The notes under the pieces: model-generated
The model's input: only the letters and a program-made list of their open reading frames with translations
The model's database searches: none
Told to the model about the DNA's origin: nothing
Made by a program: the position numbers and the translations under genes
Part shown: in pieces, positions 1 to 64,000 of the stretch
Layout: every line of letters begins with the position of its first letter
How positions within the stretch are numbered: position 1 is the first letter of the stretch
Source of the DNA: Volvox africanus
Taxonomy: Eukaryota; Chlorophyta; Chlorophyceae; Chlamydomonadales; Volvocaceae
Length of the DNA: 64,000 nucleotides
Assembly: GCA_030268105.1 (NCBI GenBank)
Contig: BSDZ01000079.1
Coordinates: forward strand, 2,857,501-2,921,500
Reading direction: 5' to 3'

Positions 1-3000
1 GCAGGCGCTACAGGACGCATCCGCGTAGCCACATAGTAAGGCGTCCTGAAACTGGCCACCATCAAGCCAATCACAATGATGCATCTGATGATCAAAGCAA
101 GACACAACATACGGCGCCCACGCGGGCAAATGTGAATGCCGCTCTAGTGGCATGACTTCGTGACCCCGCGCAGCATCTGCACCTGCCAGTCCTGAGCCCA
201 GCTCGCCGCCCGGATCAACCGTTTGGTACATACGTGCTTCCGCTACCATTCGCGCGGCCTCATTCACGGCATTGATGAGCTGCAAAAGGGTTCCAGCAAG
301 CATATCGCATGGTAACCAGGTTAGCAAGAAGGACGGCTCATCACAAACCGCGTGGGACCCTGTGATTGCTTGGATAATGTAGACCTCGAGCTAATACAGT
401 TAAGTCCATGGCAAACACCACTGCGTCCAGTCCACGTCTGACCCAATGGTTGCCCGAGTCGGTCGTTGCATCGCTTCTCAGCCCACACCCGTATGACCCA
501 CCACCAAGCACATTTCCTCGGCAACTTACTAGCCAGGCCACCTCCAGAATCTCTGTCGTCTGCTCGTTGCCCTGGTGCTGACGCCTTATCGCAGCAATGT
601 ACGCCATCCACGCTTTGCTTATTCCCAGGCATGCCTGCAAGCGTATGGAGGCCAGCCAGCGCTGAGGCAAGACCCCGCTAGCGTCATGGGCACGCAGCCC
701 AGTGCCACAGTCCGATAGATCAACAGCGCCAAACGCACACAGGCTATTTGAGGCAATGCGCCATCTCGCCAGCTTAATTGAAAGCCTATGTCGCGATATA
801 TGCACTTGATTGCCGTTTCATGCCGAGGCATTAAAATGCAACGAGCTGTGGCGTTCATTTTCCTATCGACTACCGTCACTCCTGCCATCTCACACCATCA
901 TCGCCGGTCAAACGGCATTATCGGCTGCCGGCTGACTCTGAAATCCCGACATCCCAATTCACTTCCCGCAGCAGTTCCGCAACGGTTTCAAGACCCCACC
1001 CAGCTCCCGAAGCATCCACCTAACCTCCACGGATTTCTGCAGGCACCTCACCCTGGGTCGCCCCCTCACCTCCCGCTTCGAGTGCATCGCAGCGTCCAGC
1101 AACGGTGCAACTAAGCAAGCCCGCACGCAGCCTGACAACACACGCTCTGCCGCAGTCTTCTTCGCGGGGCGCTTTTCGCCGGTCACTGCCTCCGACTTCG
1201 CTGCCGGTCGGGATGCTGCCGCCAGCTCTCCCAGTGCACTGAACGCAGCGTCACGCACATCCTGCGGTCCCACCGACGAAGCCGAAGATAGTCCAAGTTT
1301 CACGTTTGTCCACGCATGCACTGACCTTGGTGATCTGGATGTTATTCATAGGACAGGAGTATCCCATGTGGCCTAGCCATCCCTCTCTGTAGAGGCCCGC
1401 GTGCATTATAACTTCAATCAACAGCTAAAAATGTTACTGTAGCTTGCTGGTTGCAACATTCAAAGCAGCTCTTAGCATGCGTGGGGCCTCTATTGTTTCT
1501 TACCGGCTGTGAATCTTCTGTCAACACCAGGCATATCCGGATTGCTTCCTCCGCCCCGTACGCGCCTTCCCGCCATAGCGGACCCCCACCGGCAGCGCAC
1601 AGTGCGCCCAAGAGCTTCAGGCATCCCGCCCGGACTTCGTCGCACGTCCTATCCTGTCATGGACGAAACAATACCCGAGTGGGAAGTGATAAAAATTTAC
1701 GCAAAAGAAGCTCTGCGAATGAGGACAGCATTTATCGCAGGGACCAGATGCAGCACCCTAAAACTCGGACGGAGTGTCACGAGAGTCCAAGAGGCACTTT
1801 ATTGCATGCCACACCTTGCCATTGCATAGCCTCCCGCCCGGTGCTGCTAAACGTGCCACATAAACCAGTACTGATGAAGGCTATTGTCGCATGCAAATCT
1901 TATTCAGAAACCAACACTGGACGCATACTACTAGCTGAATGGGCTTTTACGATACCTTGGCGTAGCGCTGGACGATCGACCAAGCGTCTGCTTGCACTGT
2001 CGGTGCGGAGCGGTCCGTGGGGCTCATGCCGCGCACTACTGCCGCTGCCAATCGCAGCGAGGCGTACCGCACGGACGTCTGGTTGCCACCTTTGGCGACG
2101 GTGCGCAGCGCGATGCCAATTGACTCTGGCGCCGAGTTTCCCAACATCCTGGTCAACCGAATTTCGATGCATTGGCGATGTTTCGTAATGGCGATGTTTA
2201 GAAACACATGTAACAGTGGAAAATGGGTGAGTAAAATGCAGCGTGGACGAACCCCTTTATCGCCGGGCTAATGGTCGGAAAACTTAGCAATTGCAAATTT
2301 TGCTTTAAGTTGCAACTTTTACCCTATGAGAAAATCCCAACTCTTGGAAGGTTCATGAGCTGAAGATTATAAAGCGGGTGCGCAAAGCAGATAACTCACG
2401 CAGCTAAGCCCTCCCACCTACTGGAACGCTTACCTGCCGTAATGCATATGCAGGTGCGCCAACAAATCCAGCAGACCCACACGAATGGGCTACAAATCAG
2501 ACACAGGAAGAACCAGTCACTGGCGATCGATTGCCCAAGATAAAATCAAAGTGCGTTGGCAGTGTCGCCAAAAAAAGGAGCGCACACACACTGTCGGGGA
2601 TTGATGTGATTCCCAGAATTGCCGTGGGCACGGTGGAGCACGATCGGAAGAGAAAACACAGATACATATTGGATATATTGCGTTAAATTATAGGCACTGG
2701 CAACATGCACGTGATGCGAATACTAAGCCCCGCAGCGGTGGCCAAGCATATGTGAACCTATTGAAAACCCACCTCCGCCGTGGATCTGCTCATGCCCTCT
2801 TTACTGTCAAGGTACGTTTGTAGCACGTTCACGCGTGTGTATATGGAGATAGAATCGCCATGGGCAAACATGGACGAGAAGCAGTTGTAAATGAGGCGGC
2901 GTACCTAGGAGGACAGGGCCAAAATTCGGCAGGTGTTCGTGAAACTGGCATGTGGGCGACGCAATGATAGGTGGCATAGGTGATGCGGTTCTTGGCTGAG

Positions 3001-3590
3001 CCAGGCAAGCGACGAGCAGCATCGCGCGAGCAGGAATCGTATGGTCATATATTTATTGCATAGAAGGGTAGATCGAACGGTTACTGCCGTACGGACCCGA
3101 CCGCTGCAAAAACCATACCAGACACACCAAAATTAAGTAAATTATTCTTCATGTGCAGCATGGGCGAATTGCTGTTAATAAATGACTTTACGGCGAAGCT
3201 CGGCGGGGAACAGACACATCACTGACGGAATGATACCTCAACAACCACTCTTTGGCTGCATAGATTCACTGCATGCCCTTACCTAAAATTCCATTCCATG
3301 CCTCTTCCCCTTCCAAAACTTACGGCAGAACCAATACCATGCGCAAGCACATCATACAGCATCGCCTCGCATTGCCGCTGATGCTGCTTAAGAATAGTTT
3401 TATCGGTGCGTGGTATTGTGGCCACCAGCTTCTGCAGCAGCTCCAATAGCTGCACGCCATCGGGCTTCCCAGACTTGCTGTTTCCAACAAGCAATTCAAG
3501 TTCTGCCATAAATATAGGAAAAGGAAGGCATTCTTCTTCGTCTAAATGAGCACCAGGAGCCACCCCAGGCTCCTTCATGATTGGCAACAT
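1..3590 (-). CDS. HEATR5: HEATR5/SWEETIE-family HEAT-repeat protein, N-terminal part (runs off left edge)
   Basis: Large HEAT-repeat protein; animal HEATR5 works with AP-1/clathrin traffic and plant SWEETIE affects trehalose and starch metabolism. Eight exons were assembled on the minus strand with matching phase: 3590-3324, 2904-2773, 2489-2434, 2148-1956, 1653-1504, 1261-1070, 634-530 and 279 to beyond base 1, giving about 458 residues so far. Family landmarks appear in the right order: LLQKLVATIPRTD and HQRQCEAMLYDVLAHG in exon 1, VRRLIYNCFSSMFAHGDSIS in exon 2, PIRVGLLDLLAHLHMHYG in exon 3, DVRDAAFSALGELAAASR followed by a PAKK segment in exon 6. This matches the start of plant SWEETIE nearly blockwise. 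The start chosen is the ATG at 3590; an in-frame ATG at 3509 is the alternative. The last visible exon is the least certain. It is divergently placed to the lumen-protein gene at 3981. Confidence 0.8.
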
Positions 3591-3980
3591 TTCCAATGCT
3601 CATAAAGTAATAATTGTAAAAATCATTTTGTAAAAAATCACAAACACAGATAACTAGGGAATGTGTATTTACCAAGTGCAACATGCTGCCACCAGAACTT
3701 CCCATTTGCCGTACGTGCTGGAAGATTGAAAAATCTCCCGCAGCAAAATGCGTTGCTATGTAGTTCATACTGGATACGGGAAACAAGGGATTGTCCAGCT
3801 ACGCAGGTTTCGGGCTTCGTGTAGTCGGTGGGGGTTGCGGCTTGAGGTCGGCCGAAGTGGTCGTCAGTCGCTTTCTGGATCCTTATACACCAATTCATGA
3901 AGGAGTTGTAATTCATTCGAGATCAGGACCCAGGGATAAATTTTGGTGCAAAAACGTCTAGAGCTTCTCCGCCACCACGA
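3591..3980. promoter_or_regulatory. Shared 5' region of a divergent gene pair
   Basis: About 390 bases lie between the first ATG of the HEATR5-like gene (minus) and the ATG of the lumen-protein gene (plus). The stretch must hold both 5' untranslated regions and both promoters. No convincing TATA or other named element was identified. Open frames on the minus strand here (3638-3916) look non-coding. Confidence 0.4.
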
Positions 3981-5024
3981 ATGGCGACCACCCAAATGCT
4001 CCGTCCCTGTGCGCTGCACCGTGCATCAGCGCCCTTCCAGCGCACAGCACAAAGCTCAGCAGCTGTTGGACAAGCTGGACCGGGCCCAGGCTCAAGTTCA
4101 ACGCCAGCAGCCGTGCCGTCTGCTGCGTCCTGCATTTCGCCAGTAAAAGCGACGAGACTGCAAACACCATCATTAGACCGACGAGATATTCTCCTTCTAT
4201 CGAGTTCTCTGGTGGTGTCTCATCTCGCTCAGCTCACGGGATCCAGTTCCGTGCACGCCGCTGGGCAAGGCCTCAACCGCTACATACGACGCAAAACCCT
4301 TGACCCGTGAGTACTAGTTACACCTTGTTAGCACAATCCCCTATATGCTAACTTTTTTGACGAGCCCGATATCCCTGGTTATTCGACAGGCTTGAGACTT
4401 ATGTCCCTCTTGTATTGGAGGCGCGAAGCGTCCTTTCACAGGCGAAGTCCCTCGCGACGAAGGATGTCGGTGCAGGGCGAGATCTACTTCGCCAAGGACC
4501 TTATAGGTAGGTTATGATTGATTTCCAGGCATGTAACCGTGCTTGTATGGGTGCCTGCGTCGGCCGATTTGCTGGTCCCGTCTATCTTCATGTAATAGTG
4601 CAATTGACCCAAATCGTCTATCCTGATCGTACCATGCAGTGGTCTCCGGGATAACATTCGTGCTATTGGGGAGTATGCCGCGCGTGATGGACGCACAAAC
4701 GAGGTCGGACCACTGGTGACCGGGTTCTTCAAGGCCCTGGAGTCGTACGACCAGCTTCTCTACAATGCGCTGCGTGAGAGAACGACTCCGAGGCCGGAGG
4801 ACGTGGAGGCGCGCATCCAGGACATATATTCGGCGTTTGACCGGCTGCTGGCCACTGTGCCGGCGGATATCCTGGATCGTGCCAACCAGGTGCTAGAGGT
4901 CGCAGCAGCTAAGGCTACAGGAGGCATTGACGGCGCAACTTCCAGCAGCCCTGACACTGCTCCAAAAACTGGCACGTCAGTTTTAGATGATGAGGCAGCC
5001 GAGCTGGTGATGCTCTTACGCTAG
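3981..5024 (+). CDS. Tat-targeted thylakoid lumen protein, MPH2 / 16.5-kDa-lumen-protein-like
   Basis: Three exons (3981-4306, 4390-4506, 4640-5024) give 275 residues with consistent phase. Residues 1 to about 95 look like a bipartite transit peptide: a Ser/Ala/Pro-rich stroma-targeting part, then a twin arginine (LDRRDILLLSSSLVVSHLA) with a hydrophobic stretch ending in VHAA, the pattern of a Tat lumen signal. The mature part begins with RRKTLDPLETYVPLVLEAR and continues with GPYSGLRDNIRAIGEYAA and a helical LLATVPADILDRA segment. As I remember the family, this matches the plant thylakoid-lumen 16.5-kDa protein (MPH2), which supports photosystem II repair under changing light. Lumen location is strongly suggested by the signal; the exact family is less sure. 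Neighbour is the divergent HEATR5-like gene. Confidence 0.75.
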
Positions 5025-7489
5025 TGTAATGGGGCCACTGGCGGCGTAAGATATAGGCTTGAAGCAGCGCCGCCGTCATTGCAGGGGTAATGCTCAGGGC
5101 TTTGACGTTCGTCACGAGGGCTTGAATGGCATTGTGGGTGCTGCACACTGGGATATCGGCCATGTATGGGTAATTAAACCGACTTCGGATGCAACCGTAA
5201 GCGGTGAGCAAAAGCTAAGGTATAGCTGCTGATGGGTCGATATGATCTCGATTTTGTGGGGCGCTGGGATGGAGACGGCGCCGCCGAGAGGCCGATTTAA
5301 GGCAGAAGTATACTTATTATTTATCATTATGCATATTGCTGATGCACATGGGGGGCATTGCACCCACAGAATGCCGCGACCCAGCGTCTGCGCTAAACTG
5401 TGATGTTAGCACATTATAGTGCGTGCCTCTAGCACAAACTTTGATGTTTTGATGTGCTGCTTGGTTAGCTTTCGCACATGCTTGTCACTTGTCCCCGTTG
5501 CCAAATCCTTTTTTCGAAGGAGGAGAGGGCTACTTGGGGAAAGACGGAAAGGCATGGTTCGTTTTGCAGGTACGAAGCTTCGTAACGGGCATTTTTTGCG
5601 GTTCTCCCACCGCTGACATATTCGGCTTACGTCAAGGATTGTGGATGCTTAACAGCACTGAATACGGGCGTGCGGGAACGTGACATACACAATAAAACAA
5701 TCAAGCTTCCGCAAAATGTTACAAGTTCCCGTTGCCTGCTTTCCCTTTCCTACTGAGTTTATCCGTGCAAGTGCATGAGCCGACGGCTGCTGGCTGAAGA
5801 AATCCGTGGAATCTGAATATCCGTGTCAAGAGGGATATTGTTTATGTGTGACAACCTTTTTCCTGTTGCTAACGTTGACCTAACCAGCCAACCTTGTCTG
5901 ACCTAAGGCAGCCAAATTCAATACGCCAGTATCGCAATTATTATCGCTACTGAAATGTCAGTGCTGTTACCTGGCCACCTATACGAAATAGGCGACGGGG
6001 TCCTGGTGGCGCCACGTTACTGCGCATGGGGTGAATTGGCGCTGCAGTCACACCCCGCTACAATGCGGCACGATATTCGCACTTATCGACGACCTTTTAG
6101 GGACAAGCCATGCCAAGGAAGGTGTTCTTATCTCAAGGCACTGTGGGAGATCGTCAATATGTATGTGACGCCATTTGGTGCTACCTATTTCCACCCTTGG
6201 TGCTTATCGCCCACCCGACCTTCTTTCACGGCTGTGTCCTCGATCAATTTGAAGGAGTGGACACTGGGCCAGTCCACAACTCGGACCCAACCACACAACT
6301 CCGGATCCTGACACCCGGGCGAACACCGCCCACAAAAAGTCCCGAGCAGCAGTCTCAGACTTCCACAGGCGCGCTATATGGCAGGCGGCCTGGGGCGCCC
6401 TGGCCCTAAATCACCAGCATCACTGGTTCACCTTGTATTTATGTACGCCGGCGTCCTGTGTGCCAGTGGTCCCAGTTCTGGTAAAATTATGGACACCCGC
6501 AGGAAAGCCACACGAACAGCCAAAGCATCCAAGGCACAGTGCATACAGCCTTTCCCCCTTTGGAATCGCATACATCTCTCTTAGGCAATGCATAGCTAAG
6601 ACGCCTCAGCCGGATTCGGAAGGACATAGAACTCCCACCCCCCGTTCACCCGCGACACCGTATCACCGTAGCATCGCTGCATGGCCCGTCCAACGTTTCC
6701 CTTCCATACGGGAAATCTCTTAATTCTGGCTTTTGTTTTGGGGAACCGCGCGCCTGCTGTCACTAGCAGGCATACCACCGCAGCTCACTTGCCTGGCCCT
6801 TGTCCCAGACCATAACAAATACTATACATAATTTCTAGGCAAGGGTGACGGGTGTACCTACAAATATTCGCCGAATGATGACGTCAGCCACAAACATACA
6901 TCGCCTATGTTTGTGATGTGTTCGCGAGTCCGCTTGTGACATCCCCATGTTCACAGCTCCCCATTCAGCCGTGTTGCACTCGACCCTGGCAGCGCCACTC
7001 GCAATTCTCAAAAGGAAGCTTGACATATCCGTCCTTCATCGACACTCAATGCCTGGTGCCAATCAAGGACGTCCTGACCAGAAACTGTACAATGCAGTTC
7101 GTTTTGCCAATCGCTGGTACAAAAACCTACTCCTTCAACCCAGCTGCTTCATCCGTCCCCAAAACCCCGAACCCGGTTGTATCATAACCACTAAGCGATT
7201 ACGGCTCGGTGGGTGTCCGGACGGGCTTGAGGTTACGTCTTATTGTTGCTGTTGCCGTTGCTGCTGCTGCGCACGGGAAAACGACGAGTTCTTTCCCCAG
7301 CCACCGCTCCACAACCCTACCAGGCCGGACTGGATGGACGCCATCAAGGTTGGCTTGGCAACCTGCAAGTGATAGAGAAGGGAAAGACATCCGCACCGAG
7401 GGTATCCTTGTATTCATTACCAGCGGAACACTGACTAAGCTGTCCTCATCCCCCAGCGACATCAGTGCCATTCAATACCCGTCCAACGC
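5025..7489. other. No gene resolved; 3' flanks of two convergent genes
   Basis: This 2.5-kb stretch lies between the stop of the lumen-protein gene (plus) and the stop of the kinase gene (minus). Open frames of up to 141 codons occur on both strands (for example plus 5955-6311 and 6947-7372), but none shows a recognisable family, phase-compatible splice partners or a codon pattern like the neighbours. It should contain both 3' untranslated regions. I see no repeat or mobile element in it. Confidence 0.4.
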
Positions 7490-10400
7490 CTAACGCACCT
7501 CCTGCGCCTCAATGTGCTTGATGGCCCCGCCCAGCATGTCGGCCAAGCTTGCGAAGTCGGGACGCATCTCCGGGTCAAACTGGCAAGCCAGCCGCAAGAC
7601 AACCTGCAGACAGGCGAAACAACGACGGATGAGCATGCAGCTCAAGAACTGAGCCTTCTCCATGTGGCCGTAAGGAAATCATGAAGAATGAGAATGAAGA
7701 ATGAGCTGAGCTGTAGTTGACGGTGAAGGTGCGGAGTTGCATAGGACTAAAGGATAGGATTCCTTAGCTGTGCATCAAGAATTCAGGCGAAACGCCGACA
7801 TGGTAAGGCGAGGCAACGGTACACGACGCCGACATGATGGGGTCAGCTCACACAGCTACGCATGGCAAGCCCAATGTCCAACGCCCTTTGCACATGGAGC
7901 CCGAGGTCGGTAGAAGCTGCATCTGCATTGCCCGACGACGAAACCCGTGATTCGTTACGCCGCAGTCAACATCTCCCATTCTGCAAGCCGCCTGCCCACC
8001 TGCACCTCCTCGTGAACATTCGGAGGTGCCGTGGGTGCAAGCTCCTCAGCCGAAACCGCCAGGGCCACCTGTGGGACATCATCACGGGGTATAAACAGAG
8101 CATCGGCACAATTAGAAATACAGAGCAAAAGGAGGCAATTTAGATATAACAGAGGAAGGATGAGGACGGGGTCATTTAGGGCACGATAAAATGGTGAAAT
8201 GATGGCGCGGATTGGTTGGTACGGTTCCGCGAGCATTCAAAATTGTCAAGGTGAATATGAACTGAAACACGTACAATGAAGCACGAACCACCATTACACA
8301 GTAGTCACACGGCTAGGCCACGGGTGGAACCTGGCGCTGGCGGCAATTATTACATCCTAATTGTGCATACATTGTGATGTGCGTACATTGTAATGTGCAG
8401 TTGTGAGGAAAGGATGATGACACGCATGTAGGCTGCGTTATTTTATTCACCTGCACGGGCGTCATGTACATGTTGCTGTATGGCATCGCACACGTGATGC
8501 ACTCGGACAGCAGCACGCCCCAGCTCCACACATCGGCCTTGGTATCGTAGATTTCGTGCCTGCGGCAGACCAAGGACGAACATGCGCAGCTGCCACCTCT
8601 CCCAGGCTCTAACCTTAGCCAATCAACATCGTTGGGATCTCACCGCAGTTTCTCGCCCTTGGATGCGGGTACACAATGAAGCCCGCGCGCTATACCCAAC
8701 ATCCCCAAATACACAGCTTCCTCAAGGGCTTCTGAACTTCCCTCCTCCTGCATTTAATACCTTCCCCCCATTCTGATATAGCCCCGAGGCGCCTATCGCG
8801 CTGCACCCCTGGGTTGAACAGCTTCACACCTACATAGAGACTGCAAGTCCATTTATCCTTACGAACTCCCAGATGCTATGCTTGGACGCAATGCGACGCT
8901 TACCATGCTAGGTCCAAACCGCACCGTTCATGTCCCACGCACCAACCCAATCCTCTTCGACAAAAGAGTCCTCGTGCCCTCCCCTCGCCGCCTCACCGCA
9001 TCACCTCCGGCGCCATGTAAAGGTAGGTGCCCGTCTCGCCCGTAAGCGATGCCCGCGCCTGCTCCAACAGCCGTCTGCTCAACCCGAAGTCGCCCACCCG
9101 TGGCAACCCGCGCTGGTCCAGGTACACGTTAGCGGGTTTGAGGTCACGATGCAGCACCGGCGGGCGGCACGCCTCCAATGCACACATGCCCACGGCCACC
9201 TTTATATGGGGGTCAAGGCGGAGAAGCAAGGTTGACACATGCCAAGTTGCTTAGCCATTTCCTTACCCGTCTGAAGAGGCCCATGCCTACTTTCCAAAAT
9301 TGCTGGGATTGCTAATTGCTGGAATGAAGTGTGCGAACCCCGACCGCACCTGGTGCGCCATTTTCAGCCGTTCAAGCAAAGGTTTTACGGGCCTGGTTAG
9401 GCCGCCGCTCTGGGTGCCCGGTGCCGGGAGGCCACCGGGATGCAACCAGTCGCACAACGTGCCCCCCTGCGTAGCCAACAGAGCGAGGCCGACCCAGGGG
9501 TGTCGAACAGTCCAGGGACACATGCATTGCCACCAACACGAAGCCCAATAAATATACACTACTATCCTGCACAACGGAAAACCATCAGCGGGCACGCATG
9601 ATGCACTCGAGGCTTAACAGCAGAGGCAGCAAAAAACGAGATTACCGCAGCTGCACTCCCACCTGCGCTTTGCCACTGCGGCTGTTATAACCTTGCAATT
9701 GCTTCTCAGACGTTATCACATTTCATGATTCAAAATTCCGTCAGCTCCAATTATCTATCCTTAAATGCTGATCAGCCGTACCCAAACTCAAACGGTGCTG
9801 ACAGTGCAATACACATGAAGAGTCACCTGACACGGGCTCACACGTGCTACCAAGCCTATCTCTCTACGAACCGCGAGGTCCATCAGGACTGGTACGGAGA
9901 TCAGGGGTTCATAGCTGGTCTCAGGCATTCTGGAGGAGCCTTCCCTGTGAGCCTTCACCCACCGTCATGTACTCGGACACCAGCATCAATTTGTCTGGCC
10001 CCGACAGGCAAGCTCCCAAGAAGGGCACCACGTTCGGGTGTCGTATGTACGACATGCTCTCCACCTGATTACGGGGCCATCGTAGTACATAACGCAGTGA
10101 ATATAAACCGGGGTCATCAACCAAAAGAAAAACCCAAAAGGACTGAGCGGGCAGGGCACCCATAACGTCGGGGCGCGGCGCCTACAGGTGTTGAATTACA
10201 TAGATCAGACTGGTCCAGGGCAGCTACAGCAATGGCATCGGACGAACCGCAACTTAAGATGTAGAGTCAATGCTGCAAGCGAAGACTGGGTGAAACAGCG
10301 CCCGAGGTAAGGTGAGGGTAAGGCGACAAAGCCCAGGGTAGGGCGCATATGCCAGTACACGCGGCCCACCTGGACATAATGTCAGGCAGTACACGCTACA

Positions 10401-11580
10401 GCAATAGCAGTGGGATGCCTACCTCCCGCAAGAAGGTCGTCAGCTCCGCGCTGTGCCGTAGGCGCATCACTTTCACGGCCACGGCAGCATGGCGCCACAT
10501 GCCTAGGTAGGTGATTCCGAACTCACCCTCACCCAGCACTGATCCCATGGCCAACTGGGGCAGGGAGGCATTAGGTGCAGGGAGCCGCAGCATCTCTATC
10601 AGCATACAGAGTCGCAACTGCAATCGTTGGCTCCCTGGCCGGTGCTTTGTGGCATCTCGCCTGGGCGGTCGATGTCCTTGGGCAGCACATCGCTTACAGC
10701 TGCCAGAGTACTTGCAAGCCCATACTAACCGCCTGTACAAGCCAACACCATGTATCATGTATGTGTGCGGAGTCCCCTCGTGGACATCTCATACCGAGCG
10801 TCCACCGCTACGTTACGGCTGCAACCTTGCCTTGGTTTACCACAGCATCCCCAAACCTTACCATACTGGATCCTGTGGGGTTTGCAGGCTCTATATCGCG
10901 GCCATAACGGCTGCGAGCTGGTACTCACCTCGCCAGGCTGTATCAGCCAGCCCATGGCACGGCCCCGCTGCACGAGGGCCTCGAGCACTCGCTGCTGGTT
11001 GGGAGTCGGGTTGAAAGTCACCGAGCCGGGTCCAGGTCCTGCCCCACCAGTCGCCCACGCTGGGTCGCCTTGTCCCGCTGCCGCTCCTGACGATGCTGAT
11101 GATTCTACAGCATCCTGACTCGCCGTTTTCGCGGCCTGCATCTCCGCCGTCGCAGATATTAAGGAGGCTGGGTACAGCGCCGCAGACTCAGCTCGACGCT
11201 GGGCTTGCGATGCCGGCGCAGATTGCGCCGACGGCCCCGTGGCGGCTTGTAAGTCGGGGCTCGCCTGGGATATTTGTAAATAAAGAAGCTCCGTAACCTG
11301 CCGGGCATCTTCATCTGCGTCCGCTTCGCGGTCATCGGTGTTGCAGAGGGACGAAGCGGCCAGTAATGGTTGTCCGGAGGCTTCGGCGAGGGCACGCTCC
11401 AGGCGAGCGATGCGCTTTCGGGCTTGCACAAGTTTCTCCGCTAGGCTCTTCGCGTGAGCTGCCCAAGCGTCACGTTCCAGCTCAGTACGATCTAGAATAA
11501 TCGCGTCATTCTCAACTTGCGCTACGAGCATTGATCTGAGGCGATTGGCCGCTTCAATTTGCTCCAGGATGACCAGGTCG
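7490..11580 (-). CDS. Raf/TKL-type protein kinase with coiled-coil N-terminal region (5' end missing)
   Basis: Eight exons join in phase: 11580-10929, 10554-10423, 10064-9963, 9466-9350, 9199-8997, 8559-8451, 8068-8006, 7603-7490 (about 497 codons; stop TAG 7492-7490). The first visible exon has a heptad-like helical segment (ERDAWAAHAKSLAEKL and on) then a Ser/Ala/Gly-rich linker. The catalytic domain is complete: GEGEFGITY glycine loop, VAVKVM lysine, RHPNVVPFLG, hinge LMLVSEYMT, HRDLKPANV, DFGLS, APEVMR, DVWSWGVLL and FDPEMRPDF. All residues needed for phosphotransfer are present, so an active Ser/Thr (or dual) kinase is expected. The first visible exon starts in mid-codon (phase 2) after a TTTGTAG acceptor, so at least one 5' exon lies above 11580 and was not found. 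The substrate is unknown. Confidence 0.85.
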
Positions 11581-13007
11581 CTACAAACAAGAAGTGGCAC
11601 AAGTTACTCTTTGAATTAGATACGACTATAAACAGGCGAAAGACTCAATACGGCATCACGAGGGTTAGAATGTCGCCCATTGAGGTGCGATACCCAGCAT
11701 CTCCAAAGAACTGCAACCTCGCCCACCTGGTCGCACAATCTGCTTTAATGTGCATTTTCTCGCTCAATTTAAAGCCATCCGTTGATGTATAAAGTTTACC
11801 TCAGTTCAAATCCTAAATACTATACCACAGCAAAAATGTAGCTGGGTTCCTATTGACGAGTTATTACTAAGCACCACCTTGAATTTTCGATTTCCTTGTG
11901 GTATGGCATAGTTCAATGCCAAGAATTCGCTTGGCGTAAGGCCTTTTGGCGGGCAGACTGTACGGCTGCTAGTAATGCGCATATGCGCCACTGCCCGCTT
12001 CCCCTGGCCTCCTACATTTTTCCTTGTATATTTTTATGATCCAGTGAATTATATTAATCATAGACCCATATCCTCATGACTGAGCACCGCATATGTTGCT
12101 ACTGCAGACTACTGCAGTATTTGGAGTCCGACACTAACCACCCTACAGTCACGGTAATGAAGAGCGCATATCAATACGACTTAGTATCCTGAACAGTTGA
12201 AGTATAAACCTTCTGCGACGAATCTGTGTGCTAAGCTCACAATAAACACATCGCTCCATTAGGCTCCCTAGGGCTTCCCTCCGCGGTATATGGCGTGGAT
12301 GAAAGCTGCATAAAAAAGACTATCTAATTTGCCCACAATATATCTTAGAAGGCTTGCTTATCAATCGGGACAATATGTCAGGCTGCCGCACCACATGTCC
12401 ACAGTCGTCCGTGTCCCAAAGCCGCAGTCCAAAGCGATATGGCTTTCCGCTAAGCCTTGTGCAAGCCCCGTGTTAAGGTAGATTACTGGATTTATGCCGA
12501 GGTAACAAATAAAACAAAATCAAAGTGTTGGAATGTGAGCAACACTCATATACAAAAGAATGTCAGAGCAAGCAATACGGCACACGAGGGGCCGGGCGCT
12601 TTGCTGACTTCAACACAAAGTACGGTTATAGCGAAGGTCCGCGCTTGAAGCAAGTAACTGACCTACGCTATGGTCCTAACATATACCGGACTCGCACCTC
12701 CTCAAAACACATGTCAGCGGTCGTGCCCCATGTCATCCGGCCACTGTCGATCCTGCCAGATTCTTCTGGGAGGTACCACCACTTACGTATAAGGTGGCCA
12801 ACGATGGCCTGGCCAGGTAGTTCATTTCGACCCATGACCTCATTACGACTATATTGCACACTCGCCGAATCTCGGACAGCTTTCCGCATGTCAGCCGATC
12901 CATCTTTGTTTATCCGCCCAAGCTGTAATCGAGACACTCCCGTAATTTTACTCCCCTCTCGAAGACACTCCATATCTTGCAATCCGCAAAAAGCCACAGT
13001 GGCTTCC
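11581..13007. other. Unresolved stretch; should hold the kinase 5' exon(s)
   Basis: The kinase gene needs at least one upstream exon here, and the TLC gene's 3' untranslated region must run into it from 13008. Minus frames at 11806-11991 (containing LTPSEFLALNYAIPQ) and 12668-12997 are the only exon candidates. Neither has a family match or an obvious phase-correct junction to 11580. Confidence 0.35.
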
Positions 13008-15164
13008 TCAGAGCTGCTTCGACTTCTTCGGCTTCAGTAAAAGAGAAACCGTCCAGTAATAGTTGAGACCCGTCAAGGCCGTTTGAAAAATGGGCGTTGT
13101 GAGGATGGGGTTCCAAGGTGTGCCGCACGCCCGAGTCTCTTTCTGCCACTCCTCATAGAAGACCCAAATCAGGTACCTGCAGCCGCCAGTGGTGAGGTGG
13201 AGCCGAGGACGGGCTGCTCGTGCTTTTGGAGTTTGAAACAGACAGGTATCCTGACAAAACAACCCGCGCCCTAATGGGATTCGCCGAATACCTAAGATAC
13301 GTTACATTTCACTTCAGGCTAAGACCTTGTGCCATATCAGGCATTTGAGGCTAGCGTGTTGCACCACGTTCATCAGTTGCGAGAACTCACTTTCGCAACT
13401 CCGTGTAGGTTTCCACTTACGAGGGCAATGCGCAGCAGCGGTAGAGCCTCCAGTGCGCAACTGCTTTGGTACGTACTCCGTCTTCACGTCCTATCAGCAC
13501 CACCCCGCTACTCAGCAAGCCATCTTACCTTAAATGCGCGTGCCCCAGCCTCAACATCGCCCCTTACTTCATGCCTACCCAAACCCTTTGGCATCTATCA
13601 CTCCCTAGCCGTGAGGTTGAACCATTCCCTGAAAACCGACTCACGGGTAGTAGATGTTCCGGAGGAGCACCCAGGTGGCATAGAACAGCACCTCCAGGAC
13701 CACAGATCGCACGGTACGTTTGGCTATGAGCAGCCACGTGTTCACCTGGGCCAACGCAGCGGCAACCATGAGGCTTTCTCAATCTTAGGGTTCCCCATCA
13801 GGGGTCTATGACACGTCTTTAAGTTGAAGTATCATAGGCATGTAATACATTACTTGATTAGGGTTGTGCTTCTAAGTTCACATTTAGAACGTCAGCTCTT
13901 GCTCGTCCTAAAATGTACTATTGTTCGTCGATTTGAATGTGACTCTTGACGGTAGTCACATGGGAAGTCAAAGAGAGAGCGAAATGACCAACTAGCTAGG
14001 CACTAGGCACTCGGCGTGGCGAAAGCATGTGGGCTTTTGGATAGGGAACGCCACAAGGGCGGCGCGAAGCCAACCCACCTCCACGAGCATGCAGTACGAC
14101 ATGCACCATTCGTACTGTGGGTAGTGGTACGGGATAAGCACGTACAACGCTGTAATTACGTGGTGAGCCAGAATGACAAGTGGGGACTTCACGGAGCGGG
14201 GCACCACGCCAACGTAGATCTGGGGGTATTGCCGAGGAGGGAGGGGAGACCGGGAATCCGCGGGTGATAAGATTTGGGAGCAGACAGGGTTTGAACGAGT
14301 TAGCGTTGTGTGGGCAGCGCAATGTGTGAAATTGCTTCACGCGTGCCTTCGATACACAACACCAATCTGAAGGCAACAAGCAATACAGGCAATAACTTAT
14401 GATAACACAGAACATGAACTTCGCGGGTCAAGGCACAGGACACTGCTGTCACCAAGGCCCACGCCTGGGACCACCTGACCTGCGACCCACCAGGTCAGCT
14501 ACAAAGTAGAGCATTGTGCTTAGGTAGAAGATTTGGAAGCCCCGACCCGTGGCCAGATAATAGAAGTTGCTAGCATTAAGCCAGGCAATGGAAACAAGGT
14601 TGAAGATGTCCTGCGAAGGACAACTCCAGGGGCGGCGCGGATATCTCAAGGCCTGGATGAGATAGCATGTAAATGTTCGCAGAGTGAAACAGTAATTTGA
14701 CACGTGGCATGCACGGGGACTAACGAGGGGGGAGCCGCGCGGGTGTTAGGTCAGGTGTCGCAGTCGGGTTGCTGTCAGCGGGGCTCCGCGAGGCACACGC
14801 TTGGACCCTTGCAGCTCGTGGAAAGCAGGCATCATGCCGTTCCATTACTGTCGTGTTACCAAGCTGTCACGATGGGTTTAAGGCTTGTTTTGCGCCAGCA
14901 AGCCTGAGGGTGCTATACATCCTAATGCGCACGTCAGCTCAATATTCGGGATTGTGTGCATTTACGGGGAGGTGCGAATTATCGCTCCATAACATGTGCT
15001 AGCAACCTGGCACTTACATGGTACACAACTACCGGGGGCAGCTTGCCGCTGGAGTCGTTCGCGCCTCTCCTGGGCACCTCGCTAACTTCCGATAACTCTG
15101 TAATCGCTGACGTCCCGTCCAATTGAGCAGGTTTGGCATGCTTAATGGCATCCGATGAAACCAT
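13008..15164 (-). CDS. TLC-domain multi-pass membrane protein (TMEM56/TLCD-like)
   Basis: Five exons join with exact phase: 15164-15018, 14610-14491, 14219-14079, 13745-13645, 13176-13008; 225 residues. The start ATG sits in ACCATGG. After a polar N-terminus the protein is a series of membrane segments: FNLVSIAWLNASNFYYLA, FYLSTMLYFVADL, SPLVILAHHVITALYVL, WCMSYCMLVEVNTWLL, LEVLFYATWVLLRNIYY and a last one at GLNYYWTVSLLL, ending in a lysine-rich tail KPKKSKQL. The AHH pair, the VEVNTW stretch and the segment order fit the TRAM-LAG1-CLN8 fold, found in ceramide synthases and lipid-sensing ER or plasma-membrane proteins. The short size and lack of a Lag1 motif argue for a TMEM56/TLCD-type protein rather than ceramide synthase. 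The dilysine-like end suggests ER retrieval (inference). Confidence 0.8.
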
Positions 15165-16344
15165 GGTGACGCCCGCCGGCACAGGTATTCCTCTTGATTA
15201 AAGTCACGCTGCATCACGCGACGGGAGATCAATAAAGAGATATAATAGGAATCCATTCAACCCCGTAGGAGCTACCTTCCACGTCCGACCGGCCTGTCGT
15301 GCCACGGGAGAAACTGACTGTGACAGCCTTGTTCAGCGCGAGAAGTGCTTAACCTTGCCAGCTATATATGTGCTGCTGTCATCTAGGAAGAAATTTATGT
15401 TTTGATCTTTGCTTTTATCCTCTTTGCTTTTCAGTCGGCACGTGCTGTAACCAAAACAGGGGCTTAAACTTAAGCGATAAGCTTATTACGAACCTTAAAG
15501 TATGGTATTACCAGGACCGCCGCTACTAGGAAAGCTAACCAAATGCGAACAATGGAATTTAGAGAGGGATATGCCGTAAATAGTCCTCACCCATATGATA
15601 CTCGCTCGTATGATACTATTGTTCCTCTTATAAATAAAACTACATCAAGGGAAATTACGGTGGGTTCAAGACCATATGATACAGGCGCGATGCGATGAGT
15701 AACGCAAGGCAGCACAAACCGCCCATCTGGGCGCGAGGTCCCAGACCATTCGTTCTTCAAAGGCGAGGACGGCTGTGGACAGGAGAATAAAGTATTTAAA
15801 GGTTGCAATATGGAGGAGATTATGACGAATGCTATGTGGCGCTATCGCGCGAGATTACAAAGAGCAGTTAGATTCGAGCCCGATGCTCATGTAAGGACTT
15901 CTTCATAAGATTGTATCCATCAAACATCATATGTTTCTCTTTTTTCGGCAGTCATGATGTTCCGAATGTTCTTATAGGACACACAGAAGCTATCGGCAGT
16001 CACCCGTGCATATTCCTCCCCTCCACATTGACGAGTAATTGCCCACAGTTTATACCCATCTCACACAACGCACGCATCTGGTGTTGGCCCCTCTCCGGCC
16101 AATTACAACGCATAACAGCAAGAACAGCGAACTCTAAGCGTAGCCGCCGTTTTCCGTTCCACCTGCAAAATCCGGAATTGGCGCGTCTCAATACTGCACG
16201 CCCCGTATCTTGTGCTGGCTTTCAAGGACTTGCTCCCTCAGAAACCGAGCGCCACGCATCACCATCAGAATTCTCGTTCATCATATGATGCCAGCTCTCC
16301 TGCGACAAAACAAACTGTTACGTTGACACACACACCCAACGTAA
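15165..16344. other. No gene seen; TLC 5' flank and Mpv17-like 3' flank
   Basis: Both neighbours are on the minus strand, so this 1.2-kb interval should contain the promoter of the TLC gene and the 3' untranslated region of the Mpv17-like gene. Open frames (plus 15911-16288, minus 15587-15808) carry no recognisable domain. No repeat was noticed. Confidence 0.4.
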
Positions 16345-17852
16345 TTAAGTGCGCTTTCCGCCGCAGCATGACTTCTTAGCTGGAGCTGCAGCAGGCGGCT
16401 CTATTGCTGCCGGTGCAACTGCAGCCGCCGCTGGTGCTGGCGTCGGTAGGTTGCTGGTGTACGACAAGTAGGCTGTCCACAGGACACCGCATGTGGACAT
16501 ATACAGAACCTGATACTTGAGCGGCACGCAGTAAAAGTTGAGGCTAGCGGCGGGGATCCAGAATTTCCAGCCTGCGCCGTGATAGAGGAACGGTCGGGTT
16601 CAGTTAGGCCGGCCTGGCCGTGCTCGCACTCATGAGCTCCTTTTGATATATCAGCAAACGGAAAACCGTGCTCGCCGCAGGTAAGTTAGAGCCGTCTAGG
16701 ACATGTGGGCCTTCGGGCTCGCGAATGCATGTGCCTGGTGCTTCGTATAGGACCGGACGCCGCAAATTCGGAAATAAGACATTGCTGTCTTTCTGTACGG
16801 CTTTAGTTGGCTGTAATTCCAAGGTGCTGAAGTAGCCCCGCTATGCCACTATCTGCGTGCCGGCACACTCTTCCAATTGAATCGGACGTTGATAGATAAA
16901 ACCCCACGCCGGACCCTCGCACACACACCCTTTAAGTCGTTCTCACCGTTCTGCATAGTGGGCCATAGGTCATCCCGAATCTTAGTGGGGATGGCGTCCG
17001 CCCTGCCCAGAAGGGCTAGGTTGTACGTGAACACAGTGCTGAGCGTGATGGGCGCCAGGATGAGCTGGTTGGCCGCCACCTATACCCATAGAAGCTCGAG
17101 GAATCAAGAAGTGCAGATAGTCCAATCCCAATGGAACAGGCGGGTTACCGAGCCACGACCGGTGGGATTAGTTCAAGCTGCTGGCATCTATGCTATGCAA
17201 CATGCTCCAGTAACGCCTAGTACGAAGGTGTGTGCGTATGTTGGCGTGCACCAGTGATCCACGTCCGTCCTCCTGCGCCTATTTATGCGGGTCTTAGCAT
17301 GGGCGGATGTGAACTGGCCCCTGCCCTGGCCCGTCGAACCTTGCTGAGGAAGTTGGTTGTGTTCTTCACGGGCATGAGCCAGTCCAGCAGGTTGTACCAA
17401 TAGTACTGGCAGGGCCCGTACCAGGAGAATCCGTAACCAAACATGCGCGCCGTGCGCACGGGATCGTAGGCCGGCGCGGGGCGACCCTCGCGCGAGGCTG
17501 CCTGGCTAATAAGGGCCTGCGCCAGCAGGTCACCAACGGCGGACAGCCCACCTGAAGTAACGGCTGCTTTCAGCGGCGCTTCCCATCCCTACGGGTTATG
17601 CGAAGGTAAGTTGTTGCCTTGTTCGCTGTCGTCGCCGACACTGCAGGTCGATGACATAGGGTGCTTATGAAGTCAACAGACGTCACTCACTGCGACTTTT
17701 TCAATATAGCCTGCACGACCACTAGAACCTGGCCCAGACGAAGATGAGCTTGACGTGCGACGCACATCCCTTCGGTCCTTCCGTAGTCGGCCCAAGTTGG
17801 TTCTTCCTCCCCAGCCATTTGCCCCACCAATAATAAAAGAAAACCCATGCAT
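16345..17852 (-). CDS. Mpv17/PMP22-family organelle membrane protein
   Basis: Four exons in phase (17852-17691, 17588-17340, 17079-16947, 16571-16345) give 256 residues. The basic, Ser-rich N-terminus (about 45 residues) may be an organelle-targeting peptide. The Mpv17/PMP22 core follows: APLKAAVTSGGLSAVGDLLA, RTARMFGYGFSWYGPCQYYW, then VAANQLILAPITLSTVFTYN, LWPTMQNG and WKFWIPAASLNFYCVPLKYQ, the diagnostic W-x-P-x-x-x-x-x-F-x-x-V-P motif. It ends with a low-complexity Ala/Pro tail and KKSCCGGKRT. Family members form channels or pores of mitochondrial, peroxisomal or plastid membranes; which organelle cannot be told here. It is divergent to the gene at 18115, with 262 bases between the two ATGs. 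Confidence 0.87.
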
Positions 17853-18114
17853 TCTCTTATGTTTAATCCAATAAGCTGAAATAAGCAGTTTATTTACGAA
17901 TGGTAGAGCAATAATTCTTGACTGAGCTGTACGGAAATTAAAACCGCAAGCTAACTAGATGAACAAGAAGAAAGCCTTGCAAGCCATAAAACGACTTTCT
18001 AATCTTATCGTTTATCATTTGAACGCCGTTGCAGCTGTCGTTGGCAGTCATAGCTGTCGTAAGTGAACTTACCTGGGTAACTAAGGAGCCGATTTCGTTC
18101 ATAAACCATAGTAC
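17853..18114. promoter_or_regulatory. Short divergent intergenic region
   Basis: Only 262 bases separate the start codons of the Mpv17-like gene (minus) and the orphan gene (plus). Both promoters and leaders must be compressed here, unless there is a leader intron. It is noticeably AT-rich around 17830-17960. No named element was recognised. Confidence 0.35.
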
Positions 18115-19212
18115 ATGAACAGTGATGATGACTCGAGAGATAGCTTCAAATTTAATTCAAAAGTTTGCACGTTGCTCCAGAAGCCAAAGCAGGCTGCAAC
18201 CTTGCCTTCTCGGTCAAGCCTCAAGCGGCTGGTCGGGAATGCTGTGGTGCAGCGCCTCCGCCACGAAAACCATAAACTTGCTGTTGAAGAATTCCTGAGG
18301 GAGCCGGCAGAAGGGCATAAGGTATCACAAGAAGCAGCCCTGAATCACTTTGTGCGCCGGAATTACAACTCGTTGCAGAGTCGTGAGATGATGGAAAAGG
18401 AGGCGAAGCAGACGGTCCGGCTGCGGCGCGAGCCTTTCACCCAGCTACTCGCCAAGGATATCAGTCGGCGACACCTTCGCACTGCACAACGGTACGACAC
18501 TGGTAGCAAGTACCCAGACGTCGCTGACAAGCCCTACCAGCACGGTCCTGAGGCGCGGGACCCACTGCTCACTCTCATGCAATCTCGCAAGCTGCTGGCC
18601 ATGGCGGACGTGCTCTTGGTGCACCCTGGCTCTGTACGCGTGGGCCCGCAACCCAGCGATGCAGCGGTGGTGACCGACCGTAATGCAAGCTCACACATCT
18701 ATGATAATCTGGACAACAATGAACTGCTGAAGTGCGGTAGTTGTTCCGTTCCGGGATATTATTTGGTGCCTTCCCTGGACGCAACACGTTATGCACTAGC
18801 AACCTTTAGTCCCCGCAGCAGCCACGGGGCTGTTGGCATGGCTGGCGTCGATGATTTGCCAGGTGCGCCTCCTGGACGCATGCAGCAAGGGGACGCGGGC
18901 CAGGACGTTGGCTGGAGTGACCGGGAAACCTTGGAAGCCATCATTCCAGATGGAGATACGAAAAACAGTTTGGGCAGAGGGGCACAGCGCAATTCATCAC
19001 CAACTGCTGCGCGGCAGGTGACGACGTCTGATTTTTTTACCAGCCCCAAGGAAGCGGGGACGTTGAGAATTTACCGTGAGGAGATGCCGGTCACAGTGCA
19101 GCAGAGGTTGTTGGCCGACAAGTTGGAGGAGCTATTGGCTGCTTCGCGCGGCCTGTTTGCACAGGTCGAGAACGTCCTTGGGCCCCAAGCATCCTCCGGA
19201 GCTCTGCGGTAG
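18115..19212 (+). CDS. Single-exon gene of unknown function, 365 residues
   Basis: A 365-codon frame starts at ATG 18115 and ends at TAG 19212 with no intron needed. It is the longest frame in the area and has no competing frame on either strand. The product is soluble, without signal peptide or membrane segment. The N-terminal half is basic and helical (SLKRLVGNAVVQRLRHENHK, LRREPFTQLLAKDISRRHL); the middle has LLVHPGSVRVGPQP and CGSCSVPGYYLVPS; the C-terminus is helical again (LLADKLEELLAASRGLFAQV). I do not recognise a family. A TGTAA motif 237 bases after the stop fits a real transcript. Lack of introns is unusual beside multi-exon neighbours and could mean a retrocopy or a lineage-specific gene. 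Confidence 0.6.
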   Translation: MNSDDDSRDSFKFNSKVCTLLQKPKQAATLPSRSSLKRLVGNAVVQRLRHENHKLAVEEFLREPAEGHKVSQEAALNHFVRRNYNSLQSREMMEKEAKQTVRLRREPFTQLLAKDISRRHLRTAQRYDTGSKYPDVADKPYQHGPEARDPLLTLMQSRKLLAMADVLLVHPGSVRVGPQPSDAAVVTDRNASSHIYDNLDNNELLKCGSCSVPGYYLVPSLDATRYALATFSPRSSHGAVGMAGVDDLPGAPPGRMQQGDAGQDVGWSDRETLEAIIPDGDTKNSLGRGAQRNSSPTAARQVTTSDFFTSPKEAGTLRIYREEMPVTVQQRLLADKLEELLAASRGLFAQVENVLGPQASSGALR

Positions 19213-19448
19213 CTATTGTGCAGGATACTGGTTCCAGGGCAACCGTACATGCTTGCAAGCAACGTCTCGGTACCCATTGGCTGCTTGGCATCATCGGGCC
19301 CCTATAGGGAGTGCGACTTGATCCGGTGAGCTTGCCTGGGACTGCCTTTACAGCACGGCTGGCAGTTAGGTCCATGACCCGCTTCCGCTGAATTCACCAG
19401 AAGTGAGTTGCGAATTAAGGACGTTCGCTGCTGGTCCTCTGGATTAAC

Positions 19449-19453
19449 TGTAA
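19449..19453 (+). terminator. TGTAA polyadenylation motif of the 18115-19212 gene
   Basis: TGTAA is the usual polyadenylation signal of volvocine nuclear genes. This copy lies 237 bases after the stop codon, a plausible 3' untranslated length. A five-base match can occur by chance. Confidence 0.35.
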
Positions 19454-19870
19454 CATATTCTTAATTCAAGGTGTTATTTTGTGAGGAGGCGGTCTCAAGC
19501 TTCGAAAGAGACATATGGTTAGCCGGAACGGGGGTACACGCATGATGCCAGGTGCACTCTCATCCCACATATGTATCCAGTCTAAATGATGTCTTGTACT
19601 GTGAAAGAAAATAACATGCTCCGCTACTATATAGCAATCGCTCCAATTATCAACACGCGTCGTGTACTGGAAACGTGTAATTTTTTTGTTCGCCTTTGCG
19701 AATGGACAGTTGGGATGCAAGTGAACCGTGGGTCCTTGTCCTGAACCTGTAAGCGGTCGTCCCAGTGGCAATGCTGCAACGGTATACTGGACAACAAAGG
19801 CAGGCGCAATGGTCCCAATTGGACACGCACAAATGAGGGGCAGACGCGTAATAGCGCAACACAAGCCAAA

Positions 19871-20354
19871 GCGGACTGGCACCCTGACGTCATGGAATAG
19901 AATCAGACTCTCCAAACCATATGCAGCTATCCTATGGTCCCGGAAGCCATCAACATAATCCAACAAACAGTTAGCCGCAAACCCTGTTGCATGTCAAGCG
20001 CCTCCCAATGTCCGCACCCCAGCAAACAGCCCTATCATCCACAACTAATAGAGTTCATCCAGTTTAAATTTTAGTCCTAGTCCCTATCCTATGGTGATGT
20101 GGTCGAAATTCAGCGGACTGGCACCCTGACGTCATGGAATAGAATCAGACTCTCCAAACCATATGCAGCTATCCTATGGTCCCGGAAGCCATCAACATAA
20201 TCCAACAAACAGTTAGCCGCAAACCCTGTTGCATGTCAAGCGCCTCCCAATGTCCGCACCCCAGCAAACAGCCCTATCATCCACAACTAATAGAGTTCTT
20301 TCAGTTTAAATTTTAGTCCTAGTCCCTATCCTATGGTGATGTGGTCGAAATTCA
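19871..20354. repeat. Two tandem copies of a 242-bp unit
   Basis: Bases 19871-20112 and 20113-20354 are the same 242-bp unit head to tail, beginning GCGGACTGGCACCCTGACG and ending GGTCGAAATTCA. The only differences I see are a few bases near the end (TTCATCCAG against TTCTTTCAG). The unit has no long open frame and no obvious terminal inverted repeat. The near identity indicates a recent tandem duplication or a two-copy satellite. The remaining sequence between 19213 and 20677 shows nothing else I can name. Confidence 0.92.
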
Positions 20355-20677
20355 CCGACCTGTGCTCTAAGAGAGCCGGCGGCATCTATTCGCCACGAGA
20401 CGTCCCCTGAACCACAGCCGGGTGCAGGCAGCATGCTGACGATCTGTGGGCCGGTACCTTGAGCAGCCGCTCACGAGCGCTTCCTTTTAGGCCCCAAGCT
20501 AAGCAGTGCTGTTCAGATCCTTCATCGGCAATGGTATGAATGCACTGCGTAGGCAAAGACACGTCGTTCCAGCAGCAACCTACCAAACGCCGCCCCCACC
20601 TACTGCCGCACAGCACGGCCGCCGAATGTATGCCACCCGGCATGATATGTGCTGTCCTTAAAACAGGCGACGGCTGC

Positions 20678-21166
20678 CTAACGGACGCCTAACTCTGCTC
20701 GTATCCTGTCTACTAGCTCTTGGGCCAGCTTATTACCGTGTCCAAGCAGATGGCCAGTGCCGCCCACCTGCGCCCCGCACTCATTGCATGTGGAGGCCTG
20801 CGTCGGGCTTCCGCATTCTCCAACGAAGTAGACGTGACTGTTGGGGCACCTGCGGGGTGGAAGAGGATGGTCAATATGAGGGGCAGGCGAGAATCATATC
20901 GTTCCCACGACCGTTAAGTTAGCGCTAGTATTTAGCTACGGTGACACCCTCTCTGGTTGGACCACTCACATGAAGACGTGGCTGCTGAGCCACGCGACTG
21001 GGTCCCGGCCGCAACACTCCGCTACTGCAACTGCCAGCAAGACTTCCCACTGCTCTCGGGTGGAGACCTGCGCCGGAACCATCATGCCGCAAACGCCAAC
21101 ATTTTCAAACATGGTTTTAGAGACAACACGGAGAATTCCTTCATGGATGAGAGCGTTGCGGAAGAC
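20678..21166 (-). CDS. 3' end of an RZ-type zinc-finger gene (RNF213/ZNFX1-like), probably a fragment
   Basis: Two exons in phase (21166-20970 and 20849-20678) end in TAG. The last exon encodes CPNSHVYFVGECGSPTQAST then CNECGAQVGGTGHLLGHGNK, the pattern of the RZ zinc finger (C, H, C, C ligands with CPxGHPYxIGxCG and CxxCGxxIGG). This domain closes RNF213/mysterin E3 ligases and ZNFX1 helicases, which act in lipid-droplet and antiviral or RNA-silencing defence. The preceding exon is a helical stretch (VFRNALIHEGILRVVSKTMF) ending WLSSHVFM, as expected just before an RZ finger. A further upstream exon is possible around 21590-21450 (KIRILGPRFLSLREYYGIVK). The next gene's 3' end at 21949 leaves no room for the thousands of residues normal for the family, so this is a truncated copy or a small stand-alone RZ protein. 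Confidence 0.68.
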
Positions 21167-21948
21167 CTGATTTACTGCCACACTTCGCGTGTGCCAGGCT
21201 GATCCAGAAGCATCATCTAGAATATTAATAAAAGCTCTGGCAGAAGCTGCTTAATACAGCCTTCAGAAAGTAACTTAGCAAAGGACAGGATAACAGTAGC
21301 GCTACAAGCAGGAACATGGGTGCGCAAACCTGTTGTCGGAAAGCGTAATTCGACCCATGGACCCTCGACATGGCTCCTCCGGCTATCGTGTAGAGCTTCG
21401 GAAATGCCAATTACAAAACGGGCATGAAATTTTGCAACTTATGCTTGGGCCTGAGTGAGCGGACATGAAGAAGGCGACGAGTCCGTAATGCATGCAAACG
21501 TCCTTCACGATGCCGTAGTACTCTCTCAGGCTAAGGAACCTTGGACCAAGGATCCTTATTTTATTGGTGACAGCGCTGAAGCTTGTAGAAGTGCAGCAGG
21601 CTCTGAAGCCTGATATCACATGCAAAGAACGGTTTTAAAAGATTCAACGCACGCACGCCTGATGTGACGTTCTAGTACTCGCCACAGTGCGTTCCAGTCT
21701 CACAATTATGAAGCCAAGCGACATACCATACATTCATATGACATTGTCATCAGACACAATATGAAATCAGAGTTAAGAAACAACGTGGAAAACGGTTGTA
21801 CACACCTAGCTGCAACATAACAAGTACGCACCTATAAGGGCGCAAATACCTCTCAAACGCCTGCACAGCTCAGGTCCAACAAGCTAACAGACGAGACCTG
21901 CATCTGTATACCTGTGCAATGCCACATGGCCTGGCCTCGATGGTGCCT

Positions 21949-24522
21949 CTAGCTACAGCGCTCATCCTGTTGCATCTCATCGTCACCAAGCCCCCCGTCC
22001 CTCCCCCAGTCATCCTCGTCGGTCTGCCGGGGTCGAGCACGGAAATGACGTTGCCCTCCTCCCCTCCGCGTGCAGCTCCTCATGACATTCATTCGTGATG
22101 CCACAGCGTCTTCTCCGTTCCCTGGTCCCTCAACCTCATCGCCCTCCATAACGAACACCCCCCGGGAGATCCCCAGCACTCCGGAAATGACCCCATCAGG
22201 CGGCCCCCTTTCCCCGCTGTCGCCATGCTGTCGGGAAGGCTGATCCTCTTCCTGCGGCCGCGGCCGCGGCTGCAGTTCCTGCTGCCGCGCTGCACGCGGT
22301 CGGAACGCGATGCCGCTGCCGAAAGTGGTCTCGACGCGTTCAGGGTCGTGCTCCACAAGTGACGCGGCCTCAACGGCTTGCCGTGCCTGCGCCAGCCCCT
22401 AGCGGACAGAATTAGGAACAAATGACCCAGCTTGCATCATGACGAGCCTAATGCAAACCAAACAGCTACGCCAAAGTATGTGACAACGCATCAAAAGGAG
22501 TAATTGAAGCTTAAAACATGCCTGGCAAGCGTATCACAACGGACATAATTTAGTAAATTGGAAGTAGCTATTGATTGAGCGCAGGGACGTGCACGCACGC
22601 AGATAGTCCCAGGTAGGCCCCTCCTAACATGTCCGTCACTCCCTCCAATTGCCCATACCCTAGGGCGTACCTGCCGCATCTCATTTTCGCCCTCACGGTC
22701 TTCGCCCAGTGCCAATCGTCCGTTGCCACCACCGCCACCACCTAACATGCCGCCGTTGCGACCGTTGCGACCGTTGCGATTATTAGTTGATCGATCTCCT
22801 CCACCGACCACCAACTCTTCATCCAGCGTGTACATGATATACTTGTGGGGGTTGCGCACGTGGTCGGGTACGAATCCCCGCCGCTGCCAGTCCAATCGTA
22901 TTTGGCCACCACCGTGGCCGCGGCCCCGGGCACCACCATCATCGCCGCCGCCGCGACCACTACCTCCATTTGCTGGGAGTGTGTGGCCATTGGACCCGTT
23001 GACATGACCATTGGGGAACCCGTTGCCAGCGGGCGTGGAGTCAACGTCTGAAGACCTGCCGGCGTTGGGGGTTCGGAGCCGTCCACACCTCATGGCCACC
23101 GAGATGCGCTTAAACAGCTATCTGCTCGAGTCCACAGCTGAGCAAACGAAAATAAAATACATGTTGTGCACCCGGCAGGCTTTCTGGCTCTTGGGATTAT
23201 CGCCATTAAACGATAACACTGCGTTCCTGACCCGACCTACCTGCCAGACGCAAAGTCAGCCCACTGCACCCGACGCCCCCCACGCTGCCGAGGTGGCTGT
23301 GGTGAAGGCACCGGTGGCGCCGTTGCTGGTCCCGATGGCTCATGAATTATGGCCGATCCAGCGCCGCTGGCCAAAGACGATATGCCCGATCGGGATGTCC
23401 TTGTATCGGACGCAATCCGCGGTCCGCCATCGTAGTCCACCACCACCACATCTCCTGGCGCGTCGGGGTCGGTGCTCCCTCCCGCGGTCGTCGCCTGCAT
23501 CATTTCGACGTCAGCATACCCTGACTGCTGCAGTTGCACCCGATGCTGTTGCTCGGCTTGCAGATGCTGTTGCTCAACCGGGACCCATAATGCCGCCGCC
23601 GCAGCGCCACTTCTACCTCGCTTCCGTGAGGCTGCCGCTCCGCTCCCCTTGCCTCCATCACCAGCCGAGACGGGGCTGCTGTCCATCTCGGTGGGTGCCA
23701 TAGCGGCAGCGGTGTCTGATACACCATTAAGTCCAGTATCTGGCATCCTAATATCCATCTCCTGCTGCTGTTCCTCGCCCTGCTGCTGCCATCGGCCATG
23801 CATACGCTCCCAGGCACTGTCCAATGGCACCTGCGGAAAAAATCAGGCCACAAGTCACCCTAACGCTACGAAGGTTAAAGCAAACATGAAGCCAGGTGCA
23901 ACGGTTGACGCAGCGCAACATAAGGTACTGATCCTGAAAGAATTGCACGATGCCCCCAAATTTCTTGTCTCGGGACCTGCGCCTTCCTTGCCACAGATAG
24001 CCCTGCGCGTCCCACCTCCGTGAAACCTGGTGGTTTGGCATCCCTTAGACGATTGCGCAGGTCCATCGTGCCAGTTGCGACCCGGTCATATTCATCCTCC
24101 TCAGCTTCCGCTTCGAAAGCGCGGCGGGATGACAAGGTTGCTCGCATCCGCTCGCGTTCTCTAGCCGCCCGAGCCTCGCTCTGCTCGCGTCCAAGGCCGG
24201 CCTCCTCAGCGTCCGCATCTGGGTCGGCGCGTTCGAGCTGTGGCATGGGGTCCCGTGAAGCATCACAACCATTCTCATCGTCCGAGTCCACCAGCTGGCT
24301 GGGCATCAGGGGTTTCAAGCCTTCGTTGGGATCCTCCTCGTCGCTACTGTAGTTATACTCTTCAATGCCGCCACCGGCTTTAAACGGCTGGATGTCCTGG
24401 CGTAACGACCATCCGCCAGCGGCAGCTGGAGGGCCAAGCGAACCGAAGACTGCATCCAAGCGTGTCGACAGACACGCATCCTTCAAATCTGGCCGCTGAG
24501 AAATGGGTATGCCTTTCGACAT
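21949..24522 (-). CDS. TSSC4: TSSC4-like protein (U5 snRNP assembly factor)
   Basis: Four exons join with exact phase: 24522-24016, 23830-23241, 23088-22671, 22398-21949; 654 residues from an ATG. Near the N-terminus LSTRLDAVFGSLG matches the short first motif of TSSC4 proteins, and FVPDHVRNPHKYIMYTLDEE in exon 3 matches their second (VPDYVxHPxxWxxYSL). Between and after them the protein is low complexity: acidic (YSSDEEDPNEG), Gln-rich, Gly/Asn-rich (NGRNGRNGG) and Arg-rich. TSSC4 is a chaperone for U5 snRNP assembly that binds PRP8 and SNRNP200 in animals. The algal protein is about twice the animal length because of these inserts. The acceptor of exon 3 (CCATGAG) is weak but is the only one that keeps the phase. 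The N-terminal match is short, so the family call rests mainly on the second motif. Confidence 0.65.
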
Positions 24523-26466
24523 TCCTTCCGGAGCTCACAAGAGCAATAAAAACAGCTGGTCCAAAGATCAGTATTACAAGACAATATAGACGAAAGTTTG
24601 CCCTCAAATTGTGAAACCAGGTATGCAATCCGTCCTTCTGTCGGTGTCGCGACTATGTTAATTGGCCACATAGGCTTATCGGACAGGATAGAAGAGTTGC
24701 CAAATCTTGGCTTAGCATACTTTGTTTTCAAGCAGCCATCCCCTATCTTGACTAGCGATAAACAAATATTCTCCTTTCAGGTGGCAAAGGTGACTTATTG
24801 CTGTTTCCAATCATTGCACCGAAACCATCCTGGCGTTCAAAGAAAACCTTGCTGTGTCTACCTTTCTATTTGGAGAATGTGAGGTTTGAAGGTTGATTTG
24901 CTTTTTGCGCAGCTATGCGACGCTTGCGGCTTGGGCTTGTCGCTAGTTAATATCCCGTCCTGGGACCCGGGCGAAAGGGGGATGCTAGCCAAACTTGTGA
25001 ATGCAGAGCGGATAACTCGATGAAGATTTTGGATAGTGGATTGAAGTGCAGTTTGCGAAACGGTCGGTCCTTCCTTGGGGCCAACGTATTTAGCCAGTCT
25101 TCAAGTGAAGGAATAAGAAGATATACAAGGAATTTAATTTTTCTATAATGGTCTTTGAAATGAAGCTTGCTTTGTGTATGGTTCACTCTCATTCATTCTA
25201 CGACTACTAGATTCCCAGTCCCCCTCTCGCGAGCACGTCACGGGTAGCACTATTTGACATTTGCCCTGTCAGTATGTGCTCGCAAATCCTTCCTTGGCCA
25301 TATGCTCTCCGGGTCTCCAGTCCAGTGAGGCATGACCTCACTGTATGCGTTGTACCTCCTACGGTTTTTCTCAGTCCTTTACAGGGTATAAAGAGCCGTT
25401 GGATGTTTGCTACAAACCAGCATCAAGGTAAGGGAAATTTATAGTTATATTAAGGTCAGGTTCATCAACAAACGTGGGTTCCGCAAGGGATGACACAGGC
25501 TTTCATCGTGGCAGCGGTTGCAACCCCACTAATCACCACTAACAATGGTTCCCGTCAGAAGCAACCATCTTTCAACTCTGTTTAGCCTGCGATTTATTGT
25601 TAAGCTTGGGTAATTAAGGTAGGTTGAATGTGCAACAACAGTTTTCCTTGCATGGATTGCATGGCCCCTGGCATAGAACGTGCTTGACGAAGAGTTGAAT
25701 TCCAGGGAAGAAAGATTTCCCTGCTGATTTTCTACCCACCCAAGCAATCACGCACGAAAAAAACGCAGGTGTTAACATAGCACGTCATTCCGGGTGCTGA
25801 CCAACCCGAGCACTATCCGGAACCCGATGAAGTCAGCCGTCTGCTTCATCGAAACCTTCTGTTGTCTTCCTAGGTAGCCAAAGCCCCATTAGGTGGTATT
25901 CTCTACGTGCCAAAGACGGACGGTCGGCGCCACATGGTCTGACAAGCCCCGCCGCTATAGCACCCACATTCAGGCAAAGATAATCAATACTGCCACTCAT
26001 TTCTCTTTAAGTCCGTGTAGCTTAAATGAAAGTATGCAGGGTAGCCCATTACGTTCGCATCCTGCTTCCAAATGCCTCTTGGGATGTACCGCGCTAGGGT
26101 AAATCCCGTGACTCGTACGTGCTCTTGAGGCGCGTCCCCGTGTCCCTCGAACATGCATCTTGCTAACTCCCGGCCCATGCCATACAAATGACCTCGCAGT
26201 TCTGGCGCAAACGCCCTACCTAGACGCACATTTCTCGGCACGTTTGCTCAAAGCTGCCTAGCCCACAGATAGCGCGGATGAGATACCCAACGTGCCCTGT
26301 TTTTAGCATTTAGCCCGTTATAGCACGCTCTTTCCAAAACCCACGTCGACGTTTAGGTCCTGGTGCCGGGATGCAACAATATGAACCTTCTCCCGTTGCC
26401 TTTCAAAACAGATCCAAGCTTCCATGGCTTTCCCGGTCCCGCTCTGCTGAAATTACCCCTGCTGCG
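24523..26466. other. No gene resolved; one possible exon at 25984-26241 (-)
   Basis: This 1.9-kb interval is the 5' flank of the TSSC4-like gene and the 3' flank of reductase copy A. The minus frame 26241-25984 (containing LRGHLYGMGRELARCMFEG and RYIPRGIWKQDANVMGYPAY, ending TAA) reads like protein but has no family I recognise and no partner exon. It could be a remnant of a retroelement or lost gene. The rest shows nothing I can name. Confidence 0.35.
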
Positions 26467-28118
26467 TCAAGCATTTGTTGCATCACCCGGCTGCACGTCA
26501 CTGCTGTCGCCTCCGCTTCCACCTCCAGCAACAACGGCACTGCGACAGTCTTTGTAGGGCTCAATGACTACGTCGAAAACAGCTGAGTAGTCACAATCCT
26601 GCAGTCCTTTGGCCATGGCGTTGGAAATGATGGCTGATAGGGCCGTCTGCACTCCAGTGTCCAGCCCCGCAGCCGCAGCCTCATTCTCAAACAGCCGTAC
26701 GTCCTTCAGCAAGTGCTGCAACAGGAAATATGGATGTATCAAAACATAACTGTATAGGCTGGTTTGCTGTGAAGGAGGGGTGGAAGCTGAGCGACATGGC
26801 AAGGCTGTCTACGGCGCAAGCAGGAGACAGAACAGCCACGGGTCAAACAGAACCTTCGTCGCCCGAGCACCGGCCTGAGGGGAACAGGTGCTGCGGATGC
26901 GGCGATCGCCCAGGCGGTGCGGATGCTGGAAGCGCCTCATACAAGCGAGGAAGTGTGCAAAGCGCCGGATGTGACCCAGGTACGTTTGCCCACCTTGGTT
27001 GGGAAATTCGCCGCCCCGTAATCCCGGTCCAGCATCTTCTGAAGCTTCTTGTCGTACGTGGGCGCGTACAGCGCCGAGGCACGCAGGATGCTCATGAATT
27101 TGTCGACCGGAGCGCCGCTGCGCTGAACTAGACCCAGCGAGGTGGAGAAGCCGATCTATGACATGAAAGGCCGCAAGCGTGCGCAGGAAAGCATGGCGCT
27201 TCATGACCCAGGTTACGGCAAGACCCATCGAGAAGCACGGCCAAGACAACCAGTGGCCTCCATGTAGTTCATCGTGGACCTGCCAGGACTCACGGACAGG
27301 GGGCAGGTGGTCACTGCAATCCCTGTCCCAAGCAGATGATGCTGCCGCTCCGTCACCGCCCGCCACAACTCACCGTAAGTGACGCGATAAGTTGGTTGAG
27401 GGCCAGCTTGACGGCAGCTGCCGTACCGACCGGTCCGATGTAATGGATGTTAGGCTCCTGACCCAGCGTGCGGAGCAGCGACTACACGGGGCCATCCGAA
27501 TCGTCCCGTGGGTCGGTGTCTGCCCCAACCATGATGAGCAGGGTCCCCTTCTCCGCCTCAGGCTGGCTGCCCAGCACGGGCGCCTCGATGTAGCGACCAC
27601 CCGCGGCGGCCACCTCGGCAGCAAGGGCGGACGACTCCTTGGGGCCTGGAGAAAGGGCAAAGAGGAGGCCTTTTGCTGGCAGCACTGACCCCCATAGCTG
27701 CTCTCAACAGCCCACGGCCGTCGCGGTTTCTGCAGTCCCACATAACAGACAAGCGTAATAATCCCCTGCTACTTATACCATGAAAGAAATGACCCAAATC
27801 GCACAGTGAAAAAGCAAATACCCTAACGGTACCTATGGTTCCCATTTGCAAGACTTCCTTCCCCGACACCAGTTCCTTTGTGACAGGGTCGCTGAGCAAA
27901 ACATCCCGAATGGCGTGAGCGTCTGAGAGCATGAGAAGAATAACATTTGCTCCCCGCACTGCGTCCGCTGTTGTCGTGCAAGGTCTAACGCCTGCCTCTG
28001 CAAGCTCGAGGGCTTTCTCCGGAGTTCTATTCCACGCTCGGATATGGTTGCCACAGGATACCAGTCTTTTACATATTTTGGCTCCCATGAGGCCGGTTCC
28101 AAGGACAGCAACCTCCAT
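26467..28118 (-). pseudogene. GLYR: GLYR-type beta-hydroxyacid dehydrogenase, copy A, with in-frame stop
   Basis: Four exons keep phase: 28118-27833, 27645-27374, 27155-26994, 26715-26467, 323 codons. It starts directly with the Rossmann motif MEVAVLGTGLMG, so no transit peptide: a cytosolic form, like plant GLYR1 (NADPH-dependent glyoxylate/succinic-semialdehyde reductase). Family features are LLMLSDAHAIRDVL, GGRYIEAPVLGSQPEAEKG, the catalytic-lysine region GTAAAVKLALNQ and the tail DYSAVFDVV. In exon 2 a TAG at 27484-27482 replaces the tryptophan codon TGG found in copy B (49988-52128), about 155 codons in, before the catalytic lysine. All other exons are open. Either this copy is a recent pseudogene, this is an allele or assembly error, or the stop is bypassed. 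Bases 26657-27667 are nearly identical to copy B, introns included. It is divergent to SEC5. Confidence 0.8.
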
Positions 28119-28531
28119 GATAACGCACAACTACCCAGTAGCCTCACAAATAACAACTAATGAACAATCGGACCGTTAAACATGGCAATTTCTTGTAAGG
28201 TATGGGTTTCAGTCACTAGCTGCAAAGGTGTAAGTTCTTGTCAACAAATGGAAGAAGAGCTGTACTTTCCATGGATTCAAAACGTCGTCGTGCAGCGCGA
28301 TGTGCGATTCTCTAAGACATACAGCTCAAACTGGTGTTGGACAGTATGAAACTATTAAACCCTGGAGGTTATTTGACGAAGCGTTCCCTCCCGTCAACAT
28401 TGTTTTCCTTCGGTCTTTTACTTTTATACGCCATTCGCTTTTACAATGCATTTACAAATGAATTGTTAGTCCTTGGAATGATGTAATTGGAAGGTTGGGG
28501 TCCTGGTGACCCCACCTGCCGATGGAGGAGG
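28119..28531. promoter_or_regulatory. Divergent intergenic region between reductase copy A and SEC5
   Basis: 413 bases separate the ATG of reductase copy A (minus) from that of SEC5 (plus) and must contain both promoters and leaders. The SEC5 frame is open upstream of the chosen ATG as far as about 28487, so the leader is partly open by chance. No named element was recognised. Confidence 0.35.
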
Positions 28532-31500
28532 ATGGCAAGTGACGACAGCGACGTTAGTGCCATCACCCTCAGTGAAGATGATGAACCAAGGCAGAAATTA
28601 TCGTTACCTCTGAAACCACCCTCCAAAGCTGCTGGCGAAGCCGTCGGAAGTAGCCGGCTTGCCGTGACCGGAGCTGATGTGGGGAGCAATCCTAGCCGAA
28701 AGCGCGGTCAGGGGAAAGGCCACGTAGGATTTCAGCTCGACGAAGGTGTGGAGGAGGAGGATGGTGATGGTGAAGGGCGGGACGCAGACAGGACTGAGCG
28801 CAACTATGGGTACGGTGACGGTGACGACGGCGGTGACGAGGATGATACCGTCGAGGATGAAACGAAGCCACTTGGCTGGTCTTATTTTCGTAAACGAGAC
28901 GCTACCGAAGGCCCAGCGACATGGGGCGAGGTGGACGTGGGCGAGCTGCGGTTCGTGGCGGAGAACTTGGTCCGCAGCACCACGAAACGAGCCAGTCAGG
29001 CGGATGACGTCATTCAGCAGATTTTCCAATCGGCGCCTGGTGACGAGGAGTCGCTGGTTCCGGATCCTCTTGGACGTGGTGTCATTGACCCGGTGACGCT
29101 GACGCTGGTGCGTGGCGCGCTTGCTATCGCGGTGGGAGAGAAGGACAGCAAATCCAGGCCAGCGCAAGTTAGCAGCAAATCTTACGAACATGGGAAAGGC
29201 AATGTAGCCCCATGGAGCGAGGCTGTTTTGCGGGCCTTCCTGAGGTTCTGGTCTTAACCCACATGCTGGGTCCTAAGGGCTGTCCGGTACTGGATCTTCG
29301 CAGGGAGGGCTCCCCGATGTGGGCGTTACTCGTATCATACGCACCAGCAGTAAGTCCGAAGGATGAGCAAAGTGATAAGGATCTGCCAAGGAATTTTCAA
29401 CGGGTCTGATTCTTGCCTATGCTTGTCCTTGGATTTGATTTCCTGTGTATGTCCGGCCTTGGTTTAAATCGGCAGGGCAAGCGGTCCAAGATGCAAGCTG
29501 CCAGACAGGTGCAGCCCAGCAGCGGCGAAAGAGGACTGAAGGCGGTGAGTTGGGCTTCAGATCCTATACACTCAATGACGTAGTGCAGGCAAGGGGTGGG
29601 CATATGGTGTGACGCCATCGTACGCTTAAGGGACAAGAACGCCCGGTACCAGCTCAGTAACTGGATGATGTGGCATGACTTGTTGAACAGAGCTTATCTT
29701 GTTGGGTTGCTATGTGAACCTCCCTTGAGGGATCGGGTTTACATTACATGCACTCGCAACCCGGGATGATGGTTCGTCCCGTGAGTAGCCTTATCCGCAC
29801 TCAACCTTGTGCCTACTTCCCTCGGGGCCTTCAGACAATCAGGACGTTTCGCACCGCACGGCTGGGTGCAGTGCAGCAGCAACAGCAACAGCAGGGCGCT
29901 TCTGAGGGTGCCGGCAGAAGCCAGCTGGCTGCTTCAGCGGCTACAAGCTCTGGGCTGGACGAGGAGACTCGCAAGGTAACTGATTGGCTTCTGCCGCCGG
30001 CCCCACCACTAGCGAATGGTTGGTGACATTTGGAGGGAAGGGAAGCATGTGTTCCTTGTGCCTATCAGCGTCTTAAGAGCTACTAGGACTCATCATTTGG
30101 TGGCATAGCACGAATGGGATAGTCACCCAGGCACCCGCCTTCCATGCTGGCCTGTATGTGAGGTCGTGCGTGACGGGGTTCCCCATGCGCCCTCCGCCTT
30201 CTCGCACTCAGGTCCTACCTAACCAGGAGGGATTCGACCCGGAGGCATACCTAGCGACCTTCCACTCGGTGAGCGGGATCCCCTGGGTAGTTGGCGAGGT
30301 AAACGACAAGTGCGGAAACGCATCCAAGGCCCGAAGAATGCCTGACATTTAATCTAAAAGGCAGCAGTATCACTCAAGGCGAGGTGCAAACACAAGGATC
30401 TGACCGGCAAAAGAGCGTCTGGGCACAAGGAAGCTGTGCACCTGCACCTGCTTACGTTTCAAGACTGCACAGCAGCAGCTTCGAACAAACCATGTGGCTG
30501 TACAATGTATAACTTGTTTGTTATAAAAGTCCGTAAGGAGTATGCAGCGTGGTAAAGGCTAAAATCCAGGCCCACCCCAGGACGTTAGCGCAGCCATCTG
30601 GACGCATTCAAGGACTTGTCTTTATAGCTGCGATAGAACACATCCCGGACACACAAACGGGCCGGGTGTCGCACTGCTGGTGGTAACGCCGCTGCTACTG
30701 CCAGGCCTGCCATTGCTACTCCTCATCCCCCACAACCGAAGCGGTTCTAACCGGATTTATCAGTTGCAACGCATCAAGAGGGATTCTAGCATGGTGTGTG
30801 CAGGATGACCTTAGCTGACTGGGAGGACCTACCCGGGCGCTGCGCCCACTGCAGGAGAGTAGCATGAAACAGCTGGAGAAGGGCCTGCGCTCTCTGGGCC
30901 GTGAGCTCTCAGAGCGCACCGGTCAACTAAAGTTGCTAATACGAAACAACTTTGAACGCTTTATCAATTGCAAAGACGCCATCGATGATATCCACGCCAA
31001 GATGCGGAAGACGCTCGTTCGCGGCAGTGCAGGGGGGCCGCCGGGGGCACCTTCGGGGTCAGCGGCGCTGCCGCCGTCGCAACAGCAGCAGCAGCAGACC
31101 GTCGCTACCGAGAGGGTATTCCGTTCACTTGAGCAGGTGAGAACACATCATGTATACATCTATACGTTGTTGGGAGCTTTTGCACCTATCCAACGAAATG
31201 AATGGCTCTTTGATTGGGGGCCCAAATTTAGGGCCTACGCTTCGTCTGGCGCAAGCCTGGTCTAGATCCCTCATCATGTTATTGTACAGGGTGCCCGTGG
31301 CGCCGTCTGGTGCAGCCTTCTTTTGCTGCAGACATTTCCCTTTCCTGCACCCCACTGGGTACGTGCTAACCGTCCGGATCCCCATTTGGCAATGCTCGGC
31401 CCGTAGGCCTTATCCGGGGATTCACTTTCGGATATCATTGTTGCTTAATTTGGCCCTGCACTAGCCTTGAATCTTTTCCTTCGGGGAATCGTATGCGCAG

Positions 31501-34500
31501 GTAGAGGGACAGGCCCGCCGCACATTCGGGCCCATCCTAGACCGCGCTGCTAAGGCGGACCGTATCCGGGCTGTGGCAAGCCTGCTGCAGCGCTTCGATC
31601 ATTTGTTTGCGGCGCCGCAACGGGTCATGGAGCTTGCCAGCAGAGGCGAGCTGGAACAGGTGAGGCAAGGGAAGCAGTGGGGTGGGGAGTGGCCGCACGG
31701 TCGCTTACGGGCGCTGGGGCAGCAACCCATAGCCTGAACAACCGTGGCTTCATCTTCGCCTCTTTGCCACAAAGCCTGCCTATCTTGCCGTGCCGGGGCC
31801 CGCGATATTTCTGCCTCATCCGGCCTTTGGTGTTCACCATACTGTTCCCTCTACGGCAGGTCGTTCGGGAGTATAAACGTGCCAATATGCTCATCCGGCC
31901 AACGCCCACCACAGCACGTGTGTGGGTCAGTCTGTACGCTGAAATTGAAAAGGTACGCGGCTCCCTGGTAACCCTGCATCCTGTGGGCCACGCAAGAGCA
32001 TTTTGTTGCCAGTATCGATTTTTGAAACTCAGGAGAACATGGGTTGTATCCAGTTATTACTGCCCTGTTCTTGTCTATGTCCCCATTTAGGCGGTTCAGT
32101 ATACTGGGGCTATTGTGTGCTCGCGTGCTTGGCTGCCACCCGTTGCCGCCAGGCACATGGTTGGCTTTGACGCATGTACCCTTCGTTTTGATAACTGATA
32201 CGCAGCGCGTCACGGAGGTGTACTTGGCTGTCAAGCAGCTTGTCACGGAGCCGCCCCCAGAGGACCGACCCATGGGCCAGGACGGGCCCGTGCCCGCCTA
32301 CAACGGAGCGTCCAGCAACCCTAATTCCTTCAGTGACGATGCAGCCCGTCAACGTTTATCTCTTCTGCCCGACTACCTCCTCTTCCTCGCGCTTATACGG
32401 CAGGTGAGAAGCACCGAATTTATTAGAATGGGAACGACAATGTGTTGCTCTGCTGCCAGGCAAGCACAGCCTGAGGGACGTGTACTCTCTGCCCAATCAG
32501 GGCACGTCCCGTATGTTGGCAATATGCAGGCCCGCGAGCACATTACGTGGGAGGTCAGGCAGCAACCCTCGGGGATGCTTTCGATAGGTATCGGCACGGA
32601 CCTGCGGTCCTCATGGGGCATCCTTTGTCACTGTTTAGCCCGTCTGCCTGGAATGGATCCCGATTTCTTACATATTGACGTCATAGGAGCGTCTGCCGGC
32701 GGCTCGCGAAGAAGATGCCATGAGACTGTATCTCAGCCGGCTGGAAACGCACGTGACGGCCCGGATACAGGTGAGGTGCAGTTGCTGGTGCGAATCTAGA
32801 CGCACAGCTTGGCCTTACATTTTATTGTTAAACCGGGGCGCTTATTCGCATGAACCTTAGGATTGCGCCTTGTGCGTACTAATCGCAGACCACCACCCGT
32901 TGCGTCCTTACGCATCCTTATATCTTAGTGCTGTGGTCAAGTTCTTTGTTCTTCTCAATGAAGAACAGTAGTCCTCTTAGTCCTCAAATGCACACTATTC
33001 CATTTTCCACTGCACGGTGAAGGAGAGCGCGCCTCAGCCCGGGGTGGTTTGAGGTGCACACGTGGGTTTGTGGCGTCGAAGCTGGCTGGCATGTGATGAA
33101 CCTGCGTCCGGGCTTGTGCAGTACCTTGAACTTCCTGCTGCTCCGCGACTACACTCATAACGGGTCCTCCATGGTCTGCAGGATTGCGATAAGCAGCACA
33201 CGGATCGGCTTGGGCAGCTTGTCAATGCCTGGATGCGGGCCACGATGGGCACGGGGCCTGCTGGTGGGGCTGGTAACAGCTCCACGGCAGTGGCAGCAAC
33301 AGCGCTCCGGGCGGCCTCCAACGGGATCGCATCCCTTCAGGCCTCATTCACTGCTATCCCACGGTTAGATGCGCAAGCAGGTGCAGGACATTCAGCTGCG
33401 GAGGGTGGCGCAAAAACAGAAGCGGGAACAGCGACAGGGAATGGACCGGATAGCCGCAGCAAAGCGCAAGGTCGCAGCGGTGATGATAATAAAGACAACG
33501 AGGACAGCGTGGACGATGAGCTTGACCTTTCGGACAGGCAGGACGGCCTTGATGAGGAAGCGGAGACGGCGGAGGTCGCCTTTTTACAATGGCAGGGCGG
33601 CCGGTTAAGTTTGGCGTCTTCCGCGTTCCTCGGCCATAATGTAAATTTGCCATACCATATCCGTACGGAGCTCCGGCGGCTCATACAAATACCAGGGAGC
33701 CTGTACGGTATTGGCGACGGGCAGAAGAGTTTGTACGATGCTTGCGTCGGCGGCGGTGGAGCATCAGGTGGCGCCAGCGCCGTGGAGCCGTTGCCGCCCT
33801 CGGCATTCGCACCTGAACCGTGCTTGACATCGGCGCAATCGCAATGGGTGTCGTACGTGTGCTCGGTGTCGGCGCTGCTTCGGTGGAGCGTACCTGGGCT
33901 ATGGGCCACATGCAACAGTCCCAAATACGACAACAACGCTGACTTGAGTGATGAGTCCAGGGAAAGCCTAAATCGTGGGCCATCACTCGCACGTCGCCTG
34001 GTGGAGTCGCTGTGCATTAAGTACGCGGCACGGCTAAGGTGCGTGGGGGGGGGGGCGTAAGCGCCCTTTCGATTCCTAGCGGTGTGGTAAGACAGTTATG
34101 CGGGCCCTCTGATGGGGAACACTCCTGTGCTGAGGGGTGTGGCTTGCCAGAGCTGCAACTTAGGAGAAGCTCCATATCCTTAGATGTGGTCTTGGCCTTG
34201 TCACACACTGACACAACCCGCACGCGGCCCGACTCAGGCGAGCTGCGCAGTCACTGGCTCGGGCAGGGCCCATGCAACCCGGCCTGCCATTGATTATCAA
34301 GGTAAGTGCATGTTAGGGATCGTCATCCTATGGTAGACATGCAGGTAGATATATGAGTCACGTCTCAACATCGCGCGCTGTCATGGAACCTAATGATGTG
34401 CAAAACACAGCACAGCACAGGACAGCACCTGGGCAGCACGCAACAGGCTATTCCGTGGAAAATAAACGCTTTGTCAGTTCGCCATGATTGCACGATAGCG

Positions 34501-37500
34501 CGATCCACACATATCACCGTATTATTGAAAGCTCTCTTTACCGGGGTTGGCCGGCTGGCTCCCGGTCGCTATTTACTCGGGCCATCCTCTCCGGGACCTT
34601 ATGCCTTGTGAAATCCCCTTCCCACACAGGACGGTTGCCACCTGTGGTCCTCCCTGCGGCAAGTAGGTATCGCCGCCCGCACGTTGTCCTCGTTGCGTGG
34701 GTCTGTGCTGATGGCGCTGGCGGCCCACGTGCGAGTCCTTGAGGACCACCTGGCAGGGTTGCCGCAGAACCTTTTCGGAGCGGACGATTTCCGGTGAGGA
34801 TGGTGCCAACTTGTGCAGGAGCGTATGGAGTGCTGCAGATTGTTTGGGCCTGGCCTTTACGCGCGGCGCGGGTTTGCCTGAGGGCTTTGCGCGCCCCTGC
34901 CGCTGCCCACTGTCCACTGCCCATTGCCACTGCTGCAAGCGCTTGGGGAGGGGCTTTCCTCGGATCCGAACCGCTTATCTCCTCACTCAACAGCTTCGCT
35001 CGGATTACAGCAACGCAGCCCTGAGTCCTCTCTGTGTTCGCTCTCACCTAGCTTGCCTCACCCTACCCTTCCCGCAGCTTGGACTTGCTGGGGCCGGACC
35101 ATCAGCCGGTGACCTCCCTGCCGAGGCGAGTGGAGGTGGGTATTCGGGTGAGGTGCAAGGTAACTGCACACTCCTGACACAGGCGCACATGCTCGGCAAC
35201 GTACTCATCTGAAGTCTTCTTGGTCTCCCGGATTTGGAAGGGGGGACGCCTCTGCGGGCAGATTTTCACTTATGGCTATACCGCTTCCGGAACACAAAGA
35301 AAGCATGTGGCTGCGCTTCTAACAGTGCCTGACCTGACTACTGGCTCGCATTGCCAGCGGGGCCTTGTTGTGAGTTGCGAGGTTATGCTCGCTCGGAACG
35401 TGATGATGCATTCCGTATCGTGTCGGAGGGTATCATGCAAAGGGTCTGGCTGAGGTTCGGAATGCATGTCAGTGTACTCCTGGAGCTTCACCTAGCCTCG
35501 GACGGCATGCACGTCGGATATTCGCTCTTCGGGAAAGGGCAGAAGGCGGCGCACGGGTGTGACGCTGGGTGCATGGTCGTGGACGCAGGAGGAGGTGGGT
35601 GTAGCAATGCTGCACTACCAATGGTCGTTGGCGGCGGTGGCGGAAGCAGTCGGAGGCGTGAGTGAAGTACCGGCGGAATCGGGCTGGCGGCCCATGCAGG
35701 TGCGGGGGTAGGAATTGCAAGGAAGCTAAGCAGGGGGCTATGCTGGCAGGACTATGTGCAGGCGACCGCAGTAATAGCAGCATAAAGGGCCTGCTTTACC
35801 TGCACATGTCATACGGACGGCCAAGAGCTGGCGACGTTCAGAAGGGATGTCAACTGTTCATCATTCCGTCCTCCTCAGGATTCGGTATTCTCATGCTTCT
35901 CTTTGTTGAGCGAGGCGCTCGCGGAGTACGCGCGAAGCCTTTATAGCAGTCAGGCTGATGAAGGGAAGGACGTGCGGAACAGCTTTCGGAGCAAAGCCAG
36001 CGGCAGGTACGGTCGGCGACCCGCGCGGTGTGCTGTTGTTGTATCAACGAGCTTTGCATGCAACTGCCGTTCTGTGGCTTCATTCGACAGCCCGCAGCCT
36101 AGGTGCATGCCTCGGGCTTCGCTTCTTTACGCTAACCATAATCTGGAATGGCGTTGTCGTGCGTGCTTGCCAAGCGGGGGCAGTTCCCGAGGCAAGCAGC
36201 CCGAGCCAATCTGCAGCCGTTCCGTTCCACTCCTGCCTCAGTCTGCGTCTACAAGAACCTTTAATTATTATTATTATTAAATATTACGTTAATGAACCCT
36301 TCAGTCCGCTTCTCCTTCTGACGCAGTCTAAACATGGAGCTGGAGGCCGCCAGCAGCGTCGCATTGGCGGGAAGCCAGACGCCCTCCACGCCGCCGGGGC
36401 CCGGCTCCCAGCTAGGTCCCGCTGTCGCCAAACTCAGCGGCACCAGCAGCCTTTCCAACCTTAGCCCGGGGTCGCTTCACCGAGTAACGGATGTGTCGGA
36501 GGCCGAAGGTTCACGGGGCCACGGGGCGCTTTGGTCGGCCTCTGGTGGCGGCAGTGGCAATGACGACGTACGCGTTCTGTTAGTGATCGGGAATTCGGCG
36601 GTCATTCGCACGCGCGTCATGCCGGGCGTGTTGGAGCGCTATCGCAAGCTGCTAGCTCGTACGTAGACTTGGCTGGGGGCCGGGGCAGTGCATGGCGCAG
36701 CGGGGAATATGATCTATATATGCAACTTGGATTTGGTTTACACTGTTACATTTTCTCTGCATGATGCTAAGTATGCCTCTAATACCCATGTCATCCATGT
36801 TCAAGGCTGAAAACGTATCGTCAGCCTGAACGTACCCTTAATCTTTTTCTCTGCTTTCATGCAACCTATTCCGTTCTTAAGCTAAACGCCTCAGGTGAAC
36901 TATAGCCAGGTCTGCATGTTTCGTGGGTCCCCTGACGCACACCTCCACTCGATGTTCTCTCTTATGTGTTTTACAGCGACCTCCGATGCCGCATCCAGAT
37001 GCCAGCGTCGCCTCCGCGACCTGACCTCCGCGATGCGCCGCTCGAATGAGGCTCTGGGCTCCAGCTACCTGGCGCGCAAGGAGGCCGACGTGCAGGCTGC
37101 CGTGCAGAGCTACATCGCCGCTGCTACTGCTCCTCTGCTGCCGGCAACCCGCACTGCTGCCACGGCAGCAACGGGCGCGGGCGCCGGGGCGGGGGCTGCA
37201 GCGGGCGGCTTCAGTGGTAGCGGCGTGGTGCCTAAACGGCGGGCGAAAGGGGAGATTGTGGCGGAGCCGGGTTTGCTGCCGGGACCATCCGGTCCCAGCA
37301 CCGGCTGCAGTATGCTGCTGCAGCTTCTGACTGCAATTCATAATGAGGCCCTGGCTTACTCTCCAAGTAGGTAAAGGTCGTATTGGTGCGGATTTTTAGC
37401 GGAGCCACGAATACCTATATGCCATTCCCTAGGACATCCTCCGCATCGCCCTGTCAACCGGAGGGGGGTTCTCCATAGCGCAATGAGAGACTAATGGACT

Positions 37501-38659
37501 AATCGTGAGTGGCTTGCAGGTAACTGCCACCGCATACTGTGAAGGTGAACGCGTCCATGTATTTTTTCCTTCGTAAAATGCCACTCCCCGTCTCCGCCAT
37601 TCCCGTTCTGTTGACAGTCCTTTAGGCCTGTTTTCCTACATCGGGCGAATTCACCCTACCAAACCGAATGATAAGAAGGGTTTTGAATGAAACAGCACAA
37701 CATCCCGGAGACCCCAATAAGTAGTTACCTTCAGTGTTGCGCTAACTCGGCACCATGTGATGGATGGTGCCTCAGGCAACCTGCGGTCGTTCATGGAGGC
37801 TTTGGCGGAGCGTCTCGTGGGGGAGCTGGTATCCGCCTGCCGGCGCCTATCAAAAGCGGCTGCAGGCAGGACCATAGGCAAGAGCTCGGCGGCGGTGGCT
37901 GCGGCAGCTGATGCAAGCATTGAGCAACTGGTGCAGCTGTGGGCCGACCTGCGGTTTCTATCCGCGTTGTTACGACCGCTGCTGACCGAGACTCTTGTGG
38001 CTGACATTCATACGGCTAAGGTGAGCTAAGGCCGCGGGGATGAGGGGATGAGGGATGAGGATCTCCATACCCCTCCCCTCATCCCTACATCTACAGCGCT
38101 GGGTTTGGGAGTGTAGAGGTTCGTATTAAACGGACTTGGCACAGATCTTTTATTTCTTATGCAGAAATTTAGCAAAGGAGCGTTGGATAGAGCGTCGGTG
38201 TCCTCGATAGCAGGTTGACGGAACCTGTTTTTCGGTTCCTAGATCCGCTGACGATGAAGTACCGTTCATGCGCGTCTCGGTGTCTGCGCCTGATAGGAGG
38301 ATCTGGGTGCGGCGATTGCTGCAGAACAGAGTTCACGACGTTACAGACCTGCATCCAAGGTCGCGTCCACCCTGGCGGATCTGCGCGATGGCAAGGCGGT
38401 CAACAGCGCGCTGGAGGAGCTCCTATTAGCCGATGTGGACGCGTGGCTGCGCCTGCACGCGCTGAACGTGCGGTGTTTTGCTGCGGCAGTGGCACCAGCG
38501 GCGCCATTGCCGGGGCCAGCAGCCGCAATGTTGACTACTGTTGCAACTACGAGCCAGGGCACGGGTGCACTTGGGATAACTGGTGTGGAGGGAAGGGCCA
38601 GAGGCGGCGGTGAGCGGGGTGGGTCCACGAGCTCTTCCAGGCCGCCTGGCAAAGGATAA
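28532..38659 (+). CDS. SEC5: Exocyst complex subunit SEC5
   Basis: Subunit of the octameric exocyst that tethers secretory vesicles to the plasma membrane. Exons with matching phase: 28532-29167 (or 29203), 29476-29544, 29835-29975, 30212-30268, 30855-31136, 31501-31659, 31860-31952, 32206-32403, 32687-32770, 33182-34038, 34238-34301, 34630-34793, 35078-35147, 35879-36006, 36327-36658, 36977-37370, 37735-38020, and a last exon 38347-38659 ending TAA. An exon starting at 38165 is likely but its join to the last exon is unresolved. Landmarks follow plant SEC5 in order: DPLGRGVID, GFDPEAYLATFHS, NNFERFINCKDAIDDIHAKM, VASLLQRFDHLFAAP, VVREYKRANMLI, LLVIGNSAVIRTRVMPGVLE, LLQLLTAIHNEALAYSP, LRFLSALLRPLL and LHALNVRCFA. 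An acidic N-terminus (EEEDGDGEGRD) and a Gly/Ala-rich insert near 37150 are lineage additions. A (ATT)n microsatellite lies in an intron at 36264-36279. Confidence 0.88.
36264..36279. repeat. (ATT)n microsatellite in a SEC5 intron
   Basis: About five ATT units in the intron between the SEC5 exons ending 36006 and starting 36327, just upstream of the acceptor at 36326. Confidence 0.85.
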
Positions 38660-39929
38660 CGGTGCGAGGATACGGAGGCAGGGGCGGGGCGAAGGCAGCC
38701 GGCGCCAACACCCGTGGAATGGGAACGGGTCAGCCCGCGGATTGCCGCAGATGAGAAGACGAATGATCGCGTGGAGCGCAGCTACAGCCGCATTGCAGCG
38801 GGGAAATGACATGACATGATTTAAGTGACTCATTCCACGTCCGGTTCACATCTCTTGGAAGTCCTCTTGCCAAGCCACGCGGCAATTTGCATTCGTCCTA
38901 TCAATATTATGATGACCCAAGCATTGAGTGGGGGGACCGGAAAAAAGATGGACTCGATTAGCCCACGGACAGATGCGGTGCTGACAAGGCGACCTTGCGA
39001 AAAATATCATCACTTTGTTTGATACAGTATCGTTGAACTAATGTTCTTTGCACTGAAATGAATGGATTCAGGGTGCGCGCCTGTGCGTTGTGTCCAATGT
39101 GTGTATGTGTGTGCAACGCAATGGTGAGCAGCCATTTCAATTTAGGTCGGTTTTATTACCCTGAAATCGGCGGGACACCACGATCGTACATACCTTCGGG
39201 CACACGTAGAGGCAGATAAGGGAGGATTTGCGTCTGATGGTAACGGTATAACCAACGTGAGTATAACCAACTATGGATGCTCACTTTTTTTTCAGTTTTA
39301 TGGATTCAAGACAGCGACATCTGGGAACATGCGTGCGCACAAACCTGCGTCAGCTGCCTTGCTTCGGAGGGAGGGGGAATGGCGACAAGGCGATGGTTTA
39401 CTGCGCCCACGGGAAAATACGAGGTTCATTGGAACAAACATCTGACGGACCATCGCAGTGCCATGTGCACTGTTGGAACTGATCGGCGCCACTACTAGTA
39501 CCTTATGGAGTGAGCTTTGGCGTTAATCCGGCGTCTTCACTTCCCATCGTACACTCAACGATTAGGGGGGTCGGGAAAACTACGATGCTTGAAACATGCG
39601 GGGAACATACGTGTGACAGCTGCCTGAAGCGGGACATTCAGATTTACCCATTCCGCCTGGAGCGGGGCATATGCGCATGCCTGCTAAGCGTAAGGGCGGG
39701 CTTCAAACCATTGACACCCTTTTGAGCAAAACCCGGTTGCTTTTTCTTTAGTTTGGCTTTTGCCGTTTTGGAATATTTTTGCTTTTTTCATCTAACCCCT
39801 GTAATTTTGGTCCGGCTGCAGTAACGATTATAGCGTCAAAAGGTGATTTTTCCGGCCAGCCTTGATGCCCGCCGCATTAAACAGGTTACCCGCTCTAGAA
39901 CTTTACAGCAATTATAATTGGCTCAGAAG

Positions 39930-40220
39930 CAAAAGGAATGAGGCGCTAAAATTCAAATTATTTATACTTCTAGAAAAATTCTAAAAACACAGATGGATGT
40001 TGGCTGACATGCAATTCTGCTAAGTGCGAAACTTCTGTAGTCATGTTGTATACTCCTAAATTGTAAGTTAATAAAACATAATATCCAGCGCTATTTATGA
40101 AAAACTATTAATTTTATAGTACTTACAAATTTTGTTAATACATAATTAACTAATTATATATTAGCCTTAGTAATAATAAGTATGAATTATAAAGTTATTA
40201 CTATAATATAGTCATAACTG
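39930..40220. other. AT-rich island
   Basis: Hand count gives 12 G+C in bases 40081-40140 and 9 G+C in 40141-40200, i.e. 15-20 percent, far below the surrounding DNA. The stretch has no open frame. Possible sources are organelle-derived DNA, an AT-rich transposon end or a decayed satellite. Confidence 0.75.
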
Positions 40221-40310
40221 GTCGGGAGGCTTGCACTTGTTATTGACATTATGCATGTGCGCGTGCGTGTGTCTTTGCTGCGGCTTTGCCGCCCGGCCTC
40301 AATATGGATA

Positions 40311-40340
40311 GATGGTACGGTAGGCCTTTACCGTACCATC
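40311..40340. repeat. Perfect 12-bp inverted repeat with 6-base loop
   Basis: GATGGTACGGTA is followed after the loop GGCCTT by its exact reverse complement TACCGTACCATC. It lies about 90 bases after the AT-rich island. Such short palindromes are abundant in Volvox organelle DNA, which would fit an organelle-derived insert (inference). Confidence 0.85.
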
Positions 40341-42375
40341 GTTGACGTGGTAGCTAACACGACTGATGGTATACAGAATGAATGGCCTAGAATGAATGGA
40401 TTACGTCATTGAAACGCGGGAAACATTTGCGGGAGTGCCTTGACCGATGCACGGAGTTTGAAAACCGCTGCACGTACCATCGGCAGTAAAAGTTGTGTGT
40501 GAAAGTTCAATGGGCCTTCCCCCGGCACAGGCGGGTCTTGTTAGTAAGCGGGTCTTAGTAGCAACAAACTTCTGAGACGGGGTGTACACAGGATTGCAGA
40601 GAAACTACAAACCATGGCGCGGCGGCAGACGCGCCGCAAAGCAGTAGAGCCATTTCCAGACCTTGAGCAGCATGTAAGGAAGTAAACTGCCAGTGAAGAT
40701 GGTCCGCGTGCCAAGGCAGAGCTGTGGACGCTGCATACCAACACGCTGCAGTGACCAGGTCATCTAGGCCCACCTTGTCCTCAAACCACTTCTTGATTGC
40801 TCGAGGGTTGCTGATGGTGAGCTCAACCATATGCATAACGCGATAGGGGCTCACCCTTGTGGGCGCCTGCAAGAGGCAGTTAATGGCTAGTTACAGCTCA
40901 ATATGGATAAATTACGGCTGGTAATATGTCCGACTCATCATTCATACAGATGTTGTTGTGCGCAGTACGCAAAATAGTGCGTTCTGTTGAGGTTTGCACT
41001 GCCCCTTATCACCAGGGGAGAAACTTTCCTCGCCCTTTCCTCCCCTGCTTTCTACCAATGTCAATCCATTCGCATGCGGTGATTGGAGGAGGTCGGATGA
41101 CTGTCAACGAGCCCGTCCACGCAAAAAGCTGTACGAACTCGCCCGTAGCTTCCGTAGCTGCTAAGGAGGCGATGATGGAACGTGAAGTCTGCTAGGCAGT
41201 CTCGTGTAAGTGCTTGGAATCGGCTTGTCATGAGCCCCATCGGAGGTGCGGTCACAACTCCACGAAAATTGGACGCTTTGTCATGAGTACCGGATATACA
41301 TGGTCCGTGTCTAATCTACATGACAATTGAAATTTTATATTTAACGAGTCAGCTTACTGTATTCCTCACGTGCTTGTGTGCATGGTCCGGCGGTTGGATG
41401 GCGGTACAGATTTCGACGCCAACCAAAAATGGATCTAAACAGGTAGACTTGCGTTGCATATATTAAAACCCCAGCGGTAAAGTAGTTTCTGCATTATTAT
41501 AAAGGTAGGCTTTGCTTCAGCCTCGTCGCCCTGCGGTTCACAGCTTCACACCATGTAGTTCGCATTCACGAACGGAACAGTTGGGCACAGTTATGTCTTC
41601 CTGGGAAATATTGCCAACGCGCAATATGCGTTATGTTCACCTATACAGCTCATTTCTCCAGCAAAATGGATGCTGACAATGAACAATCCCGATAACGGTG
41701 CCAGCACCTGATGAGTCCGTCTGGCAGGCGATCTCGGGCTGTGTTGTCAGATGTTTGTGGCAGGAAAAAAACGGAAGTAACGAGAGTTACTTACTCATAC
41801 GCAGGCGCAGGCGCATGCCTAAGGTCATTTTGCTGCGACTCCACCGTGCTCTACGGATGCGGTATTGCGGTCCATCACACCGTAATCACGAATGACGGAG
41901 GTCCCGAACATTTTTCTAGTCCCCATTTACATGTTGCGGGTCTTTTCCTTCTACACTTTGCCTATGGGACTATCTGCTAATTGCCTCCACCACCTAGCAA
42001 TATCAGTAGTTGTTATGTCTGTACCCGTATGGCTATTTTGCGTTTTCGGAAGTTCAATGACTCGTGTCCAGATCATAGCGGCTATCGCTGCCGCAGTTAT
42101 ATTTCCCAAGCTTGCGCGCTCATGTGAGTTGGCCCCGTCTTTCGTGGATGCTACCCCTGCACAATTTCCCATCCAATGCTGTTACCTGTTTCCTAGCGAG
42201 AGTGCTGCGAACTGCGAGCTTCGTCAGTTGGGTGGATTAACCGCCGTTTGTCAGTTGGACAGAGCATTTTCGGCAAAGTTGACCCATGCAACTTCGTTTT
42301 TGTGCAGTAACGACGAAGCTGCGCAGCTTAAGGTTCTGGTGGCAGCCGAATCTCTGTCATACCCGTTGGATGCAG

Positions 42376-45300
42376 CCGACACCCGAAGCGCCAGAAGCCA
42401 TCCAGGCCATCTTGAAGCTTACCAGGAAGGGCCGCGTCAACTGCACGCAGGGGAGAAACCATGCTTCTGCTTCGCATGACCCTTCAGTGAACGGGATTTC
42501 CCGGACGTCGCCATCATCAATAGCTACTGCGGGTGCAGTGGTGGACCCTCTCAAATCAAGCTATTTCACGGGGTCTGCTACAACCAATCGTTACCCTGAA
42601 TGCCGTACCACCGGCACTATCCTTCAAAACACTGCAGCGGCCATCGCCACGTACGCGTCCGGTCCCGAAACCAAATCCAGGAATGAATTTGGATCCAAAT
42701 CCACTCCACTACAGGCATCTTTGCAACCCTCCACCTCTCCCTTCCCCACCCCGGCCGAGGCAGCCCGCAATAAAGCCCTCGGGTCTCCACGGGTCTTTGA
42801 GGCTCGGTTTAGTGGCAGCAGCCTGAAAGCTCCCGTAGGTCTCAGCCGCTGCACCATTGTGGAGGATGCGCCCTTCCCCCCACCCAACACGCAGGTGACA
42901 CGTGTGGCAAGGCAGCCGTGCTGCACTCCTTTGCTGCTGCGATTGCCAAAGGAAGCCATTGCGCCGGGCCCCGCGGTGCTGTTCTGTGCTTGCCTATTTA
43001 AGTGTTCAGGTTGTTGGCCCACCAGTCCAAGGGCGCCTGTTACGGCAGCCCACACTGACAGGGCCTCGCAAATTGCGGACACGGCCTTGCATTGTTGACA
43101 CGCTCCACACAACGTTTCACCACACGCAATGAGTGGACGCTCGCTGTTTGCCATGTTGCCACTGGCTCATGGACCTCTGACAGCCCTCTCTCCTATCCCC
43201 CCTGTTAACCCGGGGCTCTTTTCTTGCCATGACAATGCACCCGTGTCTTGCCAACTGGCACTACTAGGATGCATGTGCACCACGCTGCACCGCACCGCGT
43301 CACAAATTTCGTACTACGTACCACTACGTGACGTACTGCGCCGTGTCGCACCGTGTCGGCCCATTCCTCGCACCTCCAGGTGGTGATGGAGCTGCACGAG
43401 AAGACGCTGCGGGTGGGCGGTCGGCGGCTGCGATACCGGGGGTACCGCCCGGCCGACCGCACCCTGCCACTGCTGCTGCAGGCACCGGTGGGACCCCCTG
43501 GCTTGTTCACTGCTGGACAATCACCCTTCGTGGACGTCCGTGGGGGCCGCAACGTCCACTACTGCTACAGCCACACACAGAACCTGCTTGCGTATGGGCC
43601 AGGCACCACCTGCAGCACTAGGAACCCTCCTTACCCGCCCACCCAATCTGACCCTCACCAGCCTGATGTACTGCCCGCTTCCCTGGTTGCTAATTGCGCG
43701 GGGATGGCAGTGGGAACAGGGCCCCCTGCACCAGCAGCAACAGTCGCTAGGAGTAGCCGCCCCTTACCCGCTTCGCCCCACCTCACAGCACCTTACCCAT
43801 CGGGTGCCACTGCAACGCCTAGCCACGTGAACAGCTACGAGCCCCCCATTCACATGCATCCTCAAAACAACCTTAACCGCCACAACCATCATAATTACCA
43901 GGATAGCCGCCATAGCCTCAGCCTTAGCATCAAGGTCCCGTGGGCGCAGCCATCGGATTTGCCAGCCGGCGGTGGCGGCTTGCTCGAATCCCTGAACGAG
44001 GCGCTGGCCAGCGGCTCCGGTTACATGGTGGTCGGGGCTGTGGTGAGGCCGGGATGCATACTGCTGCAAGTGGACCTCATGGCGGCCAGTGAGACTGGTC
44101 CCGACTTGCTGCGAGGTGTCGACGGCGTTACGACGGAGGTACGCCGTCGCTGCGGACCTGATGGTGCTGTCGCCGTTGGTGACGGCGGCGGCGGCGGTGG
44201 CGGCGGCGAGCTGGCAGCGCAGCTGGCGTACCACGTTGGACTGGTGGCGCCGACGCCCCCCGATGGCAGTGAGGTGCTCGTTAGTCTCGACAGGCGCCTG
44301 TCGTACTCTTTTACTTATGACGCGGCTGCGGCGGCATGGTCGGCCACTCAACTGACCTCGGACGGCGGTGTCTCCGGAGCTGAGGGTATCGGAGCACACG
44401 CGACACAGATGTGCCGTCTGCAGGGACCGTACGGCATACGGCTTCGGCCTACACGTGCAGCTCTCGCTGTACCGGCGGCTGCAGAGAAGGTGGAATCGGC
44501 CCCCATGCTTCTGGTGAGTCTGCAATTGGAGGTGGCGGAAGAGGAGGTGGCGACTGAACTGGCAGGGCATTTGCAGCCGCTGCTGCATTCAGCATCAGCT
44601 CTGCAGCCGCAGCCGCCGCCGCAGCCACCCCAGCAGGAGCCGCGCCACGGCAGTTTGGAGGGCTGGCAGCTCGTGGCGAACTGCACGGGACGCAGCCTTC
44701 CAGTGTGCGTGTTGCGGGTAAGCGGTTTGTCTGTTTTTTGGTAGAGGCGGCTGGCAGTTGTTCTCCAGTGGGATGGTACGTGTCATCTGCCGTACGACGT
44801 AACCGTACTCCCCAGGTGGTCTGCCGCCCTGTAAGGCCCTTCTGGAAGACATTCCGCATCTTCTTATACCATGCACATTAAACCTTTTGCCGGGGCCTAC
44901 CATTGTGTTACCGTAAGAGGTGCAAGCTGGAGCATTGTCACTGATGAGAAAACAGCAAGCGCCTTACCAAGTTGCCGCGACTTCCTGGTTGCTCCCCATT
45001 TGTCCGCCGTACCAAAGGTCATTGGCCCTAGCCGCGGTGTGGACAGTACTGTGGGCTTCGCAAATCCGGTAAGTGAGCCAACAGCGATGGTAGGGGAGCA
45101 AAATGCCGCTGCCGCCACTGCGCTCATTGCCACTGGGGGCAAATGCGACGCTCATGCGGCTACAGCTGCCGCTGCAATGTGCCCGACTGCGGGCATCTCT
45201 ACGACTCGAGCCGCTGGTACTGCAGGTGCCGCCGCTGCCGGCACTCGTCCGGTGGTTTATGTGGATGTTGGTGTCCTGGGCGCCCGCGAGGCGGTTGAGA

Positions 45301-48300
45301 GTGCCTCATGCCGCCTGGCAGTGTTGTCCGTCGAGCTGTGGTACGGTATGCAGGAGGTTGCACAAGTGCCGATCATGCTCGTCCATGAGTCCGTTGCGTT
45401 ATCGCCGTACCCGGCGGGTCCGTGCCAGCGATCAAGTGCCGCTAGAAATGCATCGGGCGATGCGGATGCGGATGCGGATGCGGATGCGGATGCGGATGCG
45501 GATGCGGATGCGGATGCGGATGCTTGTCACGACGGCGGCGTGGCCGCTCCGAAAGCACCGGAGGAGTGCGCGCTTGCGGCTGACTCATGCTGTCCTGTCC
45601 CGGAAACACCAGCTGGCATTGCGCCCGGCACCAGCACCGCCGATGATGTCGTGACGGCAATTGTGGAGGAGCTGAACGGGCTGGTGACGGCGGCGGGGTT
45701 TGCCGGCACATTCCCGTCGTCTTTGAAGCAGGAGGAGGAGGAAGAGGTGGAGGAAGAAGAGAATTGCGTACGGCAAATGTTCACAGACCTTGGCGTTCTG
45801 GAGCTGTTCACTGCGTCGCAAGTACGGCGCACGGGGCCAGCCATACAGGAACAGCAGATAGGTGGCGGCGGCGGCGGCGCCGCCGCCATCGACGCTGCTG
45901 CCGGTGGCGAGTGGTCATCAGAATTTGACGTCATCAGCTTTACGGCAGCGGACGCCGTGGACCTGGAGGGGTTGCCGCCGCCGCCGCCGTCGCCGCCGCC
46001 GCCGCCGCAGCACCACCACCACCAGTACCAGCAGGGCCCGGAGGAGGAACAAGGTGGCCTGGTGAAAAGGAAACCGAAAGCGGCGGCAGCGACGGCGGCG
46101 CTGTTGTTGTCCGGTAGCCTCGATCTGTCCTGTCCGCTCCAACGGCTGATGGAACGCCCGGACCCGCAGCTAAGGCAATCCATGCTGCTGATCGGCGCAA
46201 ACCTGCTTTCGTTTACCATACTTCATGGCCTGCCGTGCACCGCCAGTGCCATTCGAAAGATGCTGGCAGTGCTGGGGTGCGGACTGGCGGAAGCTGATGA
46301 GCTATCGGCCGCCGCCGCTGGTGCCAGTAAGGAGGATGTATTCGTTGGGGAGCTCCTTCCCGCCGGTGGAGGTACTGCTCCAACTGATCACTTGTGTGCG
46401 ACACCCGAATGGGACGATAGCGGCAAGAACGGGCTGCCGCTGACACACCTTGCCGTTCTGTCCGGAAACATAAATGTCGTACGTATGGTTCTGAAATGGG
46501 CGGCGGAGGAGGGTCTCGGATCAGAGTGGGTGATGCGGCGCTACCGGGGCCGTTCGCCGCTGCAGTTAGCGATGGCGGCACTGGTGGCTGCAAATCTTGG
46601 CACCGCCGGCGGAGGTGCCGGTGGTGCGGGCGGGCATGTTGAATACCTGGCACAGCTCAGACAGCTGCTGTCCCCACAAGGCGCCGTACCGCATTTCCAG
46701 CAGGATAGTGATGCGGGTGGCAGCGCCGGCAGCGCGGAGGCCGGCATCTCGGAGCTTCAAGTAGACGAGGACCTCACGGTGTTCGCGGCGGCCATGACGG
46801 CTTCTCCTCGTACCATCAGTTGTTCCCAGGGTATCAACGATGTCGACAAACCTAGCGATGGTGGTGGTGGCGGCAAGGCAGTTCATGCCTATGGGTCAGA
46901 CTCTGCTGCTGCCTACGCCGCTACCTCGCGTGCCGCTAACACCCACAGCGCCCGCATTGGCTCTCACCTCCCCGGGTGGCACCGCCAGCGCCACCCCCTG
47001 CTGGTGTGCCTGTTAGGCTACAGCGACCTCGCCACCGAAGCGCAATACCAGCAGTTCGTGGTGCCGTACGATGTGCACGTGGCGTCGTACTGGATCCCGC
47101 TCATGTGCTTCCTCCTGGCATGCGCATTGCTGAGGCTAATACTGCGAAGCCGTAGCGGCGCGGATCCGTCGGAGGCTCCCGTGGCGGTCCTGTTTGCCTT
47201 GCCGTATGTGGTGCTGGCTGTGTGCCTCAAGCTGCGACCGTAAGTTGGCCGCACGCGTGGAGCTGAGTCGGAATGAGCGGGCAACGTTTTGTCGTTTTAT
47301 TCAACCAACTTGATATGCTCACCAAAACCAAAGTGTGGTTTCTCAACTCAATGACATCAGGACACGCTTTGGAGGTCCTCCTTTATCTCCGTTTACAAAA
47401 TCTTCCTCATAATCGCCATCATCGTGATCAATAAATTAGAACTTGTGTTTTAACTAATTAAATCGGTCCCGGTGCAACGGTGTTTCCGTTAGGGTAACTC
47501 CCAACTGTCTACCCTTACCAGCTTTCATCCTGCAGCGAATCCAGTAACGAATATTGCAAAAGACGAGACGGAAGTACGACTCCCTCCTAGGGTTTGCACG
47601 TTCCTACAGGTCGTACTGACGCCCACGCGCCCCGCTATCGCCTGCAGGACGCTGGTCCACTGCCAGCTTCCCCGCTGGTGGCTGCTGTGCGGGGCGGCGC
47701 GCATGTGCATCAAGTGGCCCTTATGCTCCTGCGGGCTGTTGGCCACGCCGCCCTCATTGCTGCGCTACACTCGGTCAGGAGTGACATTGGTCACGAGCAC
47801 GTTGCTACCGGGGCTCTGCGAGAGGGTACGTATAAGGCGGGACGGTGGTGGTGGTGGCGGGAGGGACGACGGGTTGTTGTAGGGGCCGTTGAAGGCGGAA
47901 GGCCCCGGCACAGAGAGAGGGAGAAGGAGAGAGGGAGCCAGGATGGGGCTGTCAGGATGGGCGCCCAGTGCTGCGCGTCAACGCGCATCATGGAGGCGGG
48001 GGCGGTGAGTCAGGTGTTACGTTTTGCCAATGCCCATGCCCATATACTATCTCAACTCATTCTTCAACCCCCGAACGCCCTCCCCAACAGGTCCCCGGCG
48101 TTCTCGGCCTGTTGCTGCGCCTTATGGACACAGCTGTCCATTTCCACTTCGTTCTGCACGCCGGCTTAGCTCCTGGCGTCGGAGCCGCGGTCCTGCACTC
48201 GCTGCTGCGTGCCGCCGTGTTTGTCGGGGCTGCACTCGCAGTTGAGCTGCATTACAGGGCGAGCTTCGAGGCAGCGATGGGGGTCGCAGCCTCGGCCTCG

Positions 48301-48420
48301 GCCTCCGCGGCGGCATCTGCCACAGCTGTTGGGGGCCCCCGGGTGGAGGTGTCAGTGTCTCCGCCTAGGGGGAGATGGCGCCCGCGCAGACCCACTCCAT
48401 CCACCCGTAACGCTTACTGA
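42376..48420 (+). CDS. SPL (SBP-family) protein C-terminal region with membrane segments; SBP domain not seen, 5' end unresolved
   Basis: In-phase exons: 42376-42894 (start uncertain), 43380-44717, a long exon from about 44871 or just after to 47239, 47648-47825, 48091-48420 (TGA). The join after 44717 is unresolved. Family evidence is the conserved C-terminal part of SPL1/SPL7-type proteins: GYMVVGAVVRPGCILLQVDL (plants: EGYIRPGCTILTVFV), VYVDVGVLG with QVPIMLVHESV (plants: FVEVENMFG..VPILV), and an ankyrin-like LTHLAVLSGNINVVRMVLKW with GRSPLQLAMAAL. The end holds several hydrophobic segments: WIPLMCFLLACALLRLIL, VAVLFALPYVVLAVCL, a Cys/Trp-rich one near 47690, and two in the last exon (VPGVLGLLLRLMDTAVHF, LRAAVFVGAALAV), so it is polytopic, whereas plant SPLs have at most one. 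It also carries an (Asp-Ala)n tract and Gln/His/Pro runs. With an SBP domain it would be a transcription factor (compare CRR1); without one it is a membrane protein of unknown role. Confidence 0.65.
45459..45522 (+). repeat. (GATGCG)n hexanucleotide repeat coding for (Asp-Ala)n
   Basis: About ten and a half copies of GATGCG in frame inside the SPL-like gene give an alternating Asp-Ala run. The uninterrupted hexamer suggests it is young and length-variable. The frame is kept by any change in copy number. Confidence 0.95.
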
Positions 48421-48593
48421 TACGGTGGCTTGGGGAGCTCCAGGGTGGGAAGTTTTCTCATCCTTATGAGTCCCCTTTTGAGTCCCCTGTTGGCCAACCG
48501 TTGGTGAGCTGGACAACCTGATGCTGGTCCCCGGGTCGATGAGCTGGGTCAGTTGCAACCCGAAACACACGAGGTGCCCGCCTGTACGCCGGG

Positions 48594-48598
48594 TGTAA
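48594..48598 (+). terminator. TGTAA polyadenylation motif of the SPL-like gene
   Basis: The motif lies 174 bases after the TGA at 48420, the expected distance for a volvocine 3' untranslated region. The match is only five bases. Confidence 0.35.
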
Positions 48599-49040
48599 GC
48601 GGCTGATGATTGGGATATGTGGGCAATCAGGCAGAAAACAAGTATGCCGTATATGCAAGAAAAAGATTTGCGGTAAGGTCCCCCCGGTGCGGGACATCCA
48701 AGAGAGATCAAACAGAAGCCCTCATAGATCCGAACGGTCACGAGCTGCAATTAACGGAATCATCGCATCATCAATCATCAGGTCCAACATCCTGGCGCGA
48801 ATGAAGCGTACGACTGTGTGTCGAAACAACGGAACAACAGGGAGCTGGGACAGCCTCACTTCGCCCCATTTACATGTGCCGCTGGAGCGCTGTAGTTGTT
48901 AACGTGGCGGTCTCCAGTGTATTCCTTATTCGCTCGTCTGTGGGACGGAGGCTTCCTTTTTTTACTGATGGAAGTTTGAACGCCATCATGTCGCGCTCTG
49001 GGCAAGATGGTTAGATGATGCTTCGGCGGTATGACACACA

Positions 49041-49061
49041 GATAGAGATAGAGATAGAGAT
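49041..49061. repeat. (GATAGA)n microsatellite
   Basis: About three and a half perfect GATAGA units in intergenic DNA. Confidence 0.85.
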
Positions 49062-49987
49062 TCACTTTCACAGGTTTAGCAGGAAAGGTGGTGCTTTGTC
49101 ATACTGCCGAGTGGTTCCGTACACCGTGGAGCCGGCAATGGCAAGTGGTGCTGGTGATATGGCAATTTTGGTTTGTAAGTTTTCAGGTAGCGGGTGGAGC
49201 GCACACGCTGTAAAAGGCAGTAAAAGGCTGTCAGGGAGGGATCCTGGGGACGTGCAGAAAAGGTGGGTTGAAATTACTTGAATAGACTTTGTGTTGTATT
49301 ATATGCAACATCCCTGCTCCAAGCTTGCGTACGTGCTCTGTTGCTGTTGTTGTTACATTATTACAGCTTACGCTCAGCAACCCAACACGGAGGAACACGG
49401 AGGAACCCAAAGACGTCTGGCTTGTCTATGTGCTGTCTATGAGCGACAATGAGGACAAATGAAGCGTAGGGATGCGCTTAATCCTTCTTTCTTGTGAGAT
49501 ACGAACGAAGAGGTATTGGCACATAAGGCAATGCCCCCAACAGATCCTATAAGTCCTAATTTTCTGGTGATGCAGCCACAGGCCATCCGCTCAGGTCCAC
49601 TCATAAACTGATTTGCACGATGCATGGGAGTAGGGGGAAACTGTTGATGATCGCTGTATTAGCGAATGGAGGTCATTACGCTGAATCAGGCGACAATCAT
49701 TTACGGCGATGTCATGGTCGAAGATCAAGCGAGGGGACAGGGGAGCAGGTAACTGATTGTGGTCGTCGCTGTCCGTCATTCTGTTCATCGACACCTGGTT
49801 GTGACTTTGTCTGCATGCCTGAATATTACATCGTGAGCAGAGCAGCAGACTATATATTTAATTGTAACCGTCGAACGCATGCTCGGACCAACGACCATTA
49901 CCTGTGAACATCTAGACTTCTAGAGGCGCATATACACCGATATGCCCGCGCAGAAAACTTAGTTAATGTATAGCTACATTCTACTGC

Positions 49988-52128
49988 ATGAAGATGAGTC
50001 AAAGCTGGGTGCTGCAGAAAGCTGTTTTGCGGCCTTGTGTGCCTGACTCCAAGCGGCGTTCCTTGACATCTATTGCGATCAACCGGCGCGGTGGTTTGAA
50101 ATGTTTTCGCTCTACTGAGTTCGGCTTTGGCGCTCAAAACCAGCCCGTTTGGGGGCAAAGATATAAGCCGACGTTGATGCGAGCAGCTGAGACGCTGCAG
50201 GTTGCTAGCACTACCCCTGGAAATCTCGATATTGCAAAGGGCGTATCTGTTGCAGTTATTGGCGTCGGTCTCATGGGTAAGCCCTGCGCTCCAACGGCGA
50301 AGGCATCTGCAACAGGGGATAACTATGCGTGTGTTCTATGTAGGCAACAAGATTGCACGGCGACTGGCGTCTCAAAGCGCAAACGTGCTTGCCTGGAATC
50401 GCAGTGCAGAAAAACTCGCTGCTTTGCCGGAGGCAAGCATTTCCGTATGCTCCACTGTCGCCGATGCGGCAACCGCAGCCAACGTGCTTCTGCTGACCCT
50501 GTCCGATGCCGCAACTATTCGTGAGACCATCTTAAGCGATGACGTCCAGCATCTGTTGGCCGGCAAGATAGTATTGCAAATGGGCACTATTGGTGAGCCG
50601 GGATAACGTTGGGGTCCAGAAAGCGGATTAGTGTGCCGGTCCACGCAAATGGAGGCGCTGAGCGCTGATGTATTCCCAAATTCTAAATCCCTACCCCTGC
50701 TGGGTTCCCTGATGAGAACATACTGGGCGTTGCGCTCCTCTTTGCCCTTTCTCCAGGCCCCAAGGAGTCGTCCGCCCTTGCTGCCGAGGTGGCCTCCGCG
50801 GGTGGTCGCTACATCGAGGCGCCCGTGCTGGGCAGCCAGCCTGAGGTGGAGAAGGGGACCCTGCTCATCATGGTTGGGGCAGACACCGACCCACGGGACG
50901 ATTCGGATGGCCCCGTGTGGCCGCTGCTCCGCGCGCTGGGTCAGGAGCCTAACATCCATTACATCGGACCGGTCGGTACGGCAGCTGCCGTCAAGCTGGC
51001 CCTCAACCAACTTATCGCGTCACTTACGGTGAGTTGTGGCGGGCGGTGACGGAGCGGCAGCATCATCTGCTTGGGACAGGGATTGCAGTGACCACCTGCC
51101 CCCTGTCCGTGAGTCCTGGCAGGTCCACGATGAACTACATGGAGGCCACTGGTTGTCTTGGCCGTGCTTCTCGATGGGTCTTGCCGTAACCTGGGTCATG
51201 AAGCGCCATGCTTTCCTGCGCACGCTTGCGGCCTTTCATGTCATAGATCGGCTTCTCCACCTCGCTGGGTCTAGTTCAGCGCAGCGGCGCTCCGGTCGAC
51301 AAATTCATGAGCATCCTGCGTGCCTCGGCGCTGTACGCGCCCACGTACGACAAGAAGCTTCAGAAGATGCTGGACCGGGATTACGGGGCGGCGAATTTCC
51401 CAACCAAGGTGGGCAAACGTACCTGGGTCACATCCGGCGCTTTGCACACTTCCTCGCTTGTATGAGGCGCTTCCAGCATCCGCATCGCCTGGGAGTAGGC
51501 AGCACCTGTTCCCCTCAGGCCGGTGCTCAGACGATGAAGGTTCTGTTTGACCCGTGGCTGTTCTGTCTCCTGCGTGCGCCGTAGAGAGCCTTGCAACTTC
51601 CACCCCTCCTTCACAGCAAACCAGCCTATACAGTTATGTTTTGATACATCCATATTTCCTGTTGCAGCACTTGCTGAAGGACGTACGGCTGTTTGAGAAT
51701 GAGGCTGCGGCTGCGGGGCTGGACACGCGGTTACTGGCGGCCCTGAAGGCGGTGACACAGGCAAGGCCGACGACCTGGAGAGTTTGGCGAAATGGCTATA
51801 CGGGGGTCCCACGTAGACCGTAGATCTCCGTATTGATATGCGATGGTTGTGGTTCAAGGCGTGAGGGTTGCTGGTAGATATGGGTGTGCGGAGAAAGGGT
51901 TTGAACACAGAAGTTACAGCACAGCTTTGGTGCGAACGTCCACGTCTACGGCGGCAGCAGGAACGACGTCGTCCTTCCCGTCTCTTTCTTTCCTCCCCAC
52001 TGCACTTCCACATTCCCTCTGGGCTGTGCTGCACCCAACAGGATGCTGTGGACCGGGGACTGGCAAACACGGACTATTCGGCAGTCTTTGATGCAGTGGC
52101 GCACCCGGAGGATGTCAAGGAGCAGTGA
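49988..52128 (+). CDS. GLYR: GLYR-type beta-hydroxyacid dehydrogenase, copy B, intact and with N-terminal extension
   Basis: Six exons in phase: 49988-50276, 50344-50592, 50757-51028, 51247-51408, 51668-51760, 52042-52128 (TGA); 383 residues. About 80 residues precede the Rossmann motif VSVAVIGVGLMG; they are basic and rich in hydroxylated residues (SKRRSLTSIAINRRGGLK), so organelle import is likely, as for plant GLYR2. Domain features: LLLTLSDAATIRETIL, GGRYIEAPVLGSQPEVEKG, IGPVGTAAAVKLALNQ with the catalytic lysine, and the tail DYSAVFDAVAH. The family reduces glyoxylate and succinic semialdehyde with NADPH, or related 3-hydroxyacids. The frame is open where copy A has a stop (TGG here). 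The last intron appears to start with GC (CAG|GCAAGG at 51760), which keeps the exact length of copy A. Bases 50735-51726 are nearly identical to copy A on the other strand. Confidence 0.87.
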
Positions 52129-53167
52129 AGCGCTCCGTACCTGGCTCACCACCGCCATGGCGAATTACTTAGTACGATAGTAGGGCCATTTCTGGCAGTG
52201 AGAACAGCAGCGTTGCGGTTGGGGAGCTCTTGTCCGGTCCTTTCTGAGCCCTCACACAGCCTCACGCCTCAAAAACCATTCATCCATTCATTGCCCCTCT
52301 GATAGGCAAGCTCATGCCGCCTAGAACCGGTCGCAGGAGCTGGCGAGCAGGCTTGTGTACGGCCGGTAGCCATATTGAGTGTTAAGACAGCCAGATTTCA
52401 ATTTTGTGTTCGTTGGAGCTTGGCGGTTATTTGCTTGCTTTGCTTCTTTGTCGTGAGGAATGCGAGTGAGGCAGGCTCTTGAGGTTGATGCGTAGCCGAG
52501 AGCGTAAGTTGGAGCGAGGATATGAGGGACAGTGGAGATTAGCCAGGCGGGTTAATTTAGAGGCTGATGACGTAACTCAGCAAGGTTAAGTTGTGTGCTT
52601 ACACCAGTGCGATATGCCCCCTCTCCGATTACCCGTTGCTGTGGCGGATAGTTTGGGTTCCGTTATTGTCCACCTGCACACCACGATGATTATGCAATAA
52701 CAGGAGCGAGGCAAGGCGTCATGTGCAGCACACGCGCCAAGTAGGCCCAAGCGGATGCATGCAATGAATGATGAATAGATACATACGAGGGTCTCAGACC
52801 CTCGTATGGGCTTGCTCACACACACTCATTCCCCCTGAGACCCAGCGTCCTCACGACGCCAGTTGTATAGGATCGTCTCGATGCGATACAGCTACACGAA
52901 TGGGAAGCACACACCCAAAAGCACTCTTGAGCCGATTGGCCAATTTATCGCCCTGCGCTCCCACACACACGCTCGAGCACACAAAGTGTAGGATGCACGC
53001 ACATACGTTTATGTGCTGGATGTGCCCATCAGAGCGAGAGCCATCCCCAGGCCTCACAGTAAGGCCGCAGGCGGCTAGAAGCACAGTACCCCGGCTGGTA
53101 CGGCAGTCGAAGTGGGGAGCACACCTGCGGTATGTACCGCCGGCTATGAGGGCCCCCCGTCGGCGGC
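52129..53167. other. 1-kb interval without a resolved gene; contains a 27-bp palindrome
   Basis: It lies between the stops of two convergent genes and holds their 3' regions. Apart from the palindrome at 52782-52808 I see no named element. Confidence 0.4.
52782..52808. repeat. 27-base perfect palindrome
   Basis: CATACGAGGGTCT, one central C, then AGACCCTCGTATG: 13 bases pair exactly around position 52795. It lies between convergent 3' ends, where it could form a hairpin in either transcript. Confidence 0.92.
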
Positions 53168-54979
53168 TTAGTAAGAACCACGCACGTACGACACTCCTTT
53201 CGAGTAACCTTTGCTAATGTGATCAAAGTAGGCCCCCCACTCTTCGTCGTCCGCCTCCTCCGGCCCCTCCATCTCGACTCCTTGGTCCTCGTGGGGATAC
53301 TGCTGCAACTTCAGTTGCTGTTGAAGCTGCTGTATATTTAACACCGCGAATAACCCCTCCGTTGCCGCTGTTATTGTTCCCGGTGTTTCTGCACTCGTTG
53401 GCTCCCCTCTCCTCTCCGTGCTGAACCCCGCACCATCCCCCGCCTGCTGCCCTGGATGGCTGGCAACTCCACGGAAGGGACACGAAGGACGGGAATAGGA
53501 CTCCAGCACGGGATCCACGCACATGATGTTAGACCAAAGGGATACGTCTGACACCTGCTGTACTGCACACAGCTTTCGATCACACGCGGGCGACCGGAAG
53601 CCGCCACCAAATCCGGCATTGAAGTGCGCCTTGCCCGGACCGAGCCAATCGGCGGAGTTGCAACATGGGCAGGGCGTGACAACATTGTCCTTGCCCGCCG
53701 GCGCCGTCATCGCTGCCGCCAAGGGTGAAGGCAGGCCACCGACGCAGCCTAAGTTCCGCGACCGGCCCCTGCTCCAGCTGCAGCCCCAAGCCCATCCGCA
53801 AGGGCTCTTCTTTGGACTATCACTGAAACGGGAGGCATTCTGGATGTGAAGACAAGGTGAGTGGGCGAAAGAGGGTATATGAGACCCGTCAGCTGCCTGC
53901 CGCTGATGAATAACGCCGGCGCTTGCCGGCGCGGCGCCTCCACTTCCGCCTTCAATCAGCATCTGGAAGGCTTTTGGCGGCGATGCGGCACAGGGCGATG
54001 CGATGTAATGCCATTTTCCCCAATGCGTTGAGTCTTCGCCCATTTTGGCACTTTCATAGTCGTGGTTATCGTCCCAAAGTCTGTCACTGAAGGTCAGGAG
54101 TGGCCTACGTGGTGTACAGGCCGGCAACGCTGCCGTCAGGAGGCTATCTGGGTTGTACGGCTCCCAGTACGGCGCTGACAGGCCGATGGTTCGCCTTGAG
54201 CTGGCGGGAGCGAACTCGTTTCCCCCCTGCCGGAACCCCGGGCTACACAACGCGGTGTCGCCAGCATCGCCATCCTCGTATGGACCGTTTAAACCGTTCA
54301 TTGCGATGTAGTCACTGTCGTACTCAGCGTCCTCATGGTTCTCCAGCTTCACAACGTCCACCACCGGCACCCGGGGGCTCGCTGACGCAGCCTTGAGTGA
54401 TGCCTCCGCTAGTGCGCTGACAGAGACCACACGCAGTCCGATTGGATGTTTCTCTGGTCGCACCGGCATGACAGAATGCATGACGGGGACATCAGCAAAG
54501 TCTCCGATGACATTTCGATGGCCTCCCCATTTCGTAAATTCCGGGGGCAGATCTACGTCATTCAGAACCAGCATCGCCGCTGACGATGGCACGCACTTTC
54601 CGGTGTGCTCTTTCGCAGTATCCATCTCTGGTTCTGCAGCCGCTGCTGCTGCAGGCTCCGCCACAGGTAATTTGGATGGCCACATCATGTTTTGGAATGA
54701 GCATGTTGTGGAATTGGCATCGCCAGCAGTCGCGGATGCAGCACTGCCCGCGGCCTCTGCCCGGTGCGGTTCCCATGCATTATCGCTTCCGATGGCGTTC
54801 ATCGGGTGCAGTCCATCCCAGCTGCCAGCTCGGGTCCGCACTCGGATCACTAAGGTGGCGGCTCCAGCAGGTGCATTGAACAGACCTGTGCTTTGGTTGA
54901 GTGGGCTTAGCCCGCCACTTGCTGTTGGTGGAGGTAGTGGATGCAGCCTTGGTTCCTGGGCTTCGTGAGAACATGGCAT
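53168..54979 (-). CDS. Single-exon gene of unknown function, 603 residues
   Basis: An uninterrupted frame runs from ATG 54979 to TAA 53168; the frame is open upstream to 55021 but without another ATG. It has far more coding character than any overlapping frame. The product is soluble and mostly low complexity (Ala/Pro/Ser/Gly) with short conserved-looking islands: VLNDVDLPPEFTKWGGHRNV, SAPYWEPYNPDSLL, HWGKWHYIASP, a Cys cluster CPCCNSADWLGPG, and a Gln-rich helix NIQQLQQQLKLQQYP before an acidic end DDEEWGAYFDHISKG. No known domain is recognised. The Cys cluster and acidic and Gln tracts would suit a regulatory or RNA-related protein, but that is a guess. An upstream exon cannot be excluded. 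Confidence 0.55.
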   Translation of the reverse strand: MPCSHEAQEPRLHPLPPPTASGGLSPLNQSTGLFNAPAGAATLVIRVRTRAGSWDGLHPMNAIGSDNAWEPHRAEAAGSAASATAGDANSTTCSFQNMMWPSKLPVAEPAAAAAAEPEMDTAKEHTGKCVPSSAAMLVLNDVDLPPEFTKWGGHRNVIGDFADVPVMHSVMPVRPEKHPIGLRVVSVSALAEASLKAASASPRVPVVDVVKLENHEDAEYDSDYIAMNGLNGPYEDGDAGDTALCSPGFRQGGNEFAPASSRRTIGLSAPYWEPYNPDSLLTAALPACTPRRPLLTFSDRLWDDNHDYESAKMGEDSTHWGKWHYIASPCAASPPKAFQMLIEGGSGGAAPASAGVIHQRQAADGSHIPSFAHSPCLHIQNASRFSDSPKKSPCGWAWGCSWSRGRSRNLGCVGGLPSPLAAAMTAPAGKDNVVTPCPCCNSADWLGPGKAHFNAGFGGGFRSPACDRKLCAVQQVSDVSLWSNIMCVDPVLESYSRPSCPFRGVASHPGQQAGDGAGFSTERRGEPTSAETPGTITAATEGLFAVLNIQQLQQQLKLQQYPHEDQGVEMEGPEEADDEEWGAYFDHISKGYSKGVSYVRGSY

Positions 54980-57900
54980 TCGTGGCTGGATCGAAAGAAA
55001 ACGATTGGTTCGGCAGCGCAACCGCAGCTCCGAAGCCTACGTTGCCAAAGTGTCGCCGGGAATACGGAAATCAGAGCTGTGATAAATCCGTTATCAGGTT
55101 GTTTAACTTGGAAAGGTCCCACGACATGTCCCGGATCTGCTCTTAATAGCTGTCACACAACAACAACCCGCCGACGTGTCGCTGCGCTCGAAGAAGCTCC
55201 GTTGAAGCCGGTTCTGGGGGAAGCGCAGTCTCGCTGCAAGGCATAGGAGGCACATTGGAAGGTCAAACCTCGCGGCCCCGCCTCTCGAAACGAATCCCCC
55301 GCTTACTTTAAGTGAACACCCGTACCGGTCGTTCAGTGGCGTCGCATCAATTGTCGACAAGACTAAATGTAAAAGTATATCATTTTTAGGTCTACTCAAA
55401 ACATTAACTTCCATAAACAAATTCCGATATCCCGTTGAATTGAATGCGTACTACGCCGCAGAAACCTCAATTCAGAAACGGACTCAGGAATCAGCAACTG
55501 CAAAACCGTGTCAATCTAACCATGTGGCAGGAGCTCGCCCCAAACAAGCAGACCAACTCTATCCTATCGGCGTCTGGCTGCCTGGCTGTATCGTTGTGGA
55601 GCTGTCCGGGGGGGGGGCTGAGCGCTGAGGAGGGAATTTCGGCAATCCGCAGCCGTAGAAACCGGTTTCAGTTTGTTGCAAATATTTGCAGTTTGTTGCA
55701 AATATTCGAATTGTCACGTCAATGGCCCTCAGCAGCTCTTAACGGTTCGTCGATGAAATCTTGACGAATACGTAGTACGTGCATCGTGGCATAAAAACCA
55801 ATTTATTTCGGAAGAACCATAAATGTTCGTTTTTTTACGAGGATAAAAAGAGATGTCCCCCGGACCACCATTGCACACCGTACGTTGCACGCACATCGTA
55901 CGCTGCACACCCGTGGCCCGCGGCATAAGCAATACACAATTCGTCGGCAGCACAAGAGAGAAGAGGCGCAAGTTGTGACAAGCTATGATATGGCCAGCTT
56001 GAAATAAGGGGTTTTGGCGAAATGCAGCATCGAATTGAAGACGGGATGTTTAGTGTGCGAGTACTTGCAGACCTGCCTGTGTACGAGGAAAATGGTCCAA
56101 GTAAATTGACGACAGTTACCGCCTTTGGCTGTTTGGATCCTAATTTTCTGAAGGATAAGTATCTCATTGTTATTTAATTTAATACCATTAAAAAATTTCC
56201 TGATTCTAAAAAGGGTATTAATTTCTGATAAGCATGTATTAGGATAGACGTGGCCTCTAGATGAAGCCGTACTACAGGGCATGGCATACACCATATATTC
56301 ATGTCGGATTACAAATGCAAATCAATTCCACCACGATGTCATTTGCGGTGACTTGGGCAGGGGGAGACCCTCAGGGACAAGAGCACGTGGAGAGAAGGTA
56401 ACTACCAGGCCGACAAACACACGGCCCCCTCCGGCCAAGATCGCCTCCAAGTTACCACGAGGCCGCATCACCGCCTGCCCTTTCTCGTAGAAACAAATGG
56501 TTGGTCAGAGATAGTACGCGTGCTGTATTACTTGTACGTTTGCGCGTTCTGACGTACTGAGTGCGTGGGGAAGGAAGTTCTGGTTGAAGCCAGGACTGCA
56601 AATTGAGGGATATTGAGCTATAAATTTGCGATGAATGCACTGGGCGAGGTGCGTGTGAGGGTAACGATTGGGGTGGGTTGGAGTGGCGCGACCTCGGGCG
56701 AATTACGGTGAAGCTTTGGGGGCTCGAGGGGGGACGACTTTAGCGGCAATCTCTAGCTTGCAGAGTCACTTCACCAGACCCCATTGCCTAGTCCAGGTGA
56801 CAGCCTTTCTCTGAAACTGTAACTTGTCTCCCTTCATACTTCTTTGGGGCAAGAGCCTCCCCCGCAGCCATGCATGTCTCTTCATGGTTGTGTGCCATCT
56901 GTGTGACTGACGCTTCTATTCTTCTTGAATTCTGTTCTTTTTGAATTGGCTTGCGTTGCCTGCGTTGAACTCCGTTAACGCACCGGGGCACTTCGTGGCA
57001 CTTGAGAGTGTGTAAACACCGCGCTAAGACATTAGGCTTCATTACATCCAAAGTACATCGAGTCCATAAAGCATCTTCATCATTTCCAGAAGCCTCGGCA
57101 GTTCACACTGCCTTGATTGTTCCCATAACTACACAACCGGGATTACCGGGGGCTGTTAGATTTGTCGCGGGGGATGTGCATATGCGAGCCTGTTCGTATC
57201 CGGGTTTGTCCGCTTTCTCCGAGGGACAAAAACGGATATCCCGGGGACAGCGTTGTAGGCATGTGCACGGGGAACCACACGGCAAATGTACACAGCCTAC
57301 AAGGCTTGGTCGGCAGTACAAGCGAAAGAGGTGAAAGTTAGTTGTCGAGATGTTTTCAAGATGAAAGATGATAAGTTTAAGAAACAATAGGCGATGCAGC
57401 AAAGATGAAACGGGACGTGTGGTGCTCGGCAGCAAGCTTGAACAGGAACGCTAAAAACGAAGCATGTTTTCACGCATCGTTTTCAAGGTATGGGATAAAT
57501 ACTTAAAGGACAGCTATAAATCAATGTTAGGATGCCCGCCGTTTGTGGTCATTTGTGGGGGGATTCGGACCGGAAGGGTTCATGGCCGGACCGATAAACA
57601 TATGCATATCATCCAGGTGACCCGTGACCCACCGCCTTCAGAATTATTACAAGTCAAATCACCGCAACATCTTTCGAAACATATACAGAGAACCGTTCGC
57701 CAGGGCCGTTCCTGATCTTGCCGCTCTGCGTTTCCTTCGCCATCCTTATAAAATTTGGTCACACGTAGCTTTCTTGGGATGATGAGTTTCAATACCGTCG
57801 TTTCTGTCGGCTGTCCATGAATATGACAAGAGTTGTTGAGTAAACTAAAACCTAGCCAACTACTCTGCCCAACTACGTATTTTTTCGTCACATACGTCAC

Positions 57901-59266
57901 CCCAGTTTTCCCGTTAAGCAATATACGTTTGCATATGAAAGGTTAAGTATTGTCCATCACAAAGGCTTACATTGTTTAAGATACGTACAGTTCTAAGACT
58001 AGTCGCGGGTTAGGACAGGCTGGTGAAGGCTGCTGGTGCATGTTTTGACCACTCACACTTCCTCACTCACTCACAGCCTACGAATACCTTCTTGAGACAC
58101 CTTCTCATCATTCCCATCAAACGCATGCGTACGCTAACACTAAACATATATGTTGCTGACCTTGCTCCTGATTACCTTACGAAAGGGTCCCTTACTATGA
58201 TCACTTTGGGGTAGACCCCGCTGAAGGCTTGGCTGCGATTGCTTTTATCGTTGCCATGACTCTATCTGGTTACCATCGCAACTGTCAGGATCCGTCGCCC
58301 TTGCTGCTTTCCATCCTTGCCTATCTCCTTTCGAACAGATCTTAAACGTCCGCCACAACGCCTCCTTGGCCTCAGACGCCTATCTCCCTACATCTTCTGC
58401 CACCACCATCTCCGTCCTCTAGACACGCTGCCGCTAGCCGGCGCTGCCATCGCCATTGGCTGACTTCCCAAGCGCCGCTGCCTGAGTCTCCTCGTTGGCT
58501 ATCTCTCCCCAGCCCATTACCGCCTGCACCCGGAATGCCCGTGTTTCGATAATCGTTCTTTGCGATTCTGGTCCACCGCTTTTGAAGCGCCTCTCAGATC
58601 CAGGACCAACCTGGGCACCATACTCTTGACGTCAGAAAGCTCTGACAATTACCGACACCGGTACCCGTACTTGCGCCTGCAAAACCGAAAACTTACAGTG
58701 GAATGTAATGTTGCCATATTTCTATTGCCTGCATGCGGCATCGGGTCCATCCGACCCTCGTGGCAACCTCTGTCACATCCCAGCTCCTCATTGCCGCTGA
58801 ACGAAAGTCTGGTGAGATGCCTCATCCCCCTACTCCCCACACAGACACCGTCCAAAGAGACATCCGAGCGAAGAGCCTACCAACCGGCACCGTATCTGGA
58901 CGCCATGCAACCGCGGCTGCGCTCCCAACGCCATGCCACTAACGCGGTGCTTGAGTTCCCATCCCTCACCTGGTCCTAAATTCGTCCGCCGCTCGGCCGC
59001 AATCGGTCATGTAAAAACGTCCAGTCATGGCTTCGCGCTTCCTAAGGCCGCTGCTGACCTAGGCCACTGCCTGGCAGTCCATAGTCCACAGTCCGCGTAC
59101 ATTGCTCCCTTCCCCCCTTCTCTCTCGCGACCGTCGCTCAGAGCACCACCCAGATTACCATCATTCAGCCCTGGGTTGCGAGCTGCTCTTTGAGGTCATT
59201 AATGTGCATGGTGCGCAAACCACCTCCTCTGCGGCTTAATCCGTTAATCACCCGACACCCCCCGCT
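54980..59266. other. 4.3-kb interval without a resolved gene
   Basis: The longest gene-free stretch of the window. It is the 5' flank of the 53168-54979 gene and the 3' flank of the YGGT gene. Open frames (for example plus 57002-57334, plus 58560-58979) show no family, splice partner or conserved motif. A pair of 18-bp direct repeats lies at 55669-55706. The pyrimidine-rich strand bias around 58230-58520 may be decayed low-complexity DNA. Confidence 0.4.
55669..55706. repeat. Two 18-bp direct repeats
   Basis: CAGTTTGTTGCAAATATT occurs at 55669-55686 and again at 55689-55706, two bases apart. It is a small tandem duplication in non-coding DNA. Confidence 0.9.
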
Positions 59267-60543
59267 TCAAAGGATCATGGTGCGGGACAGATGCACCAGC
59301 TGGTTACGAACGAAGTTGAGCAACAGGAAGCCGATCATGGGTGAGACGTCAATGCCACCGAAGGCCGGCAGGATACCCCGAAACACGTTGAGGAAGGGGT
59401 CCGTGAACTGGCGGTGGACGGAGGGGGGCGAAGAAGGAATAGGAAGAGTCGCAAGAAAACGGGATATGGGAGAAGAGGGATACGACTATTGGGGCATGGC
59501 GCGTGAATAAGAAGACCTCACAAACATGAAAACAGGACACGACTGGATGGCGATGGGGAGAACCCCGTGTAAGGTATCAAGGGATGCGCACCTAGGTATA
59601 CACGAGGCATACGAAGCATACGAGACAAACGAGGTACAAGTGTCCGGCCAACATGCGTTGCAGAGCGCTGACCGCCAGGGATGCGGAGCCAGATGAAATA
59701 GCCGGGAGGGACAACAAAATGATGTAACGGGGAGAAAGGAACGGAGCTACACGAACATTTCGGGGATTCCACGTATCTCTCTCGTGGATCTGGAGTGACA
59801 ACGACCTCCTATACGGGGTATGGCGGTGGATGACACAGACCTGGCGTAACGTCGCGAAGGGCTCGTTGAACCAGTTGATGTTCCGAAACCAGGTAAGGAT
59901 GACCCGCAAAGTCAACACCAATAAATAGATCTGCGAACGCGGTTTTTTTTACAGAGGCAGAGGCAACAGCACGCACCAAGTGCTACTCAGAACGGGGGAT
60001 GTCGGCGCCCGGACGGAACCGTCGTGGTCAGCACGCTTTGCTTTCTGTTCTGCCGTAGCAATGCGGAGGGAGATAGTAAGTGACCGGGGCTTGCGAGGGT
60101 AACCGGGTGCAATTGTGTGAGTCTCTGTGTACGTGAATGGGTCGTATGGACCTAGAACCTTTGCGCCAAAAACAAACGTACAGGATCTGGGCAAAGCCGT
60201 GGAGGTCCGCAAAGCCGCAAGATAAAAGCGTTGTTAGCCGTGGTTCGTGGTCGTGGTATGTGGGTAATCCACAAGCCTAAGCTCCTGCCTCCTTAGGGCT
60301 TCCTTCAGAACTCGTGCCGCAAGGGTACAACTTTTCCCAGGTTGATAATGCCCCTGCATCCCTGTGCACCGTGCAGATTTCCTAGCTGGCAACGTCGCAC
60401 AACCTCCTGGGGCTTACATCTAGGGCTTTGGCGATTGCCCCGTAGATTTCAGCTGTGGCGCCTGCTGACGACTGGGCTGCCGACGCAAACGGGAGGACCA
60501 CGCCCATCCAGTTGACACAGCTGCTCAGCTCTCGCTTCAAGCT
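59267..60543 (-). CDS. YGGT/YlmG-family plastid membrane protein
   Basis: Two exons are firm: 59930-59841 and 59407-59267 (TGA). They encode YLLVLTLRVILTWFRNINWF, NEPFATLRQ joined to FTDPFLNVFRGILPAFGGID and VSPMIGFLLLNFVRNQLVHL. This is the complete YGGT motif (T-[DE]-P-x-L-x-x-F-R-x-x-x-P-x-x-G-G-I-D) with two membrane segments. In plastids YlmG proteins act in nucleoid distribution (YLMG1) and the related CCB3 in haem attachment to cytochrome b6. A likely upstream exon is 60543-60418 (NWMGVVLPFASAAQSS, donor GTAAGC). Its phase fits, but one more exon may lie between, and the start codon and transit peptide were not found. CCB3 and YLMG cannot be told apart from this part. Confidence 0.75.
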
Positions 60544-61381
60544 CTGTGACGTTCGGGATCATGCATAAAAAGAATAAAGTCGCAATCGCTTTTGCGGCAC
60601 TGACAATCGCACCTCGCTAGCTTTTCCTGGTCGCTCTTGTTCCCGCTGCCATACAGATCCCACCGCCGCGAAAATAATGGCGTTATGGACCAGTTTAGGG
60701 CACAGGACGGCATTTGCAGAGCAATAAACCCGAACGCAGGCATTCCGATGAGTCGGCCGTAGGCATGCGCTGCGACCTGAGATGTGAAATTAAAAAGGAC
60801 TAGAATCAGCGCGTCTAAATGCCAAAATGTCAATAATGAGTAAAGCGTACCTGGTTGCATAGTGTTTGAGGGCAGATGAGAGCGTTAATTGAATAAAATT
60901 ACGAGCTACAGGATACTGCTGTGATGGCAATTTGTTAAACTCGAATGATAATACTTGCCATAGTGGCTTGCGCGCCTTCTGTGCCTGTATGCCTGTAATC
61001 CAAAAATCGGTTATACTGCAGTCCCATGGTCCCCAAAGCGCAAAGCCACACGTTTTGGAAGCTGTGGTATTATCGTCGAATTCTGCATAAATTAAATCCT
61101 TGATCAGTTATGAATATTTTCAGCTTACGTGTTTTGTAATATTGAAAAACTAGATAAGGTTAAGGATAGTCACCAACTGAATGGCCTCCTGCCCATACCC
61201 AACAAATGGGACCGTTACTCATAATAATATGAGAGGATCATCTCTGGTGCAGGGCTTAAGTGGTACGTCCCTTGGTGGGGTAACCAATTCGCAAGGCGGG
61301 CCATTTGTGGTGCTTGATTGTTGCCCTACCTACCTGATACCCTGTCCAAGCAACTCTGATCCAAAATTAATTGCTGTCCAG
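60544..61381. other. No gene resolved; flank between two divergent genes
   Basis: Missing 5' exons of the YGGT gene (minus) and of the right-edge gene (plus) may lie here. The plus frame 61181-61534 competes with the start of the right-edge frame and looks less coding. Nothing else was seen. Confidence 0.35.
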
Positions 61382-64000
61382 GCGTACATGGTGGTCTGCT
61401 CCCAAGTCGTTGGTTATCCCATGGGCACAGGTGTGCGCACGCTCGCTTACAGAGCACAGGCACGACTCTACAGCCGCAGCCGAGCGTTGACGCCTCGATT
61501 GCTGCATCAATTCTTTCCGAAGCAGCGTCAGTAAGTCACGACACTACGGGGAAGCCACCCAGCACCCGGCGACGGGCGGTCGGCGCAGGTGCCAAGCGCT
61601 TCAGTAAGGTCTCCGCGCAGGCGCCGATCACCCCCGAGGACTCGGAAAGCCCACCCGCGGATGACCATGACGTCAGCACGGCCAACAGGGCACTTCGAGC
61701 CGACCTCGAAACGGCCGGCGGCACTGCGGACGATCTTTCAACGGAGCCAGACGAAAGTGGCGCAGTTGTAGCTGTAGCTGTAGCTGGCGTTGACGTAGAA
61801 GCCAGCGCTGCACGTCGCCGAACACGGGGGGCGGTTCCAGTGATGCCTGAACCTGGGGTGCCGGTGCCGGTGCCTGGGTTTGCTGGGGACGTGACGTGTA
61901 ACGATTCCCCCGAGGGCGCCAGTGGGTGGGGCCGAGGGGGCGGAGGCGGTCAAGTGAGCGAGGGCGGAGCAGAGGGAGTCAAAGTGACCCGCGTCATCGC
62001 CGCCGTCACCTCTGCATCGGACGCCGCTGACGAGGCGGCGGCGGCGACGGCGGCAGCTACGGTATTGCCATCAATCGTTAGCAGGGCATCGTTCAGATCA
62101 TCAACTAAAAGTCAGAGCCGCAGCCGGCTCTTTCAAACCGAACCCTCAAAAAGCGACAACGCAGCGTCAGGTGATGATAGCAGTGACGGCGGGGCCAGCA
62201 TCGGTGGTGTCAGTCTTGGACCCGAAAATCTTAGCGCTGCTCGGGCCCGGGTCTTGCAGATAAAGTCGGCGCTGTACCGCAATATGCGCTCCGAAACCAG
62301 GACACCTTCCGCTGACACCGTGAGGCTCATCTTCACACCCATGGAGGCGGCAGAGAGAACGATAGCGGTGGCGGAACCGCTGCGGGCGGAACCGCTGTCG
62401 CCTCCACCAACTGTCAGGGAGCGGTTGCTGAGGCCGGCGCCGGCTATGGCTCAGGTGAAGAGGCTTGGTGGCGGCGTGATTGCCGATCCCGACGCTCATA
62501 GGGAGGTGCCCGGGGCCGGACGGCGGCGGGCTGCGGAGATGTGGTCAACACTACGTCCTGGGGAGTGGCGGAGGCGGGAGGGACAGCAGCAGCAGCAGCA
62601 GTGGCGGCGGAGGCGGGGGCAGCAAGAGGAGGGACAGGATTTGGGGGATAGGGAGGAAAGACTAACGGACCATCGACAGCGAGCGTTACGGGTTCGCAAG
62701 GGAGGGGTGAGAGAATCTCGGGATGGGTCAGTGGATGGGTCAGTGGAGGGTTCAGCGTCGCGGCTCCGTGTGATGAAGCCGCTGGAAATGCGGCGATCTC
62801 CGGCAGCGGAGGCGGCAGCTCAGCGCTTCCAGCCCCAAAAGGTTGCTGTCGCTCGGGCAGCAGCTAGTAGGTCGGCGGACCTGGTGGCGGAGGCGGAGAT
62901 CACCCAGAGGCGGCGGACTCGCATGCAAAAGGACAATGAAGAGTTTGCCAGGTACATCGAAGGAATAGCGGCAGAGGTGGAGTCCAAAGGCGACGGACGA
63001 GGTGGTGCTGAACCGGAACACGAAGGGCGGCAGCAGAGGGAGAAATTGTCGCCGTCGCCGCTGGTGGCTAAAGGGCAGCGGCGGGAAGAGGCTGAGGCGA
63101 GGAAAGCACAGAAAATTCAACAGCGGAAACAGCAGCAGCAGGAACAGGCAAACTTATTACGCGACCTTGCCAACATGTTCCGAAGCTTTGCGCGGCAACC
63201 ACAGCCCGCCGCCACAGCGGCAGCGGCAGTGGTGGCGGCCGTGAGCCCGGCCACCGCTGCCGCTGCTGCCGCCGCTACTGCGGCGACGCACACAGGCACT
63301 GCCAAAGAGTATAACACCAGTCGACGCGGCGGAGGCGCGGGCTTCGGACCGTCCAATCCTTTTGCCGGCTTTCTCGGCCTTGGACGAGCAAATGATGTCC
63401 AGCTCATCCTGGAGCCTTTGACGGGGAGGAAGCTGGCGGAGGCGGAGGCTGGTGCAGCGGGAGGCGGCGAGGAGCTGGAGCGGGAGCAGGACCGCGGGGC
63501 CGAGGAGGGCGGTACGCAAGTGAGGAAGGCCAACGCACTTCACGCGCGGCCACTGCCCACCCGCAGTCTGTTGCTGCGTCTCCTACGGCCGATGACGAAG
63601 GCGCGCCTTCCACCGTATACGCGCTCCGTCGGGTTGCGTATCAGCGGCCAGCGGCGGCCGCGGCTACTGCGGCGGCGGGTAGTGGCGCCGGCGGAGGCCC
63701 TGGACCTTGTGGGCGACGGCGCGAGGATGTCGGCGGCGGCGCTGCGTGCACAGCGGCGCCGGACATACTTCTATCGGCAGGTTGCGCCGCAGAGGCGTCA
63801 AGCTGCTCCTGTGACAGCAGAGGATCCACACCAGCAGCAGCAGCATGCCTTGGAAGAGGAGGGACAAGAGGCCACGGTGGGCATTGGGCGGGAAGCGAGT
63901 AAGGTGGAGGCGGCGGCGCCGCTGCCGTCGTGGCCGCAGCCCCGGCTCTATTCATTGTCCGGCAGGAGCTTCGTGGTGAAGCGTCGGGCTCAGTACTCGG
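61382..64000 (+). CDS. Long low-complexity protein of unknown function (runs off right edge)
   Basis: A frame without stop runs from just after a TGA near 61360 to base 64000, over 870 codons. There is no ATG in frame until about 61842, so it is probably an internal exon; acceptors at 61381 (TGTCCAG) or about 61456 (CTTACAG) would fit. The product is rich in Ala, Arg, Gln, Glu and Ser, with a Val-Ala run, a (CAG)6 Gln tract at 62584-62601 and a charged helical part with coiled-coil character (RRREEAEARKAQKIQQRKQQ). More conserved-looking pieces are SNPFAGFLGLGRANDVQLIL, SLLLRLLRPMTKARLPPYTR and RLYSLSGRSFVVKRRAQYS at the edge. No family is recognised. Many minus-strand frames here are GC-skew shadows. 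Confidence 0.6.
62584..62601 (+). repeat. (CAG)6 trinucleotide repeat, coding for Gln
   Basis: Six CAG units in frame in the right-edge gene. Confidence 0.9.

Follow-up and report, generated by a model that had tools for sequence, protein, structure and literature searches.

Excerpts of the reports on the closest described systems tell of paralogs that are homogenised over part or all of their length. The inverted ('palindromic') amylase and Hsp70 pairs of Drosophila are linked paralogs that are more similar within than between species, and homogenisation of amylase is restricted to the coding sequence, with the flanks evolving independently (PMC3924832). The primate red and green opsin genes, ~24 kb apart, undergo partial-gene conversion and retain paralog differences elsewhere (PMC3924837). 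Bacterial RF1 and RF2 are functionally distinct paralogs in which conversion limited to domain 3 occurred twice independently (PMC4530459). Recurrent homogenisation across geological time has been described in prokaryotes, where long-lasting concerted evolution of 26 genes, in most of them for >500 My, is called very rare (PMC6053082).

Here we describe a gene pair, A and B, in a 64,000-nt stretch of the Volvox africanus genome (hereafter the window) that shares features with each of these systems and departs from each. With a probability that we put at about 0.87, the two genes are ancient beta-hydroxyacid dehydrogenase paralogs in which interlocus gene conversion, acting on DNA and without crossover, has homogenised the core time and again, in at least five volvocine lineages independently and between nearly the same borders. 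Amylase converts coding sequence as such, whereas A and B share only the middle of the gene, their coding ends are ~50% identical and B carries a transit-like leader. The opsin duplication is 30–40 My old and a divergence peak is kept in an exon (PMC3924837); in A and B, by contrast, the core converts, and the pair predates a split dated to ~274 My ago. RF1/RF2 comprises two bacterial events in opposite directions (PMC4530459), whereas the A/B pattern is seen in 6/6 species with both genes, at near-identical borders that run through both Pfam domains. The prokaryotic study concerns full-length gene conversion and leaves eukaryotes, as well as conversion of parts of genes, to future work (PMC6053082). 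At the level of titles and abstract openings, we found no report of conversion in the A/B pair.

The two genes lie ~22 kb apart in opposite orientation (Table 1). B differs from A by an additional 5′ intron and an N-terminal extension of ~85 residues that looks transit-like by eye, and its protein is identical to VaNZ11_012378 of V. africanus across 383 residues. B and the A protein of Pleodorina each contain PF03446 and PF14833; these two domains, the GxGxxG motif and the catalytic Lys and Asn (the K170/N174 equivalents are P0001 residues 259/263) assign the pair to the beta-hydroxyacid dehydrogenase superfamily. B shares 85 of 282 aligned residues with 3doj and has 48–53% local identity to the listed cyanobacterial proteins. 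Six active-site residues are named for the Arabidopsis glyoxylate/succinic semialdehyde reductase AtGLYR1 (PMC5399074). B has five of them, with Ser121 replaced by Leu, and thus departs from the GLYR1/GLYR2 active site. GLYR1 and GLYR2 are both reported in C. reinhardtii and V. carteri, and we do not equate them with A and B; the term gene conversion is not used in the available part of that paper (PMC5399074). Of 11 genome matches to the B protein, ten lie in the window; the other lies outside it and has 27% identity, and no third close paralog was seen in this search. Neither A nor B was recovered by a PF14833 profile search of the genome, which hit three other places (two above cut-off); interruption of the domain by introns is the probable cause.

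Elsewhere in the window, a 246-bp head-to-tail duplication (98.8% identity) occupies 19870–20357. GC-rich stretches at 43301–46800, 47601–48600 and 61501–64000 (~64–67% per kb) overlap ORFs of 470, 802 and 880 codons; ten long ORFs, from the 60 longest listed in the window and including these three, had no match in Pfam.

Table 1. Features of the A/B locus, in window coordinates.
Feature	Position	Strand	Basis
Gene A, beta-hydroxyacid dehydrogenase family paralog	26467..28118	minus	gene model, splice sites, homologs P0010, P0013, P0014
Exons of A (n=4), without long N-terminal extension	28118-27833, 27645-27374, 27155-26994, 26715-26467	minus	
Gene B, paralog of A	49988..52128	plus	gene model, splice sites, protein match
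Exons of B (n=6)	49988-50276, 50344-50592, 50757-51028, 51247-51408, 51668-51760, 52042-52128	plus	
Core block attributed to conversion, copy A	26657..27667	minus	self-BLAST, alignment
Core block attributed to conversion, copy B	50735..51726	plus	self-BLAST, alignment
551-bp run of perfect identity to B	26918..27468	minus	alignment
Diverged patch inside the block	26787..26917	minus	alignment
Intron 1 of A, non-homologous part directly outside the 5′ border	27668..27832	minus	alignment, splice sites
Second (matching) intron of B, non-homologous part directly outside the 5′ border	50593..50734	plus	alignment, splice sites
B-specific GC-AG last intron (GCAAGG...ACAG), past the 3′ border; no intron there in A	51761..52041	plus	splice sites
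In-frame stop TAG, codon 150 of A (TGG, Trp, in B)	27482..27484	minus	alignment, gene model

Self-BLAST of the window returned one inverted pair, 26639–27667 (minus) against 50735–51744 (1029 columns, 96.0% identity). Global alignment of the two blocks in Table 1 gave 977 identical bases in 992 ungapped columns, the differences being 15 mismatches and two indels (9 bp and 10 bp). The first-pass annotation had described a ~1-kb near-identical inverted block that includes two introns, set between distinct first and last exons. This description is borne out: both introns occupy matching places in A and B, and 51/94 residues of the 5′ flank and 15/33 of the 3′ flank are identical, as against 160/164 in the core. 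The block takes in the final 22 nt of an intron, reaches to within 62 codons of the stop in A and 39 codons in B, and corresponds to residues 180–344 of B. At the 5′ border, CTCCTCTTTGCCC, identity starts inside the intron, 22 nt upstream of exon 2; at the 3′ border, GGGGCTGGACAC, it ends mid-exon. Borders of just this kind had been claimed, and outside either of them the A/B DNA alignment collapses abruptly. Plotted along the genes, as had been proposed, identity drops in a sharp step at each border from near-identity to old divergence, non-coding sequence included. In the core, coding dS is 0.008 and the sole silent change falls just outside the block, whereas silent sites of the 5′ coding flank are saturated (pS 0.768). 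Near-identity over ~1 kb including introns, beside coding sequence with pS = 0.77, excludes a chance origin. Because introns lie within the near-identical block, homogenisation acts at the DNA level in the window's genome. A DNA search of the whole assembly (141 Mb), which may miss repeats, found matches at the A and B blocks only. Five of the six AtGLYR1 active-site positions (Lys, Asn, Phe, Asp and the Leu that replaces Ser) fall in the core, and the sixth, Thr, lies two residues ahead of its border. As the borders run through both Pfam domains, the block is, by the domains predicted, not a domain unit.

Differences within the block are unevenly spread. The 551-bp perfect run spans exon 2, intron 2, exon 3 and the start of A's intron 3. 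A frame crossing intron and exon had been said to translate identically in the two copies; its A interval, 27366–26930, lies in this run, and the B interval is 51036–51472, ending one base short of the 51473 that had been given. Of the 15 mismatches, 10 fall in the 131-bp diverged patch, as do both indels, and every one of these differences is in intron 3. The remaining five mismatches are in exon 2, and the 551-bp and 130-bp runs adjoining the patch have none. Since the mismatches are clustered, conversion tracts of differing age are probably overlaid in the block; the 551-bp run is probably the youngest, and the patch apparently escaped the last conversion.

Other species were compared as proteins; the window's genome alone informs on orientation, on intron identity and on where exactly the borders lie. 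The alignment comprised the window's A and 18 proteins from the best 120 listed matches of each protein search. A Tetrabaena match (P0016), whose model is without some exons, was excluded, and the B protein of V. africanus JP was trimmed where its model enters an intron. Fragments from V. reticuliferus were used for the identity table and the core and 3′ trees and excluded from site classes and AU tests. The 13-row AU-test trees leave out JP B, Sanguina, Haematococcus and P0012. The JP B model (P0002, Vafri_8378) enters intron 3 and its last exons are missing. Among the matches listed, V. africanus JP had no A protein, and Gonium and Astrephomene had B-type proteins only.

The A/B pair was found in V. 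carteri, Pleodorina, Edaphochlamys and Chlamydomonas, and as fragmentary models in V. reticuliferus. For V. carteri, Pleodorina starrii and Edaphochlamys debaryana, the two genes are listed on contigs of equal length; the A and B locus tags differ by only a few numbers in Pleodorina, Edaphochlamys and V. reticuliferus. Identical residues in the 5′ end, core and 3′ end number 48/93, 164/165 and 14/33 in V. carteri, 50/93, 161/165 and 18/33 in Pleodorina, and 52/94, 162/165 and 16/33 in Edaphochlamys, corresponding to 52–55%, 98–99% and 42–55%. The values for Chlamydomonas are 40/84, 165/168 and 33/33 (48/98/100%); those for V. reticuliferus, which has no 5′ part, are 121/127 and 15/33. Across species with both genes, core identity within a species is thus 95–99%. 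The cores of a species differ at 1 to 6 residues and thus represent separate copies, not one common exon set.

Trees and alignment columns tell the same story. With borders taken from the DNA of the window's genome and applied to five species, diagnostic columns divide into 18 paralog-specific and 0 species-shared in the flanks and 0 and 24 in the core (p = 2.8e-12); 71 flank and 12 core columns fit neither class. Omitting Chlamydomonas gives 34:0 and 0:19, with 51 and 11 mixed columns. The core tree joins A with B of the same species in 5/5 cases, of which four are starred and Pleodorina is moderately supported (74/83). An A clade in the core is rejected (p-AU 2.4e-123, or 3.5e-5 when Chlamydomonas is left out). 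The 5′ tree sets an A clade apart from B (99/100), and all five species pairs are rejected, with p from 0.024 (Edaphochlamys) to 4e-42 (V. carteri). With distant outgroups, support for the A clade drops to 86/78 in the 5′ tree and is 87/79 in the 3′ tree. When V. reticuliferus is included, the window's A and B fall into one V. africanus/V. reticuliferus core clade (95/93) but are not sisters in it, in an order of weak support (61/0), so the two species were counted as one lineage. The volvocine comparison that the first-pass annotation had called for thus groups cores by species and 5′ ends by paralog, a conflict between tract and flank phylogenies, as expected of gene conversion. Paralogs are closer within species in the core and not in the ends, so we call this concerted evolution partial. 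Taken together, the protein comparisons show repeated homogenisation of a core between private ends.

The borders are nearly the same throughout. In five species the last A/B difference ahead of the core lies at residue 88–92 of A and the first species-shared column is 101, and all five have a nine-residue interval in common for the 5′ border. At the 3′ end, species-shared columns stop at 254 and paralog-specific ones start at 261, Chlamydomonas excepted; Edaphochlamys has one extra A/B difference at 258. The 5′ border is crossed in 0/5 species, the flanking intron itself being seen in the window's genome alone. The exonic 3′ border is crossed in 1/6 species, namely Chlamydomonas, where the direction, judged from the tail, is from B to A; the 3′ border would thus be leakier than the 5′ border. 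Chlamydomonas A is known from one source, XP_001692084.1 (P0011); its C-terminal tail follows the B type right up to the stop, which suggests a longer tract converted from B to A. Chlamydomonas reinhardtii has both an A-type and a B-type gene. Because both paralog types occur on both sides of the split between the Chlamydomonas lineage and Goniaceae plus Volvocaceae, dated to ~274 MYA (323–214) (PMC11007952), the duplication predates the Chlamydomonas–Volvox split. This age, the recurrence in at least five lineages and the near-fixed borders are what the comparison adds to the first reading, whose proposal of interlocus conversion between inverted copies is upheld by the step profile, the contrast between core dS and saturated 5′ sites, and the other volvocines.

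We infer that the inverted copies exchange sequence by interlocus gene conversion through non-crossover repair, since 5′ and 3′ types stay coupled: A-type 5′ ends retain A-type 3′ ends in the four full-length species other than Chlamydomonas. The 5′ border would be held by the fast-diverging, non-homologous intron upstream of the core, and the 3′ border by diverged coding sequence downstream of it. Conversion would keep the cores homologous enough for further conversion; the ends would meanwhile drift, or selection would drive them apart. Crossovers between the copies, with inversion flips in place of non-crossover repair, are permitted by the inverted orientation, and even numbers of flips could have occurred. 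Such crossovers swap 3′ ends, however, and this is at odds with the coupling just described; both Chlamydomonas copies have a B tail, as expected of a long conversion and not of a swap. We therefore regard crossover as improbable.

A single recent partial duplication, in which a ~1-kb piece was copied between the genes, or a recent whole duplication whose ends diverged, would suffice for the one near-identical block in the window's genome taken by itself. In both genes, however, the block stands in for the homologous exons with frame and register exactly kept, the ends are old and orthologous across species, as the 5′ A clade attests, and five lineages show the same pattern; moreover, homology-based replacement in register is gene conversion by definition. 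Uniform identity from a recent duplication, named by the first-pass annotation as a result that would speak against conversion, is ruled out by a near-identical core between ancient flanks, and the partial version is highly improbable.

Pilon correction can smooth near-identical repeats, so that an artefact of assembly or polishing (PacBio plus Pilon) might have copied or smoothed the block. The assembly of strain 1101-NZ-11 (141.0 Mbp, 129 contigs, PacBio) was indeed Pilon-corrected with 150-bp reads, and its long-read coverage is ~197x (PMC10291315). Against an artefact, the 15 mismatches and two indels persist, the flanks differ with private exons in frame, and proteins from other species' assemblies show the same pattern. 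An assembly duplication, about which the first-pass annotation had cautioned, is thus very unlikely, and polishing would at most have lengthened the perfect run. Least credible is purifying selection on the catalytic core without conversion: 129/165 classed core columns are constant among the compared A and B copies, but in the window's genome the block contains two introns and its perfect run crosses intron and exon, and the 24 diagnostic core columns separate species and are common to A and B, with 0 separating paralogs.

Two further mechanisms were considered for the conversion itself. RNA-mediated (retro) conversion was rejected on the two introns common to both blocks, which are neither lost nor spared. 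At third codon positions, GC reaches 0.78 in the core, compared with 0.53–0.55 in the 5′ exons of the two genes (Fisher p 5e-5 and 2e-4). We do not claim GC-biased conversion: this contrast is within A and B only, the blocks are at unexceptional percentiles of 1-kb GC within the window (~91st and 89th), in-block introns are barely richer than others (0.56–0.60 vs 0.50–0.56), the B 3′ exons are also fairly rich at third positions (0.69), and GC-biased conversion is described as weak in Chlamydomonas (PMC7186780).

Copy A in the window looks newly broken. Codon 150, a stop in A, is Trp in all 18 other aligned rows. Five codons are altered in exon 2, every one with a change of protein, and in our reading of the alignment against relatives four of the five changes fall on A. 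P0182 (186 aa) matches A's first exon and then continues into intron 1. In V. reticuliferus, A differs from its own B at six core residues. We suggest that A may be failing in the V. africanus/V. reticuliferus clade while conversion still reaches it.

A more far-reaching idea, which we consider rather unlikely, is that A and B form a self-perpetuating module of common core and private ends that has persisted for >~270 My, in which the non-homologous 5′ intron would serve as a recombination firewall and homogenisation would be selected because it preserves a single active site in isoforms at different locations. Partial concerted evolution with fixed borders that has recurred in several eukaryotic lineages from before the Chlamydomonas–Volvox split would amount to a long-running natural experiment on what limits conversion: divergence, introns or selection. 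Full-length gene trees of such pairs blend two histories and would misdate this duplication in each species.
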